Source of the DNA: Lachnospiraceae bacterium
Lineage (GTDB): Bacteria; Bacillota; Clostridia; Lachnospirales; Lachnospiraceae
Assembly: GCA_017624235.1 (NCBI GenBank)
Contig: JAGANL010000035.1
Span: forward strand, 1-50,207
Direction: 5' to 3'
Length of the DNA: 50,207 nt
The notes beneath the pieces were generated by a model, which was not told where the DNA came from, made no database searches, and saw nothing but the letters and a program-made list of their open reading frames with translations. Below are positions 1 through 50,207 of this stretch, in pieces. A program made the position numbers and the translations under genes. Position 1 is the stretch's first letter, and every line of letters begins with the position of its first letter.

Positions 1-4
1 ACAA

Positions 5-40
5 AAATGTCCGGGAGCATCTAATCACTCTCGGACATTT
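5..40 (-). terminator. Hairpin, possible terminator of the queA operon
   Basis: A 9-bp perfect stem (AAATGTCCG with CGGACATTT) is extended by an inner GAG/CTC pairing. Read on the minus strand it is followed by a short run of T, and on the plus strand by a weaker T-rich stretch. It lies about 140 bp beyond the queA stop, so it could end that operon, a gene to the left of the window, or both. Confidence 0.5.
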
Positions 41-147
41 CTTATTTTCATATTCATTTTTGCCATTCCGGTAATTACAGTTTCATCAACATCGGCACTC
101 GCAGTGAAAAATCAAATTCTTTCAAATTGCCATTCTGTCAATCGTAA

Positions 148-180
148 TTATCCACAAGGTTATCCACAATATGTGGAAAA
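148..180. promoter_or_regulatory. Cluster of three DnaA-box-like 9-mers
   Basis: Two perfect TTATCCACA boxes start at 148 and 160 on the plus strand. A third, TTTTCCACA with one mismatch, lies on the minus strand at 172-180. All three are spaced exactly 12 bp apart and abut the queA stop codon. The rest of the 1-180 gap shows no gene. DnaA binds TTATNCACA; what this cluster does here is not shown by the sequence. Confidence 0.55.
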
Positions 181-1254
181 TCAGGCTTTTTCGCCCTTTT
201 CATCACTTTTTTCAATCCCGCTTGTAATGAACATCGCATCACCAAAGGAAAAAAATCTGTATTTCTCTTCAATCGCATGCTCATAGGCATTCAAGACCTG
301 TTCTCTTCCCGCCAGCGCCGCCACCAGCATTACCAATGTCGACTCCGGCAAATGGAAATTGGTAATCAGCCCGTCCAAAACCTTAAACCGATAGCTGGGA
401 TAAATGAAAATTTCCGTATTGCCACAGGTCTCCTGAAGTCTGCCATTCTCGTCCGCAGCGCTTTCAATCGTACGACAGCTGGTCGTTCCCACACAGATGA
501 CCCTGTGTCCGCTCTCCTTGGCACGATTGATTTTCTCCGCAGCCTCCTTCGTAATCTGATAATATTCCGAATGCATATGATGCTCTAACACATTCTCTTC
601 CTTCACAGGTCGAAAGGTGCCCAGACCGACATGCAGGGTCACATAGGCTGTCTCGACTCCCTTTTCCTGAATTTCCTGCAAAAGCTCTGTCGTAAAGTGC
701 AGCCCGGCTGTCGGCGCTGCCGCAGAACCTTCATATTTTGCATAAACGGTCTGATAACGGTTCTTGTCCTGAAGCTTATGTGTTATGTATGGCGGCAGCG
801 GCATCTCACCCAGACTGTCCAGCACCTCTTCCCAGATTCCTTCGTACTCGAATCGTACCAGTCTGTTGCCTTCTTCCACGACCTCTAACACCTCAGCACG
901 CAGCCTGCCGTCCCCAAAAACGATTCTCGCGCCGGGCCTTGCTTTCTTACCCGGCTTCACCAGCGTTTCCCAGACATCCTTATCCCTGCGCTTTAAAAGA
1001 AGAATCTCAATCGCAGCTCCCGTATCCTCTTTCTGTCCAAGAAGCCTTGCCGGAATGACCTTCGTATTGTTCAAGACCAGACAATCTCCCGGCTCCAGGT
1101 AATCAAGCACATCCCGAAAGCCAAGATCCCTGGTCTTCCCGGTTCTTTTGTCCAGAAACAACAATCTGGAGGAGGCCCGATCCTCCAGAGGATCCTGCGC
1201 AATCAATTCCTGCGGAAGCTCAAAATAAAAATCTGATTTTTTTAAAGTTTCCAT
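181..1254 (-). CDS. queA: S-adenosylmethionine:tRNA ribosyltransferase-isomerase
   Basis: QueA transfers and isomerises the ribosyl part of S-adenosylmethionine onto 7-aminomethyl-7-deazaguanine at position 34 of tRNA. This gives epoxyqueuosine, the penultimate step to queuosine. The 357-residue protein has the family's normal length and is recognisable throughout: the N-terminal [13 protein letters not shown], the central PPYITH and GLHFT motifs and the C-terminal NFHLPEST. I chose the second of two in-frame ATGs (1254 rather than 1260) because GAGG then sits at a proper distance. It is the last gene of a degV-aminopeptidase-queA run with gaps of 12-23 bp. Queuosine genes are often next to ruvAB, but no ruvB lies within view. 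Confidence 0.95.
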
Positions 1255-1272
1255 CTTCATACCTCTGTTTTC

Positions 1273-2697
1273 CTACAGACAGGCTCCTTTCAAAAATGCT
1301 GCATAGCCTCTCTTTGTCTCATAAATATCGGCTTTGCTCACAGCCTCCCACGGTGCATGCATATTGAGCACGGCTACACCGCTGTCAATCACATTCATTC
1401 CGTAAAGTGCCAGAATATAGGCAATCGTTCCGCCGCCGCCGACATCTACCTTTCCAAGCTCAGAGGTCTGGAATATTACCCTTGCATCATCTAAAATGCT
1501 GCGAATATGGGCCATATACTCTGCGTTGGCATCATTGGAGCCACTTTTTCCCCTTGCACCGGTAAATTTGTTAAACACCATTCCGCCGCCCATATAGGCT
1601 GCATTTTTCTTTTCAAACGCAGCGGCATAGGACGGATCAAAAGCGGCACTGACATCCGATGAAAGCATACAGCTGTGGGATAAGCATCTTCTGACATTCA
1701 GCTCACTGTATTCTCCGGCTAACTCCATCACCTCAGCCAGCACATTCTCACAGAACTTTGACTCCATACCCGTAGCGCCCACGCTGCCGATTTCTTCCTT
1801 ATCCACCAGAATACAGCACGCAGTACGCTCTGTTTCCTTCGTTTCCAGCAAAGCCTTTACAGAAGGGAATGCACAGACTCTGTCATCCTGTCCATAGGCT
1901 AAGATCATGCTGCGGTCAAAGCCTGCCTCTCTTGCCCTTCCTGCCGGTACAATCTCCAATTCCGCCGAAAGGAAGTCCTCTTCCTCCACATCGTACTGTT
2001 CCTTCAAAATAGCCAGAACACCCTTCTTTACAGCATCCTTGGCACTGCCCTTTTCTTCCTGTTCGTCCTTCTCCGTATTCTCCTTCAGAAGAAGCGGCTT
2101 GCTGCCGATAATCAGATCCAGCGCCTCACCTTCAATGACCTTGGCTGCCTTCTTCTCTAACTGTTCCCCGGAAAGGTGTACCAGCAGATCCGAAATGAAA
2201 AATACAGGATCGTCCTCTTCCTCTCCCACATTCACCTCTACGGTTGTGCCATCCTTTTTCACAATCACACCATGAATGGCAAGAGGCAGGGTTACCCACT
2301 GATATTTTTTAATACCGCCATAATAATGCGTATCCAGATAGGCAATGCTGCTGTCTTCATACAGAGGATTCTGCTTTACATCAATACGCGGAGAATCGAT
2401 ATGCGCTCCCAGAATATTCATGCCTTCCGTGAATGCCTTCTTACCAAGCTGAAACATGACAATGGATTTGTTCATGCAGACCGCATACACTTTATCTCCG
2501 CAGGCAAGTTTTTTTCCTTCCCTCATGGCCTGCTCCAGCTCCACATAGCCTTCCTTTTCAATCATGTTGACAATCGTATCCACACACTCCCGCTCCGTCT
2601 TTGCATGATCCAGGAAATCACGGTATTCTGCCGCGAGCTCTTCTAGCTCTTTAAGCTGTTTTTCATCATAGGTTTCCCAAACATTCTTTGTTTCCAT
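1273..2697 (-). CDS. M18 family aminopeptidase
   Basis: Zinc metallo-aminopeptidase of family M18 (aspartyl aminopeptidase group; many Clostridia carry it as apeA). It removes N-terminal residues from cytoplasmic peptides. The 474-residue length is normal for the family. Metal-site motifs are visible in order: GAHIDSPRID (His about 99), DKEEIGSVGATG, SSDVSAAFDP and the C-terminal NMHAPWE. No signal peptide is present, so it should be cytosolic. The start is supported by AAGGAAGG upstream. It lies 12 bp before queA (longest frame) and 23 bp after degV, consistent with one transcript from the degV promoter. The exact substrate preference cannot be read from sequence. Confidence 0.93.
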   Translation of the reverse strand: METKNVWETYDEKQLKELEELAAEYRDFLDHAKTERECVDTIVNMIEKEGYVELEQAMREGKKLACGDKVYAVCMNKSIVMFQLGKKAFTEGMNILGAHIDSPRIDVKQNPLYEDSSIAYLDTHYYGGIKKYQWVTLPLAIHGVIVKKDGTTVEVNVGEEEDDPVFFISDLLVHLSGEQLEKKAAKVIEGEALDLIIGSKPLLLKENTEKDEQEEKGSAKDAVKKGVLAILKEQYDVEEEDFLSAELEIVPAGRAREAGFDRSMILAYGQDDRVCAFPSVKALLETKETERTACCILVDKEEIGSVGATGMESKFCENVLAEVMELAGEYSELNVRRCLSHSCMLSSDVSAAFDPSYAAAFEKKNAAYMGGGMVFNKFTGARGKSGSNDANAEYMAHIRSILDDARVIFQTSELGKVDVGGGGTIAYILALYGMNVIDSGVAVLNMHAPWEAVSKADIYETKRGYAAFLKGACL

Positions 2698-2720
2698 CTT
2701 TTATCCTTCCTTATCGTATT

Positions 2721-3590
2721 TTATCGTTTCTCTCCCATAAAGAACAAAGCAATGGTTCCCGGCCCGGCATGGGTTCCGATGGTCGGCCCAATCGTATGAA
2801 TCATAAAATTCTGTATACCGAACCTTTCCCGTATCTCATCGCGCACCGCCTCTGCGTCCTCTAAAGCATCTCCGTGGCTGATAAAGACAATGTCATTTTC
2901 TCCGGCATAGCTGCCCACATGGGCTTCCATATAATCTACCAGTGCATGCAGGGATTTCCTTCGTCCGCGTACCTTGCTTACCGGTATCAGGTGTCCCTCC
3001 TCATCCACATGGAGTATCGGTTTAATCCCCGCAATCGTGCCAATCACCGCGGTAGTCCTGCTCACACGTCCACCCCGGTAAAGATGATTCAGATCGTCTA
3101 CGGTAAACACATGTACCAGATTCTGCACATGCGCTTCCACCCAGTCTGCGGTCTCTTCCATACTCTTTCCCTCCTCCCTGAGCTGAACCGCCTTATGTAC
3201 CAGAAGTCCTTCTCCCAAAGAAGCACATCTGGTATCGACTACCCGTATCTTACAGTCGGGATTTGCCTCCATGATTTCCTCTGCCGCAATTCTGGCACTG
3301 TTATAGGTTCCACTCAAACCTGAAGAGAAAGCAAGATAAAGGATCTCTCTGCTTTCCTTCAGATACTCCGTAAAGTATGCTTTGGCCTCTTCCGGATTGA
3401 CCTGAGAGGTGGTAGGCATGATGCCTGCACGCATCCTCTCATAAAATTCCCTGTCATCCATCTCATGTCCATCCGAATAATTGGTTCCATCTATCGTATA
3501 AGTTACAAACATACAGCCCAGATCATGCTCCTGCAGATAATGCTTAGGAAGATCTGCTGTGGTATCTGTTACCAGTTTAAAATTTGGCAT
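2721..3590 (-). CDS. DegV family fatty-acid-binding protein
   Basis: DegV-fold protein of 289 residues, a normal length. Family members bind a fatty acid and, in Firmicutes, some act as FakB subunits that present it to the kinase FakA for phosphorylation. Visible signatures are the N-terminal VTDTTADLP, the TSQVNPEEA segment, SSGLSGTYNSA and the C-terminal IGPTIGTHAGPGTIA. No FakA partner is in the window, so the kinase must be elsewhere if this is a FakB. The start follows AAAGGAG. It appears to be the first gene of the degV-aminopeptidase-queA transcript, with a good sigma-A-like promoter at 3651-3679. Confidence 0.9.
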   Translation of the reverse strand: MPNFKLVTDTTADLPKHYLQEHDLGCMFVTYTIDGTNYSDGHEMDDREFYERMRAGIMPTTSQVNPEEAKAYFTEYLKESREILYLAFSSGLSGTYNSARIAAEEIMEANPDCKIRVVDTRCASLGEGLLVHKAVQLREEGKSMEETADWVEAHVQNLVHVFTVDDLNHLYRGGRVSRTTAVIGTIAGIKPILHVDEEGHLIPVSKVRGRRKSLHALVDYMEAHVGSYAGENDIVFISHGDALEDAEAVRDEIRERFGIQNFMIHTIGPTIGTHAGPGTIALFFMGEKR

Positions 3591-3650
3591 TGCTTCCGGC
3601 TCCTTTCTCCTTTTGCAGTGTCTTTTTACATGGCTTCTGACCTACGTGAC

Positions 3651-3679
3651 AGTATATCACTTTTCTTTCAAAAGAACAA
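3651..3679 (-). promoter_or_regulatory. Sigma-A-like promoter of the degV operon
   Basis: On the minus strand, TTGTTC and TATACT are separated by 17 bp, about 60 bp upstream of the degV start. It lies between the spoVAF stop and degV and gives this run its own transcription start. Confidence 0.6.
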
Positions 3680-3681
3680 CA

Positions 3682-5136
3682 TTACATTCTGCCGTTCCCC
3701 TTCTGCTTAGCCGGATGCTCTTTGGAGGGAACGGCATCCGGCAGTCTGAGCCGGAACAGCCTGCGACAAAGCTTTTTCCATTCAAACGGTATCAGCGGAT
3801 AAATATAGCTCTCTCCCGATACGGTACGGTTGGACACAATCGTACCGATCAGAATCAAGACTCCTGCAAGGTATCCCCACACGTTGAAAAACTGTGTCAG
3901 CAAAAGGGTCAGCATACGCATAAACTTCAAAGCATACCCCAGTTCATAATTGGCCTGTGTTGTATTGGCAATCGCTACAAAGGCCATATAGAGCATTACT
4001 TCACTGGAGAACCATCCGCTTTTGACCGAAAATTCTCCCAGCACCAGAGCCGCCATGACGGAAAGAGGCGTATTGAGCATATTCGGTGTATTGACTGCCG
4101 CAAGTCTCAATCCGTCCAGAGCCAGTTCAATCAGTAAAAACTGCCAGACTACCGGAATATTTGGCGGCTCCTTTAGCAAAATGAAGGAAAAGGACTCTGG
4201 AATCCACTGCGGATTATGAATCAGCAGCAAAAAGGTAGGGGTCAGGAAAAAGGTCAGCAGGGAAATTAAAAAGCGGGACATTCTCAAATACGTTCCCGTA
4301 ATCGGCGGAAAATAATAGTCATCCGCTTCCTCAATCACATCAAAGATGGACGTAGGTGTAATCATAGCCGACGGGGAATTGTCCACCAGAATGATAATAT
4401 TGCCCTCCAGCACCTGGGCCGCAGCCGTATCTGGCCTTTCCGTAAATTTAAATTTTGGAAAAGGATTATACCACTTTTTCCGATACAGACACTCTGCCAG
4501 GCTTTCCTGATTCATCGTCAAAGCATCCACCTGAATCTCCGATATCCGGTCCCGTATTTCCGCAAGAAAGGACTGGTTCACCCTGGAATCCATATAGCAG
4601 AGCACAATATCCGTTTTGGAGGACTTTCCCGCTCTTAACATCTCCATTCGGAGGTCTTCGCTTCGGATACGTCTGCGGATCAGTGCCGTATTAAAAACAA
4701 TGGTTTCCACAAAGCCGTCCTTGGAGCCGCGCAGCGCCTTATCTTTCTCCGGTTCTGAAACACTCCTTGACGGATAGGTTCTGGAATCAATCAAAATGCA
4801 CTTTTCATATCCGTCGATAAACAGTGCCAGTACGCCTGACAAAATATTATAGGAAATCTGTTCCCAGTCATCCGACAGATCCATCTCCACCGTAGGCACA
4901 AAGCCTTTGGCCATCTCATGTATATTCTCCGGCATCTCCTCTGCCTTCAGATCCAGAAAATACTGCAACATCTTCTGCATCATTTCATCCTTGCAGAAGC
5001 CGTCTATAAAATAGTAGCAGGCCTTTCTTCCTCCTACATGTATGACACGGTATACCAGATCAAAGCTTTCCTCCACGTGCATATGCTCTGATAGATACTG
5101 CATCGTTTCTTCAAGATTACTGGTCATTTTTTCCAT
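3682..5136 (-). CDS. spoVAF: GerA-family spore germination protein, SpoVAF-like
   Basis: GerA-family inner-spore-membrane protein of 484 residues, close to SpoVAF length. The N-terminal ~280 residues are soluble and carry FVETIVFNTALIRRRIR, SKTDIVLCYMDSR and NSPSAMITPTSIFD. About five hydrophobic segments follow between residues ~285 and 450, then a basic C-terminal tail. These motifs resemble B. subtilis SpoVAF more than GerAA. SpoVAF forms an ion channel that amplifies germinant-driven ion release. No spoVA or gerA partner genes are adjacent, so it stands alone, as is common in Clostridia. Its Shine-Dalgarno GGGAG lies in the 3' arm of the upstream terminator, and a sigma-G-like promoter sits just before that arm. 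A GerAA-like role remains possible. Confidence 0.85.
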   Translation of the reverse strand: MEKMTSNLEETMQYLSEHMHVEESFDLVYRVIHVGGRKACYYFIDGFCKDEMMQKMLQYFLDLKAEEMPENIHEMAKGFVPTVEMDLSDDWEQISYNILSGVLALFIDGYEKCILIDSRTYPSRSVSEPEKDKALRGSKDGFVETIVFNTALIRRRIRSEDLRMEMLRAGKSSKTDIVLCYMDSRVNQSFLAEIRDRISEIQVDALTMNQESLAECLYRKKWYNPFPKFKFTERPDTAAAQVLEGNIIILVDNSPSAMITPTSIFDVIEEADDYYFPPITGTYLRMSRFLISLLTFFLTPTFLLLIHNPQWIPESFSFILLKEPPNIPVVWQFLLIELALDGLRLAAVNTPNMLNTPLSVMAALVLGEFSVKSGWFSSEVMLYMAFVAIANTTQANYELGYALKFMRMLTLLLTQFFNVWGYLAGVLILIGTIVSNRTVSGESYIYPLIPFEWKKLCRRLFRLRLPDAVPSKEHPAKQKGNGRM

Positions 5137-5138
5137 GC

Positions 5139-5185
5139 AAAAACTCCCTTCCGGACACTTTTTTCTTACTATGTCCGAAAGGGAG
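5139..5185 (-). terminator. Intrinsic terminator of nrdD-nrdG-dut, overlapping the spoVAF RBS
   Basis: Minus-strand RNA forms a 14-bp stem (5' arm 5185-5172, 3' arm 5157-5144) with a single G-U pair and a ~14-nt A-rich loop. UUUUU (5143-5139) follows immediately. The 3' arm ends in AAGGGAG, the only plausible Shine-Dalgarno for spoVAF at 5136. Confidence 0.85.
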
Positions 5186-5197
5186 CCTTTCTATACA
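5167..5197 (-). promoter_or_regulatory. Sigma-G/F-like forespore promoter for spoVAF
   Basis: On the minus strand TGTATA (5197-5192) and CATAGTA (5173-5167) are separated by 18 bp. This matches the known forespore pattern of about TGAATA / CATNNTA. Transcription would start near 5160, inside the terminator loop, so the transcript would lack the hairpin's 5' arm. The call is by pattern only. Confidence 0.5.
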
Positions 5198-5223
5198 TCC
5201 TGCTCTCTGTTTAACAATCCGGC

Positions 5224-5655
5224 TTATCTGGTGCCTGTGCTGCCGATTCCGCCTCTGTCCGGCCCTTCCAGCGCTTCCACCTCTTCAAAGGCAATTTCCG
5301 GCTGGTTTTCCATAATCCTGAACTGACAGATTCTGTCATTGCATGCAATTTTCGTATCGCGCAGCGCATAGACCGGCATATACCACTGGTCATTGTCCCC
5401 ACAGTAGGAACAGTCAATCACTCCCTGATGGTTCGTTTGAATGATTCCAAAGTTTTTAAAGGTAGAGCTTCTCGGAACAACATGTGCCTCATAGCCCTCC
5501 GGGAGCTGCATGGCCACACCAAGCGGAATCAGCTTAAACTCTCCGGCCTTCAGCTCAATATCCTCAGCCGCACGCAGATCGATCCAGTCTCCCTTTGTGA
5601 TTTTTTCCAGCTTTTCAATTTTGTCCGTAAAATATTTGATCCGAATAGTCTTCAT
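5224..5655 (-). CDS. dut: dUTP diphosphatase (dUTPase), trimeric type
   Basis: Hydrolyses dUTP to dUMP and pyrophosphate, keeping uracil out of DNA and supplying dUMP for dTMP synthesis. The 143-residue protein shows the five trimeric dUTPase motifs in order: IDLRA near residue 26, PRSS near 62, [10 protein letters not shown] near 79 with the catalytic Asp, RICQFRI, and the C-terminal RGGIGSTGT that closes over the active site. The nrdG stop codon TAA is immediately followed by the dut ATG, so the genes are probably translationally coupled. Pairing with the anaerobic ribonucleotide reductase makes sense, because both act on nucleotide triphosphates. It is the last gene before the 5139-5185 terminator. 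Confidence 0.92.
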
Positions 5656-6165
5656 TTATTCATAATCTCCGCAATGTAATATCGGAATACTCCTGTCCTC
5701 CTGCTTCAGGCTTGCCTGTACATCAATGACCCTCTGATTGGAGCTGCCCTTCCACAGAAGCTTCGTATCCTTTTTATCTATTTCAAATTCTCCGTCCACC
5801 AATACATCCACATACTGTAAGATGGAATCGTTTTTCAGATTCTCCCAGATATCTCCGGTGTAAAGCCAGATGGTCTTTCCCGGATATTTTGCTTTGATCT
5901 CTTCCATCAGCTTTCTGACACCGCTCCGGTTTGCACTGTGAAGCGGATCACCGCCGGAAAAGGTAATTCCGGAAATGTAATTCTGATCCAGCTGTTCAAA
6001 AATTTCCTGTTTGGCTGCCTCATCAAAAAGTAGTCCACCATTGGGGTCCCAGGTAATTGGATTCTGACATTCCCTGCAGCAATGGGAACATCCTGCTACC
6101 CAGAGTACGACACGCAGTCCGTCTCCGTTTAACATATCATCCTTTGTTATATTGTGGTACCTCAT
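5656..6165 (-). CDS. nrdG: Anaerobic ribonucleoside-triphosphate reductase activating protein
   Basis: Radical-SAM activase that uses a [4Fe-4S] cluster and S-adenosylmethionine to create the glycyl radical on NrdD. The 169-residue length is normal. The cluster-binding CX3CX2C motif is visible as CSHCCREC near residues 26-33, followed by QNP and the GG(D)P-type SAM motif in FSGGDPLH. NITKDDMLNGDGLR at the N-terminus is typical of NrdG. It starts 2 nt after the nrdD stop and runs directly into dut, forming a tight nrdD-nrdG-dut operon. The enzyme works only without oxygen, which fits an obligate anaerobe. Confidence 0.95.
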   Translation of the reverse strand: MRYHNITKDDMLNGDGLRVVLWVAGCSHCCRECQNPITWDPNGGLLFDEAAKQEIFEQLDQNYISGITFSGGDPLHSANRSGVRKLMEEIKAKYPGKTIWLYTGDIWENLKNDSILQYVDVLVDGEFEIDKKDTKLLWKGSSNQRVIDVQASLKQEDRSIPILHCGDYE

Positions 6166-6167
6166 GT

Positions 6168-8354
6168 TTACATGCTCTTCCTTTCTGCTATTTCGGCCAT
6201 TTTAGCATCATTGAGCCTGGTGTCTCCATGTACTCTGGAATAGGACAGATAACCGTTCATACGGTCAATCTTTGTCAGATTGCGGCTTCCGCATTTCGGA
6301 CATACATCCATTTCCAGCTCCTGATGACCACAGTCATCACAATAAGCCAGTGACAGATTCACACCTTCATAGTAACCCAGATCCATGGCTCTGCGGATCA
6401 GTGTTTTGATGGCCTCTTTATTATAATCAATCGGATATTTGACATACTGAATTTTACCGCCGTTTAAAAGCTCCCAGAATCGTCCTTCCAAATCCTGCTT
6501 CTGAATCGGTGTAATATCTTCTGTCACATGGCAATGGAAGCTGTTGCTGACATATTCACGGTCAGATACTCCTTCGATAATGCCGTATTTTTTACGGAAC
6601 TGCTGCACCTGCAATCCGCAGAGATTCTCTGCTGGAGTACCATAGATGGCATACAGATTTCCGTCTTCCTCCTTAAATTCATTGATCTTGGCATTGATAT
6701 GCTCCATAACCTCCAGTGCAAAGGCACCATCCTCTACCAGCGATTTGCCGTTATAAAGCATCTGCAGTTCATTTAACGCGGTAATGCCAAAGCTTGCCGT
6801 AGCGCTCTTTAAAATCGGCTTGATCTTATCGTGCAGTCCCAAATGACCGCCTAAAAATCCACCCTCACAATAGGCCAGCGGATTCGTAGACGCACGCATC
6901 TCTCCCAAATATGCATAGGTACGGATATGCAGATTCCGAATCAGATTCAGATAATAATCCAGTACCTCATAAAAATCCCGGCTCTCCTGTCTGGATTTTG
7001 CCAGAATCATAGGCAGATGCAGGGACACTGCTCCAATATTGAAGCGGCCTACAAAAATCGGTGTATCCTGATCGTCCGCCGGATGCATTCCACCTCTTTC
7101 ATACCAAGGGGAAAGAAAAGCACGGCAGCCCATCGGAGAAATGATTTTTCCATACTGCTTGTACATGCTTGCAATATAACCCTTTCCGGTCAGGGACAGC
7201 CAGTCCGGATACATGGTCTTTGCAGAGCACTCCACTCCGGCCTCAAATACGTCCTCTAAAGGCTTACCCGGCCCATGCAGGTTCTCATCGTATAAAAAGA
7301 CGATTTTCGGAAACAGCACCGGCTTCTTGCACTCGGCCTTTCCCTGTCCCTTTCTGCGGACATTCAGCATGGAAATGGTTGCCAGCTTTGCAAAACGTCC
7401 TGTTCCCGTTCCTGCTGTCACCGTAATAAACGGATAATCTCCCCGGCTGGAAGCCACGGTGTTAAATTTATATTCCCAACCCTGAAATCCCTGCTCGTAC
7501 TCCTTTACCACATCCTCATAAGCTTCTTTTTCAGCTCTTTCCTGATCCACTCCAAGAGCAATATATTTCTCTACATACCTTTTGTAGGACTTTTCCGCAT
7601 AAGGCTCCAGAATCAGATCCACACTCGGCACGGTAAAACCGCCATACTGCTGGCTTGCAGCGCTGAGCACGATGTCTCCGATGACATCAAAGGCAACATC
7701 CAGTGTCTTCGGTTCATTGTACCAGATATTTCCCATCTCGAAACCGCCGGTCAGGACATTCTGCACATCAAACAGGCAGCAGTTCATCGTATCTCTTCTG
7801 GCAGACATATCATGCACATAAATATAACCGTCACGACAGGCCTGAATCTCTTCCGTCGTCATAAAGAACTTCTGATACAGCTCCTTGTTGAGCTGATTGA
7901 AAATCAGGCTCCGCTTCGTGGATACCAACGCAGAATCGGTATTCGCATTTTCCTTGTCTCCAATATACATGATAGACTGGCTCTTTTTATAAACATCATC
8001 CAGCATACGCACAAAATCCTGTTTATAATTCCGATAATCCCGGTAGCTTTTGGCTACGATCGGTTTTACATCCTCCAGAGCGCTCTCCACAATATTGTGC
8101 ATAATCGGAATCGGAATCTCATCCTGATCCAGCTCGTCCACTTTATCAATCACATATTGGCAGATATGGCGTTTTTCCGCCTCTGTAAACTTGGTCAGAG
8201 CGCGATATGCGCTTTTTCCAACTGCATTGATGACCTTCTGCACATTAAATTCCTCTTTGCTGCCATCCTTTTTTACCACCATCACAGGCCGTTTTACCTG
8301 AAACAGCTTTCCATAATCCGTTGTATCTGCTGTCGCATTTGTATCGAATGCCAT
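6168..8354 (-). CDS. nrdD: Anaerobic ribonucleoside-triphosphate reductase
   Basis: Class III ribonucleotide reductase, 728 residues from the chosen start. It reduces ribonucleoside triphosphates to deoxy forms using a glycyl radical and formate. An ATP-cone allosteric domain is recognisable at the N-terminus (VKKDGSKEEFNVQKV). The C-terminus has the zinc site CDDCGH...CPKC and the glycyl-radical segment MNGYLSYSR, with Gly near 701. The open frame extends 15 codons further upstream to 8399, but GGAGG lies correctly in front of the ATG at 8354. The longer version would also start inside the NrdR box and has no ribosome site. The upstream region holds a strong promoter with two NrdR-like operators. 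Confidence 0.96.
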   Translation of the reverse strand: MAFDTNATADTTDYGKLFQVKRPVMVVKKDGSKEEFNVQKVINAVGKSAYRALTKFTEAEKRHICQYVIDKVDELDQDEIPIPIMHNIVESALEDVKPIVAKSYRDYRNYKQDFVRMLDDVYKKSQSIMYIGDKENANTDSALVSTKRSLIFNQLNKELYQKFFMTTEEIQACRDGYIYVHDMSARRDTMNCCLFDVQNVLTGGFEMGNIWYNEPKTLDVAFDVIGDIVLSAASQQYGGFTVPSVDLILEPYAEKSYKRYVEKYIALGVDQERAEKEAYEDVVKEYEQGFQGWEYKFNTVASSRGDYPFITVTAGTGTGRFAKLATISMLNVRRKGQGKAECKKPVLFPKIVFLYDENLHGPGKPLEDVFEAGVECSAKTMYPDWLSLTGKGYIASMYKQYGKIISPMGCRAFLSPWYERGGMHPADDQDTPIFVGRFNIGAVSLHLPMILAKSRQESRDFYEVLDYYLNLIRNLHIRTYAYLGEMRASTNPLAYCEGGFLGGHLGLHDKIKPILKSATASFGITALNELQMLYNGKSLVEDGAFALEVMEHINAKINEFKEEDGNLYAIYGTPAENLCGLQVQQFRKKYGIIEGVSDREYVSNSFHCHVTEDITPIQKQDLEGRFWELLNGGKIQYVKYPIDYNKEAIKTLIRRAMDLGYYEGVNLSLAYCDDCGHQELEMDVCPKCGSRNLTKIDRMNGYLSYSRVHGDTRLNDAKMAEIAERKSM

Positions 8355-8381
8355 ATCTCCATCAACCTCCAAAAATATATA

Positions 8382-8428
8382 CCACATTTTGTTGTGCATA
8401 TACCAGTATATGCTACAACATCTTGTAT
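8382..8428 (-). promoter_or_regulatory. Tandem NrdR-type operator boxes upstream of nrdD
   Basis: The distal box (8413-8428) is built on the perfect inverted repeat TACAAGATGTTGTA. The weaker proximal box (8382-8397) reads GCACAACAAAATGTGG on the minus strand. Box starts are 31 bp apart with 15 bp between them, the spacing reported for paired NrdR sites. NrdR is the (d)ATP-sensing repressor of ribonucleotide reductase genes. No nrdR gene is in the window. Confidence 0.7.
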
Positions 8429-8433
8429 GTCAA
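8405..8433 (-). promoter_or_regulatory. Sigma-A promoter of nrdD-nrdG-dut
   Basis: On the minus strand, TTGACA (8433-8428) and TATACT (8410-8405) are separated by 17 bp. The distal NrdR-like box fills the spacer, so a bound repressor would block RNA polymerase. Confidence 0.8.
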
Positions 8434-8467
8434 TGGCACAATAGTTACAATTTCCGAAACCTTTCCT

Positions 8468-9643
8468 CTACGATGCAATCAGGCCGCTGTCTGCAATACA
8501 CTTGACAGCCTCCTGAATGACCTCCACCGGAAGAACCAGCGCAAAACGCACAAACCCCCGTCCGAGGCTGCCGAAGCTGCTTCCCGGAGTACAAAGCACA
8601 CCTGTCTTTTCCATCAGTTCCATGACAAATCTGGTATCCTCCGTTCCATAAGAAGCAGGTATTCTGCCCCATGCAAACATCGTACCTTCACTATCCGGCA
8701 CATTCCATCCAATTGAACGCAGACCGCCACAGAGAGCATCTCTTCTCTTCTGATATTCCTCGCATTGGTTTCGTACCGTATCATCCGGTCCGGTCAATGC
8801 CGCAATTGCACCATACTGCACCGGTAAAAAGGTGCCATAGTCAATCTGGGAGCGAAGCTTCTTAAAATTCTGGACAATCTTCTCATTTCCAACCAGAAAG
8901 CCCATTCTGGCTCCGGTATAATTAAAGGACTTGGAAAGAGAATAAAATTCCACACAAACCTCCTTCGCACCTGGTATAGAAAGAATGGAAATTCCCTGTC
9001 TGCCATCATAAATAATATCCGAATAGGCATTGTCGTGCACAATGATAATCCGATGCTCCTTCGCCCATGGAATCAGCTCCTCATAAAAGCTGCGCGGTGC
9101 ACACTTACAGATCGGATTCATCGGATAAGAAACAATCATAAACCTGGTACGCTTCAAAATATCCTCCGGTATCTCATCCAATTTAGGAAGATACTGATTT
9201 TCCTCTACCAGGTCATAACCAACCACCTCTGCTCCTGCTAAAGACGGGCCGATTTCAAAAATCGGATATCCCGGATTTGGTACCAGCACTACATCACGGT
9301 CATTACAAAGAGACAGACCGATATGCGCAATCCCCTCCTGAGAGCCATAAACCGAGGTGATTTCCTCCGGTCGAAGCTCTACTCCGTAGCGTTTGCGGAA
9401 TCTTTGAATGACTGACTCGGTCAGTTCCGGTAAATCCGCCAGTGCATATTTATAATTCTCCGGCTTTTTGGCCGCCTCTGCCACGGCCTCCATAATATGC
9501 GGTGCCGGCTGAAAATCCGGTGTACCGACTGAAAAATTATAAACTTTTCTTCCTTCTTTTAATAATGCCTCTTTCTTTTCGTTTAATACCTGAAAGATTC
9601 CTTCCTCAAATTCCTTCATTCTGTCTGCAAACTGAAAATCCAT
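8468..9643 (-). CDS. Class I/II PLP-dependent aminotransferase
   Basis: Fold-type I aminotransferase of 391 residues. Visible motifs are SVGTPDFQPAPH near the N-terminus, NPGYPIFE, YPMNPICK, the HDNAYSDIIYDG segment with the PLP-contacting Asp and Tyr, and SLSKSFNYTGARMGF with the Schiff-base Lys. The pattern resembles the AlaC/LL-diaminopimelate-aminotransferase-like group, but the substrate cannot be fixed. Its start, preceded by AGGAGCAGGAAG, lies 38 bp inside the end of the upstream WYL-regulator gene, so the two are probably translationally coupled. That regulator may control it or an effector pathway linked to it (inference). No clear terminator follows before the nrdD promoter. Confidence 0.88.
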   Translation of the reverse strand: MDFQFADRMKEFEEGIFQVLNEKKEALLKEGRKVYNFSVGTPDFQPAPHIMEAVAEAAKKPENYKYALADLPELTESVIQRFRKRYGVELRPEEITSVYGSQEGIAHIGLSLCNDRDVVLVPNPGYPIFEIGPSLAGAEVVGYDLVEENQYLPKLDEIPEDILKRTRFMIVSYPMNPICKCAPRSFYEELIPWAKEHRIIIVHDNAYSDIIYDGRQGISILSIPGAKEVCVEFYSLSKSFNYTGARMGFLVGNEKIVQNFKKLRSQIDYGTFLPVQYGAIAALTGPDDTVRNQCEEYQKRRDALCGGLRSIGWNVPDSEGTMFAWGRIPASYGTEDTRFVMELMEKTGVLCTPGSSFGSLGRGFVRFALVLPVEVIQEAVKCIADSGLIAS

Positions 9644-10667
9644 CGTAATCTTCCTGCTCCTTTCTGCTCAATAGCAGTCTCTGTGTATTTTCCAAAAGCT
9701 CTGCCAGATAGTTTCGATATCCGTCTACTGCCTCGGGCGGGCCAAGCAGCCTCGCTTCCGTTCCAAGCCCTGCCAGCCAGCCGTAAAACTGGCCGCTGAC
9801 TACCACCTTTACCCGAATCGTAAACCAGCCGTTCTCACGCTCTCTGACAGAAACCTCTTGTCCAAACCGGTCAATAATAACGCCTATCAGCCTGTTGGCA
9901 CAGCCAATCGTAACCTGTTCTTCGTTTCCGCCAAACATGCCGAAGGTCTTATTGGTATAGGCTGCCACATCAAAATCAGCATAAGTCTCACTGCCGCAGC
10001 GCTTTTCCTCCTCCAGCGCAGGCTCGGTCATCTTATCCACACGGTAATGCTTGAGCAGCCCGGCCTCCGCATCATAGCCGACCATATAATAGTTTTCATC
10101 CTTTACCGTCAGCGCCCACGGACTGATCCGGTATCTGCCGCCCTCCCGCTTAAACTTCATTTCCTTCTTTACCGTCCACTCGAAGTACCGGAAGGAAATC
10201 TGCACGTTATCCTGAATGGCCCGATGAATATAATCCACCGTCTCATAAATGCTCTCATTTCCGGTCTTGATCCGGTTTGCAACGTAGACCTGACGCTGAA
10301 GCTGTCTGGCCTCAAAGCGATTGGAAAGCCCTTCTATTTTGGTTATCAGCTCCCTGGATTTTTTCAGAGAAATGAATCGGGAAGCCTGAACGGCATCCAC
10401 TAACAGCTTTAATTCCGGCAGTTCAAATTCACGCTTTGCCAGATAATATCCACCATCCGTTCTGGACCTCTTCAGCCGGATATCATATCCGAAATCAGTC
10501 AGCTCTGCAATATCCCGGTAGATTCCCTTCCGCTCTGCCGGAATGCCCTCATCCTCCAGTCTTTGCAGTAAAACGCTCATAGAAACCGGATGCTCCTGAT
10601 CCGTATTTTCTTTCAGGATTTTAAGCAACCATAACAGCTTGCATTTCTGATTTGCCGCCCTGGCCAT
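9606..10667 (-). CDS. WYL-domain transcriptional regulator
   Basis: DNA-binding regulator of 353 residues from the ATG preceded by AAGGAGG; the open frame extends 11 codons further to 10700 without a ribosome site. The N-terminus is a winged helix-turn-helix (RKGIYRDIAELTDFGYDI). Residues ~140-210 form the WYL ligand-sensing domain (ISPWALTVKDENYYMVGYD) and the C-terminal ~80 residues match a WCX extension (VRVKVVVSGQFYGWLAGLG). WYL domains bind nucleotides, nucleic acid ends or other small ligands and often regulate a neighbouring gene. Here that would be the aminotransferase it overlaps by 38 bp. A terminator ends only 34 bp before the start, and I see no convincing promoter between. Confidence 0.87.
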   Translation of the reverse strand: MARAANQKCKLLWLLKILKENTDQEHPVSMSVLLQRLEDEGIPAERKGIYRDIAELTDFGYDIRLKRSRTDGGYYLAKREFELPELKLLVDAVQASRFISLKKSRELITKIEGLSNRFEARQLQRQVYVANRIKTGNESIYETVDYIHRAIQDNVQISFRYFEWTVKKEMKFKREGGRYRISPWALTVKDENYYMVGYDAEAGLLKHYRVDKMTEPALEEEKRCGSETYADFDVAAYTNKTFGMFGGNEEQVTIGCANRLIGVIIDRFGQEVSVRERENGWFTIRVKVVVSGQFYGWLAGLGTEARLLGPPEAVDGYRNYLAELLENTQRLLLSRKEQEDYDGFSVCRQNEGI

Positions 10668-10700
10668 CTGCTGCACCTCCTTATAGACTGTTTCTGTCAA

Positions 10701-10729
10701 AGAAAAAGGATGCCCTCAGGGAACATCCT
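10701..10729 (-). terminator. Intrinsic terminator after the small membrane-protein gene
   Basis: Minus-strand stem AGGATG/CATCCT has an inner CCC/GGG pairing and is followed by a T-rich run. It separates the small ORF at 10768-10908 from the WYL regulator gene. Confidence 0.75.
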
Positions 10730-10767
10730 CATTCACTCATTTCATCTCTTTTTTCTGAAAATCTCTG

Positions 10768-10908
10768 TTAGGAAGCGCTCTCTTTCGCATCTTTCCGTTT
10801 TCTCATATAAATGCCGGCAAATACACCAATCAGCACCAATACCACTGCCGCTCCAAATACCACCAGATATTCCAGAAACTGATTCACAAATGCAATTAAA
10901 TTAGCCAT
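10768..10908 (-). CDS. 46-residue single-pass membrane protein, function unknown
   Basis: A short reading frame, below the size that routine ORF listings keep, encodes 46 residues. A polar N-terminus (MANLIAFVNQFLEY) is followed by one hydrophobic helix at about residues 14-34. A positively charged tail containing RKRK comes next, so the C-terminus should be cytoplasmic. It is preceded by GGAAGGG at a proper distance and followed by a clean intrinsic terminator, which together argue that it is a real gene. I do not recognise the family. Similar-sized single-helix proteins are common in Lachnospiraceae and are sometimes given unreliable automatic names. It lies 43 bp downstream of rnhA and may share its transcript. 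Confidence 0.7.
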   Translation of the reverse strand: MANLIAFVNQFLEYLVVFGAAVVLVLIGVFAGIYMRKRKDAKESAS

Positions 10909-10951
10909 ACCGCAACCCTTCCTTCACCACTTAATGCTCTTATGATACCAC

Positions 10952-11425
10952 TTATGCCATCGTATCGTCAAGCAGGTCCTTACCATCTGCGGCAGTCGTT
11001 GCCAGCTTGTCACAGCGTTCATTTTCCGGATGTCCGTCATGACCCTTCACCCAGATAAACCGTACACGGTGAGGTTCCTTTGCCTTTAACAGTCTCATCC
11101 AGAGATCCGGATTTTTCACCGGCTTCTTCGTACTGGTTTTCCAGCCGTTTTTCACCCAACCGCCTATCCAGTTCTGATTGAACGCATCTGTTACATATTT
11201 AGAATCCGATATGATTTCTACCTCACATGGCCGGTTGAGCGCCTCCAGACCGACAATAACGGCCATCAGCTCCATGCGGTTGTTGGTTGTCTTTTTATAG
11301 CCTGCTGAAAATTCCCTCTCATGCAGATTACCCTTTGGGTCTACATACTGCAAAATCGTACCGTAGCCGCCGGGGCCCTCCGGATTCCCTCTTGCCGCAC
11401 CGTCTGTATAAATCGTCACCTTCAT
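10952..11425 (-). CDS. rnhA: Ribonuclease HI
   Basis: Cleaves the RNA strand of RNA-DNA hybrids. The 157-residue protein aligns over its full length with the bacterial RNase HI family. The four catalytic acidic residues are in place: Asp8 ([14 protein letters not shown]), Glu52 (NNRMELMAV), Asp74 (ISDSKYV) and Asp139 (NERCDKLA), plus His129 in VKGHDGH. The basic handle segment around residues 86-101 ([16 protein letters not shown]) is also present. A strong GGGAGG precedes the start. It lies 18 bp after the MutS-like ATPase gene and is probably cotranscribed with it. A second, unrelated RNase H (rnhB) lies at 34.7-35.5 kb. Confidence 0.94.
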
Positions 11426-11443
11426 GCCATCGTCCTCCCTTTT

Positions 11444-13156
11444 TTATTGTACTTCCTTCCAGCTTCCTGTCCGCAGAAAGGCCTCTGCCCGTTTTTCCGC
11501 ACGCTCCACCATACCGCTTTCATATCCCATCGACTTTAACAGCCGAATTGCATTTCTGGTCACCGTCCTGCCCTTTTTCAGTTCATAGGAAAACTGCACA
11601 TCTGATTCTCCCAATGCTTCCTCAAAATGGTAATTATCATAATCTTTTTCCAATAAGGAAGTCAACTCCACATCGTGGGTCGCTGCAAAACACAAAATAT
11701 CCTCTCCCACAAATGTCTTTAAAAGTTCTGTGGAGGCTGCAATCCGCTCTACCGTATTTGTACCGCGAAGCACCTCATCTACAAAGCAGTAAAGCATCCC
11801 TTTCTCCTTCAGCCTGGCATCCATTACCCTCTTTAAAGCCTTAATTTCCACCATATAGTAGCTTTCACCGGACAGGAGATTGTCCTTAAGCGCCATAGAG
11901 GAATACAGCCTGCCGGGCCGTAGCACCATTTTGTCTGCAAGACAGGTATGAAACGTCTGTGCCAACAGAATATTAACTGCACAGGTCTTTAAAAAAGTAG
12001 ATTTTCCGGATGCGTTGGAGCCAGTCAAAAGGATTCCCCTTCCGGTCTTCAGGGAATTTTTCACGGCATGCGGCAGAAGCGGATAATATCCATTTTCCAT
12101 CACAAAGCAATCTGCACTTCCTTCATCGATAAAATCCGGCATACACCAGCCCTTGCAGGATTTTTCCGCATTCTCCTCCTGCTCTACCGATGCGCGATAC
12201 ATACCGATATTGACTATCAGCTCCAGCTCTCCCCAAACAGAAAGCATGCGTTCTATTTCTTCCCGATGCTGCCAAACAGCCTTTTTCATCCCGTGAAACC
12301 GAATCAGATCAAAATGAAAGATCATACGGACATAGTCCCAAAGAAGGCCGAACGGATTCGTGCTTCCGCCCATACCCATTACCATCCAGGCACCTTTCCA
12401 GACTCCCCGCAGTTCTCCATGCAGCCTTTTTAATTCTTCTGTTTCTTCCTGTATACCCGGCAGCTTTTTGCGCTCCAACTCTCCCGTTGCCTGCAGCATT
12501 CTCAAAATATAGGTGAAACAGCTCAGGTATGGTGCAATCCTTCCCTTTTCCTGCAAATAGGAAAAAATATTATAAAGAAGTACCACAAGAAGAGCTGCCA
12601 CACCAATTCCGGGTACCACACACATAGCAGCCACCGCTGCCAAGACAGCCAAAGGACAAATGTAGTGCTGCAGCAGGCTCCTGTCCTCCAGCTCTTCCAG
12701 ACGTTCCAGACAATCATACAATGAATAGTTCTCGATACTGCCCAGCCTTGCAAATTCCAGCTGTAAGGTCAGACGTTCTTCCTGTTTCAGTCTGTAATAA
12801 GCAATCTTTGCTTCTCTTTCAGCAAGCTGCTTTGGCTTTTGAGGACTTCTGAGCGTATGATATAAATACTCTGCTCCGGTCTGTGAAAGCGTATAGTCGA
12901 CACGTCTGAAAATTTCATCCATTCCAAGATCATTCCAGGTCATATCATCTATTTCAAATTTTTCCTTATGCTTTTCATGATAGCGCCTGATTTCTTCATA
13001 CTGCTGCGCTGTCCAGAGCTTATCCGGCTGTTTTCCATAGCCTTCCTTCAGGCTCTGTTTCATCCGGTTCTGTTTCTGCCTCTCCTGTCGGATTCCATTC
13101 AGAAAAAACAGCGCCACTACAGCCAATAAAACGGCCGGAAATATTATTGTTTCCAT
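11444..13156 (-). CDS. Membrane-anchored MutS-like ATPase
   Basis: MutS-family ABC-type ATPase of 570 residues. Hydrophobic segments lie at residues ~2-20 and ~165-200. The C-terminal ATPase has Walker A GSNASGKST at 379-387 and Walker B YCFVDEVLRGTNT near 455-467. The mismatch-recognition and connector domains of true MutS are absent, and membrane segments are unexpected for a mismatch-repair clamp. Related proteins are usually annotated simply as MutS-family in Firmicutes, with no established role. The start at 13156 (GGGAAAG upstream) is preferred to the longest frame at 13231, which begins among hairpin sequence. It is probably cotranscribed with rnhA. The role is unknown. Confidence 0.8.
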   Translation of the reverse strand: METIIFPAVLLAVVALFFLNGIRQERQKQNRMKQSLKEGYGKQPDKLWTAQQYEEIRRYHEKHKEKFEIDDMTWNDLGMDEIFRRVDYTLSQTGAEYLYHTLRSPQKPKQLAEREAKIAYYRLKQEERLTLQLEFARLGSIENYSLYDCLERLEELEDRSLLQHYICPLAVLAAVAAMCVVPGIGVAALLVVLLYNIFSYLQEKGRIAPYLSCFTYILRMLQATGELERKKLPGIQEETEELKRLHGELRGVWKGAWMVMGMGGSTNPFGLLWDYVRMIFHFDLIRFHGMKKAVWQHREEIERMLSVWGELELIVNIGMYRASVEQEENAEKSCKGWCMPDFIDEGSADCFVMENGYYPLLPHAVKNSLKTGRGILLTGSNASGKSTFLKTCAVNILLAQTFHTCLADKMVLRPGRLYSSMALKDNLLSGESYYMVEIKALKRVMDARLKEKGMLYCFVDEVLRGTNTVERIAASTELLKTFVGEDILCFAATHDVELTSLLEKDYDNYHFEEALGESDVQFSYELKKGRTVTRNAIRLLKSMGYESGMVERAEKRAEAFLRTGSWKEVQ

Positions 13157-13185
13157 ATACTTTCCCTTTTGGTATGATAAATGAC

Positions 13186-13222
13186 AAAAATTCATGGCAA
13201 ATTTGCAGGAATTTCCCATGAA
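13186..13222 (-). terminator. Second of two tandem hairpins after trpS
   Basis: Minus-strand TTCATGG/CCATGAA stem with inner AAATT/AATTT pairing is followed by TTTTT. It is a good intrinsic terminator shape just upstream of the MutS-like gene. Confidence 0.65.
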
Positions 13223-13231
13223 TGGAAACAA

Positions 13232-13253
13232 GCGGGAAGCATGTCCTTCCCGC
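13232..13253 (-). terminator. First hairpin after trpS
   Basis: An 8-bp perfect stem GCGGGAAG/CTTCCCGC with a 6-nt loop is followed by a short, imperfect T run (TTGTTT). It starts 11 bp after the trpS stop. Confidence 0.6.
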
Positions 13254-13263
13254 TTATCCTTTG

Positions 13264-14349
13264 TCAGCCTCCGAAGTGTTCGCTCTGCATGCGAATCAGT
13301 TCCTCGTCCTCAAAATAATTGATTTTCATTGCGGCCCGTACATCCCGAAGAGTCTGTGCAGCAACCTCTCTTGCTTCGTCGCTGCCCTTCTTTAACATCC
13401 GATACACCTCAGGAATATCCTTTTCAAATTCCTTCCTGCGCGCACGAATCGGTGCAAGCTCCTCCTGCATGACTGCATTTAAGAACTTCTTCACCTTGAC
13501 GTCTCCGAGTCCGCCACGTTTATAATGCTCCTTCAGTTCATCCAGATTCTGATAATCCGGCAGATATTCTGCAAACTGCTCTTCCCTGCTGAAAGCATCC
13601 AGATAAATGAATACCGGATTACCGTCCACACATCCCGGATCCTCTACTCTGAGGTGATTTGGATCGGTAAACATGGACATAATCTTTTTACGTACTTCCT
13701 CTTCTGTATCAGAAAGGTAAATGCAGTTATTCAGAGATTTGCTCATCTTTGCCTTGCCGTCAATGCCCGGAAGTCTCAGGCATGCCTGATTTTCCGGCAA
13801 AAGAATATCCGGCTCAATCAAAGTCTCACCATAGACTGCATTAAATTTACGTACAATTTCCCTGGTCTGCTCCAGCATCGGAAGCTGATCCTCTCCGACC
13901 GGTACAGTGGTCGCCCGAAAGGCTGTAATATCAGCAGCCTGACTGATTGGATAGGTAAAAAATCCGACCGGAATGCTGGCCTCAAAATTACGCATCTGAA
14001 TCTCCGACTTTACCGTAGGATTTCTCTGCAGTCTGGATACCGTTACCAGATTCATATAGTAAAAGGATAATTCACACAGCTCAGCAATCTGTGACTGAAC
14101 GAACATTGTCGATTTGGCAGGATCCAGCCCACAGGAAAGATAATCCAGCGCTACCTCAATAATATTCTGACGTATCTTCTCCGGATTGTCCGCATTGTCC
14201 GTCAGCGCCTGCGCATCCGCAATCATAATAAAAATCTTATCAAATTTGCCGGAATTTTGTAATTCCACTCTTCTCTTCAAGGAACCGACATAGTGCCCTA
14301 CATGCAGGCGTCCCGTCGGCCTGTCCCCTGTCAAAATAATCTTTGCCAT
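13264..14349 (-). CDS. trpS: Tryptophanyl-tRNA synthetase
   Basis: Class I aminoacyl-tRNA synthetase charging tRNA-Trp. From the chosen start the protein has 361 residues, somewhat longer than the usual ~330. The nucleotide-binding HIGH-type motif is [12 protein letters not shown] at the N-terminus and the KMSKS loop appears as [21 protein letters not shown] and the [16 protein letters not shown] segment are typical of TrpS. The start at 14349 has GAAAGGA upstream; the frame extends to 14376 without a ribosome site. It follows the purine permease gene by 32 bp. I see no T-box leader, so regulation by uncharged tRNA is not apparent at this position. Two hairpins follow it. Confidence 0.95.
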
Positions 14350-14381
14350 GTAAAACGGTGTCCTTTCGTCATTCAAATACT

Positions 14382-15794
14382 TTAAAATACAATGAAGAAT
14401 TTACCAAGGAACAGCAGAGAAAGAATAATCGTAATGAAGGATACATCCTTTGCCTTTCCAAGGAACATTTTGATAATGGTGTAAGAAATCAGACCGATGC
14501 CGATACCGTTTCCGATACTGGAGGTCGTCATCATAAAGATCAGCATCAGTACAACCGGAACAGATGCTGCCACATCACTGTAGTCTACTTCCTTCAGGGC
14601 GCTGATCATCAGCGTTCCTACAAATACCAGAGCTGCACTGGTAGCCGGAGCCGGAATCAAAGCTGCAATCGGTGCTACGAACATACATGCCAGGAAACAA
14701 ATACTGGTTACCAGAGAGGTAAGACCGGTACGTCCACCCTCTTCTACACCTGCAGCAGATTCAATGAAGGTCGTAACCGTAGAAGTACCAGTGCATGCAC
14801 CTACACAGGTTGCAAGGGAATCTGAAAGCATTGCTTTGTTCATTCCCGGCATAGTACCATCCTCAGCCAGCATATTGGCCTTCTTGGCTGTACCAAGCAG
14901 TGTTCCGATCGTATCGAACATGTCCACCATACAGAAAGAAATAATGGTCAGAATGGCAGATAATACACCCATCGAAAACAGAGTTCCAAAGTTAAACTTA
15001 AAGAATGTCATTTCAAACATGTCTGCAAAAGGCGGTACAAAGCTTGCCCCGGCAAGGGATGCAAACGGATTGCTGCCCAGAATCAAAGAGCCGATCCAGT
15101 AAACAACAGATGCTGCCAGCATGCCGAACAGAATAGAACCTTTCACGTTTTTATGGTTCAGAATCACAATGACGAACAGACCGATAAAAAACGTAATCAG
15201 ATACAGGATCATTGTACTGTACGCATCACCCATAGCTGCCTTGGTTGCGCTTGCTCCATCTGAGAAAAAGCCCAGCATAGTCTGTGAACCGTCTGCATAG
15301 TATACGGCAGCATTGGAAGTAAGGCCAATGTTAACCAGCATCAGACCGATACCGGCAGAGATACCAAGACGTACTGCCTTCGGGATTGCCTCCACGATTT
15401 TTTCACGTACTTTTAAGAGGGTCAATACCGTAAACAGCACACCGGAAATTGCAATAATGGCAAGTCCGCCATGAAACGCTTCTTCATAAGCCATACCTGT
15501 TGCAGCCGCGATGCTTGCAACAACAATGGCAAAATAGGAATTCAGGCCCATGCCAGGTGCCAAAGCAAACGGTTTATTGGCATACAGTGCCATAATCAGC
15601 GTTCCTGCAAAAGCGGATAATACCGTTGCCAGAAAGACCGCATTCCATAAGGGTGTTCCCACTGCGAAATTTGTCAACAGATTCGGATTTAACTGGATAA
15701 TATAGGCCATGGTCATGAAGGTTGCAAGACCTGCCAGCACTTCCGTTTTTACATCCGTGTGGTTTTCTTTTAGCTTAAAGAATTTTTCTAACAT
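14382..15794 (-). CDS. NCS2-family purine permease (guanine/hypoxanthine, PbuG/AzgA type)
   Basis: Integral membrane purine-base importer of the AzgA branch of the NCS2 family, 470 residues with about 12-14 hydrophobic segments. The N-terminal [28 protein letters not shown] and the central [13 protein letters not shown] signatures are characteristic. [11 protein letters not shown] is the conserved substrate-site segment near the middle. The start at 15794 is fixed by AGGAGGAG; the longer frame to 15893 runs through the promoter. It lies next to cdd and purine nucleoside phosphorylase, making a nucleobase/nucleoside salvage neighbourhood. The leader is only ~40 nt, too short for a purine riboswitch. 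PbuG and PbuO-like specificity cannot be separated by eye. Confidence 0.92.
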
Positions 15795-15836
15795 TTCTCT
15801 TTCTCCTCCTTGTTTTTTACGAAAGCCTCGTCCTTT

Positions 15837-15866
15837 ATTGTATACAATAATCCATCCTTCTGTCAA
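15837..15866 (-). promoter_or_regulatory. Sigma-A promoter of the purine permease gene
   Basis: On the minus strand a perfect TTGACA (15866-15861) is followed, 18 bp later, by TACAAT (15842-15837). An alternative -10, TATACA, lies at 16 bp. It lies in the gap after cdd. Confidence 0.65.
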
Positions 15867-15901
15867 TGTCTGACAGCATCTTTCTGTCACCATTTTATGA
15901 A

Positions 15902-16327
15902 TTATGCCAGATTTCCCGGACCGAAGCCTTCCGGAAGCAATTCTCCCAGGGTATAGATTTCATATTCCTCTTCCGATTTCACCAGAATGATACGAAACTC
16001 CTGCGGATCACAAAACTCCATCATGACCTGCCTGCAAACACCACAGGGAGACGCATACTGTACCACTTCACCCTCAGGACTTCCGCAGACTGCTATTGCC
16101 GCAAATTCTCTTTCGCCTGCACTGACCGCACTGAAAAAGGCCGTCCGTTCCGCACAGTTCGTCGGCGTATAAGCTGCATTCTCGATATTGCAGCCCACAT
16201 AAATCTTTCCGCCCTTTGTCAAAAGTGCAGCTCCCACCTGAAAGTGGGAATAGGGTGAATAGGATTTCTGCCTTGCCTCCATACAGGCACGCAGAAGCGC
16301 TCTTTCTTCCTCTCTCAATACTCTCAT
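15902..16327 (-). CDS. cdd: Cytidine deaminase
   Basis: Deaminates cytidine and deoxycytidine to uridine and deoxyuridine for pyrimidine salvage. The 141-residue length is typical of the small homotetrameric form. Zinc-site motifs are present: TNCAERTAFF (Cys ligand plus the catalytic Glu) and SPCGVCRQ (two Cys ligands). SPYSHFQVGAALL near residue 24 is the usual N-terminal signature. A GGAGG lies before the ATG. The upstream purine nucleoside phosphorylase gene ends 14 bp before it, so the pair is likely one transcript. It is followed by the independently promoted purine permease. Confidence 0.95.
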   Translation of the reverse strand: MRVLREEERALLRACMEARQKSYSPYSHFQVGAALLTKGGKIYVGCNIENAAYTPTNCAERTAFFSAVSAGEREFAAIAVCGSPEGEVVQYASPCGVCRQVMMEFCDPQEFRIILVKSEEEYEIYTLGELLPEGFGPGNLA

Positions 16328-16341
16328 TGCATTTATCCTCC

Positions 16342-17175
16342 CTACATCCTCTCAGCCAGCCGCAAAATGAAGTGGGTCAATAACCTTTTGAAGCGGGGTG
16401 CTGCTTCACTTGCCGCCTGCTGTACCTCCGTATGGGAAAGCGGCTCCTTCGTGATCCCCGCTGCCATATTGCAGACGCAGGAAATTCCGCAGATTTTCAT
16501 ACCCATATGATTGGCTGCAATGGCCTCCACTACGGTACTCATTCCAACGGCATCCGCTCCCATGCTGCGCAGCATGCGGATTTCTGCCGGAGATTCATAG
16601 GAGGGGCCGGTCAGCTGTGCATAGATTCCTTCCTGTAGCGGCACCTCCTGCTCTGCTGCAGTACTTCTCAAAAGTTCCTGCAGTGCTTTATCATATACCT
16701 CACTCATATCCGGGAACCTCGGTCCCAGCTCATCCAAATTGGCACCAATCAAAGGATTCGGCGCAAAGCAGGATATGTGATCGGTAAGCATCATCAAATC
16801 TCCCGCCCGAAGGCTGTCACGGATTCCTCCGGAAGCATTGGTCAATACCAGTATTTCTGCTCCTAACAGCTTCATAAGCCTGATGGGCAGCACTACGTCC
16901 GAAATCGGATATCCTTCATAATAATGGACGCGTCCCTTCATACACACAACCGGCACGGCTCCTACATAACCAAAAATAAATTTTCCGTCATGGCCCGGCA
17001 CAGTCGATACCGGAAAGCCTTCTATTTCATGATAGGACAATTCCGCTTCAATCTGTATATTCTCCGCATAATCTCCCAGACCAGAACCAAGAACAATAGC
17101 AGCTCTTGGTTGAAAATCGACTTTTTCTCTGACACTTTCATAGCAGCGCTGTACTTTTTCATAAACCGGATTCAT
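16342..17175 (-). CDS. Purine nucleoside phosphorylase (PNP family)
   Basis: Phosphorolyses (deoxy)inosine and guanosine to the free base and ribose-1-phosphate. The 277-residue protein has the trimeric-PNP signatures: AIVLGSGLGDYAE near residue 30, GHDGKFIFG, MKGRVHYYEGY, LTNASGGI and the substrate-binding GPSYESPAEIRM. The chosen start has GGAGGG upstream; the longest frame begins 11 codons earlier with no ribosome site. Two names, punA and pupG, are used for this family in Firmicutes, so I leave the symbol empty. Together with cdd and the permease it forms a salvage group. An extended -10 promoter lies just upstream. Confidence 0.93.
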   Translation of the reverse strand: MNPVYEKVQRCYESVREKVDFQPRAAIVLGSGLGDYAENIQIEAELSYHEIEGFPVSTVPGHDGKFIFGYVGAVPVVCMKGRVHYYEGYPISDVVLPIRLMKLLGAEILVLTNASGGIRDSLRAGDLMMLTDHISCFAPNPLIGANLDELGPRFPDMSEVYDKALQELLRSTAAEQEVPLQEGIYAQLTGPSYESPAEIRMLRSMGADAVGMSTVVEAIAANHMGMKICGISCVCNMAAGITKEPLSHTEVQQAASEAAPRFKRLLTHFILRLAERM

Positions 17176-17216
17176 GTCATTTCCCTCCATCCTTCTAAGC
17201 GTACCCATTTTTCTAA

Positions 17217-17225
17217 ATTATAGCA
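17217..17225 (-). promoter_or_regulatory. Extended -10 promoter of purine nucleoside phosphorylase-cdd
   Basis: TGCTATAAT on the minus strand, 42 bp before the start, is a perfect -10 with the TGn extension. No good -35 is visible at 17-18 bp. Confidence 0.6.
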
Positions 17226-17254
17226 AGCTTTCCGGGGGAAATCCATTTCTTTTT

Positions 17255-18742
17255 CTAAATGATAATGCAGACCAGACCTCCGTTGCTGTCATTTACAATC
17301 TTCTGCATCGTTTCCTGAAGCTTTACCTGGCTTTCTTCTCCTATCATGGCAAGCTTGCCTGTAATACCGTCATGTACCAGCTGTTCCACCGTCTTTCCAA
17401 ATATATTGGTTTCCCAGATGCCGTCCTCTGTAGTTCCTGCATCACCAATATACCGGATCAGATCCTCTGCCTGCTCCTGTGTCCCGACAATCGGTGCAAT
17501 CTCCGTCTCAATATTCGCACGAATCATGTGGATCGACGGACTTTCTGCCTTGATTTTCACTCCATACTTGCTGCCATGCTTGATGACCTCCGGTTTATCC
17601 AGAGTAATCTCATTTCTCTCCGGAGTTACCACACCATACCCCTTCTGACGTACGGATTCCACTGCATGCAGTACTTTGACATATTCCTTTTTCATCCTGG
17701 CCATTTCCTGCAATTTCGTAATCAACTGATATTCGCTGGAAATTTCTTCCCCGATCAGTTCACTCAGCATCTCATAATAATAGCTCTCATCCACCTCCAG
17801 ATTCATACGGATACAGCCATCTGCCATATTAATCTGATCGATTTTCAGCTTCTTTACATATTCACTGGAAAGCTCTACCGGCTTCTCCACTACATCCTGA
17901 ATGGTATCAATCCCATTCATCAGCTGACGTACCTTTTCGATGATATCTGCCTTCATAGGATGCGTACACGGCAGAAGCTCTACCCATTTAGGAAGATAAA
18001 ATTCCACCATGGTTACAGGGAACTCATACAATACCTGTTCCATAATTGTATGAATATCCTCCTTCTTTAACTGCTCACAGTTGACGGGAAGAACTCTGAC
18101 CCCATATTTTTCTTCCATTCCCTCTGCCATTCTTCTGGTTTCCTCACTATAGGGTCTGGACGAATTGAGTAATACCAGAAATGGCTTATGCAGGCGCTTT
18201 AATTCTGCAATCGTCTTTTCCTCTGGTGCCTTATAGCTTTCCCTCTCCAATTCTCCGAAGGAGCCGTCCGTCGTCACCACGATTCCAATCGTAGAATGAT
18301 CGGTGATGACCTTTCTCGTCCCGATTTCTGCGGCCTGGGTAAATGGTATTTCCTGCTCAAACCAGGGAGTCTTTACCATCCGCTCCGTTTCATTCTCCAT
18401 ATGTCCTGCTGCACCATCCACCATATAGCCCACGCAGTCAATCAGCCGGATTTTGACATCCACATCCCCATTCAGCCGGATTTTTGCTGCTTCCTTCGGA
18501 ATAAATTTCGGCTCCGTTGTCGTAATCGTTTTTCCTCCGGCGCTCTGAGGAAGCTCATCCTGTGCACGTTCTCTGGCATTTTCATCCTCCATAAAAGGCA
18601 GCACAAGCAGGTCCATAAAACGCTTAATAAAAGTAGACTTTCCGGTACGCACCGGCCCTACCACACCTATGTAAATCTCGCCGCCACATCTTACCTGAAT
18701 ATCTTTGTACAGATCATAAGCATTGCTGTGAAAATTTCCCAT
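17255..18742 (-). CDS. spoIVA: Stage IV sporulation protein A (spore coat morphogenetic ATPase)
   Basis: SpoIVA polymerises around the forespore using ATP and forms the basement layer on which the coat and cortex depend. The 495-residue length matches the B. subtilis protein (~492). The Walker A motif GPVRTGKST is at residues 29-37, inside the TRAFAC-type ATPase domain, and the C-terminus ends in the hydrophobic GLVCIII that is typical of the family. The start at 18742 has GGAGG; the longer frame to 18823 runs through the promoter. A sigma-E-like promoter lies at 18771-18799, as expected for a mother-cell gene. No terminator with a good T run follows before the phosphorylase promoter. Confidence 0.97.
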   Translation of the reverse strand: MGNFHSNAYDLYKDIQVRCGGEIYIGVVGPVRTGKSTFIKRFMDLLVLPFMEDENARERAQDELPQSAGGKTITTTEPKFIPKEAAKIRLNGDVDVKIRLIDCVGYMVDGAAGHMENETERMVKTPWFEQEIPFTQAAEIGTRKVITDHSTIGIVVTTDGSFGELERESYKAPEEKTIAELKRLHKPFLVLLNSSRPYSEETRRMAEGMEEKYGVRVLPVNCEQLKKEDIHTIMEQVLYEFPVTMVEFYLPKWVELLPCTHPMKADIIEKVRQLMNGIDTIQDVVEKPVELSSEYVKKLKIDQINMADGCIRMNLEVDESYYYEMLSELIGEEISSEYQLITKLQEMARMKKEYVKVLHAVESVRQKGYGVVTPERNEITLDKPEVIKHGSKYGVKIKAESPSIHMIRANIETEIAPIVGTQEQAEDLIRYIGDAGTTEDGIWETNIFGKTVEQLVHDGITGKLAMIGEESQVKLQETMQKIVNDSNGGLVCIII

Positions 18743-18770
18743 CCAAAAACCTCCTGTTTTTCCTGCTAAA

Positions 18771-18799
18771 TGTATATGCCAAAATATTCTGCAATATGT
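18771..18799 (-). promoter_or_regulatory. Sigma-E-like promoter of spoIVA
   Basis: On the minus strand ACATATT (18799-18793) and CATATACA (18778-18771) are separated by 14 bp. This closely matches the mother-cell sigma-E pattern (about TCATATT, N13-15, CATACAAT). spoIVA is a known sigma-E gene in Bacillus. Confidence 0.7.
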
Positions 18800-18800
18800 T

Positions 18801-18828
18801 AGTATATCTATACGACTATCCATACAAA
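18801..18828 (+). promoter_or_regulatory. Possible sigma-E-like promoter of the secreted-protein gene
   Basis: CATACAAA (18821-18828) matches the sigma-E -10 at seven of eight bases. A poor -35, AGTATAT (18801-18807), lies 13 bp upstream. It is placed back to back with the spoIVA promoter; the two -35 elements are 1 bp apart. Confidence 0.35.
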
Positions 18829-18846
18829 AACGAGGAGATTAATCTT

Positions 18847-20091
18847 ATGAAATTACAGCATAAAATATTTTGCATCCTTCTATGCACACTTGCCATCGGA
18901 GCAGGAACCGTTTACTGCCGTGTTACCCATTCCCCAAAGTACCGGATTGTTTCTGCCGTCAAACGAACCTTTGACAATCCTTCTAATGGTTTTACACTTT
19001 CTGCACTTTCAGCGCTTTCTGAGCAGGATTCTCTTTATCATACCGGCTCTTTGACCCTGAGCCGTGTGGATATTTCAGAAGAGCTGTCTGCTTCCCTCCC
19101 CTTTGAACCTTATTATCTGGAAGGGCTCGGCCTGCGCTCCTCCTGGGAGACAAATCATTCCGCAAAGACCTGCGCCCTGAGCTCCGAAATTTCTTATCTG
19201 TTGAAACCATACGCCCATCTGGAATGCTACGCACAAGATGACACCTTATCCCTGCGCATACCGGAGCTGTTCGATACCTGGCTGCAGATTCATCCATCTT
19301 CTCTTGCGGATGATTTTAATGCTTCCACACTCTCTTCACGCTCCGGCATCCGCCTTCCGGACTGCTGCAACCACAGCCTGTTCCCGGAGACGGACAGCGC
19401 TACCGAGTCCGTTTCCTCCGAGACCGGCCAGCTTTACGCCCAGTTCCGCAAACTGCTTAAAACCGCGAGTGTCACAAAACAGCCAAATTCCTCTGCCCGG
19501 ACAAACAGCTCCTCCCTTTCCTATACCCTCACGTTTGCCAAAGAGCCTCTGGACACTCTGGCTGCTTTGCTGTTTCCGTCTGCTCATGCTGCTTCCGATG
19601 ATATACTTTTCATTCCCTCTGACTCCATGCAGATTACGCTTTCTGACGGACTCGTAACCGCAATGAATTACACTTTCATACTCCGCTATAAAAAACAGAG
19701 CTATCCTGTAGTCTGGGAGCTTTATCCAGACGGCAGCAAAATGGAAGGCAGCCTTCTCTTCTCTCTGGCAGATTCGGAAGTCCGGCTTTCTTATGAAATG
19801 GAGCTTTCCTCAGAAGACGGTACCTGCAAACTGAACTTTAACAGACTCACGCTTGATGCGTCCGAAAACACCGTAACACTGCACGGAAATCTTACCATTT
19901 CCAAGATTTCTTCCGCATTGGAATCGGTTTCCCTTCCAGCAGAGCCTACTGATTCAGAAGCCATCTTTTTGTTCTCCATGAGCTGGAAGGATTATATGAA
20001 AATGGGAAGAGAAATCCTCTCTCATTTGGATTTCTCTTCCCAATCTATACTCTATTCTATCCTAAATTCTATTTATTCGACATCAGAGTGA
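18847..20091 (+). CDS. Secreted or membrane-tethered protein of unknown function
   Basis: A 414-residue protein that I do not recognise. It begins with a positively charged tip and a hydrophobic stretch (residues ~6-22), a likely signal peptide or anchor. A Cys at residue 24 follows TVY, which is not a good lipobox. The remainder is hydrophilic and rich in Ser, Thr and Leu, with alternating beta-like segments and no catalytic motif visible. The start at 18847 has GAGGAG; the frame opens 17 codons earlier. It is divergent from spoIVA, with 104 bp shared between starts, and a sigma-E-like -10 precedes it. A sporulation-linked exported protein is therefore plausible (inference). Its 3' end overlaps the convergent VWA gene by 23 bp. 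Confidence 0.75.
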   Translation: MKLQHKIFCILLCTLAIGAGTVYCRVTHSPKYRIVSAVKRTFDNPSNGFTLSALSALSEQDSLYHTGSLTLSRVDISEELSASLPFEPYYLEGLGLRSSWETNHSAKTCALSSEISYLLKPYAHLECYAQDDTLSLRIPELFDTWLQIHPSSLADDFNASTLSSRSGIRLPDCCNHSLFPETDSATESVSSETGQLYAQFRKLLKTASVTKQPNSSARTNSSSLSYTLTFAKEPLDTLAALLFPSAHAASDDILFIPSDSMQITLSDGLVTAMNYTFILRYKKQSYPVVWELYPDGSKMEGSLLFSLADSEVRLSYEMELSSEDGTCKLNFNRLTLDASENTVTLHGNLTISKISSALESVSLPAEPTDSEAIFLFSMSWKDYMKMGREILSHLDFSSQSILYSILNSIYSTSE

Positions 20092-21271
20092 CCATGGCTC
20101 TGTTCAGCCCGTCTACGGTAAGCTTGTACATGGGAAACAGCTCCTTAATTGCCGTCTCCGCTTCACGCCACGGGGCACGTCCCGGAGCCATCTTCGGATT
20201 CAGCCATACCACCTTTTTATAATGGCGCTTTAACAGCTTCAGCCATTCAAAACCACTCAGTCCCCCGTTGGGTCCCCGGTAATTGCCTGTTTCAGAATAA
20301 AGCTCCTCGGGAGCCATCGCCGCATCACCTACGATAATGACCTTATAATCCTTATCCAGATTACGGAACATCCATTCCGTATCAATCCAGTCTCCGTTCT
20401 CACATTCCGGTGTCTTATAAAGCTTGCTGTATATACAGTTATGGAAATAATAAGCCTTTACATCCTTATAATGGTTTGACTTGTGAACTGCCTGGAACAG
20501 ATCATTCATCAGACTGCTGTAAGGAATCATCGTACCGCCGGAATCCATCAAAAGAAGAAGCTTCACCGTATTTTTACGCGGCTTTCCCATCACAATCTGC
20601 AGACAGCCTCCATTGTTGCAGGTCTGGTCAATCGTCTCATCCAGATCCAGCTCCGTCTTTGGAATATCCAGTCTTGTCGAAAACTGTCTGAGTCTGCGGA
20701 ATGCCAGTTGAAACTGCCTGTTGTCCAATACCCTGTCATCCCGAAAATCTCTGTATTTTCTGGCTCCGACCACGGCAAAGGCCGACTGGAAGCCGGTCTT
20801 TCCGCCTACACGCACACCGCCCACATTACCTCCGGTATTTCCAAAGGAAGTCTTGCCCATCGTACCGATCCAGAAGCTTCCTCCATTATGCTCGCTGTCC
20901 TGATCCTTCAGACGTTGCTTAAACTTGTCCTCAACATCCTCTTTGTCTACCTTGATCTCTTCAATCTGATTCAGCCACTGCACCTCCTGCTCGTGCAGCA
21001 TATCATTCATTTCTTCCTTATCCAGCCAGCGCAGCATCTGATTGGTCACGGCATCATCCGACTGTATGCCCTTAAAATGCTCCTCAAAGGCCATATCAAA
21101 CTTGTCATAGTCCGTTTCACTTTTCACCAGAATCATTCTGGCTACATAATAAAACTGTGTCAGGCTGCTTCCGCACAATCCTTTATCCAGAGCCTCCTGC
21201 AGCGTCAGCCATTCACCCAGAGTGACCCGAAGTCCCTTTGCCTTTAAGGTATCAAAAAACGATACGAACAT
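20069..21271 (-). CDS. VWA-domain (CoxE-like) protein paired with a MoxR ATPase
   Basis: A 400-residue protein with a C-terminal von Willebrand factor A domain. Such proteins are usual partners of MoxR AAA+ ATPases and may help insert metals or mature protein complexes. The MIDAS metal site should read DxSxS but here is MDSGGTM, near residue 245, so metal binding may be altered. The N-terminal half (FVSFFDTLKAKGLRVTLGEWL and LVKSETDYDKFDMAFEEHF) matches the CoxE-like/YehP-type layout. It starts 10 bp after the MoxR gene, with GGGGTGG upstream, and ends inside the convergent secreted-protein gene. No client operon is recognisable, so the substrate is unknown. Confidence 0.82.
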   Translation of the reverse strand: MFVSFFDTLKAKGLRVTLGEWLTLQEALDKGLCGSSLTQFYYVARMILVKSETDYDKFDMAFEEHFKGIQSDDAVTNQMLRWLDKEEMNDMLHEQEVQWLNQIEEIKVDKEDVEDKFKQRLKDQDSEHNGGSFWIGTMGKTSFGNTGGNVGGVRVGGKTGFQSAFAVVGARKYRDFRDDRVLDNRQFQLAFRRLRQFSTRLDIPKTELDLDETIDQTCNNGGCLQIVMGKPRKNTVKLLLLMDSGGTMIPYSSLMNDLFQAVHKSNHYKDVKAYYFHNCIYSKLYKTPECENGDWIDTEWMFRNLDKDYKVIIVGDAAMAPEELYSETGNYRGPNGGLSGFEWLKLLKRHYKKVVWLNPKMAPGRAPWREAETAIKELFPMYKLTVDGLNRAMVTLMSNK

Positions 21272-21281
21272 GTATCCACCC

Positions 21282-22103
21282 CTAATCTACTTTATGCTTA
21301 ACCACATCCAGATCTTCATCCTTTTTGACGATGACACCGATAAAAGGCAGCTTTGCCTGAATTTCCTCTGCGCTGATGCCTCCAATCTGCAGTGCATTGA
21401 TCCAGTCAATCAGCTCGGAGGTACTCGGTTTCTTACGAATATCTCGAATCGTACGGATCTCATAAAATACCTCCATGGCATTCTGCAGCAGATGATCCTC
21501 CACATTCGGATAATGCGTTCTGACAATTTCTTCCATCAAAATCTTATCCGGGAACTCGATATAGTGGAAAATACATCTTCTTAAAAAGGCATCCGGCAGC
21601 TCCTTCTCCGCATTGGAAGTAATGATGACAATCGGACGCTGTTTTGCTTTGACGGTTCTCTTTGTCTCATGAATATAAAATTCCATCTGGTCTAACTCCC
21701 ATAACAGATCGTTCGGGAATTCCAGATCCGCTTTGTCAATCTCATCGATTAACAGTACAACCTGCTCATCACTCTCAAAAGCTTCTCCAAGCTTACCAAG
21801 CTTAATGTATCTGGCGATATCGTCCACGCCCTCTTCACCGAACTGTCCATCATAAAGGCGCTGAATCGTATCGTACATATACAAACCGTCCTGTGCCTTC
21901 GTCGTAGACTTGATATTCCAGATAATCAGTCTCTTTCCAAGAGCATCTGCTACCGCCTTTGCAAGCTCTGTTTTACCGGTACCCGGCTCTCCTTTTACCA
22001 AAAGAGGCTTCTGCAATGCAATTGCCACATTGACACTTGCCATCAGTTCTTCGGATGCTACATACTGTGAGCTTCCCTGAAAGTTTGTTGCCATTTCACC
22101 CAT
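21282..22103 (-). CDS. MoxR-type AAA+ ATPase
   Basis: A 273-residue AAA+ ATPase. Walker A is GEPGTGKTELA near residue 38 and Walker B is VVLLIDEIDKAD near 115. Sensor and arginine-finger regions follow (ITSNAEKELPDAFLRRC), and a small helical lid completes the MoxR layout. MoxR ATPases act as chaperones with a VWA protein; the VWA gene follows 10 bp later. It begins 4 bp after gpsA, so it belongs to the same operon although its function is unrelated to phospholipid synthesis. Two ATGs (22103 and 22094) are possible starts. Confidence 0.88.
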   Translation of the reverse strand: MGEMATNFQGSSQYVASEELMASVNVAIALQKPLLVKGEPGTGKTELAKAVADALGKRLIIWNIKSTTKAQDGLYMYDTIQRLYDGQFGEEGVDDIARYIKLGKLGEAFESDEQVVLLIDEIDKADLEFPNDLLWELDQMEFYIHETKRTVKAKQRPIVIITSNAEKELPDAFLRRCIFHYIEFPDKILMEEIVRTHYPNVEDHLLQNAMEVFYEIRTIRDIRKKPSTSELIDWINALQIGGISAEEIQAKLPFIGVIVKKDEDLDVVKHKVD

Positions 22104-22107
22104 ATTC

Positions 22108-23127
22108 TTAGTCCTGTCCTTCCCATTCCGAATCCGGAATTTCTATCTTTTTATCCCGCAGCATCAGCTCCCTCACTGCCTCCGCCGCCGGCTTATTCTC
22201 GAACAATACTGCATTAACCTGCTCAATGATTGGAAGCTGTACATGATACTTCTGGGCAAGTCCCATAGCAGCTTTGGCAGAATACACTCCTTCCACTACC
22301 ATCTTGACTTCCTTCATTGCCTCTTCCATGGTATACCCTTTTCCAATCAGGATACCGGCCCTGCGGTTTCTGGAGTGCATGCTGGCACAGGTTACAATCA
22401 GATCCCCGATACCTGACAACCCGCAAAAGGTTTCAAATTTACCGCCCATTGCCATGCCCAGTCTTGAAATTTCCGTAATACCTCTGGTAATCAGCGCCGC
22501 CTTTGTATTATCTCCATAGCCCAGACCGTCTGCAATGCCTGCCGCCAATGCGACCACATTCTTAAGCGCCGCCCCCAGCTCGATTCCCAAAACATCCGGG
22601 CTGATGTAAACGCGAAAGACATCACTCATAAAAATATTCTGCAGATATTCTGCTGTTCTTTTCTTTTTAGAACCTACAACAATTGTCGTTGGCAGTCCGC
22701 GTCCTACCTCTTCGGCATGAGAAGGACCGGAAAGCACTGCCACCTCAGCCTGTGGAACCTCCTCCTCAATAATCTCGGAAAGAGTCATCAGCGTATTTTC
22801 TTCCACACCCTTTGCCACATTGACAATAATCTGTCCCTCAGCTACGACATCCCTTAACATTTTGGAGGTACTTCTTGTAAAAGGAGACGGCACAGCCAGT
22901 ACCAACAGATCCATTCCTTCTACCGCTTCCTTCAACTCATTGGTAAACTTCATATCTGCCGGAAGCTTTACACCCGGCAGTTTGTCCTTATGCTCTCTCT
23001 CCCGGTCGAGCATCTCCACTTCTTCTTTGATAATAGACCAGACGGTAATCTCATTGCCGTTATTATGTAATAGTACGGATAATGCAATGCCCCAGCTTCC
23101 GGCCCCAATGATTCCTATCCTTGCCAT
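22108..23127 (-). CDS. gpsA: Glycerol-3-phosphate dehydrogenase [NAD(P)+]
   Basis: Reduces dihydroxyacetone phosphate to sn-glycerol-3-phosphate, the backbone for phospholipids. The 339-residue protein begins with the dinucleotide-binding IGIIGAGSWGIALS. It also shows the conserved VNVAKGVE, SGPSHAEEV and GAALKNVVALAAGIADGLGYGDN segments, the last containing the catalytic Lys. The ATG at 23127 has GGAG at 10 bp; a GTG two codons earlier is too close to it. It sits 27 bp after plsY, which uses its product, and follows der, the same order seen widely in Firmicutes. In Bacillus the gene lies a few genes before spoIVA, as it does here. Confidence 0.95.
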   Translation of the reverse strand: MARIGIIGAGSWGIALSVLLHNNGNEITVWSIIKEEVEMLDREREHKDKLPGVKLPADMKFTNELKEAVEGMDLLVLAVPSPFTRSTSKMLRDVVAEGQIIVNVAKGVEENTLMTLSEIIEEEVPQAEVAVLSGPSHAEEVGRGLPTTIVVGSKKKRTAEYLQNIFMSDVFRVYISPDVLGIELGAALKNVVALAAGIADGLGYGDNTKAALITRGITEISRLGMAMGGKFETFCGLSGIGDLIVTCASMHSRNRRAGILIGKGYTMEEAMKEVKMVVEGVYSAKAAMGLAQKYHVQLPIIEQVNAVLFENKPAAEAVRELMLRDKKIEIPDSEWEGQD

Positions 23128-23154
23128 TCTCACCCTGCTCCTTTCTGTGTCCCT

Positions 23155-23808
23155 CTAATTCATGTCTGACTTCCTGGTCAGATAAGTCTTTCTCTCCGTT
23201 CCGTGCAACAGACGCTTAATATTTTCACGATGCTTATAATATGCCATGACCGTCAGAAATGCACCTACTGCATACATCTCATACAACTGCATCTGTGTCA
23301 TTCCCGCAAACTGTCCGTTCTGTCCCATTACCACCAGTTCAATTATAAATCCCGCATATACCAGAAGCGATCCAAGCGATACATAATGCGTTGTAAAAAA
23401 AGTAACAAAGAATAAAATGACACCAACCGGTATAAAGTACGGGTGAAAGGCCAAGATCAGACCTGCTGTTGCAGCAATTCCCTTTCCTCCCTTAAAGCCC
23501 AGCCAGAACGGAAAATTGTGTCCCAGTATCGCTCCCGCTGCGGCATACATGCTGAGCAGATAAATCATATCCGGGTGACTGCCTGCAAACAGCAGCCGGC
23601 TGAATACAATCGCCAGAACACATTTGATAATATCTCCGGCCAGTACGATAAGTCCTGCCTTTGTTCCAAGCACACGCAGCGCATTCGTCGTTCCGGCATT
23701 ACCGCTGCCATGCTTGCGGATATCAATTCCATGTGCCTTTCCGTAAAAATAAGCTGTCTGAAAATTTCCCAGAATATATCCGATTGCCAAACAAATAATC
23801 CGTTCCAT
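23155..23808 (-). CDS. plsY: Glycerol-3-phosphate acyltransferase PlsY
   Basis: Membrane enzyme that transfers an acyl group from acyl-phosphate to glycerol-3-phosphate, giving lysophosphatidic acid. The 217-residue protein has about five to seven hydrophobic helices. The three PlsY motifs are in place: HGSGNAGTTNALRVLG near residue 35, GHNFPFWLGFKGGKGIA near 100, and the THYVSLGSL region near 140. It starts 1 bp after der and precedes gpsA, whose product it consumes. The C-terminal ~20 residues are a polar, basic tail. PlsX is not in the window. Confidence 0.93.
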   Translation of the reverse strand: MERIICLAIGYILGNFQTAYFYGKAHGIDIRKHGSGNAGTTNALRVLGTKAGLIVLAGDIIKCVLAIVFSRLLFAGSHPDMIYLLSMYAAAGAILGHNFPFWLGFKGGKGIAATAGLILAFHPYFIPVGVILFFVTFFTTHYVSLGSLLVYAGFIIELVVMGQNGQFAGMTQMQLYEMYAVGAFLTVMAYYKHRENIKRLLHGTERKTYLTRKSDMN

Positions 23809-23809
23809 C

Positions 23810-25141
23810 TTAATTTTCCTTTCGTTCCCTGATGATGAACTTTAAGGGTGTTCCTCTGAAACCAAAGGCATCCCTGATCCGGTTCTCAATATATCTTGTG
23901 TATGAAAAGTGCATCAATTCCTTATCATTTACAAATATAACAAAGGTCGGAGGTTTTACCGCTACCTGCGTAATATAATAAAGCTTAAGCCGCTTTCCCT
24001 TATCGGACGGCGGCTGCTGCAATGCAACGGCCTCTGACATGATCTCGTTCAGTACGCCGGTTGCCACCCGAAGAGAATGGTTCTCAATAACCGCATCAAT
24101 CATTTCAAACAGCTTTGGAAGCCTCTGTCCCGTTTTCGCAGATACGAAAATCATCTCCGCATACGGCATATAGGAAAGCTTTTCCCTGACCTTATTGGTA
24201 AACTTGTAGATGGTCTTGTCGTCCTTCTCGACCGCATCCCATTTATTCACCGCAATGATGACACCCTTACCTCTTTCATGGGCAATTCCTGCCACCTTCG
24301 CATCCTGCTCTGTCACCCCTTCCTCTGCATCAATCACAAGCACTACAATATCCGCGCGCTCTACCGCACTGACGGTACGGATGATCATATACCGTTCCAG
24401 TTCCTCTTTAATCTTGCTCTTCTTGCGCAGTCCTGCGGTATCGATAAAGACATATTCCCTGCCGTTATGCACGACCTCTGTGTCTACCGCATCTCTTGTC
24501 GTTCCGGCAATATCCGATACGATGACACGATTCTCCCCAATCAGCTTATTGATGATAGAGGACTTGCCGACATTCGGTTTTCCCACAATGGCAATCTTCG
24601 GCCTGTCATCCTCTTCCTCCGCGGCATCTTCCTTATTAAAATAAGAAGTGACCTCATCCAGCATATCACCGACCCCCAGACGGTTTGCCGCAGAAATCGG
24701 ATGCGGTTCTCCGATGCCCAGATTATAAAACTCATAGACATCCGCCATATATTTATCGAAATTGTCCACCTTATTGACAACCAATACGACCGGCTTGTGA
24801 CTGCGGCGCAGCATATCTGCTACCTTTGCGTCCGCATCCACCAATCCCTGCTTCACATCCGTCAAAAAGATAATGACATCCGCCGTATCCATTGCAATCT
24901 GTGCCTGCTCCCTCATCTGGGATAAAATGATGTCCTTACTGTCCGGTTCAATACCTCCGGTATCCACCAGCGTAAATGCCATGTCCAGCCAGGTCACATC
25001 CGCATAGATACGGTCTCTTGTAATGCCAGGCGTATCCTTTACAATTGCAATATTATCTCCAGCCAGCATATTAAACAGCGTGGACTTTCCTACGTTAGGC
25101 CGCCCTACCACTGCTACAATCGGCTTTCTTTTCTTACCCAT
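23810..25141 (-). CDS. der: Ribosome-assembly GTPase Der (EngA)
   Basis: Tandem-domain GTPase essential for 50S subunit assembly; 443 residues is normal. Two complete G domains are visible: GRPNVGKSTLFN near residue 13 with DTPGI, DTGGI and NKVD, then GKPNVGKSSIINKL near 183 with IAGTTRDAVDT, DTAGLRKK and NKWD. A KH-like C-terminal domain ends in GTPLKFIIR. It begins 3 bp after the radical-SAM DUF512 gene and is followed 1 bp later by plsY. The der-plsY-gpsA order is common in Clostridia. Confidence 0.96.
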   Translation of the reverse strand: MGKKRKPIVAVVGRPNVGKSTLFNMLAGDNIAIVKDTPGITRDRIYADVTWLDMAFTLVDTGGIEPDSKDIILSQMREQAQIAMDTADVIIFLTDVKQGLVDADAKVADMLRRSHKPVVLVVNKVDNFDKYMADVYEFYNLGIGEPHPISAANRLGVGDMLDEVTSYFNKEDAAEEEDDRPKIAIVGKPNVGKSSIINKLIGENRVIVSDIAGTTRDAVDTEVVHNGREYVFIDTAGLRKKSKIKEELERYMIIRTVSAVERADIVVLVIDAEEGVTEQDAKVAGIAHERGKGVIIAVNKWDAVEKDDKTIYKFTNKVREKLSYMPYAEMIFVSAKTGQRLPKLFEMIDAVIENHSLRVATGVLNEIMSEAVALQQPPSDKGKRLKLYYITQVAVKPPTFVIFVNDKELMHFSYTRYIENRIRDAFGFRGTPLKFIIRERKEN

Positions 25142-25144
25142 ATT

Positions 25145-26524
25145 TTACCCGTGCCTTTCTGAAGCCCAGCCTCTTTCCGGGCCTTCCGTTTCCATTCCGA
25201 GGACTGTTTCCACAAAGTCCCGACCGCTTGATTTTACAATATCTACCGGTACTTGTAAAGCGTTTTCCAGTTCCGTCACCGTCAGGTCATCCAGAAATAC
25301 CTCTTCCCCGCTGCGCAGTACATTCTGCGGCAGAATCAGACAGTCTCCCAATTCTTTTCCCATAAGCTGCTTCTGAATATCCTGCCCGGTCAAAAGCCCG
25401 GATACGGTAATCCTCTCTCCAAAAAATTCATTCACAATCGGATAAATCCACACCCTCAGACCTGTATACTGCTCCATCAGCTTCTGTGCCATCCTCCGAA
25501 TATACGGATATGCCAGCTTTCCGGTTGCAAGCGATACCTTCCGTTTCAGCGTTCTGTCCGGGAAACGCTCTGGAAAGTCCTTCATTTCCTGCAGACACTC
25601 GTCAAATTCCGTAAGCAGGAGCCTGAGCATCCCCACTCCATTTTCCAGCTGCAGATAACCGTCATAGCGTTCCTCCTCCGGCAGCTCTCTCTCTGCCAGA
25701 ATATACCATTCGTCGCTGGCATGGATAAAATGCAGTCCATATTGCTCATAAAATTTCTTTTGATATGTCTCAATCAGGTCAATGACCGCTTCTGCATCCT
25801 GTTTTTCAAAAGGCTCAAGCGGAAACAATCCCTCTCTGTACTTAGACAGCCCTACCGGCACAACCGACACACTCTCAAGCAATGGCAAATACCGGGACAT
25901 ATCCTGAATGCTTCTCTCCAGTTCCGCTCCATCATTGATACCTTTACAGAGCACAATCTGTCCGTTCATCGTAATGCCCGCCTCGTAAAACCTGTCCACC
26001 TTTTTTAAGGCATCCCCCGCGAACCGGTTATTTAACATTTTGCAGCGAAGCTCCGGATTTGTGGTTTGGAACGATATATTAATCGGAGACAAATGGTAAC
26101 GCACAATGCGTTCCACATCCTCCTCCGACATGTTGGTCAGTGTCACATAGTTGCCCTGTAAAAAAGAAAGTCTGGAATCATCATCCTTAAAATACAGGGT
26201 TTCACGCATCCCCTTCGGCATCTGATCGATAAAACAGAAAATACATTTGTTGTGACAGGAACGGTAATCATCCATCAGCCCGTTTTCAAAGGTAATTCCC
26301 AGATCCTCATCCGCTTCCTTATCAATCTCTAAAAGCCATTGTTCCCCGTCCGACTTTTCTACCAATACCTCTATATATTCATCCTCCACCAGATACTGAT
26401 AATCAAAGACATCCTGTATCTGCTGTCCGTTTATGGTAATCAGCTTATCCCCGGCTTCAATCTCCATCTCCTGTGCAATGCTTCCCTCCTGCACTGACGC
26501 TACTATATGACTATTCTGTTTCAT
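25145..26524 (-). CDS. DUF512 radical-SAM-like protein with N-terminal PDZ
   Basis: A 459-residue protein in three parts. A PDZ-like domain spans residues ~1-65 (HIVASVQEGSIAQEMEIEAGDKLITING). A radical-SAM core carries CHNKCIFC near 95-102, a CX3CX2C cluster motif. A C-terminal DUF512 region follows (NEFFGERITVSGLLTGQDI near 375). The family is found in anaerobes and cyanobacteria as an uncharacterised Fe-S oxidoreductase. It is very often immediately upstream of der, as here (3-bp gap), suggesting a conserved but unknown link to ribosome assembly or translation. The start is supported by GGAGGAG. It is first in the DUF512-der-plsY-gpsA-moxR-vwa operon. Confidence 0.88.
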   Translation of the reverse strand: MKQNSHIVASVQEGSIAQEMEIEAGDKLITINGQQIQDVFDYQYLVEDEYIEVLVEKSDGEQWLLEIDKEADEDLGITFENGLMDDYRSCHNKCIFCFIDQMPKGMRETLYFKDDDSRLSFLQGNYVTLTNMSEEDVERIVRYHLSPINISFQTTNPELRCKMLNNRFAGDALKKVDRFYEAGITMNGQIVLCKGINDGAELERSIQDMSRYLPLLESVSVVPVGLSKYREGLFPLEPFEKQDAEAVIDLIETYQKKFYEQYGLHFIHASDEWYILAERELPEEERYDGYLQLENGVGMLRLLLTEFDECLQEMKDFPERFPDRTLKRKVSLATGKLAYPYIRRMAQKLMEQYTGLRVWIYPIVNEFFGERITVSGLLTGQDIQKQLMGKELGDCLILPQNVLRSGEEVFLDDLTVTELENALQVPVDIVKSSGRDFVETVLGMETEGPERGWASERHG

Positions 26525-26545
26525 AAACCGTCTCCTCCATTTCCT

Positions 26546-26574
26546 ATTCTACTAGAATTTTCTTGACGTGTCAC
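26546..26574 (-). promoter_or_regulatory. Sigma-A-like promoter of the DUF512-der operon
   Basis: On the minus strand GTGACA (26574-26569) and TAGAAT (26551-26546) are separated by 17 bp. The -35 abuts the -35 of the divergent PRPP synthase promoter. Confidence 0.6.
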
Positions 26575-26591
26575 TAGCATAATGTTATAAA
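26563..26591 (+). promoter_or_regulatory. Sigma-A promoter of the PRPP synthase gene
   Basis: TTGACG (26563-26568) and TATAAA (26586-26591) are separated by 17 bp, about 50 bp before the start. Confidence 0.75.
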
Positions 26592-26639
26592 ATAAGTTGG
26601 TGTTTATTTTTTGTAACAGATGAATGGGAGAATATACTT

Positions 26640-27827
26640 ATGCCAAACTTACATGAACTCGAAAATGCCATGCCTGTGGCGCCTCTGAAACTGTTGGCTT
26701 TGGAATCTGCCGAAGCTCTCGGTCGCCGCGTCAATGAATATCTGGTGGATTACCGTAAAACCATCAATAACTCCTTAAAAAGAGATCCTGCTTTTCAGGG
26801 CTATGCAGAGAGTAATTATCTGGTCAATGCCCAATGTCCCCGTTTCGGAAGCGGAGAAGGCAAAGGACTCGTCTATGAATCCGTCCGCGGAAAGGATGTT
26901 TTTATTCTGGTAGATGTATGTAATCATAGTATTACATATTCCTTAAATGGCTATACGAACCACAAATCTCCCGATGATCATTATCAGGATTTAAAACGAA
27001 TGATTGCTGCAATCGCTGGAAAGGCTCATCGCATCAACGTTATCATGCCCTTCCTCTACGAAAGCAGACAGCATAAACGCAGCGGCCGTGAATCTCTGGA
27101 CTGTGCCTTTGCTCTGGAGGAATTAAGCGCTATGGGTGTCTCCAATTTCATTACTTTCGACGCTCATGACCCCAGAGTACAGAACGCCGTACCGCTCTGC
27201 GGCTTTGATAACTTTACCGCACACTACCAGTTCCTACGCGCTCTTTTGGACAATGAACCGGATCTTCTTATTGATAAGGAGCATATTGTGGTCATCAGCC
27301 CGGATGAGGGAGCGCTGGACAGAGCCGTTTATTTCGCCGGCGTACTTGGCTGCGATACCGGAATGTTCTACAAACGCCGTGACTATTCCACGGTCGTAAA
27401 CGGAAAGAATCCTATCGTCGCACATGAATTTCTGGGTGATAACATTGACGGTAAGGATGTCATCATCGTAGACGATATGATTTCCTCCGGAGAAAGTATG
27501 CTGGATACTGCCAAACAGCTAAAAGAAATGAATGCCAGACGTGTCTTCATCTGCTGTACCTTCGGTTTATTTACAAATGGGCTGGATGCCTTTGACAAGG
27601 CTTATGAACAGGGCCACTTTGACCGCGTGATTACGACCAACCTGACCTACCTTCCTCCTGCCCTTTTGACCAAGCCCTATTACTTAAAGGCAGATATGAG
27701 TAAATTTTTAGCTTCTATCATCGACTTTATGAACCACGATATTTCTATGGGAAATGTTCTGACACCGACCGAAAAGATCCAGACGATCCTGCAGCGTTAC
27801 AACGACCGCAAGGATTTACCGGAATAA
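26640..27827 (+). CDS. prs: Ribose-phosphate pyrophosphokinase (PRPP synthase), long form
   Basis: Makes PRPP from ribose-5-phosphate and ATP for purine, pyrimidine, His and Trp synthesis. At 395 residues it is about 75 longer than the classical enzyme, mainly through an N-terminal extension (residues ~1-60). Core motifs are present but divergent: VRGKDVFILVD, FDAHDPRVQNAVP, ISPDEGALDRAVYFA and the PRPP-binding loop VIIVDDMISSGESMLD near residue 277. The catalytic-loop region RRDYSTVVNGKN lacks the usual KRR pattern of class I enzymes. GGGAGA lies before the ATG, and a good promoter and a strong bidirectional terminator bracket it as a single-gene transcript. Confidence 0.88.
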   Translation: MPNLHELENAMPVAPLKLLALESAEALGRRVNEYLVDYRKTINNSLKRDPAFQGYAESNYLVNAQCPRFGSGEGKGLVYESVRGKDVFILVDVCNHSITYSLNGYTNHKSPDDHYQDLKRMIAAIAGKAHRINVIMPFLYESRQHKRSGRESLDCAFALEELSAMGVSNFITFDAHDPRVQNAVPLCGFDNFTAHYQFLRALLDNEPDLLIDKEHIVVISPDEGALDRAVYFAGVLGCDTGMFYKRRDYSTVVNGKNPIVAHEFLGDNIDGKDVIIVDDMISSGESMLDTAKQLKEMNARRVFICCTFGLFTNGLDAFDKAYEQGHFDRVITTNLTYLPPALLTKPYYLKADMSKFLASIIDFMNHDISMGNVLTPTEKIQTILQRYNDRKDLPE

Positions 27828-27835
27828 AAGAACAG

Positions 27836-27879
27836 AAAAAGGTATTTTCCGCTGCACTGGTCTGGAAAATACCTTTTTT
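27836..27879. terminator. Bidirectional intrinsic terminator
   Basis: A perfect 10-bp stem GGTATTTTCC/GGAAAATACC with a 13-nt loop is flanked by AAAAA on the left and TTTTTT on the right. It can therefore end prs on the plus strand and the histidine kinase transcript on the minus strand. Confidence 0.92.
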
Positions 27880-27899
27880 CTATTTGTGGTGCTTGTGTT

Positions 27900-30335
27900 T
27901 TATAAATCTTCTTTGCCTTGTGCACACAACGGGAACGTCAGGGTTACCTTAAACAAGTCTCCATCCAGATAGATGTGAAAGCTTCCATGCTGAGCCTCTG
28001 TCAGATTTTTGGCAATAGATAGTCCCAATCCACTGCCCTCTGTACTTCTGGATACATCTCCTCGTATAAACCGTTCCGTCAGTTCATCCGCCTCAATATT
28101 CAGCGGCTGTGCGGAAATATTTTTAATCGAAAATTCTACGTACTCTCTGTCATTCCCGATTTTCCGTTTCATATCCATATACACTCTTGTCCCCGGCAGT
28201 GCATATTTATAGATGTTATTGTATAGATTTTCCACTACACGCCAGATTCGCCTGCTATCCGCTTCAATGGGCACTGCTTCCTCCGGAATACTGGTTACGA
28301 CCGTGAGCTGTTTTTCCTCAAATTTCTCTGAAAACTCTCCGATGGTCTGTCGAACCAGTTCCACCAGATTAATCTGCTCAAACTGATATACGATATTCCC
28401 GGAAGAAATCTTGGACGCTTCTACCAGATCCTCCGTCAATTGTTTGAGTCTCTGTGATTTTGCATCCAGTACCTCGATATATCCCTTAATCCTTTCATCC
28501 CGAATATCTTCCCGTTTGATCAAATCCACGTAATTGATGATGGAAGTCAGCGGCGTCTTAATATCATGTGATACATTGGTAATCAGATCTGTCTTTAACC
28601 TCTCATCCTTCATACTGGTTTCCACTGCCACACGTATCCCCTCTCCGATGCTGTTTACTGCATTGGCTAAGGCCAGATTATCTCCGTATATCCCCTCCGT
28701 ATCAATCTGATAAGACAGATTGCCCTCCTGAATCGTCTCAATTCCGTCAATAATCTGCTGTCTTGTCTGATTCATCCGAAACTGTACCACCCCGGCAGCC
28801 AGATCAAATGTGGCAGCACCAATCAGCCCCAGCCACCAGAAATTCGTAAACAGACAACCAAGGCAGACCAGATTGACACCCAGAAAGAACAGATATGGCC
28901 CCCAGGTTCTTACCACCAGACTTCTGTCATTATACATCCGGTCTGAAAACTGCTTCAGTTTACCGCCGAGCCTTCTGCACAGCCGGATGGTCTTCCTACA
29001 CAGCCATCCCACCATGGTATTTTTCCAGAAGGAATGAGCCCGCAGTCTTCTGACCAGACTTAAATAGAAGAACATGAACACTACACTGAAAATCAGCGCC
29101 AGCACTGCCAAAACAATTACCATCGTTTCCAATGTATGCGCTTCCAGATAGGTATAATACGATCCGCAGCAGATAAAGAAGTAGACCAGTCCAATCATAA
29201 CTGACATCAATATCATAATTTCTGCTGGAATGTGATCGACCGTACGAAGAATCTCCGGCGTCTCATCACTCTCTGCCTTAGCTTCCACTTTTCCTTCATA
29301 GAAGGTAATCAAAATGAACAGGACAAAATACACAATCAGTGACAGGGCTGCTCCAAGGATCCATATGTAATAATACGGCATAAACTGCTCATACTGAAGC
29401 TTTCCGAGCAAAAGTCCATCCTGAACCGGATAATTGGTATCTACCCCAATCCAGATACGACATTCCTCCGGATAGACATAAGCATAATTGTTGAGGGCAC
29501 TTCTCACAAATTCCTCGCTCCGGTCGGTATTCGTCTCATATTCCATATGTTTTGGGTAATAGGACAGATAGACCCCATACTCCTTGAAAAATGCAGTAAT
29601 TTCCTCTGCCGTCATAGCTTCTATCCGCTTCGGTAAATGATCCACATTGCTAAAGTACTGATAACTCCTTCCGTCTTCTTTTGGAATCATCAGACAGTAC
29701 CGCAGATTGGTCTGATCGCTGTCATAGGAGTCACGGAACTGCTTATAGCTGTCATAATTGTAGGAAAGCTGTCTGCTGGCGCTGATCAGCATATCCACAA
29801 ACTCATCATACTCTTCCCAGCTGTTCACATATTCACTGATGCTGCCTCCGTTCACCGGCTGATATCGTTCCTGCAGCACCTCTCTCTGGAACATCCCCTC
29901 TTCCGTTGTTGCCTCTTCTGCATGTTCTTCCATCACAAATCCATACTCATACCATTTGAGCAGATCCTCCAGATAATATTCTACACTGACCATATTCTGT
30001 GCATGGTCACTCTTTCGATTGACATAAGCTGCTATATCTACCTTCTTCTTTCCGTCAAACTCCCCGTTTGTCTCCATCTGTGTTTTGATAACCGCCATAG
30101 TGATAATATCATTGACACTCGTATCAAATACGTGGTTAAATACGGATGATTTCTCATATTCACCATGTTCATCCCACGGATAGAGCATATAGCTGTAATA
30201 GCTTGTCATGCCATTTACTACAAAATAAGCATTACTGATAATCACCGCCACACAACAGGCAGCAATGACTGCCATAAGATGCTGTGCTGTCAAAAGCAGA
30301 AATCTCCGTTTTCTGCTGATTCCTTTCTTTCTCAT
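27900..30335 (-). CDS. Sensor histidine kinase with large extracellular domain and polytopic membrane region
   Basis: An 811-residue sensor kinase. One membrane helix (~15-37) is followed by an extracellular region of about 290 residues. There are then about six hydrophobic segments between ~330 and 530. A HAMP-like linker follows, then HisKA with the phosphoacceptor His in NVSHDIKTPLTSIINYVDL near residue 600, and a HATPase domain with N- and G-box (VVENLYNNIYKYA and GSGLGLSIAKN). The extracellular part shows no family I recognise; the signal is unknown. The polytopic region between sensor and HAMP is more than the usual two-helix layout. It starts 11 bp after its response regulator and ends at the shared terminator. 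Confidence 0.92.
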   Translation of the reverse strand: MRKKGISRKRRFLLLTAQHLMAVIAACCVAVIISNAYFVVNGMTSYYSYMLYPWDEHGEYEKSSVFNHVFDTSVNDIITMAVIKTQMETNGEFDGKKKVDIAAYVNRKSDHAQNMVSVEYYLEDLLKWYEYGFVMEEHAEEATTEEGMFQREVLQERYQPVNGGSISEYVNSWEEYDEFVDMLISASRQLSYNYDSYKQFRDSYDSDQTNLRYCLMIPKEDGRSYQYFSNVDHLPKRIEAMTAEEITAFFKEYGVYLSYYPKHMEYETNTDRSEEFVRSALNNYAYVYPEECRIWIGVDTNYPVQDGLLLGKLQYEQFMPYYYIWILGAALSLIVYFVLFILITFYEGKVEAKAESDETPEILRTVDHIPAEIMILMSVMIGLVYFFICCGSYYTYLEAHTLETMVIVLAVLALIFSVVFMFFYLSLVRRLRAHSFWKNTMVGWLCRKTIRLCRRLGGKLKQFSDRMYNDRSLVVRTWGPYLFFLGVNLVCLGCLFTNFWWLGLIGAATFDLAAGVVQFRMNQTRQQIIDGIETIQEGNLSYQIDTEGIYGDNLALANAVNSIGEGIRVAVETSMKDERLKTDLITNVSHDIKTPLTSIINYVDLIKREDIRDERIKGYIEVLDAKSQRLKQLTEDLVEASKISSGNIVYQFEQINLVELVRQTIGEFSEKFEEKQLTVVTSIPEEAVPIEADSRRIWRVVENLYNNIYKYALPGTRVYMDMKRKIGNDREYVEFSIKNISAQPLNIEADELTERFIRGDVSRSTEGSGLGLSIAKNLTEAQHGSFHIYLDGDLFKVTLTFPLCAQGKEDL

Positions 30336-30346
30336 GCCATTCCTTT

Positions 30347-31039
30347 CTATTGCTTTTCAATCTTATAGCCTACACCCCAGACCACCTTCAGATATCTCGG
30401 CTCCTTCGGATTGATTTCAATTTTCTCCCGGATATGTCTGATATGTACGGCTACCGTGTTATCTGCTCCAATGGCTTCTTCATTCCAGATAGCCTCATAA
30501 ATCTGTTCAATCGAAAATACTCTGCCGGCATTTTTCACTAACAGCAGCAAAATATTATATTCAATCGGTGTCAGACGTACCGCTTCATCATCGACCGTCA
30601 CTTCCTTTGTCTCATCATTGATGCTCAGTCCGCCGACGCGGTATTCACAGCTGTTATTCTCCTGCAGATTTCCAAGCTTCGTATACCGTCTCAAATGCGA
30701 TTTCACCCTTGCCACTAATTCCAGCGGATTAAACGGTTTTGTCACATAGTCATCCGCTCCGATATTCAGTCCGAGTATCTTATCCGCATCCTCCGATTTG
30801 GCAGACAGAATAATGATCGGGATGCTGCTGTACTCCCGAATCTTTAAGGTTGCATGAATGCCGTCCAACTTCGGCATCATGACATCAATGATGAGCAGCT
30901 TGATATCCTCCTGCTTCAAAATCTCAATCGCCTGTTCCCCATCATAGGCCTTAAAAATATGATAGTTTTCATTCTCCAAATAAATCTGTATTGCTTCTAC
31001 AATTTCCTTATCATCATCACAAACAAGAATATTTGCCAT
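30347..31039 (-). CDS. OmpR/PhoB-family response regulator
   Basis: A 230-residue regulator. The receiver domain has the acidic pocket CDDD near residue 8, phospho-acceptor Asp52 in IIDVMMPKLDG, and the Lys in LSAKSED. The C-terminal winged-helix DNA-binding domain (~135-230) contains LTPIEYNILLLLVKNAGRVFS and the recognition helix region NTVAVHIRHIREKIE. The start at 31039 has GAGG upstream; a GTG three codons earlier is too close. It is followed directly by its cognate sensor kinase. The target genes are not identifiable here; no transporter is adjacent. Confidence 0.95.
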   Translation of the reverse strand: MANILVCDDDKEIVEAIQIYLENENYHIFKAYDGEQAIEILKQEDIKLLIIDVMMPKLDGIHATLKIREYSSIPIIILSAKSEDADKILGLNIGADDYVTKPFNPLELVARVKSHLRRYTKLGNLQENNSCEYRVGGLSINDETKEVTVDDEAVRLTPIEYNILLLLVKNAGRVFSIEQIYEAIWNEEAIGADNTVAVHIRHIREKIEINPKEPRYLKVVWGVGYKIEKQ

Positions 31040-31228
31040 CTTCCACACCTCTTAAGTATTTTCCCTTTTCTCTAACGCAGCTTTCCCGACTCCTTTCTTT
31101 CCTTTTGCGCGCTTTTTCATACAAATAACCATGCGTCTGTTCTGTCTCAGACTGATTACCCATCAACCGGTATACTCATTAAAACACACGATTGTTAAGG
31201 GAAAGTCAGGAAAACCTTTAACATTTTC
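31040..31228. other. Gap between pgeF and the response regulator, with candidate promoter
   Basis: Minus-strand TTAACA (31198-31193) and TATACC (31174-31169) are separated by 18 bp and could drive the two-component operon. The DNA near 31191-31219 forms an imperfect GTTAAAGG/CCTTAAC hairpin without a good T run. A 26-codon basic frame at 31132-31052 has no ribosome site and is not called. Confidence 0.35.
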
Positions 31229-32128
31229 TTAATTCCTTTTTTCTTTTTCCTCTGTAGTCAGAAGTGTCAGAAAAGCGCCCAGATTTCCGCGCCTTCCATG
31301 GCTGGCTCTATGAGAGAACAGATACTCCGGATTACAGCAGGTACACAGATCCGTCACGCTGATCTGATTTTCTGGAATACCCGCCTCCTGCAGGATCAAA
31401 GCGTTTGCCTGCCAGAGATTTAATTGATATTTTCCGTCTCCTTTTGCAAAAAGCACTTGCTCTGTCAAATGCTTTCCCAGCTTTTCCTGCATTCTATCCC
31501 CTTCAAAGACCACACGGAAAGCCTCTGCCACATCCTCACTTACTTCATAACAATCCTGACAGATTGAAGGGCCGATTGCCGCAATGACATCTGCCGGATT
31601 CGTACCGTACTCCTCGGTCATTTTTTGAACGGTCACTGCTCCTATTTTTCCTGCCGTTCCCCGCCATCCGGAGTGGGCAAGTCCTATTGCCCCTCTGACC
31701 GGATCCACAAAATAGAGTGGTACACAATCGGCATAAAACGTAGCCAGTACGATTCCCGGCTCGTTGGTAATCATACCATCCACATCCGTGTAGTCCTTCG
31801 ACCGTACAACACCCTTCCCCCGGTCCTGCAGCGTTATCCTGCGCACGTTGGTGGTATGAGTCTGATCCGAGCAGACAATATCTTCTATGCTTCGCCCCAG
31901 CACCTTCGCAATTCTACGGAAATTTTCATCTACATTTTCCTTCCTGTCTCCCCGGCTGTAGCTTAAATTCATCGTTGACAAATCGCCTTCGCTGACGCCG
32001 CCCAAGCGCGTCGAAAAAAGATGTGAAACCATTCCCGTCTGTGACAGAGCAGGAAACGTCAGATACTCTGTTCCCTCCTGCTCCAGCCTTTCAAGCACCG
32101 GCTCATTTCCTTTTCTTTGAATCCTCAT
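31229..32128 (-). CDS. pgeF: Peptidoglycan editing factor PgeF (YfiH/laccase-domain)
   Basis: Member of the YfiH/multicopper-polyphenol-oxidase-like family. It clears wrongly built muropeptide precursors in E. coli; homologues also show purine-nucleoside phosphorylase/deaminase-like activity. The 299-residue protein has the conserved metal-site segments SDQTHTTNV, TFYADCVPLYF and LAHSGWRGTAGKIG, and the C-terminal CTCCNPEYLFSHRASHGRRGN. The N-terminal ~35 residues are additional to the core. It follows yraN by 84 bp and may be the last gene of the rnhB-FliK-FlhB-yraN run. The exact activity in this organism is uncertain. Confidence 0.9.
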   Translation of the reverse strand: MRIQRKGNEPVLERLEQEGTEYLTFPALSQTGMVSHLFSTRLGGVSEGDLSTMNLSYSRGDRKENVDENFRRIAKVLGRSIEDIVCSDQTHTTNVRRITLQDRGKGVVRSKDYTDVDGMITNEPGIVLATFYADCVPLYFVDPVRGAIGLAHSGWRGTAGKIGAVTVQKMTEEYGTNPADVIAAIGPSICQDCYEVSEDVAEAFRVVFEGDRMQEKLGKHLTEQVLFAKGDGKYQLNLWQANALILQEAGIPENQISVTDLCTCCNPEYLFSHRASHGRRGNLGAFLTLLTTEEKEKRN

Positions 32129-32212
32129 CCCTTATACTCCCTTTCCTTTTCTTCTGAAAACAGCAGACTTCCCGTTCTGGCTGACCTTTCGCTCCATCAT
32201 TTGACAGAGCAT

Positions 32213-32584
32213 TTAATAGATATGTTGAAAGGCGTTCTGATACCAGAAGATTTCCTCCTGCGTCAGAGCAACTACATCATATCTAATGTTTACATCGGCG
32301 CCGATTTTATGGATATAACGGTAAAAATCTGCTGTACGGCATATTTTCCTCTGCTTCTGATAATTTACCGCTTCGGCCGGATGCCCGGCTTTGCTGCTGC
32401 TTCTGTATTTTACTTCAACAAAGACCAGGTAACCCTGGTCTCTTCCTATGATATCGATTTCTCCGTTTCTGCAGCGGAAATTCTGTTCCAGAATATACAT
32501 TCCCTGCTTCTTCAAATACTCTCCGGCACGCTCCTCCTGGATGCTTCCGATCTCCCTTTTATTACTCCGCTCACCTGTTCTCAT
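32213..32584 (-). CDS. YraN family (UPF0102) nuclease-like protein
   Basis: A 123-residue protein with the restriction-endonuclease-like fold typical of the YraN/UPF0102 family. The PD-(D/E)XK-like core is visible as RNGEIDIIGRDQGYLVFVEVKYRSS, followed by the basic YQKQRKI segment. Family members are widespread and linked to DNA processing, but the substrate is not settled. It begins 7 bp after the FlhB-like gene, with AAGGG before the ATG. The rnhB-to-yraN order seen here is common in Clostridia. Confidence 0.88.
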   Translation of the reverse strand: MRTGERSNKREIGSIQEERAGEYLKKQGMYILEQNFRCRNGEIDIIGRDQGYLVFVEVKYRSSSKAGHPAEAVNYQKQRKICRTADFYRYIHKIGADVNIRYDVVALTQEEIFWYQNAFQHIY

Positions 32585-32591
32585 TTTTCCC

Positions 32592-32894
32592 TTATCTTTT
32601 CAGCTTGCTCTGAATCTTGTCCATCGCATCCACAAACACTAAAATTTCCGCTACGACCTCATATAATTCCGGGGGAATCATATCTCCAATCTGCAATCTG
32701 GATAAGGTATCTGCCAGCTTATCATCCCGATGTACAGGTACATCCGCTTCCTTTGCCCTCTCGATAATGCGCTCTGCCAGAGCACCTTTTCCGGTTGCAA
32801 TGACTCTCGGCGCGGCATCCTCTCCGTCATATTCCAGAGCAATCGCCTGCCTGACCCTTTCTTTCTCCGATCCCGTTTGTCCTTCCTGCTTCAT
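32592..32894 (-). CDS. FlhB C-terminal-domain-like protein (YlqH type)
   Basis: A 100-residue protein matching only the cytoplasmic C-terminal domain of FlhB/EscU export switch proteins (AIALEYDGEDAAPRVIATGKG and PVHRDDKLADTLSRLQIGDMIPPELYEVVAEIL). The autocleavage motif NPTH of FlhB is replaced by EYDG, so self-cleavage is not expected. The membrane domain is absent. It lies 12 bp after a FliK-like gene. In B. subtilis the equivalents ylqH and ylqG occupy the same place next to rnhB. No flagellar structural gene is in the window, so its role outside flagella is unclear. Confidence 0.85.
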   Translation of the reverse strand: MKQEGQTGSEKERVRQAIALEYDGEDAAPRVIATGKGALAERIIERAKEADVPVHRDDKLADTLSRLQIGDMIPPELYEVVAEILVFVDAMDKIQSKLKR

Positions 32895-32906
32895 ACCTCT
32901 GCTCCC

Positions 32907-34622
32907 TTATGCTCTGACATCGAAGGAATATTGTGTCAGTACACTGGCACTTCCCTCCTGCTTCATCATCTCATCTACCAGCTTCACCGGCTTATCATGC
33001 TGCAGTACCTCATAATCCATCCGATAGCCCCTGCGGTTTAAATGCTCAGTCAGAATATACATATGCTGCTCCAGAAAATCAAGAAGCTCCTCCCTCTCCA
33101 GGTAAAACTTCGTACTGACATGCTCCTGATTCATTGCCACATATATATCCATACTGCCCAGATGCTCCATATCCAGATGCAGCAGTGCGCTGACCGTCCC
33201 ATCCCTTTTAGCCAGATTCTTTTTATTGGTATAAACATAGAGGTCTCCATGGGCCTTCTGTCCTGTCATTTTAAGCGGAAGCTGCACATACGTATAGGTC
33301 TGGTTCAGCTGATTCAAAAAATCCACACTTTCCCGTACCTGCTGCACGCTCTTTGCCATAGAGCCTTCCTCTGCTCCTGCCGCTGAAAGCGCTCTACCCA
33401 GTCTTTCGGTCTGTTCGGATATCCGGGAATAGAGCTTTTCCACGGCCTCCTGATCCAGCTTCTCATCTGTCCTCAGAAGCCAATTTCCCTCCATCCGGTT
33501 TTGCAAAAGCGTCTTCATACCTGAATTCCCTAACAAAGCCCTGAGCGCCCTTTTGCTGAAATTACCCCTGGTCAGTACCTCCGCTACCAGATTGGAAAGC
33601 TCCTGCAGCCCAATCTGTCCATTTTTTACAAGAGAGGCTTTCTCAGTGTCTGCTCCCATATCAAACAATCTTTCCGCAAACGCTGCCCTCTCGCTTTCTT
33701 CTGGTAAAAGCTGCAGCAGGGTCTCCTGAAAAACGGTCATCTCCTGCCTTGTTTTAAAAACCACTGCTCCGTCTGCCGTCGCCTGCCCGGAGAGTGCTCC
33801 CTGACTCTCTACCGACAAACCTTCCGAAGATGCTTCCCGACTCTGTACCTCCATATTTTGAAGGGGTGCTTCCCGATTTTGCACCGACACACTTTCCGCT
33901 CCTGTTCCATTCTGTCCAAAAATCTGCAGCATATCATAAAGCAGTCTTCCGGCTTCTCCAGGACTGGTTTCCACCAGACCAAGCAGCGTATCCGAGGCCT
34001 CCTCGGTCAGTGTTTCTATCCCCTGTAAAATTTGATATTCCATATTCCGGTAGCCTGCAATCTGACGAAGGCTCTCTTCTCCCACTTCTATTCCAAGCTT
34101 GTGAAGCGCCACCAGATCCTGCACATCCGCCTTCGGGAATGTATTTATATCCCGGTACAGATTCTGCAGTGAGCTGATATCGATGGACATTCCCTCTTTC
34201 ATCAGCAGGGCCACCATACCGGCAGTTTTATCCGACAGAGGAATCGACGCTGCATTCAATGCCTTCAGGACATTGGCATCCTGTGTCAGATTTTCATACA
34301 GAGGTCTGAGCGCGATCTGCTGTCTCTGGGCAGAACTGCCAAGGCTCTGTACCTCAAAGGTCATATTCTGACCTACGGCAAGATTCAAATCCCGTTCCAG
34401 TCTGGCATTTATCACCGTATCCTGGTCCAGACGAATCTGTACCTCGCTGCCATTTCTGGCAACGACCTCACCACTTAATGTCTGTCCCGGTTTCACATAT
34501 TTCATCTGCTCCGCATATCTGGTATGAGCGGTATCGGAAACAGGCGCAGCCTTAGCCGCACCTGTCACACCTGTTGTATTTTGTTCTCTTCTGCTAAATA
34601 AACCCGAAAAATTCAATGCCAT
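32907..34622 (-). CDS. FliK-like hook-length-control domain protein (YlqG type)
   Basis: A 571-residue protein. The first ~200 residues are predicted helical and globular. A low-complexity stretch at ~245-280 contains three 12-residue repeats, and the C-terminal ~110 residues resemble the FliK C-terminal (Flg_hook) domain (VQLPLKMTGQKAHGDLYVYTNKK and HLDMEHLGSMDIYVAMNQEHVSTKFYLE). FliK C-domains contact FlhB C-domains; the next gene encodes just such a domain. The start at 34622 is chosen because the earlier ATG at 34649 has no ribosome site; support for either is weak. Without other flagellar genes, a non-flagellar role or remnant is possible. Confidence 0.75.
   Translation of the reverse strand: MALNFSGLFSRREQNTTGVTGAAKAAPVSDTAHTRYAEQMKYVKPGQTLSGEVVARNGSEVQIRLDQDTVINARLERDLNLAVGQNMTFEVQSLGSSAQRQQIALRPLYENLTQDANVLKALNAASIPLSDKTAGMVALLMKEGMSIDISSLQNLYRDINTFPKADVQDLVALHKLGIEVGEESLRQIAGYRNMEYQILQGIETLTEEASDTLLGLVETSPGEAGRLLYDMLQIFGQNGTGAESVSVQNREAPLQNMEVQSREASSEGLSVESQGALSGQATADGAVVFKTRQEMTVFQETLLQLLPEESERAAFAERLFDMGADTEKASLVKNGQIGLQELSNLVAEVLTRGNFSKRALRALLGNSGMKTLLQNRMEGNWLLRTDEKLDQEAVEKLYSRISEQTERLGRALSAAGAEEGSMAKSVQQVRESVDFLNQLNQTYTYVQLPLKMTGQKAHGDLYVYTNKKNLAKRDGTVSALLHLDMEHLGSMDIYVAMNQEHVSTKFYLEREELLDFLEQHMYILTEHLNRRGYRMDYEVLQHDKPVKLVDEMMKQEGSASVLTQYSFDVRA
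33781..33888 (-). repeat. Three 36-bp coding repeats in the FliK-like gene
   Basis: Three consecutive 36-bp units encode imperfect 12-residue repeats of the pattern (S/E)VQ(N/S)REA. They form the Gln/Ser-rich linker between the N-terminal part and the C-terminal FliK-like domain. Confidence 0.7.
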
Positions 34623-34698
34623 CGCTTTTCTCATCCGCTTCCGTATCATTTTGGATTATACTTTATGTTTCGGCATATTCGGTAAGAAACTGTTGCTT

Positions 34699-35457
34699 TC
34701 AGACAAAATTTTTGATAAAAGTTCTCCGGTGAATCGGAGAAGGACCCATTTTTTTCAATGCTTCAATATGTGCTGCGGCTCCATACCCTTTATTCGCCGC
34801 AAATCCGTAGCCCGGCAGCACACTGTCATATTCTTCCATCATCCGGTCTCTTGTGACCTTGGCAACGATACTGGCCGCCGCAATTGAAATGCTTTTGGCA
34901 TCTCCTTTAATAATGGGCACCTGCCTGATGTCCACTCCCGGAATCGTAACCGCATCATTCAAAAGCAGGTCCGGCTTCACGGAAAGCTTTCCGATGGCCT
35001 CCCGCATCGCCTCATAGGTTGCCTGTAAGATGTTGATTTCGTCTATACGTTCCGGCCCTACACAGCCGATGCCGACTGCCACTGCCTGAGCCATAATGAC
35101 ATCGTACAGCTCTTCTCTCTTCTTTTCGGAAAGCTGCTTGGAATCATTCAGATACAAAATACCACAATCCTTCGGAAGAATGACTGCACCTGCTACAACC
35201 GGCCCTGCCAGCGGCCCTCTTCCAACTTCATCTATCCCACAGATATAGGCATAATCTCCATATTGCTTTTCATATTCCTTCATCTGCTCCGTACGGACAA
35301 GCTCCCTCTCATAATCCGCAAGCTGCTTCTCCGCACGCTTTAAAATCGCCCGGACACCGCTTCGTTCATCCGTCGCATACCGTCTGATCAGTTCGGGAAG
35401 CATATGGATTTCCGCATTCTGAAATACCGTTTTAATCTCACCAATTTTCTCTGCCAT
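34699..35457 (-). CDS. rnhB: Ribonuclease HII
   Basis: Removes ribonucleotides misincorporated in DNA and RNA-DNA hybrids. The 252-residue length, including a ~75-residue N-terminal extension before the core, resembles the B. subtilis enzyme. The catalytic signature YICGIDEVGRGPLAGPVVAGAVIL supplies the first Asp-Glu pair; later acidic residues lie in ILYLNDSKQLSEKKRE and DLLLNDAVT. The genome thus carries both RNase H types, since rnhA is at 10.9-11.4 kb. It starts 13 bp after the first signal peptidase gene. The rbgA-rnhB linkage is conserved in Firmicutes; here a signal peptidase gene lies between them. Confidence 0.95.
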   Translation of the reverse strand: MAEKIGEIKTVFQNAEIHMLPELIRRYATDERSGVRAILKRAEKQLADYERELVRTEQMKEYEKQYGDYAYICGIDEVGRGPLAGPVVAGAVILPKDCGILYLNDSKQLSEKKREELYDVIMAQAVAVGIGCVGPERIDEINILQATYEAMREAIGKLSVKPDLLLNDAVTIPGVDIRQVPIIKGDAKSISIAAASIVAKVTRDRMMEEYDSVLPGYGFAANKGYGAAAHIEALKKMGPSPIHRRTFIKNFV

Positions 35458-35470
35458 ACCTTTTCCTCTG

Positions 35471-36010
35471 TTACTGATGCTTCAAAATCCCAAATTGATC
35501 AAGCGGCCAGATACGGATCCACGCTCTTCCGATAATATCGCTTCGTCTGATATTTCCGACTACCGGATCTCTGCTGTCCGAGCTGTTGTTCCGGTTATCT
35601 CCCATCACAAAATATTCATCCGCTCCCAGCACAATATCCTGGGAGGCCCTTCCCGGGTTCTGTATCACTTCACGGCCGTAGGATTCCTCAAGTACCTCGC
35701 CGTTGATATAAATATGCCCCTCGTTGTCAATGTGTACCGTCTCTCCCGGAAGGCCGATAATACGCTTGATATAAAAGGTATTCTCTGCATATTGAAAAGG
35801 GAATACAATAATATCAAACCGCTTCGGTTCGCGGAAACGGTATGTGATCTTATCTACGATCAGATTGTCTCCGTCGCTTAGCGTTGTCTCCATCGATTCA
35901 CCGCTTACCTCAGTTCTCTGCCCCACAAAGGTAATCACCAGATAGGTCAGGCAAAGCACTACCAGTAAATACAGACTCGTACTGAGTATTTCCTTAAAAA
36001 CCTTTTTCAT
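35471..36010 (-). CDS. Signal peptidase I (first copy)
   Basis: Membrane-bound leader peptidase that releases exported proteins. From the ATG at 36010 (AGGAGAG upstream) it has 179 residues. One N-terminal membrane helix (~8-30) is followed by the catalytic Ser39 in SGESMETTL and Lys82 in YIKRIIGLPGE. The conserved MGDNRNNSSDSR box follows. The longer frame to 36049 overlaps rbgA and has no ribosome site. It is only about 35% similar by eye to the second copy beyond rbgA, so the two are not a recent duplication. Substrate division between them cannot be read from sequence. Confidence 0.93.
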   Translation of the reverse strand: MKKVFKEILSTSLYLLVVLCLTYLVITFVGQRTEVSGESMETTLSDGDNLIVDKITYRFREPKRFDIIVFPFQYAENTFYIKRIIGLPGETVHIDNEGHIYINGEVLEESYGREVIQNPGRASQDIVLGADEYFVMGDNRNNSSDSRDPVVGNIRRSDIIGRAWIRIWPLDQFGILKHQ

Positions 36011-36048
36011 ATTCCCTGCTCTCCTTCTTCCGTCCTGAAACCAGAACA

Positions 36049-36891
36049 TTACTCCGGAAATTCCAGTGTAATCCTTCCCAGCCTTCCGCTTCGGAAATCA
36101 TCCATGATAAACGCTGCACACTTCATGGTATCCGGTTCCTCACCCTTTTTAAAGCACTTTCTGGCAATACAGATGCGGTTCAATATTTCGGTCGCTCCGC
36201 CTTCCTCTTCCACACCGTATCTTTCCTTTAAAACACCTTCATAATGCGTCTTCAGAAAAGCAATCAGTTCATAAGCCAGCTCGTCCACATGAAGCACCTC
36301 ATCATTCATGGAACCGATCAGTGCAAGCCTCAGTCCTACCTGCTGGTCTTCAAATTTGGGCCAGAGGATTCCCGGAGTATCCAGCAGTTCCAATCCCTTA
36401 TTCAGACGAATCCACTGCTTTCCCTTTGTCACTCCCGGCTTATTGCCGGTCTTTGTACATGCCTTTCCGGCAAAGGCATTGATAAACGTGGATTTTCCTA
36501 CATTGGGGATTCCCACGACCATTGCCCTGACCGGTCGGTTTAGGATTCCTCTTTTTCGGTCTCTCTCAATCTTTTCCCGACAGGCTTCCTGAACCATGCC
36601 CTGAATCGATTTGATTCCGGTTCCCTTCTGAGAATTGATTTCCAATACATGAAAGCCCTTTTCCTCAAAATAATGAATCCACTCTTTATTATATCTTGCA
36701 TCTGCAAGATCCGATTTATTTAACAAAATCACTCTGGATTTATTTTTACCCAGTTCATCAATATCCGGGTTTCTGCTGGAAAGAGGTTCCCTCGCATCCA
36801 CCAGCTCAATGACCAGGTCAATCAACTTGATATTCTCCTGCATCATACGCTTTGCTTTTGTCATATGACCCGGGTACCATTGATAGTTCAT
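36049..36891 (-). CDS. rbgA: Ribosome biogenesis GTPase RbgA (YlqF)
   Basis: Circularly permuted GTPase required for late 50S subunit assembly. In the 280 residues the motif order is permuted: G4 NKSD at 58-61, then G1 GIPNVGKST at 127-135, then G3 DTPGILWPK near 174. The C-terminal ANTAR-like helical domain contains LLERYGVEEEGG-like sequence. The N-terminal MNYQWYPGHMTKAKRMM is diagnostic. GAGGAG precedes the start. It sits between two signal peptidase genes in the rplS-to-rnhB interval, as in many Firmicutes. Confidence 0.95.
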   Translation of the reverse strand: MNYQWYPGHMTKAKRMMQENIKLIDLVIELVDAREPLSSRNPDIDELGKNKSRVILLNKSDLADARYNKEWIHYFEEKGFHVLEINSQKGTGIKSIQGMVQEACREKIERDRKRGILNRPVRAMVVGIPNVGKSTFINAFAGKACTKTGNKPGVTKGKQWIRLNKGLELLDTPGILWPKFEDQQVGLRLALIGSMNDEVLHVDELAYELIAFLKTHYEGVLKERYGVEEEGGATEILNRICIARKCFKKGEEPDTMKCAAFIMDDFRSGRLGRITLEFPE

Positions 36892-36917
36892 AAGCTTCTC
36901 CTCTTTATTTCACAAAT

Positions 36918-37499
36918 CTATTCCACAAATCCGATGCCCTGCTCTCCAGCTCCCATATGAAACCATGCCTTCCCGGCTATCGTATCCTTTTGAATCGGCC
37001 CTATATTCCCAGAGCGGCTGTCTTCGCTGTTATTCCGGTTGTCTCCCAGCACAAAGTATTCATCCTCTGCTAACCGAATCTCATTTTCGGCAATTCCGGC
37101 ATCTGCCATTTTATCAAACTGTTCCTCCTCTTCCACGATACCGTTGATATAGAGACGACCCTCCTTAATCTGAACCGTGTCTCCCGGTACCGCTGCTACA
37201 CGCTTTACATAATAATGCGCATTCTGGTTGCCATTCGGCAAAAAAACTACCACATCTCCCTTTTTCGGAGAAGACAGTCTGTAAATAAACCGATTGATCA
37301 GTATCTTCTGTCCGTTATAGAGTGCCGGCTCCATGGAAACGCCAATGACGCTGGTTTTCATACCTACTGAAAATACTACCACAAATGCAAAAAGAACTGC
37401 AATACAGATTCCAAATATCCAGCTTGCAATCTCTTTGATCATATTAGAACTGATCTTTTTCCTTCGACGGTAAAAACTCAATCCTTTGTGTCTTGCCAT
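36918..37499 (-). CDS. Signal peptidase I (second copy)
   Basis: A 193-residue type I signal peptidase. A basic N-terminus (ARHKGLSFYRRRKK) precedes one membrane helix at ~25-46. The catalytic pair is Ser55 in GVSMEPAL and Lys99 in YYVKRVAAVPGD, and the LGDNRNNSEDSRS box is present. GAGGG fixes the start at 37499; the frame extends 23 codons into the hairpin upstream. It differs clearly from the copy on the other side of rbgA, especially in the insert EEEEQFDKMADAGIAEN. It follows rplS, separated by a 60-nt hairpin that may limit read-through from the ribosomal-protein gene. Confidence 0.93.
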   Translation of the reverse strand: MARHKGLSFYRRRKKISSNMIKEIASWIFGICIAVLFAFVVVFSVGMKTSVIGVSMEPALYNGQKILINRFIYRLSSPKKGDVVVFLPNGNQNAHYYVKRVAAVPGDTVQIKEGRLYINGIVEEEEQFDKMADAGIAENEIRLAEDEYFVLGDNRNNSEDSRSGNIGPIQKDTIAGKAWFHMGAGEQGIGFVE

Positions 37500-37531
37500 C
37501 TTTTCCCTCTCTCTGTTTTCCTCCTGTATGA

Positions 37532-37591
37532 AATAAGACGAAGAAAAACACCTTATGTGCAAGCACAATGTGGATTTTCCTTCGCCTTATT
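37532..37591 (-). terminator. Long hairpin between rplS and signal peptidase
   Basis: Minus-strand RNA forms a ~17-bp lower stem (AATAAGGCGAAG... with ...CTTCGTCTTATT, two G-U pairs). An internal loop and an upper TGTGC/GCACA hairpin follow. The 3' arm itself is U-rich and is followed only by UUC. It lies 26 bp after the rplS stop and 32 bp before the next start, so it may be a terminator, an attenuator or an RNA-stability element. Confidence 0.6.
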
Positions 37592-37617
37592 ACGCACGCT
37601 TCATGAATGCCGCAGGA

Positions 37618-37965
37618 TTATCTTACCAGCTCTTTTACCTTTGCCTTCTTACCTACGCGATCTCTTAAGTAGTTCAGTTTCGCACGTCTTACTTTACCTT
37701 TTCTTACAATCTCAACCTTCTCTACGTTCGGAGAATGTAACGGCCATGTCTTTTCTACACCAATGCCGTTGGATGTCTTTCTTACGGTAAAGGTAGCTCT
37801 GTTGCTGCCGCCCTGCTTCTTTAAAACAGTACCTTCAAAAATCTGAATTCTTTCACGGCTACCCTCTTTGATTTTACCATATACCTTAACGGTATCACCA
37901 ACCTCAAATTCCGGTACTTCTGCTTTTAACTGTTCTGCTTCGATTTCTTTGATAATTTCGTTCAT
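37618..37965 (-). CDS. rplS: 50S ribosomal protein L19
   Basis: Ribosomal protein at the 30S-50S interface. The 115-residue length is typical. Signatures include [29 protein letters not shown], the [21 protein letters not shown] segment and [18 protein letters not shown] precedes the ATG at 37965; the open frame runs further into hydF, but that extension is not coding. It has its own strong promoter, which lets it be expressed independently of the hydEGF genes now between it and trmD. In most Firmicutes trmD and rplS are adjacent. Confidence 0.96.
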
Positions 37966-38041
37966 GTTGTGCCTCCTTCGCATATTGGATGTTCTTAATA
38001 CGTTCTGTAACAGAGGACCATCTCTTTTTCGCAACGGGTCA

Positions 38042-38070
38042 ATTATACCATACCGAATACGCAAATGCAA
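38042..38070 (-). promoter_or_regulatory. Sigma-A promoter of rplS
   Basis: On the minus strand TTGCAT (38070-38065) and a perfect TATAAT (38047-38042) are separated by 17 bp. The leader is about 70 nt. I cannot confirm an L19 leader RNA structure in it. Confidence 0.78.
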
Positions 38071-38105
38071 GGAAAAAAAACAGAAAACACCAGCCACTTC
38101 TTTCC

Positions 38106-39311
38106 TTACTTCAGTAAAGCTGCAAGTTGCGGAAATACCTCCAGACTGCGCTTTAAAATTCCATGAATTTGAGCTATGGCAATGCCATAGTTTGTAAAGG
38201 CAACTCCGGCATCTTCTGCACACTTCTGCCGATAGCGCATTTCCCTTTCATTCAGCATACAGCCTCCACAGTGAATGATCAGCTTATACCCCGAAATCTG
38301 TTCCGGAAATTCCCTGCCGGAACTGGTCTCAATCCTCAGGTCACGTCCCGTATATTTTTTTAACCAGTTCGGAAGCTTGACCGTTCCGATGTCCTCACAT
38401 TGCCTGTGATGGGTACAGCCCTCGGAAATCAAAATTCGGTCTCCATCCTGCAGCTGATCCAGCATGGATACGCCGCGCACTGCTGTTTCCAGAAAGCCCT
38501 TATATCTGGCCATCAGAATGGAAAAGGAGGTCAGAATAATATCATCCGGTGTCTCTGCACTGACCCGTTCAAAGGCCTGACTGTCTGTAATGACCATAGC
38601 CGGAGGACTGTTTAACTTCCGGAGTGCATCTGCAAGCTCTGTCTCTTTTACCACGACAGACACCGCGCCTGCCTCCAGCAGATCCCGAATAGCCTGCTGC
38701 TGCGGCAGAATCAGACGACCCTTTGGTGCAGAAGCATCAATTGGCACAACCAGAATCACCGAATCTCCTTCCTGTACCAGATCTCCCACAAGCCTTCTCT
38801 CCGTTTTCTCTGTCTGAACCAGACGTGCAATCCTCTCTTTCAGCGGTTCAATATTCTGCCGCTTCTCTGCACTGACCGCTATAGCCTCCGGTTCCATGAC
38901 ACCATCCTTTTCTTTTACAAGGTCACATTTATTGTATACAATTAAATAAGGGATTTCCTTCTGCCGGAATAACGCAATCAGTTCCTCATCCATTTCGGAT
39001 TTACCTATCGTATCATCCACCACCAGGACTGCACAGTCAGAGCGATTCAATATCTGCTTTGTACGCTGAATCCTCTTTTCGCCCAGCATCCCTTCATCAT
39101 CAAAGCCGGGAGTATCGATAATGACCACCGGCCCCATAGGTAAAAGCTCCATAGACTTATACACCGGATCCGTCGTAGTTCCCTTCACATCTGAGACCAC
39201 GCTCATTTCCTGATTGGTAATCGCATTCACAAGACTGGACTTTCCGGCATTTCTCATGCCGAAAAATCCGATGTGAACCCGTTCTGCAGAAGGAGTTTCA
39301 TTCAAACCCAT
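38106..39311 (-). CDS. hydF: [FeFe]-hydrogenase maturation GTPase HydF
   Basis: Scaffold GTPase that carries the 2Fe precursor of the H-cluster and delivers it to the hydrogenase. In 401 residues the G domain starts with GMRNAGKSS at 18-26, and DTPGFD and NKCD follow. The C-terminal Fe-S site matches the family's CxH...HCxxC pattern: CTH, 45 residues, then HCGGC. GGAGG lies before the ATG. It follows hydG by 12 bp and completes hydE-hydG-hydF. No [FeFe]-hydrogenase structural gene is in the window, so the hydrogenase must be encoded elsewhere. Presence of all three maturases implies hydrogen metabolism. Confidence 0.97.
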
Positions 39312-39323
39312 ACCATCGCCTCC

Positions 39324-40739
39324 TTAAAATCTGAAGTCCCGGATACCCTGCTCGATCTTTGCAAGATGCTCTTTACAGACTGTCCGTACATTTTCCTTCG
39401 GAATATTCTGAAGCTCTGCCTGAATCAGTGCTTCTCCGATTGCCTTTGTCTCTTCCGACGCATAATCCATCAAATATTCCTTCAACGTCATCAGTGCATT
39501 GGGATGGCAGCAGTTTTGAATCTGACCGCTTTTACAAAGACTCATGAAACGATCTCCGGTCCGTCCCTCCCGATAGCAGGCTGTACAAAAGGACGGTATA
39601 TATCCCATCTCCATCAGCCAACGCACCACCTCATCCAGCGTGCGCTGATCCGAAACATCAAACTGCTCTGTATCTGTCGGCCTCTCTTCCTCCTGATAGC
39701 CTCCGACCGAGGTACGGGATGCTCCACTGATCTGGGAAACACCCAGACGGATGACCTTCTCGCGCACTTCCTTGCTCTCCCTGGTGGAAATGATCATACC
39801 TGTATAGGGAACAGCCAGACGAATCAGAGCGCAAAGCTTTGCAAAAATTTCATCACTGATGCTGTTGTCAAACGCACTCGGGTCAATATCGTCTGCATGC
39901 TTGATGCGGGGAACACTGATCGTATGCGGCCCGACTCCATGCACCGCCTCCAGATGCTCCGCATGCATCAAAAGACCTGCAAATTCATATTTGTACAGCT
40001 CCAGACCAAACAGCACTCCCAGTCCGACATCATCGATTCCGCCCTCCATCGCACGATCCATAGCCTCCGTATGATAGGCATAATCGTGCTTTGGTCCCGT
40101 CGGATGCAGCTTTTCATAGCTTTCCTTATGATAGGTCTCCTGAAACAGAATATATGTGCCAATGCCTGCTTCCTTCAGCTTCCTGTAATTTTCCACCGTA
40201 GTTGCCGCTATATTCACATTGACACGACGGATGGCTCCATTCCTGTGCTTAATGGAATAAATCGTCTGAATACATTCCAGAATATATTCGATCGGATTAT
40301 TGACCGGATCCTCTCCCGCTTCGATGGCAAGGCGCTTATGTCCCATATCCTGCAGGGCAATGACCTCTGCTGCCACCTCCTCCTGCGTCAGCTTCTTGCG
40401 TGCAATATGCTTATTTTTCATATGATACGGACAGTACGTGCAGCCGTTTATACAATAATTAGACAGATAAAGCGGAGCAAACATCACAATGCGGTTTCCA
40501 TAAAAACGCTTTTTCAGCTCCCCGGCAAGCTGAAAAATCTCCTCCAGCTTCTCCTGATCTTCACAGGCCAAAAGCACGGAAGCCTCCCTGTGGCTCAAGC
40601 CCTTGCAAAGTCTGGCTTTTTCAATGATACTATCAATCAGCGGAAGATTATCTTTATTCTGCTCCGCATAAGCAAGCGTCTCCAAAATTTCCTCATGGTT
40701 GATAAATTCTTCTGCTTTTAATGATTTCGGATTATACAT
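39324..40739 (-). CDS. hydG: [FeFe]-hydrogenase H-cluster radical SAM maturase HydG
   Basis: Radical-SAM tyrosine lyase making the CO and cyanide ligands (as an Fe-cysteine complex) of the H-cluster. The 471-residue protein has the SAM cluster motif at Cys96, Cys100 and Cys103 (NYCINGCTYC). The C-terminal auxiliary cluster motif CX2CX22C is exact (CTAC, then 22 residues to the next Cys), which distinguishes HydG from ThiH. GGAAG precedes the start. It lies 29 bp after hydE and 12 bp before hydF. A 482-codon antisense frame over this gene is a codon-bias shadow. Confidence 0.98.
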   Translation of the reverse strand: MYNPKSLKAEEFINHEEILETLAYAEQNKDNLPLIDSIIEKARLCKGLSHREASVLLACEDQEKLEEIFQLAGELKKRFYGNRIVMFAPLYLSNYCINGCTYCPYHMKNKHIARKKLTQEEVAAEVIALQDMGHKRLAIEAGEDPVNNPIEYILECIQTIYSIKHRNGAIRRVNVNIAATTVENYRKLKEAGIGTYILFQETYHKESYEKLHPTGPKHDYAYHTEAMDRAMEGGIDDVGLGVLFGLELYKYEFAGLLMHAEHLEAVHGVGPHTISVPRIKHADDIDPSAFDNSISDEIFAKLCALIRLAVPYTGMIISTRESKEVREKVIRLGVSQISGASRTSVGGYQEEERPTDTEQFDVSDQRTLDEVVRWLMEMGYIPSFCTACYREGRTGDRFMSLCKSGQIQNCCHPNALMTLKEYLMDYASEETKAIGEALIQAELQNIPKENVRTVCKEHLAKIEQGIRDFRF

Positions 40740-40768
40740 GGTAGCTCTTCCTTCTTTCTTATCGTGTT

Positions 40769-41818
40769 CTATTGCATAAGACTGTCCCCTCTGGATACGG
40801 CAATTTCACAGCCGACTGAAGCAATCCTTCTGGACAGACAGCCTACACACTGTGCCGATTCTTCTCCGGTACAGATTTTATCATCGTATAACATATATTT
40901 TTTTCGTACCGAAACAGGGGACAGGTTCGGCATGACTACGTTAGCACCTGCCAGAATCCCTCGCTCCCGTCCATCCCCTGCCGCCGTACCAAGAGCGGTG
41001 GTTGCCGGAAGGAGCACCTTCGGTAAAAGCAGCCGGATGAGTGACAGCATATAAAGAGTCAGTTCCGCAGTTCCGCCGGCTTCTTCCCGAAACGGCGTAT
41101 CACGATGCGGTAGAAACGGACCAATGCCGACCATATGCGGCCTAAAGCTCTGCAAAAAACGCAGTTCTCTCACCAGATGCTCTATGGTCTGTCCCGGTGT
41201 ACCGACCATAAATCCGCAGCCCACCTGATAGCCAATCTCCTTTAGCTGCCTTAAGCATGCCATCCTGTGTGAAAAGCTCATTCCTGCCGGATGCAGCCTC
41301 CGATAATGCACCTCGTCCGCTGTTTCATGCCGCAGCAGATAGCGATTCGCTCCGGCATCAAAGAGTGCCTGATAGCTTTCCCTGGAGCGTTCTCCACAGG
41401 AAAGTGTGATGGCACAGTCCGGAAAGCCATTGCGGATAGTCCGTACAATATCACACAGTCTCTCATCATCATACCACAAATCTTCCCCACCCTGCAGCAC
41501 AAAAGTACGAAAGCCCAGCTCGTACCCCTGTTTACAGCAGGAAAGGATTTCTTCCCTGGATAATCGATATCTTTCCGCCTTCCGGTTGCTGCACCGGATA
41601 CCACAGTAATAACAGTCATTCTTACAATAATTGGTAAATTCAATCAATCCCCGGATATAGATTTGATTGCCATAATACAGCCGACGCATTTTTCCTGCCT
41701 GCTCTTCCAGATATTTCCCGGTCTCCTCATCCCGTTCTTCAATCAGTCTGTAAAGCTCCCGATCCGTCAGGTTCTGCTGTTTTACCAGTTTTTCTGCCAA
41801 TTCGAGTATTTCGTTCAT
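40769..41818 (-). CDS. hydE: [FeFe]-hydrogenase H-cluster radical SAM maturase HydE
   Basis: Radical-SAM enzyme acting on the HydG-made Fe complex during assembly of the bridging azadithiolate. The 349-residue protein has the SAM motif Cys65, Cys69, Cys72 (NYCKNDCYYC). A second motif, CX7CX2C (CTGEESAQCVGC), near the C-terminus matches the auxiliary cluster site of the Thermotoga enzyme. Its ATG overlaps the trmD-GNAT stop by 4 bp (ATGA), with AAGGTGGAG upstream inside that gene. HydE translation is therefore probably coupled to it. It is the first of the hydE-hydG-hydF genes. Confidence 0.97.
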   Translation of the reverse strand: MNEILELAEKLVKQQNLTDRELYRLIEERDEETGKYLEEQAGKMRRLYYGNQIYIRGLIEFTNYCKNDCYYCGIRCSNRKAERYRLSREEILSCCKQGYELGFRTFVLQGGEDLWYDDERLCDIVRTIRNGFPDCAITLSCGERSRESYQALFDAGANRYLLRHETADEVHYRRLHPAGMSFSHRMACLRQLKEIGYQVGCGFMVGTPGQTIEHLVRELRFLQSFRPHMVGIGPFLPHRDTPFREEAGGTAELTLYMLSLIRLLLPKVLLPATTALGTAAGDGRERGILAGANVVMPNLSPVSVRKKYMLYDDKICTGEESAQCVGCLSRRIASVGCEIAVSRGDSLMQ

Positions 41819-43254
41819 GACTCCACCTTCTCAAGCCAGTACAACCTGTTTTTTGATATGCGCAGCCCCAGCTTCCTCTGCAGGTCAAGGGAAACTTCAT
41901 TTTCTGTATAAACCTGACAGAACGGAAGCCATCCGAGTGCCAGCATACGGTTAATCGCATCGGACTCCAGGGCAGCCGCAATGCCTCTCCTACGATATTC
42001 TTCCTTCACATAGAGCATCCCCATGCTGCCTTCATCATGCATTCCGATAAAACCAGCCAGTTCTCCTTCTAAGAAGGCTCCATACATCACTCCGCTTTTC
42101 AGTCTTTCTTCCACATATTCACGGCCGCCAATGTTATGATATCCTGCATAAACCTGATCTGCCATGTTGTTTTCCAATAAACGGATTTCTACTGACCGTT
42201 CTACCGGCAGTGTGACATTTCTGGTATAAACCGCCTGATAACATTCGTTGGCCTGTCTGAGACCATAATACTTTTCAATAAAAGAAAGCATTTCTTCCTG
42301 ATGCACCACAAACAGCTCCGGTACAGCATTCTCCGGCATATGCTCCCGAACAATCTTCTCACCTGCTTCTCCATGGACTGCAGTCAGGAAAAAGGCACGG
42401 CTTCTCTTCTCCTGCAACAATACACCGTCCTTTCCGCTGTATAATAAAATACCCTGGCCTCTGCGTAATGTCTCGATCATATCCATATGCCAAAGCTTAT
42501 CCTGCATCAGCCAGTCTATACATCGCTCCTGTCTCTCATACCTGCGGTATAAGTCCGGTCTTCTTTCCCTCGTCCGCTCTATGGATTTCTGCAGACGCCA
42601 TTCCTCGATTTTTTTGTGATTTCCGGACAAAAGCACCTCCGGGACTGCTTTTCCATGCCATACCTCCGGTCTGGAATACTGTGGAAATTCCAAAAGCTCC
42701 TTATGAAAGGACTCCACCTCTGCTGAAAGATCATTATGCAGAACTCCCGGTACCAATCTGGAAATAGCATCAATCATAACCATTGCAGGCAGCTCACCGC
42801 CAGTCAGGACAAAATCACCTATGGACACATAATCTGTCACGATTTCTTCCAAAACCCTCTCGTCGATTCCCTCATAATGTCCGCACAACAGCACCAGATC
42901 CTCTTCTCTGGAAAATTCCTCTGCCTTCTGCTGGCAAAAGGTATCACCCTGCGGTGTCAGATAAACCACCCGGATCGTTTTTCCGTCTTCGCCGTTGCCC
43001 TGCCGTTTCCTTCTCTCCTGTATTTCCTGCTTTACAGCCTGAAAGCAGTCATATACCGGCTGCGCCTGCATCAGCATTCCGGCTCCGCCACCATAAGGAT
43101 AATCATCCACCTTTTTATGTTTATCCTCCGTATAATCCCGAATATTGACCGCATGAACCGAAATCGTTCCCTGTTCCATTGCCTTTCCTGTAATACTTGT
43201 TCCGATTCCCTGTTCAATCATTTCGGGAAACAGAGTCAATACATGAAACTTCAT
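41815..43254 (-). CDS. trmD: TrmD tRNA (guanine-37 N1)-methyltransferase fused to a GNAT domain
   Basis: A 479-residue two-part protein, about twice normal TrmD length. Residues 1-240 are a complete TrmD, which methylates G37 of tRNA to prevent frameshifting: LTLFPEMI, YGGGAGMLMQ at 54-63, the trefoil-knot SAM site CGHYEGIDERV and SIGDFVLTGGELPA at 124-156, and the C-terminal VPEVLLSGNHKKIEEWR. Residues ~257-355 are a linker domain I do not recognise. Residues 356-479 are a GNAT-type acetyltransferase, with the acetyl-CoA loop YRRRGIAAAL at 420-429. The GNAT substrate is unknown. The gene follows glgX rather than rimM and overlaps hydE by 4 bp. Confidence 0.94.
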   Translation of the reverse strand: MKFHVLTLFPEMIEQGIGTSITGKAMEQGTISVHAVNIRDYTEDKHKKVDDYPYGGGAGMLMQAQPVYDCFQAVKQEIQERRKRQGNGEDGKTIRVVYLTPQGDTFCQQKAEEFSREEDLVLLCGHYEGIDERVLEEIVTDYVSIGDFVLTGGELPAMVMIDAISRLVPGVLHNDLSAEVESFHKELLEFPQYSRPEVWHGKAVPEVLLSGNHKKIEEWRLQKSIERTRERRPDLYRRYERQERCIDWLMQDKLWHMDMIETLRRGQGILLYSGKDGVLLQEKRSRAFFLTAVHGEAGEKIVREHMPENAVPELFVVHQEEMLSFIEKYYGLRQANECYQAVYTRNVTLPVERSVEIRLLENNMADQVYAGYHNIGGREYVEERLKSGVMYGAFLEGELAGFIGMHDEGSMGMLYVKEEYRRRGIAAALESDAINRMLALGWLPFCQVYTENEVSLDLQRKLGLRISKNRLYWLEKVES

Positions 43255-43280
43255 TTTCTGCTCCTATCCTTTGGCCATAT

Positions 43281-45410
43281 TTATGACTGTACGTTCACTG
43301 CCAGAAAAACCGATGTACTTCGTTCCTTCAGATAAAACTTCCGTTCCACCTGAGGCATTGCAGACTCTTCAAAAAACAACGGCTTACCGGCCTCCGCTCC
43401 GGTATACACGGCAAGCTTCCAGACAAGCCCTTCCGAAAGCTCCGGCAGGGTAAAGCTCATTGGCTCCCAGTACGCATTGCTTGCCACATATACAATGTCA
43501 TCCGCCTTCTTTTCCGCATCATAGCCGGCATACAGAATACCGATACATTTATCCGTCGGTTCTGCATTTCTCCACGGAACTGTCGTATGCACACTGACAT
43601 ATGGCAGGCCACACACAGCTCTTTCCAGATTTTTTCGCACTGCCTTATGTTCTCTGCGGAAGTGGATCATATACCGGAAAAACTCATATAGATGACGGTT
43701 TTTCTCAAGCAGTGCCCAATCCAGCCAGGAAACCGCATTATCCTGACAGTATGCGTTGTTATTGCCAAATTGTGTATTTCCAAATTCATCCCCTGCCAGA
43801 AACATCGGAGTGCCCCGGCTCATCATCAGCATCACGCAGGCATTCTTTATCATTCTGAAGCGCAGCTTCAGAATGTCCTGATCCGGGGTTTCCCCTTCTG
43901 CCCCACAGTTCCAGCTTCGATTATCATTGCAGCCGTCTGTATTGTTCCAGCCGTTTTTTTCATTGTGCTTCTCATTATAGGAATACAAATCGTACAACGT
44001 AAATCCGTCATGACAGGTCAGGAAATTCACGGAGGAATTATACCCCAGATACTCTCCGCCATACAAATCCTCCGAACCGGTCAGGCGCTTTACCGCCTCC
44101 GCTCCGACTCCGTCATCCCCCTTCAAATAGCTGCGGATTGTGTCCCGGTACCTGCCATTCCATTCAGCCCATCGATACCATGCTGGAAAGCTGCCCACCT
44201 GATAAAGCCCTCCTGCATCCCAGGCTTCTGCAATCAGCTTGGTGCCGCCCAGAATCGGATCAAATGCCAGCTGCTTTAAGAGCGGCGGATTGCTCATCGG
44301 TGAACCGTCCTCGTTCCTTCCCAGAATACTGGCCAGATCAAACCGAAAGCCGTCAACGCGATAATCCGTAACCCAATAGCGCAGACACTCCAATATCATC
44401 TGCTGAACCACCGGATGATTACAGTTTAACGTATTTCCACAGCCGCTGAAATTGTAATAATATCCATCCGGTGTCAGCATGTAATAAATTTGATTGTCAA
44501 AACCTTTAAAAGAAATAAAAGGCCCATGTTCGTTTCCTTCTGCGGTATGGTTGAACACCACATCCAGAATCACCTCAATATGATTCCGGTTCAGTTCACG
44601 GATCAACTCCTTTAGCTCCGTTCCTTCCCGGTTATACTCGCTCGCCGCCGCATAGCTGGTATTGGGAGCAAAGAAACTGACTGTATTATATCCCCAATAA
44701 TCCAGTAGTTTTTCTCCTTCCACCTCTCTGCTTCCCATCGTCTCATCAAACTCAAAAATCGGCATCAATTCTACTGCCGTAATTCCCAGATCCTTCAAAT
44801 ACAGTATTTTCTCCTGCAATCCGGCAAAGGTCCCCGGATGCTCCACTCCTGATGAGGCATCCCTGGTAAAGCCTCTGACATGCAGCTCATAGATAATGGT
44901 ATCACTCATTGCCGTAAGCGGCTGGATTTCCTTTCCCCAATCAAAGTCATTGCGCACCACTCTGGCATGATACAGTCCGTCCCGCTCCTGTCTGACACCC
45001 CAGACACTCTGTCCGGTCACAGCCTTGGCATAAGGGTCTAACAGAACATTTTTCTGTTGGAATAACAATCCCCGCTTCGGATCGTATGGTCCGTCCAACC
45101 GGTACGCATACTCAAACTCTTCAATATCCAGACCGAATACGATCATCGAATAGACATCCCCAATCCGGTAATGCTCTGGAAAAGGCAGTACTGCATAGGG
45201 TTCATTTTCCTTTCTGTGATACAAAAGCAGCTCACAGGCCGTCGCTCCGTGAGAATGTACCGTAAAATTCACCCCTCCCGGCAGCACAGTTACCCCGTTC
45301 TCCTGATACATTCCCGGTCTTACCGGATAACCCTCAATATAATCTAATGGATTCATATTTGCCATAGACTCTGCCGGCTGTTCTGTCTTATGCCCTTTTA
45401 TCTCTTCCAT
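43281..45410 (-). CDS. glgX: Glycogen debranching enzyme (GlgX/isoamylase type, GH13)
   Basis: A 709-residue GH13 enzyme hydrolysing alpha-1,6 branches of glycogen. The N-terminal CBM48-like domain (GVTVLPGGVNFTVHSHGATACELLLY) is followed by the catalytic barrel. Catalytic residues lie in DGFRFDLASILG (nucleophile Asp), IAEAWDAGG (Glu) and LTCHDGFTLYDL (Asp). IIYELHVRGFTRD and TAVELMPIFEF are family signatures. AGGAGG precedes the ATG. No other glycogen genes are adjacent. Its position between rimM and trmD is unusual, since those genes are normally neighbours. A nested inverted repeat in front could be regulatory. Confidence 0.93.
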   Translation of the reverse strand: MEEIKGHKTEQPAESMANMNPLDYIEGYPVRPGMYQENGVTVLPGGVNFTVHSHGATACELLLYHRKENEPYAVLPFPEHYRIGDVYSMIVFGLDIEEFEYAYRLDGPYDPKRGLLFQQKNVLLDPYAKAVTGQSVWGVRQERDGLYHARVVRNDFDWGKEIQPLTAMSDTIIYELHVRGFTRDASSGVEHPGTFAGLQEKILYLKDLGITAVELMPIFEFDETMGSREVEGEKLLDYWGYNTVSFFAPNTSYAAASEYNREGTELKELIRELNRNHIEVILDVVFNHTAEGNEHGPFISFKGFDNQIYYMLTPDGYYYNFSGCGNTLNCNHPVVQQMILECLRYWVTDYRVDGFRFDLASILGRNEDGSPMSNPPLLKQLAFDPILGGTKLIAEAWDAGGLYQVGSFPAWYRWAEWNGRYRDTIRSYLKGDDGVGAEAVKRLTGSEDLYGGEYLGYNSSVNFLTCHDGFTLYDLYSYNEKHNEKNGWNNTDGCNDNRSWNCGAEGETPDQDILKLRFRMIKNACVMLMMSRGTPMFLAGDEFGNTQFGNNNAYCQDNAVSWLDWALLEKNRHLYEFFRYMIHFRREHKAVRKNLERAVCGLPYVSVHTTVPWRNAEPTDKCIGILYAGYDAEKKADDIVYVASNAYWEPMSFTLPELSEGLVWKLAVYTGAEAGKPLFFEESAMPQVERKFYLKERSTSVFLAVNVQS

Positions 45411-45426
45411 AGGAATCCTCCTATTC

Positions 45427-45481
45427 GTAATCAGTTACTGTTCACATCCTTCTGCTTCTCCAGTAACGTATCTGTGATTAC
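45427..45481. repeat. Nested inverted repeat between glgX and the MBL gene
   Basis: Two 7-bp arms, GTAATCA and GTTACTG (45427-45440), are mirrored by CAGTAAC (45461-45467) and TGATTAC (45475-45481). The outer and inner right arms are separated by 7 bp. The repeat lies between the glgX start and the MBL promoter and may be an operator or form a cruciform. Confidence 0.6.
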
Positions 45482-45483
45482 AG

Positions 45484-45512
45484 TTTACTTCATTTTTTAT
45501 TTATTGTAAAAT
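45484..45512 (+). promoter_or_regulatory. Sigma-A promoter of the MBL-fold gene
   Basis: TTTACT (45484-45489) and TAAAAT (45507-45512) are separated by 17 bp, followed by AAAGGA and the ATG at 45534. Confidence 0.6.
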
Positions 45513-45533
45513 GAAAAAAGAAAGGAAAAGACT

Positions 45534-46202
45534 ATGAAAATTACACATTTATATCACAGCGGTTTTTCCGTGGAATTGGAGCAATCCGTTCTGATTTTTG
45601 ACTGGTATCAGGGAATGCTGCCTCTGTTTGATCCGGAAAAGGAAATCTATGTATTTGTTTCCCATAAGCATCCCGACCATTATTCCACCAAAATCTGGGA
45701 GCTGGCTTCCCTTTATCCCAAAATCCATTTTATCCTCCACAGAGGAATCTGCAAACAGCCTCCGGCTGAAACCGTTTTCGTCACAGCCCACAGAGAATAT
45801 GCAGTCGGCAGTCTGCAATTTCATACACTGCTTTCTACCGATACCGGAGTCGCTTACCTGGTGCAGGTTGAAGGAAAGACGATCTACCACGCAGGAGATC
45901 TGAATCTCTGGTATTGGGAAGGGGAATCGGAAACAGAAAACAAGTGGCAGATTGGAACCTATCAGGCAGAAATCAACCGTCTGAAAAACACTCCGATTGA
46001 TGTCGCCTTTTTGACGTTGGATCCCAGACAGAAAAAAAATGCCGTGCTTGGCATGCAGTACTTTTTAAAACAGATTACGGTTTTACTTGCGATACCAATG
46101 CACTATTGGGACGAAAAGGAAAAGGCGAAGGCCTATCTTGAAACGGAGGCTCTTCTTCCCTACCGCAGCAAAATCTGCTTTGATGACGAAATAGAACGAT
46201 AG
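45534..46202 (+). CDS. MBL-fold metallo-hydrolase
   Basis: A 222-residue metallo-beta-lactamase-fold protein. The metal motif HxHxDH is HKHPDH at residues 44-49. Later ligands are plausible in IYHAGDLN (near 121) and the MHYWDE segment near 185. It resembles the UlaG/UPF0173-like simple hydrolases, but the substrate cannot be assigned. No signal peptide is seen. It is transcribed opposite to its surroundings, with its own promoter, and converges on rimM with 36 bp between stops. With glgX it forms the block that separates rimM from trmD. Confidence 0.87.
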   Translation: MKITHLYHSGFSVELEQSVLIFDWYQGMLPLFDPEKEIYVFVSHKHPDHYSTKIWELASLYPKIHFILHRGICKQPPAETVFVTAHREYAVGSLQFHTLLSTDTGVAYLVQVEGKTIYHAGDLNLWYWEGESETENKWQIGTYQAEINRLKNTPIDVAFLTLDPRQKKNAVLGMQYFLKQITVLLAIPMHYWDEKEKAKAYLETEALLPYRSKICFDDEIER

Positions 46203-46238
46203 CGCAAAACTCTCTAATATCCGTTCTGAAATCGTATT

Positions 46239-46748
46239 CTAATCCAAAAGCCCGTCCAGTATATGTATCTTCATATACTGCTCTTCTACTTTCACATCCA
46301 GCACACATTCTTTGATTGCCGGCAATAAAAGCTCCCGTCCGTCGTCTAGGTCAATCACATAGACATCATTCGCACCGGTCTCCATAACATCCTTCAGCAC
46401 CCCGATTTTCTGATCCTCTTCATTAAAAATATGCACTCCGATCAAATCTGCAATGAAATATTCATCCTTCCGAAGACGTACGGCGTCCTTCCTTGGTACG
46501 AACAGACTCTTTCCTTTATATTTTTCCACCTCGTTCAAAGTGTCGATGCCCTTGAACTTTAAAATGGCAAACTGCTTAAAAAATTTCACACCTTCTATTT
46601 CCAGCGAAATTCTTTCCCGGCCGGTATCCAGAAGAACCTCCTTACACCTTTTAAAACGTCTTACATCATCGGTGGTCGGAAAGACCTTAACTTCTCCTCT
46701 GACCCCATGTGTCGAAGAAATGACTCCTATCTGAAAAAACTCTTCCAT
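46239..46748 (-). CDS. rimM: 16S rRNA processing protein RimM
   Basis: 30S maturation factor that binds S19 and the 16S head domain. The 169-residue protein has the N-terminal FFQIGVISSTHGVRGEVKVFP signature and a C-terminal PRC-barrel (DEYFIADLIGVHIFNEE and DVYVIDLDDGRELLLPAI). The ATG at 46748 has GAGGTG; the frame opens 21 codons earlier through a hairpin. It follows khpA by 62 bp containing that hairpin. It is normally followed by trmD, but here the gene after it is the convergent MBL hydrolase. Confidence 0.95.
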   Translation of the reverse strand: MEEFFQIGVISSTHGVRGEVKVFPTTDDVRRFKRCKEVLLDTGRERISLEIEGVKFFKQFAILKFKGIDTLNEVEKYKGKSLFVPRKDAVRLRKDEYFIADLIGVHIFNEEDQKIGVLKDVMETGANDVYVIDLDDGRELLLPAIKECVLDVKVEEQYMKIHILDGLLD

Positions 46749-46763
46749 ATACACCTCTCTGTA

Positions 46764-46796
46764 AAAATATCCCCAAAGCCAGAATTGACTTTGGGG
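46764..46796 (-). terminator. Hairpin between khpA and rimM, attenuator-like
   Basis: An 8-bp perfect stem CCCCAAAG/CTTTGGGG with a 10-nt loop is followed on the minus strand by ATATTTTTA. It lies 14 bp after the khpA stop and 22 bp before the rimM start, inside the ribosomal operon. Confidence 0.55.
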
Positions 46797-46810
46797 ACAC
46801 TCACTTTTCA

Positions 46811-47038
46811 TTAGATGATCTCTACATCCACTTTCTTATTGTCTTTGGATGATGCTGCTTTTACGACAGAACGGATTGCTTTTGCAATACGTCCCTGCTT
46901 ACCGATTACCTTACCCATATCAGCCTGTGCAACATGAAGCTCAATTGTCACGTTTCTGCCGCTTTCCTTCTCGGTGACAGCTACCTCATCCGGATTATCA
47001 ACAAGCGCTTTTGCAATTACCTCAACTAATTCTTTCAT
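46811..47038 (-). CDS. khpA: KH-domain RNA-binding protein KhpA (YlqC)
   Basis: A 75-residue single KH domain. The GxxG RNA-contact loop is IGKQGRIAKAI near residues 45-55, and the N-terminal LVEVIAKALVDNPDEVAVTE is family-typical. KhpA works with KhpB (Jag) as an RNA chaperone affecting growth and division in Gram-positives; khpB is not in the window. GGAGG lies before the ATG. It sits between rpsP and rimM, the usual Firmicutes position. Confidence 0.95.
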   Translation of the reverse strand: MKELVEVIAKALVDNPDEVAVTEKESGRNVTIELHVAQADMGKVIGKQGRIAKAIRSVVKAASSKDNKKVDVEII

Positions 47039-47074
47039 AGTCCACCTCCAAAAGCTTCTCAGACAAACGTTTTC

Positions 47075-47320
47075 TTATTTTACGATACCTGCCTGCTTGA
47101 AGATCTTGTTTACAACCTCTGTCGGCTGAGCTCCGTTTGCTAACCATTTCTTAGCCAGCTCTTCGTCTACCTTGAATGTACTCGGATCTGTAGTCGGATC
47201 AAATGTACCGATTTCTTCGATAAATCTGCCGTCTCTCGGGGATCTGGAATCTGCAACGATGATTCTATAGAAAGGTGCTTTCTTCTGTCCCATTCTTCTT
47301 AATCTGATTTTTACTGCCAT
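47075..47320 (-). CDS. rpsP: 30S ribosomal protein S16
   Basis: Primary-assembly protein of the 30S body, 81 residues. It begins [25 protein letters not shown] and contains [14 protein letters not shown], both diagnostic of S16. The ATG at 47320 has GGAGG at a proper distance; the frame runs 5 codons further upstream without a ribosome site. It lies 63 bp after ffh and 36 bp before khpA in the ylxM-ffh-rpsP-khpA-rimM order. Confidence 0.97.
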
Positions 47321-47383
47321 GTTTCTTACCTCCAAAATAAAAATATAAAATATAGTTACTAGAATTTATGGTTAAGGACTGCA

Positions 47384-48748
47384 TTAAAACGGGAATTTAC
47401 CCATTCCACCCGGGAACATTCCACGTCCCTTTCTGCCGCCCATCATACCCGGCATCTGTTTCATCATCTTCTGACCCTGTTCAAACTGTTTGATGAAACG
47501 ATTCACAACACTGATATCCACTCCGGCGCCTTTGGCAATCCGGTGCTTACGGCTTGGATTTAAAAGCTTCGGATTCTGTCTCTCGGCCGGTGTCATGCTC
47601 AGTACAATGGCCTCCATACGTGCCATCTGCTTCTCATCAATCATGGATTCCAAATCACCCATTTTGGCACCCATTCCCGGAAGCATACTTAAGATACTGG
47701 ACAGTCCACCCATCTTACGCATCTGTTTCATGCTTTCCAGATAGTCCTCAAAGTCGAACTTGCCCTTTTTCATCTTCGCGGCCATTTCCTTTTCCTTGTC
47801 CGCGTCGATATCCATATTGGCCTGCACCTTGTCGATCAGAGAAAGTACATCTCCCATTCCAAGGATCCGACTCGCCATACGATCCGGATAGAACTGCTCC
47901 AAGTCGGAAAGCTTCTCTCCCATACCGACATACAGAATCGGTTTTCCGGTCACTGCCTTTACAGAAAGTGCCGCACCGCCTCTCGTATCACCATCCATCT
48001 TGGACAGAACCACACCGTCCACTCCGACCTTCTCGTCAAATTCTTTTGCCACATTAACCGCATCCTGTCCGGTCATGGCATCGACTACCAAAAGAGTCTG
48101 ATGAACTTCTACTTGAGACTTAATCTCCTGCAACTCTTCCATCATGGCTTCATCAATATGAAGACGTCCAGCAGTATCTAAGATTACTACATTATGTCCA
48201 TTCTTCTGTGCATGCTCAATCGCTGCTTTTGCAATGTTCACAGGCTTGTGGTTTTCACCCATGGAAAACACATCTACCTGCTGCTTTTCACCGTTGACCT
48301 GAAGCTGTTTGATAGCAGCCGGTCTGTACACATCACAGGCAACCAACAGCGGCTTCTTACCCTTCAATTTCAGCTTTCCTGCAATCTTTGCTGTGGTAGT
48401 AGTCTTACCTGCACCCTGCAGACCGCACATCATAATGACAGTAATCGCTTTTCCGGGCTGAAGCTCTATCTCAGTCGTCTCAGAACCCATCAGTGCTGTC
48501 ATCTCTTCGTTTACGATTTTAACAACCATCTGACCGGGATTGAGACCGTTCATGACATCGGAACCGATTGCCCGCTCTTGCACCGCTTTCACAAACTGCT
48601 TTACAACCTTAAAGTTTACATCGGCCTCCAACAACGCCAGCTTGACTTCCTTCAAAGCAGCCTTTACATCTTCTTCGGTCAGTCGACCCTTTCCTCTCAG
48701 GTTCTTAAATACATTCTGCAGTTTATCGGTTAAACTCTCAAATGCCAT
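47384..48748 (-). CDS. ffh: Signal recognition particle protein Ffh
   Basis: GTPase that, with 4.5S/scRNA, targets nascent membrane proteins to the translocon. The 454 residues comprise the N domain, a G domain with GLQGAGKTTTTAKIA near 108, DTAGR, TKMDGD-type SKMDGDTRGG, and the C-terminal Met-rich M domain (MKQMRKMGG and the final MKQMPGMMGG). GGAGC precedes the start. It is preceded 5 bp away by ylxM and followed by rpsP. The SRP RNA gene and ftsY are not visible here. Confidence 0.97.
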   Translation of the reverse strand: MAFESLTDKLQNVFKNLRGKGRLTEEDVKAALKEVKLALLEADVNFKVVKQFVKAVQERAIGSDVMNGLNPGQMVVKIVNEEMTALMGSETTEIELQPGKAITVIMMCGLQGAGKTTTTAKIAGKLKLKGKKPLLVACDVYRPAAIKQLQVNGEKQQVDVFSMGENHKPVNIAKAAIEHAQKNGHNVVILDTAGRLHIDEAMMEELQEIKSQVEVHQTLLVVDAMTGQDAVNVAKEFDEKVGVDGVVLSKMDGDTRGGAALSVKAVTGKPILYVGMGEKLSDLEQFYPDRMASRILGMGDVLSLIDKVQANMDIDADKEKEMAAKMKKGKFDFEDYLESMKQMRKMGGLSSILSMLPGMGAKMGDLESMIDEKQMARMEAIVLSMTPAERQNPKLLNPSRKHRIAKGAGVDISVVNRFIKQFEQGQKMMKQMPGMMGGRKGRGMFPGGMGKFPF

Positions 48749-48753
48749 GCGCT

Positions 48754-49068
48754 CTAAAGCTCCTCCAAGATTTCATTCGACAGCCTCTTGACCGTCTCCT
48801 GCGTTGTGATCTCGTTAATCTGTGCAATCTTTTCCTTGATGGCCGTAAAACGGGACACCAGATGAAGCTTGCTCTCATAATCGCCTAAAATCTTATCGCA
48901 GCGTTTCAAGAGATCGTGCACACCCTGACGGCTGATACCATGCTGTTCCGCAATTTCGCTCAGTGACATATCATTATAAACGGCATCCTCATAAATCTGC
49001 CGCTGGTGCTCCGTTAAAAGCTCGCCATAAAAATCATATAAAAATCCCTGTTCTACAATTCTTTCCAT
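48754..49068 (-). CDS. ylxM: YlxM/p13-like helix-turn-helix protein
   Basis: A 104-residue UPF0122-family protein. The sigma-factor-region-4-like helix-turn-helix is [24 protein letters not shown] near residues 33-56. In Firmicutes it is nearly always directly before ffh, as here (5-bp gap), and stimulates or regulates SRP function. Two ATGs are possible; 49068 is preferred because AAGGTGA is then at a correct distance, whereas 49074 is too close. It starts the ribosomal/SRP transcript, with a promoter at 49087-49115. Confidence 0.93.
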
Positions 49069-49086
49069 GCTCATGTCACCTTGGTT

Positions 49087-49115
49087 ATCTTACACGAAAA
49101 GAGCAAAGGTGTCAA
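49087..49115 (-). promoter_or_regulatory. Sigma-A promoter of the ylxM-ffh operon
   Basis: On the minus strand a perfect TTGACA (49115-49110) and TAAGAT (49092-49087) are separated by 17 bp, about 20 bp before the start. The -35 lies in the left arm of the inverted repeat at 49107-49134. Confidence 0.65.
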
Positions 49116-49134
49116 GTATTTTTTCTTGACACCT
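49107..49134. repeat. 10-bp perfect inverted repeat between ylxM and the oxidoreductase gene
   Basis: AGGTGTCAAG and CTTGACACCT are separated by 8 bp of T-rich DNA. Each arm contains an outward-facing TTGACA. The left one has a good -10 for ylxM; the right one has no convincing -10. Confidence 0.65.
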
Positions 49135-49219
49135 GCAATCCGGCATAAAAACAACAAAAACTGTGCAAAATACGATATAGAGAGAATTTCGATTTGATCG
49201 ATTCCCGGAAAGGCAGAAC

Positions 49220-50207
49220 ATGATGACTGATTTTTGGAAACAGGACTGTCTGGTACCTCATTATACCAGACTGACCGGAACACACACTACAGATACGGTT
49301 GTAATCGGTGGCGGAATCTGCGGTATTCTGACCGCTTTCTTACTACAGAAGCAGGGCATTGACTGCATCGTTTTAGAAGCAGCATCCATAGGAAGCGGCC
49401 AAACTATGGGAACGACTGCCAAAATTACTGCCCAGCATGGCTTATACTATCACAGCCTCATACAGTCCCATGGCAGGGGAACTGCAAAGGCCTACGCAAA
49501 AGCTCAGCAAAGGGCTATTGATGACTATGAAAGACTCATCCTCGAAGAAAAAATATCCTGCGGTTTCCGGCGTTGTCCGGCCTATCTCTACTCTACACAG
49601 GAAAATACACTTTTTCTTATGGCAGAGGCCAACGACGCTGCCTATCTTGGATTTGATGCTTCCTACACACAGGATACTCCTCTTCCTTTTACAGTAACCG
49701 GCGCAGTATGTTTTGAGAATCAGGCCTGCTTTCATCCCCTGCACTTTCTCTATACACTGTCTCAAAAGCTGACTGTCTTTGAACACAGCCGGGTACTTCG
49801 GGTGGAACCTCCGGATCGTAATAGGAAAAGCACCGGGCATCCACAGTCCAGAGTATATACCGAACAGGGAGAAATTATGGCAGACCGTGTCATTTTTGCC
49901 TGTCACTATCCCTTTCTACGCTATCCGGGCTCCTATTTTCTGAAAATGTATCAGAAGCAAAACCCTGTACTGGCTCTGAAGAATGTTCCACTCCCGGATG
50001 CAGTTTGTCTCGGTGTCGATCCGGATGGGCTTTCCTTCCGCAGTACCGGACAGTATCTGCTGCTTGGAGGCCGCTCCTATCGCACCGGAGACAGTCTTTT
50101 TGCCCAAGCGTCTCTGAAGTCTCTGAAAGAAAAGGCGTTGCTTCTCTATCCAGAGGGAGAAATTGCAGCCTCCTGGACTGCTCAGGACTGTGTCACCGCG
50201 GATGCAC
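49220..50207 (+). CDS. FAD-dependent oxidoreductase, YhfW-like, cut by the window end
   Basis: The frame is open to the last base, giving 329 codons of an incomplete protein. The N-terminus has the FAD-binding Rossmann motif GGGICG at residues 30-35, followed by LEAASIGSGQTMGTTAKITAQHG. This matches the D-amino-acid-oxidase-like (DAO) fold and the YhfW group in particular. LLLGGRSYRTGDS and ASWTAQDCVT near the end fit that family. YhfW-like proteins usually carry a C-terminal Rieske 2Fe-2S domain, which would lie beyond the window. AAAGG precedes the ATG at 49220; a second ATG follows immediately. The substrate is unknown. Confidence 0.85.
   Translation, partial: MMTDFWKQDCLVPHYTRLTGTHTTDTVVIGGGICGILTAFLLQKQGIDCIVLEAASIGSGQTMGTTAKITAQHGLYYHSLIQSHGRGTAKAYAKAQQRAIDDYERLILEEKISCGFRRCPAYLYSTQENTLFLMAEANDAAYLGFDASYTQDTPLPFTVTGAVCFENQACFHPLHFLYTLSQKLTVFEHSRVLRVEPPDRNRKSTGHPQSRVYTEQGEIMADRVIFACHYPFLRYPGSYFLKMYQKQNPVLALKNVPLPDAVCLGVDPDGLSFRSTGQYLLLGGRSYRTGDSLFAQASLKSLKEKALLLYPEGEIAASWTAQDCVTADA

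Follow-up and report, generated by a model that had tools for sequence, protein, structure and literature searches.

A terminator-like hairpin that overlaps the forespore-type promoter and ribosome site of a spoVAF-like gene in Lachnospiraceae

In a 50,207-nt stretch of DNA from a Lachnospiraceae bacterium (contig JAGANL010000035.1; hereafter, the window), a putative terminator, the Shine-Dalgarno (SD) sequence of a spoVAF-like gene and a forespore-type promoter are laid over one another, and this overlap is confirmed. We consider it probable that the element combines termination of upstream transcription with a lock on translation, from which RNA begun at the internal promoter would escape. 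The sequence itself shows how the element is built, how it is predicted to fold, that it is conserved and covaries, and which promoter motif it holds and in what geometry; the start site, the termination, the silencing and the sigma factor are what we infer from this. A preliminary description of this locus had already read the hairpin as both terminator and lock, and the comparisons below support that reading.

Anatomy and predicted folding of the element

The element lies in the 87 nt that separate the stop codon of dut from the ATG of a gene of the GerA family on the minus strand. Profiles give the GerA family only, and the name SpoVAF is our own presumption. The features, in the order of transcription, are as follows:

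6168..8399, minus strand: nrdD (TIGR02487)
5656..6165, minus strand: nrdG (TIGR02491)
5224..5655, minus strand: dut, the upstream gene (PF00692)
5197-5192, minus strand: -35 box TGTATA, sigma-F/G type (128 family loci gave the motif tGnATA)
5191-5174, minus strand: spacer of 18 nt between -35 and -10
5185-5172, minus strand: 5' arm CTCCCTTTCGGACA, the anti-SD (from folding and covariation)
5173-5167, minus strand: -10 box CATAGTA (learned consensus CATACTA)
5171-5158, minus strand: hairpin loop
5160, minus strand: predicted transcription start, in the loop, 7 nt past the -10 (from the motif)
5157-5144, minus strand: 3' arm TGTCCGGAAGGGAG (from folding)
5144..5150, minus strand: SD AAGGGAG of the spoVAF-like gene, in the 3' arm
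5139-5143, minus strand: T5 run, which would serve as terminator U-tract and also forms part of the spacing between SD and ATG
5136-5134, minus strand: ATG of the spoVAF-like gene
3682..5136, minus strand: spoVAF-like gene (GerA family, 484 aa; PF03323, E 5.9e-142)

Read along the minus strand, the gap contains TGTATA, 18 nt, CATAGTA, a 9-nt A-rich stretch, TGTCCGGAAGGGAG, TTTTTGC and ATG. CTCCCTTTCGGACA, which occupies part of the promoter spacer and the first two bases of the -10 box, is complementary to TGTCCGGAAGGGAG and gives a 14-bp stem with one G-U pair; as the preliminary description stated, AAGGGAG lies wholly within the 3' arm. A stable stem followed by a U-run is the anatomy of an intrinsic terminator, with the qualification that the run in the window is merely TTTTTGC (T5), many relatives having richer runs of T6-T7. 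The 26 nt from the dut stop to the -35 box contain no T-run, which leaves no place there for a further intrinsic terminator. A terminator scan restricted to loops of 3-8 nt did not list the window element. At the gathering score Rfam gave no match in the window, and two sub-threshold matches (E 0.11 and 0.31) fall at 4900-5400.

Sigma-G promoters have a GNATA-like -35, a spacer of 17-18 nt and a CATACTA-like -10, and their motif overlaps with that of sigma-F. Motif learning on the 128 family loci yielded tGnATA and CATACTA, spaced as in sigma-F/G promoters, and 97 of the 128 score above the 95% shuffle level (this being the same set from which the motif was learned). The window promoter scores 9.0 and shows the sigma-G-type pattern of -35, spacer and -10, its -10 being one base off the learned consensus. 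The boxes and the spacing first proposed as a sigma-G-like promoter stand; the promoter appears to be of the sigma-F/G type, and sequence did not separate the two factors.

As RNA, the element is predicted to fold at -32.2 kcal/mol; none of 200 dinucleotide shuffles is as stable (z -5.2). The U-run pairs with the A/G-rich stretch ahead of the stem, which in RNA lengthens the stem to about 20 bp. The predicted cost of freeing AAGGGAG is 17.1, 16.4 and 16.2 kcal/mol in RNAs starting at 5197, 5230 and 5300, respectively, against 2.3 kcal/mol in RNA starting at 5160, in line with the folding first envisaged for the two RNA forms. In the longer RNA the SD is thus predicted to pair with upstream sequence, as in a lock on a promoter-embedded ribosome-binding site, and by its motif the promoter would start RNA 3' of the 5' arm. 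The short form retains some structure: opening the whole stretch from the SD to the AUG takes 7.1 kcal/mol, an RNA starting at 5163 has a folding energy of -6.5 kcal/mol, and the SD core keeps a pairing probability of 0.58 after the RNA is cut at the predicted start.

Conservation among spoVAF loci

Of 299 family genomes searched at the protein level, 132 have a relative at E 1e-100; 128 upstream regions (L001-L128), the window's own included, form the family sample. A second, named sample holds the best 80 of at least 508 confirmed loci, labelled almost wholly as Lachnospiraceae. After removal of 6 duplicates from 208, 202 loci were kept, 6 of which had no scored SD and were left out. We call a locus locked if its SD is paired upstream with a probability above 0.9; the strict test asks for the lock, its position in the spacer, a promoter and a T-run. 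Controls were open frames of at least 200 aa, not confirmed genes, from which spoVAF had been removed by blastp.

Among 74 distinct named close relatives (from the best 80 of at least 508), 62 have a locked SD, compared with 4.0% of SD-keeping shuffles; of the 122 family loci that have an SD, 28 are locked (7.3% of such shuffles). The strict test is passed by 77 of the 202 spoVAF loci, with a median hairpin of -23.3 kcal/mol; the locus of Eisenbergiella tayi (L159), a cultured species, belongs to this class. Among the control frames, 3/147 are locked, 0/147 pass the strict test and 6 have a promoter call; before the blastp step the set comprised 153 frames with 8 locked and 5 strict, and all 5 strict ones were spoVAF genes. 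The lock fades with falling N-terminal identity to the window protein, from 70/88 at 60% or more through 17/65 at 50-60% to 3/43 below 50%, which places the element mainly in one part of the family. The layout is labile among spoVAF relatives: a tree of the 202 proteins requires no fewer than 27 changes of the locked state.

Calls at the margins go both ways. The strict test excludes ten of the 87 locked loci, some of which are chance hairpins. Of the 74 named loci, 13 are not called locked, and four of these (L146, L148, L201 and L208) resemble the element and miss a threshold. The long loop of L003 (Parablautia intestinalis, identical in sequence to L130) was missed by 85-nt folding and found by a covariance model. 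At L198, another locus not called locked, an insert apparently sits in the loop of the element upstream of spoVAF. An exact pattern was also tried as an element finder and rejected as too narrow: in 200 family genomes it gave 22 rows (21 places) in 19 genomes, none of them the window's own, against 0 in all 200 rows of the backward control, and several of its matches have vegetative-looking boxes.

The geometry first proposed for the window, with transcription starting inside the loop, holds among its relatives as far as the motif locates the start. Of the 87 locked loci whose hairpin reaches -12 kcal/mol or below, 84 have a promoter call. The predicted start falls 3' to all SD partners in 84/84 of these, and the promoter spacer contains the SD complement in 77/84. 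In shuffles with a paired SD the corresponding counts are 277/379 and 106/379. Cutting the RNA at the predicted start lowers the mean SD pairing in the 84 loci from 1.00 to 0.42, to below 0.5 in 54 and to 0.5 or above in 30.

The two arms also vary together. In a set of 17 dissimilar elements, the mean pairing energy of an element's own two arms is -20.3 kcal/mol, compared with -12.7 (sd 0.94, best -17.1) in 20,000 random re-pairings, and the own 3' arm is the best partner in 8/17. In a MAFFT alignment of 24 elements, two-sided changes occur at 9/14 pairs, a level that 0/500 shuffles attain; they fill 33 cells versus 11.3 in shuffles, and shifting the partner by one column halves the covariation score. 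It should be noted that the controls for both re-pairing and covariation remove relatedness only in part.

The lock also varies with the orientation of the upstream gene. With 11 of the 202 loci left out for want of a clear upstream gene, 84 of 152 loci with a codirectional upstream gene are locked, versus 2 of 39 with an opposed one; in the family sample alone the counts are 25/87 and 1/31. In the one-per-genus set, 62 of the 87 loci whose neighbour is codirectional have no lock. Correction for the tree leaves an association that is suggestive only: among 12 well-supported independent pairs, 5.2 are for it, 0.1 against and 6.7 show no difference (median p 0.06). A comparison across relatives had been proposed at the outset, and it came out in favour of the element on four counts, namely pairing of the SD with the promoter spacer, a predicted start beyond every SD partner, covariation of the arms and preference for a codirectional upstream gene.

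Recurrence before other genes

The preliminary description tied the element to spoVAF, to which it is not peculiar: it also precedes spoVT, spoVAD, cotJ, spoIVB-like, cwlD-like and further genes. A covariance model built from 24 spoVAF elements gives 68 bits at the window site and 28.2 bits at the next best site in the window's own genome, where 150 of 1674 candidates were scored. Matches occur in at least 88 of 299 family genomes (E 0.001) and at least 50 of 295 order genomes (E 0.0001); these counts are lower bounds because only 17 candidates per genome were scored, and the matches favour promoters since promoter letters lie inside the model. The non-spoVAF matches, being selected by the model, are no measure of how frequent the element is. 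The lock counts for spoVAF, for the gene-wise tests and for the 46 spoVT loci below are independent of the model.

Among 40 of the best non-spoVAF family matches, 34 have an open frame that starts no more than 12 nt from the model end. Products over the curated cut-off are SpoVT (L230), SpoVAD (L252) and, in another family of the order, SigG (L281); SpoIVB (L223, 256 of 305 bits) and CwlD (L260, 173 of 222) fall below it. Other products are a CotJA-CotJB fusion, a ClpP-like protein, DUF1779, a YetF domain, YdcZ, enolase, lactate/malate dehydrogenase and rubrerythrin. A six-member family of about 61 residues has no profile match (scanned in L217) and presumably resembles CotF-like coat proteins. 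Of 46 family and order loci one lacked an SD and was dropped; in 37 of the 45 scored, the SD complement lies in the spacer of the called promoter, and the 8 exceptions include three transposases and L281, whose promoter falls below the line. A sigma-factor gene (L267) was dropped as a case, its start lying 51 nt beyond the element.

Gene-wise tests took the 30 best matches each for sigG (of 58), spoVT (of 54), spoVAD (of 57) and spoIVB (of 56), with 1, 0, 1 and 2 loci, respectively, dropped for lack of an SD. Locked and strict loci number 8 and 3 of 29 for sigG, 14 and 8 of 30 for spoVT, 2 and 1 of 29 for spoVAD, and 0 and 0 of 28 for spoIVB. Promoters were called in only 9 spoVAD and 4 spoIVB loci, so many of these may lie inside operons; single members of both groups do carry the element. 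In a larger count of spoVT (46 loci, 1 of 47 having been dropped for lack of a motif), 20 are locked, versus 9.6% in shuffles; L353, whose start differs between the two spoVT counts, is unlocked in this one. The element thus recurs clearly at spoVAF and spoVT and moderately at sigG, and it is rare at spoVAD and spoIVB. In the window's own genome the SD of spoVT is partly paired (0.80, below the lock threshold), and inspection by eye found no obvious element at sigG, spoVAD or spoIVB.

Several individual loci deserve mention. The second-best match in the window's own genome (L210, C16:203633-203684, minus strand) is a hairpin with T6 immediately ahead of the ATG in a gene for a subtilase-family (S8) peptidase, with a codirectional frame of 500 aa directly upstream. 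At L281, a hairpin and T-run precede the start of sigG, with a codirectional frame upstream, an arrangement that recalls spoIIIG of B. subtilis. Enolase-like genes at L221, L247 and L263 have a forespore-type promoter and a lock, which hints at a spore-specific enolase. L294 and L297 share a hairpin of the same build with a vegetative-looking TATACT in the loop, before genes with similar N-termini and the look of membrane proteins; from these two, the lock design may not be limited to sporulation. Transposase frames of the Mutator/IS256 type (L244, L250 and L254, the family being shown for L254) stand behind a similar SD-hiding hairpin that has no sigma-G-like box by score, and the repeated model matches in genomes G014, G269 and G127 may be of the same kind.

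Proposed function, alternatives and known parallels

The proposed element would be a compact insulator of about 60 bp in which three functions are combined. RNA coming from nrdD-nrdG-dut would fold the hairpin, and much of it would end at the U-run; in any RNA that passed the U-run the SD would be paired and the message left untranslated. In the forespore, RNA polymerase with sigma-G (or sigma-F) would initiate in the loop. Such RNA would lack the 5' arm, so the hairpin could not form and transcription would not terminate, and a free SD would be presented a few bases before the ATG.

The main rival of this combined function is a terminator alone. On that account genes are closely packed, the upstream gene's terminator overlaps the next ribosome site, and the SD pairing is an unselected by-product. 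At least four T within 8 nt after the SD are indeed found in 82/87 locked spoVAF loci, versus 32/109 unlocked ones; the -35 of the strict class lies a median of 16 nt from the upstream stop, and a terminator that near the ATG would force the promoter inside it. In the strict class a terminator-like hairpin stands 3' of the -35 at 63/75 loci and a separate one before the -35 at 1/75, which makes the element, where present, nearly always the sole candidate terminator. However, in unlocked codirectional loci such a hairpin lies 3' of the -35 in 11/55 and a separate one precedes the -35 in 12/55, so that the overlap of terminator and promoter is not forced; some relatives place an ordinary terminator ahead of the promoter instead. 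In addition, the T-run is missing from 5/8 locked sigG loci and from 8/20 locked spoVT loci, the latter indicating that the lock is not merely a by-product of termination. A lock can exist without a T-run at spoVT and sigG, and at spoVAF the two are fused. We regard a terminator alone as unlikely.

These lock-only forms, together with the short T5 run of the window, would also suit the converse explanation, which is that the U-run is too weak to terminate and read-through is frequent but silent. Such a pure translation lock is considerably less probable still, given that locked spoVAF loci have a T-run after the SD far more often than unlocked ones and that a second terminator before the -35 has no room in the window and occurs in just the one strict locus above. 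We give yet less credence to an inverted repeat that acts as a DNA operator for a forespore regulator at the promoter: symmetry over spacer and ribosome site would, on general knowledge, suit a dimeric protein too, but the letters of the arms vary under preserved complementarity, the loop varies in length, and the 3' arm of the model coincides with the SD. Finally, a G/A-rich SD pairs easily with any C/T-rich stretch, and some locked calls are such cases (e.g. L049 and L060, which fail the strict test); as an account of the element chance is the least credible, with shuffles locked in only 4-7% and the control frames almost never.

The principle of a lock that RNA from an internal promoter escapes is already known from T4 gene e and has been proposed for spoIIIG of B. 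subtilis. In the leader of T4 gene e (lysozyme), the SD is sequestered within a helix of the long early transcript, for which a 100-fold reduction is cited, and late promoters placed shortly before the ribosome site yield transcripts that lack the 5' part of the structure and are well translated; soc, 49 and I-TevI are grouped with this leader (PMC3014915). The likeness to the window element lies in an SD hidden in long RNA and free in RNA from an internal promoter; the differences are that these are phage genes read with another sigma factor, and that the part of the source used here mentions no terminator in the structure. For sigG (spoIIIG) of B. subtilis, a hairpin of 20+ bp is proposed to block translation of read-through RNA from spoIIGA-sigE, and it cannot form in RNA from the gene's own promoter (PMC5942855). 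Here the match is closer, since a sporulation gene is blocked in read-through RNA and free in its own-promoter RNA; unlike the present case, with several genes and a fused T-run, it is a proposal for one gene, and the part of the source used here mentions no terminator role. The hairpin reportedly goes back to Masuda et al. 1988. In IS10 and IS50, read-through RNA hides the ribosome site of the transposase; we found no statement of this protection in the literature searched. L244, L250 and L254 are alike in that a hairpin hides a transposase ribosome site, and the spoVAF element differs from such cases, which concern mobile genes and, at these three loci, have no sigma-G-like box.

What is new here is the fusion with a terminator and the recurrence across forespore genes; a literature search, most subscription papers lying outside it, found neither a terminator fused with a ribosome site and a forespore promoter nor recurrence through a regulon. 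Whether this amounts to a rule on the scale of the regulon, in which many forespore promoters of Lachnospiraceae and, in part, of sister families use their own spacer as anti-SD arm, often fused with a terminator, is a tentative proposal to which we give not quite even chances. If the rule is true, a forespore gene would be translatable only when its RNA began at its own sigma-F/G promoter; promoter identity would then be checked at the level of RNA, and the sporulation programme sealed against leakage from close-packed neighbours. Because it can be recognised in sequence, the element could assist the prediction of forespore genes where bacteria are difficult to culture; it also suggests a compact genetic part for expression that must not leak. 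If the proposed mechanism is true, it would extend the single-gene proposal from B. subtilis to a repeated design and show how a compact genome silences a developmental gene against read-through, with termination, translational silencing and escape by promoter choice in one element of about 60 bp.
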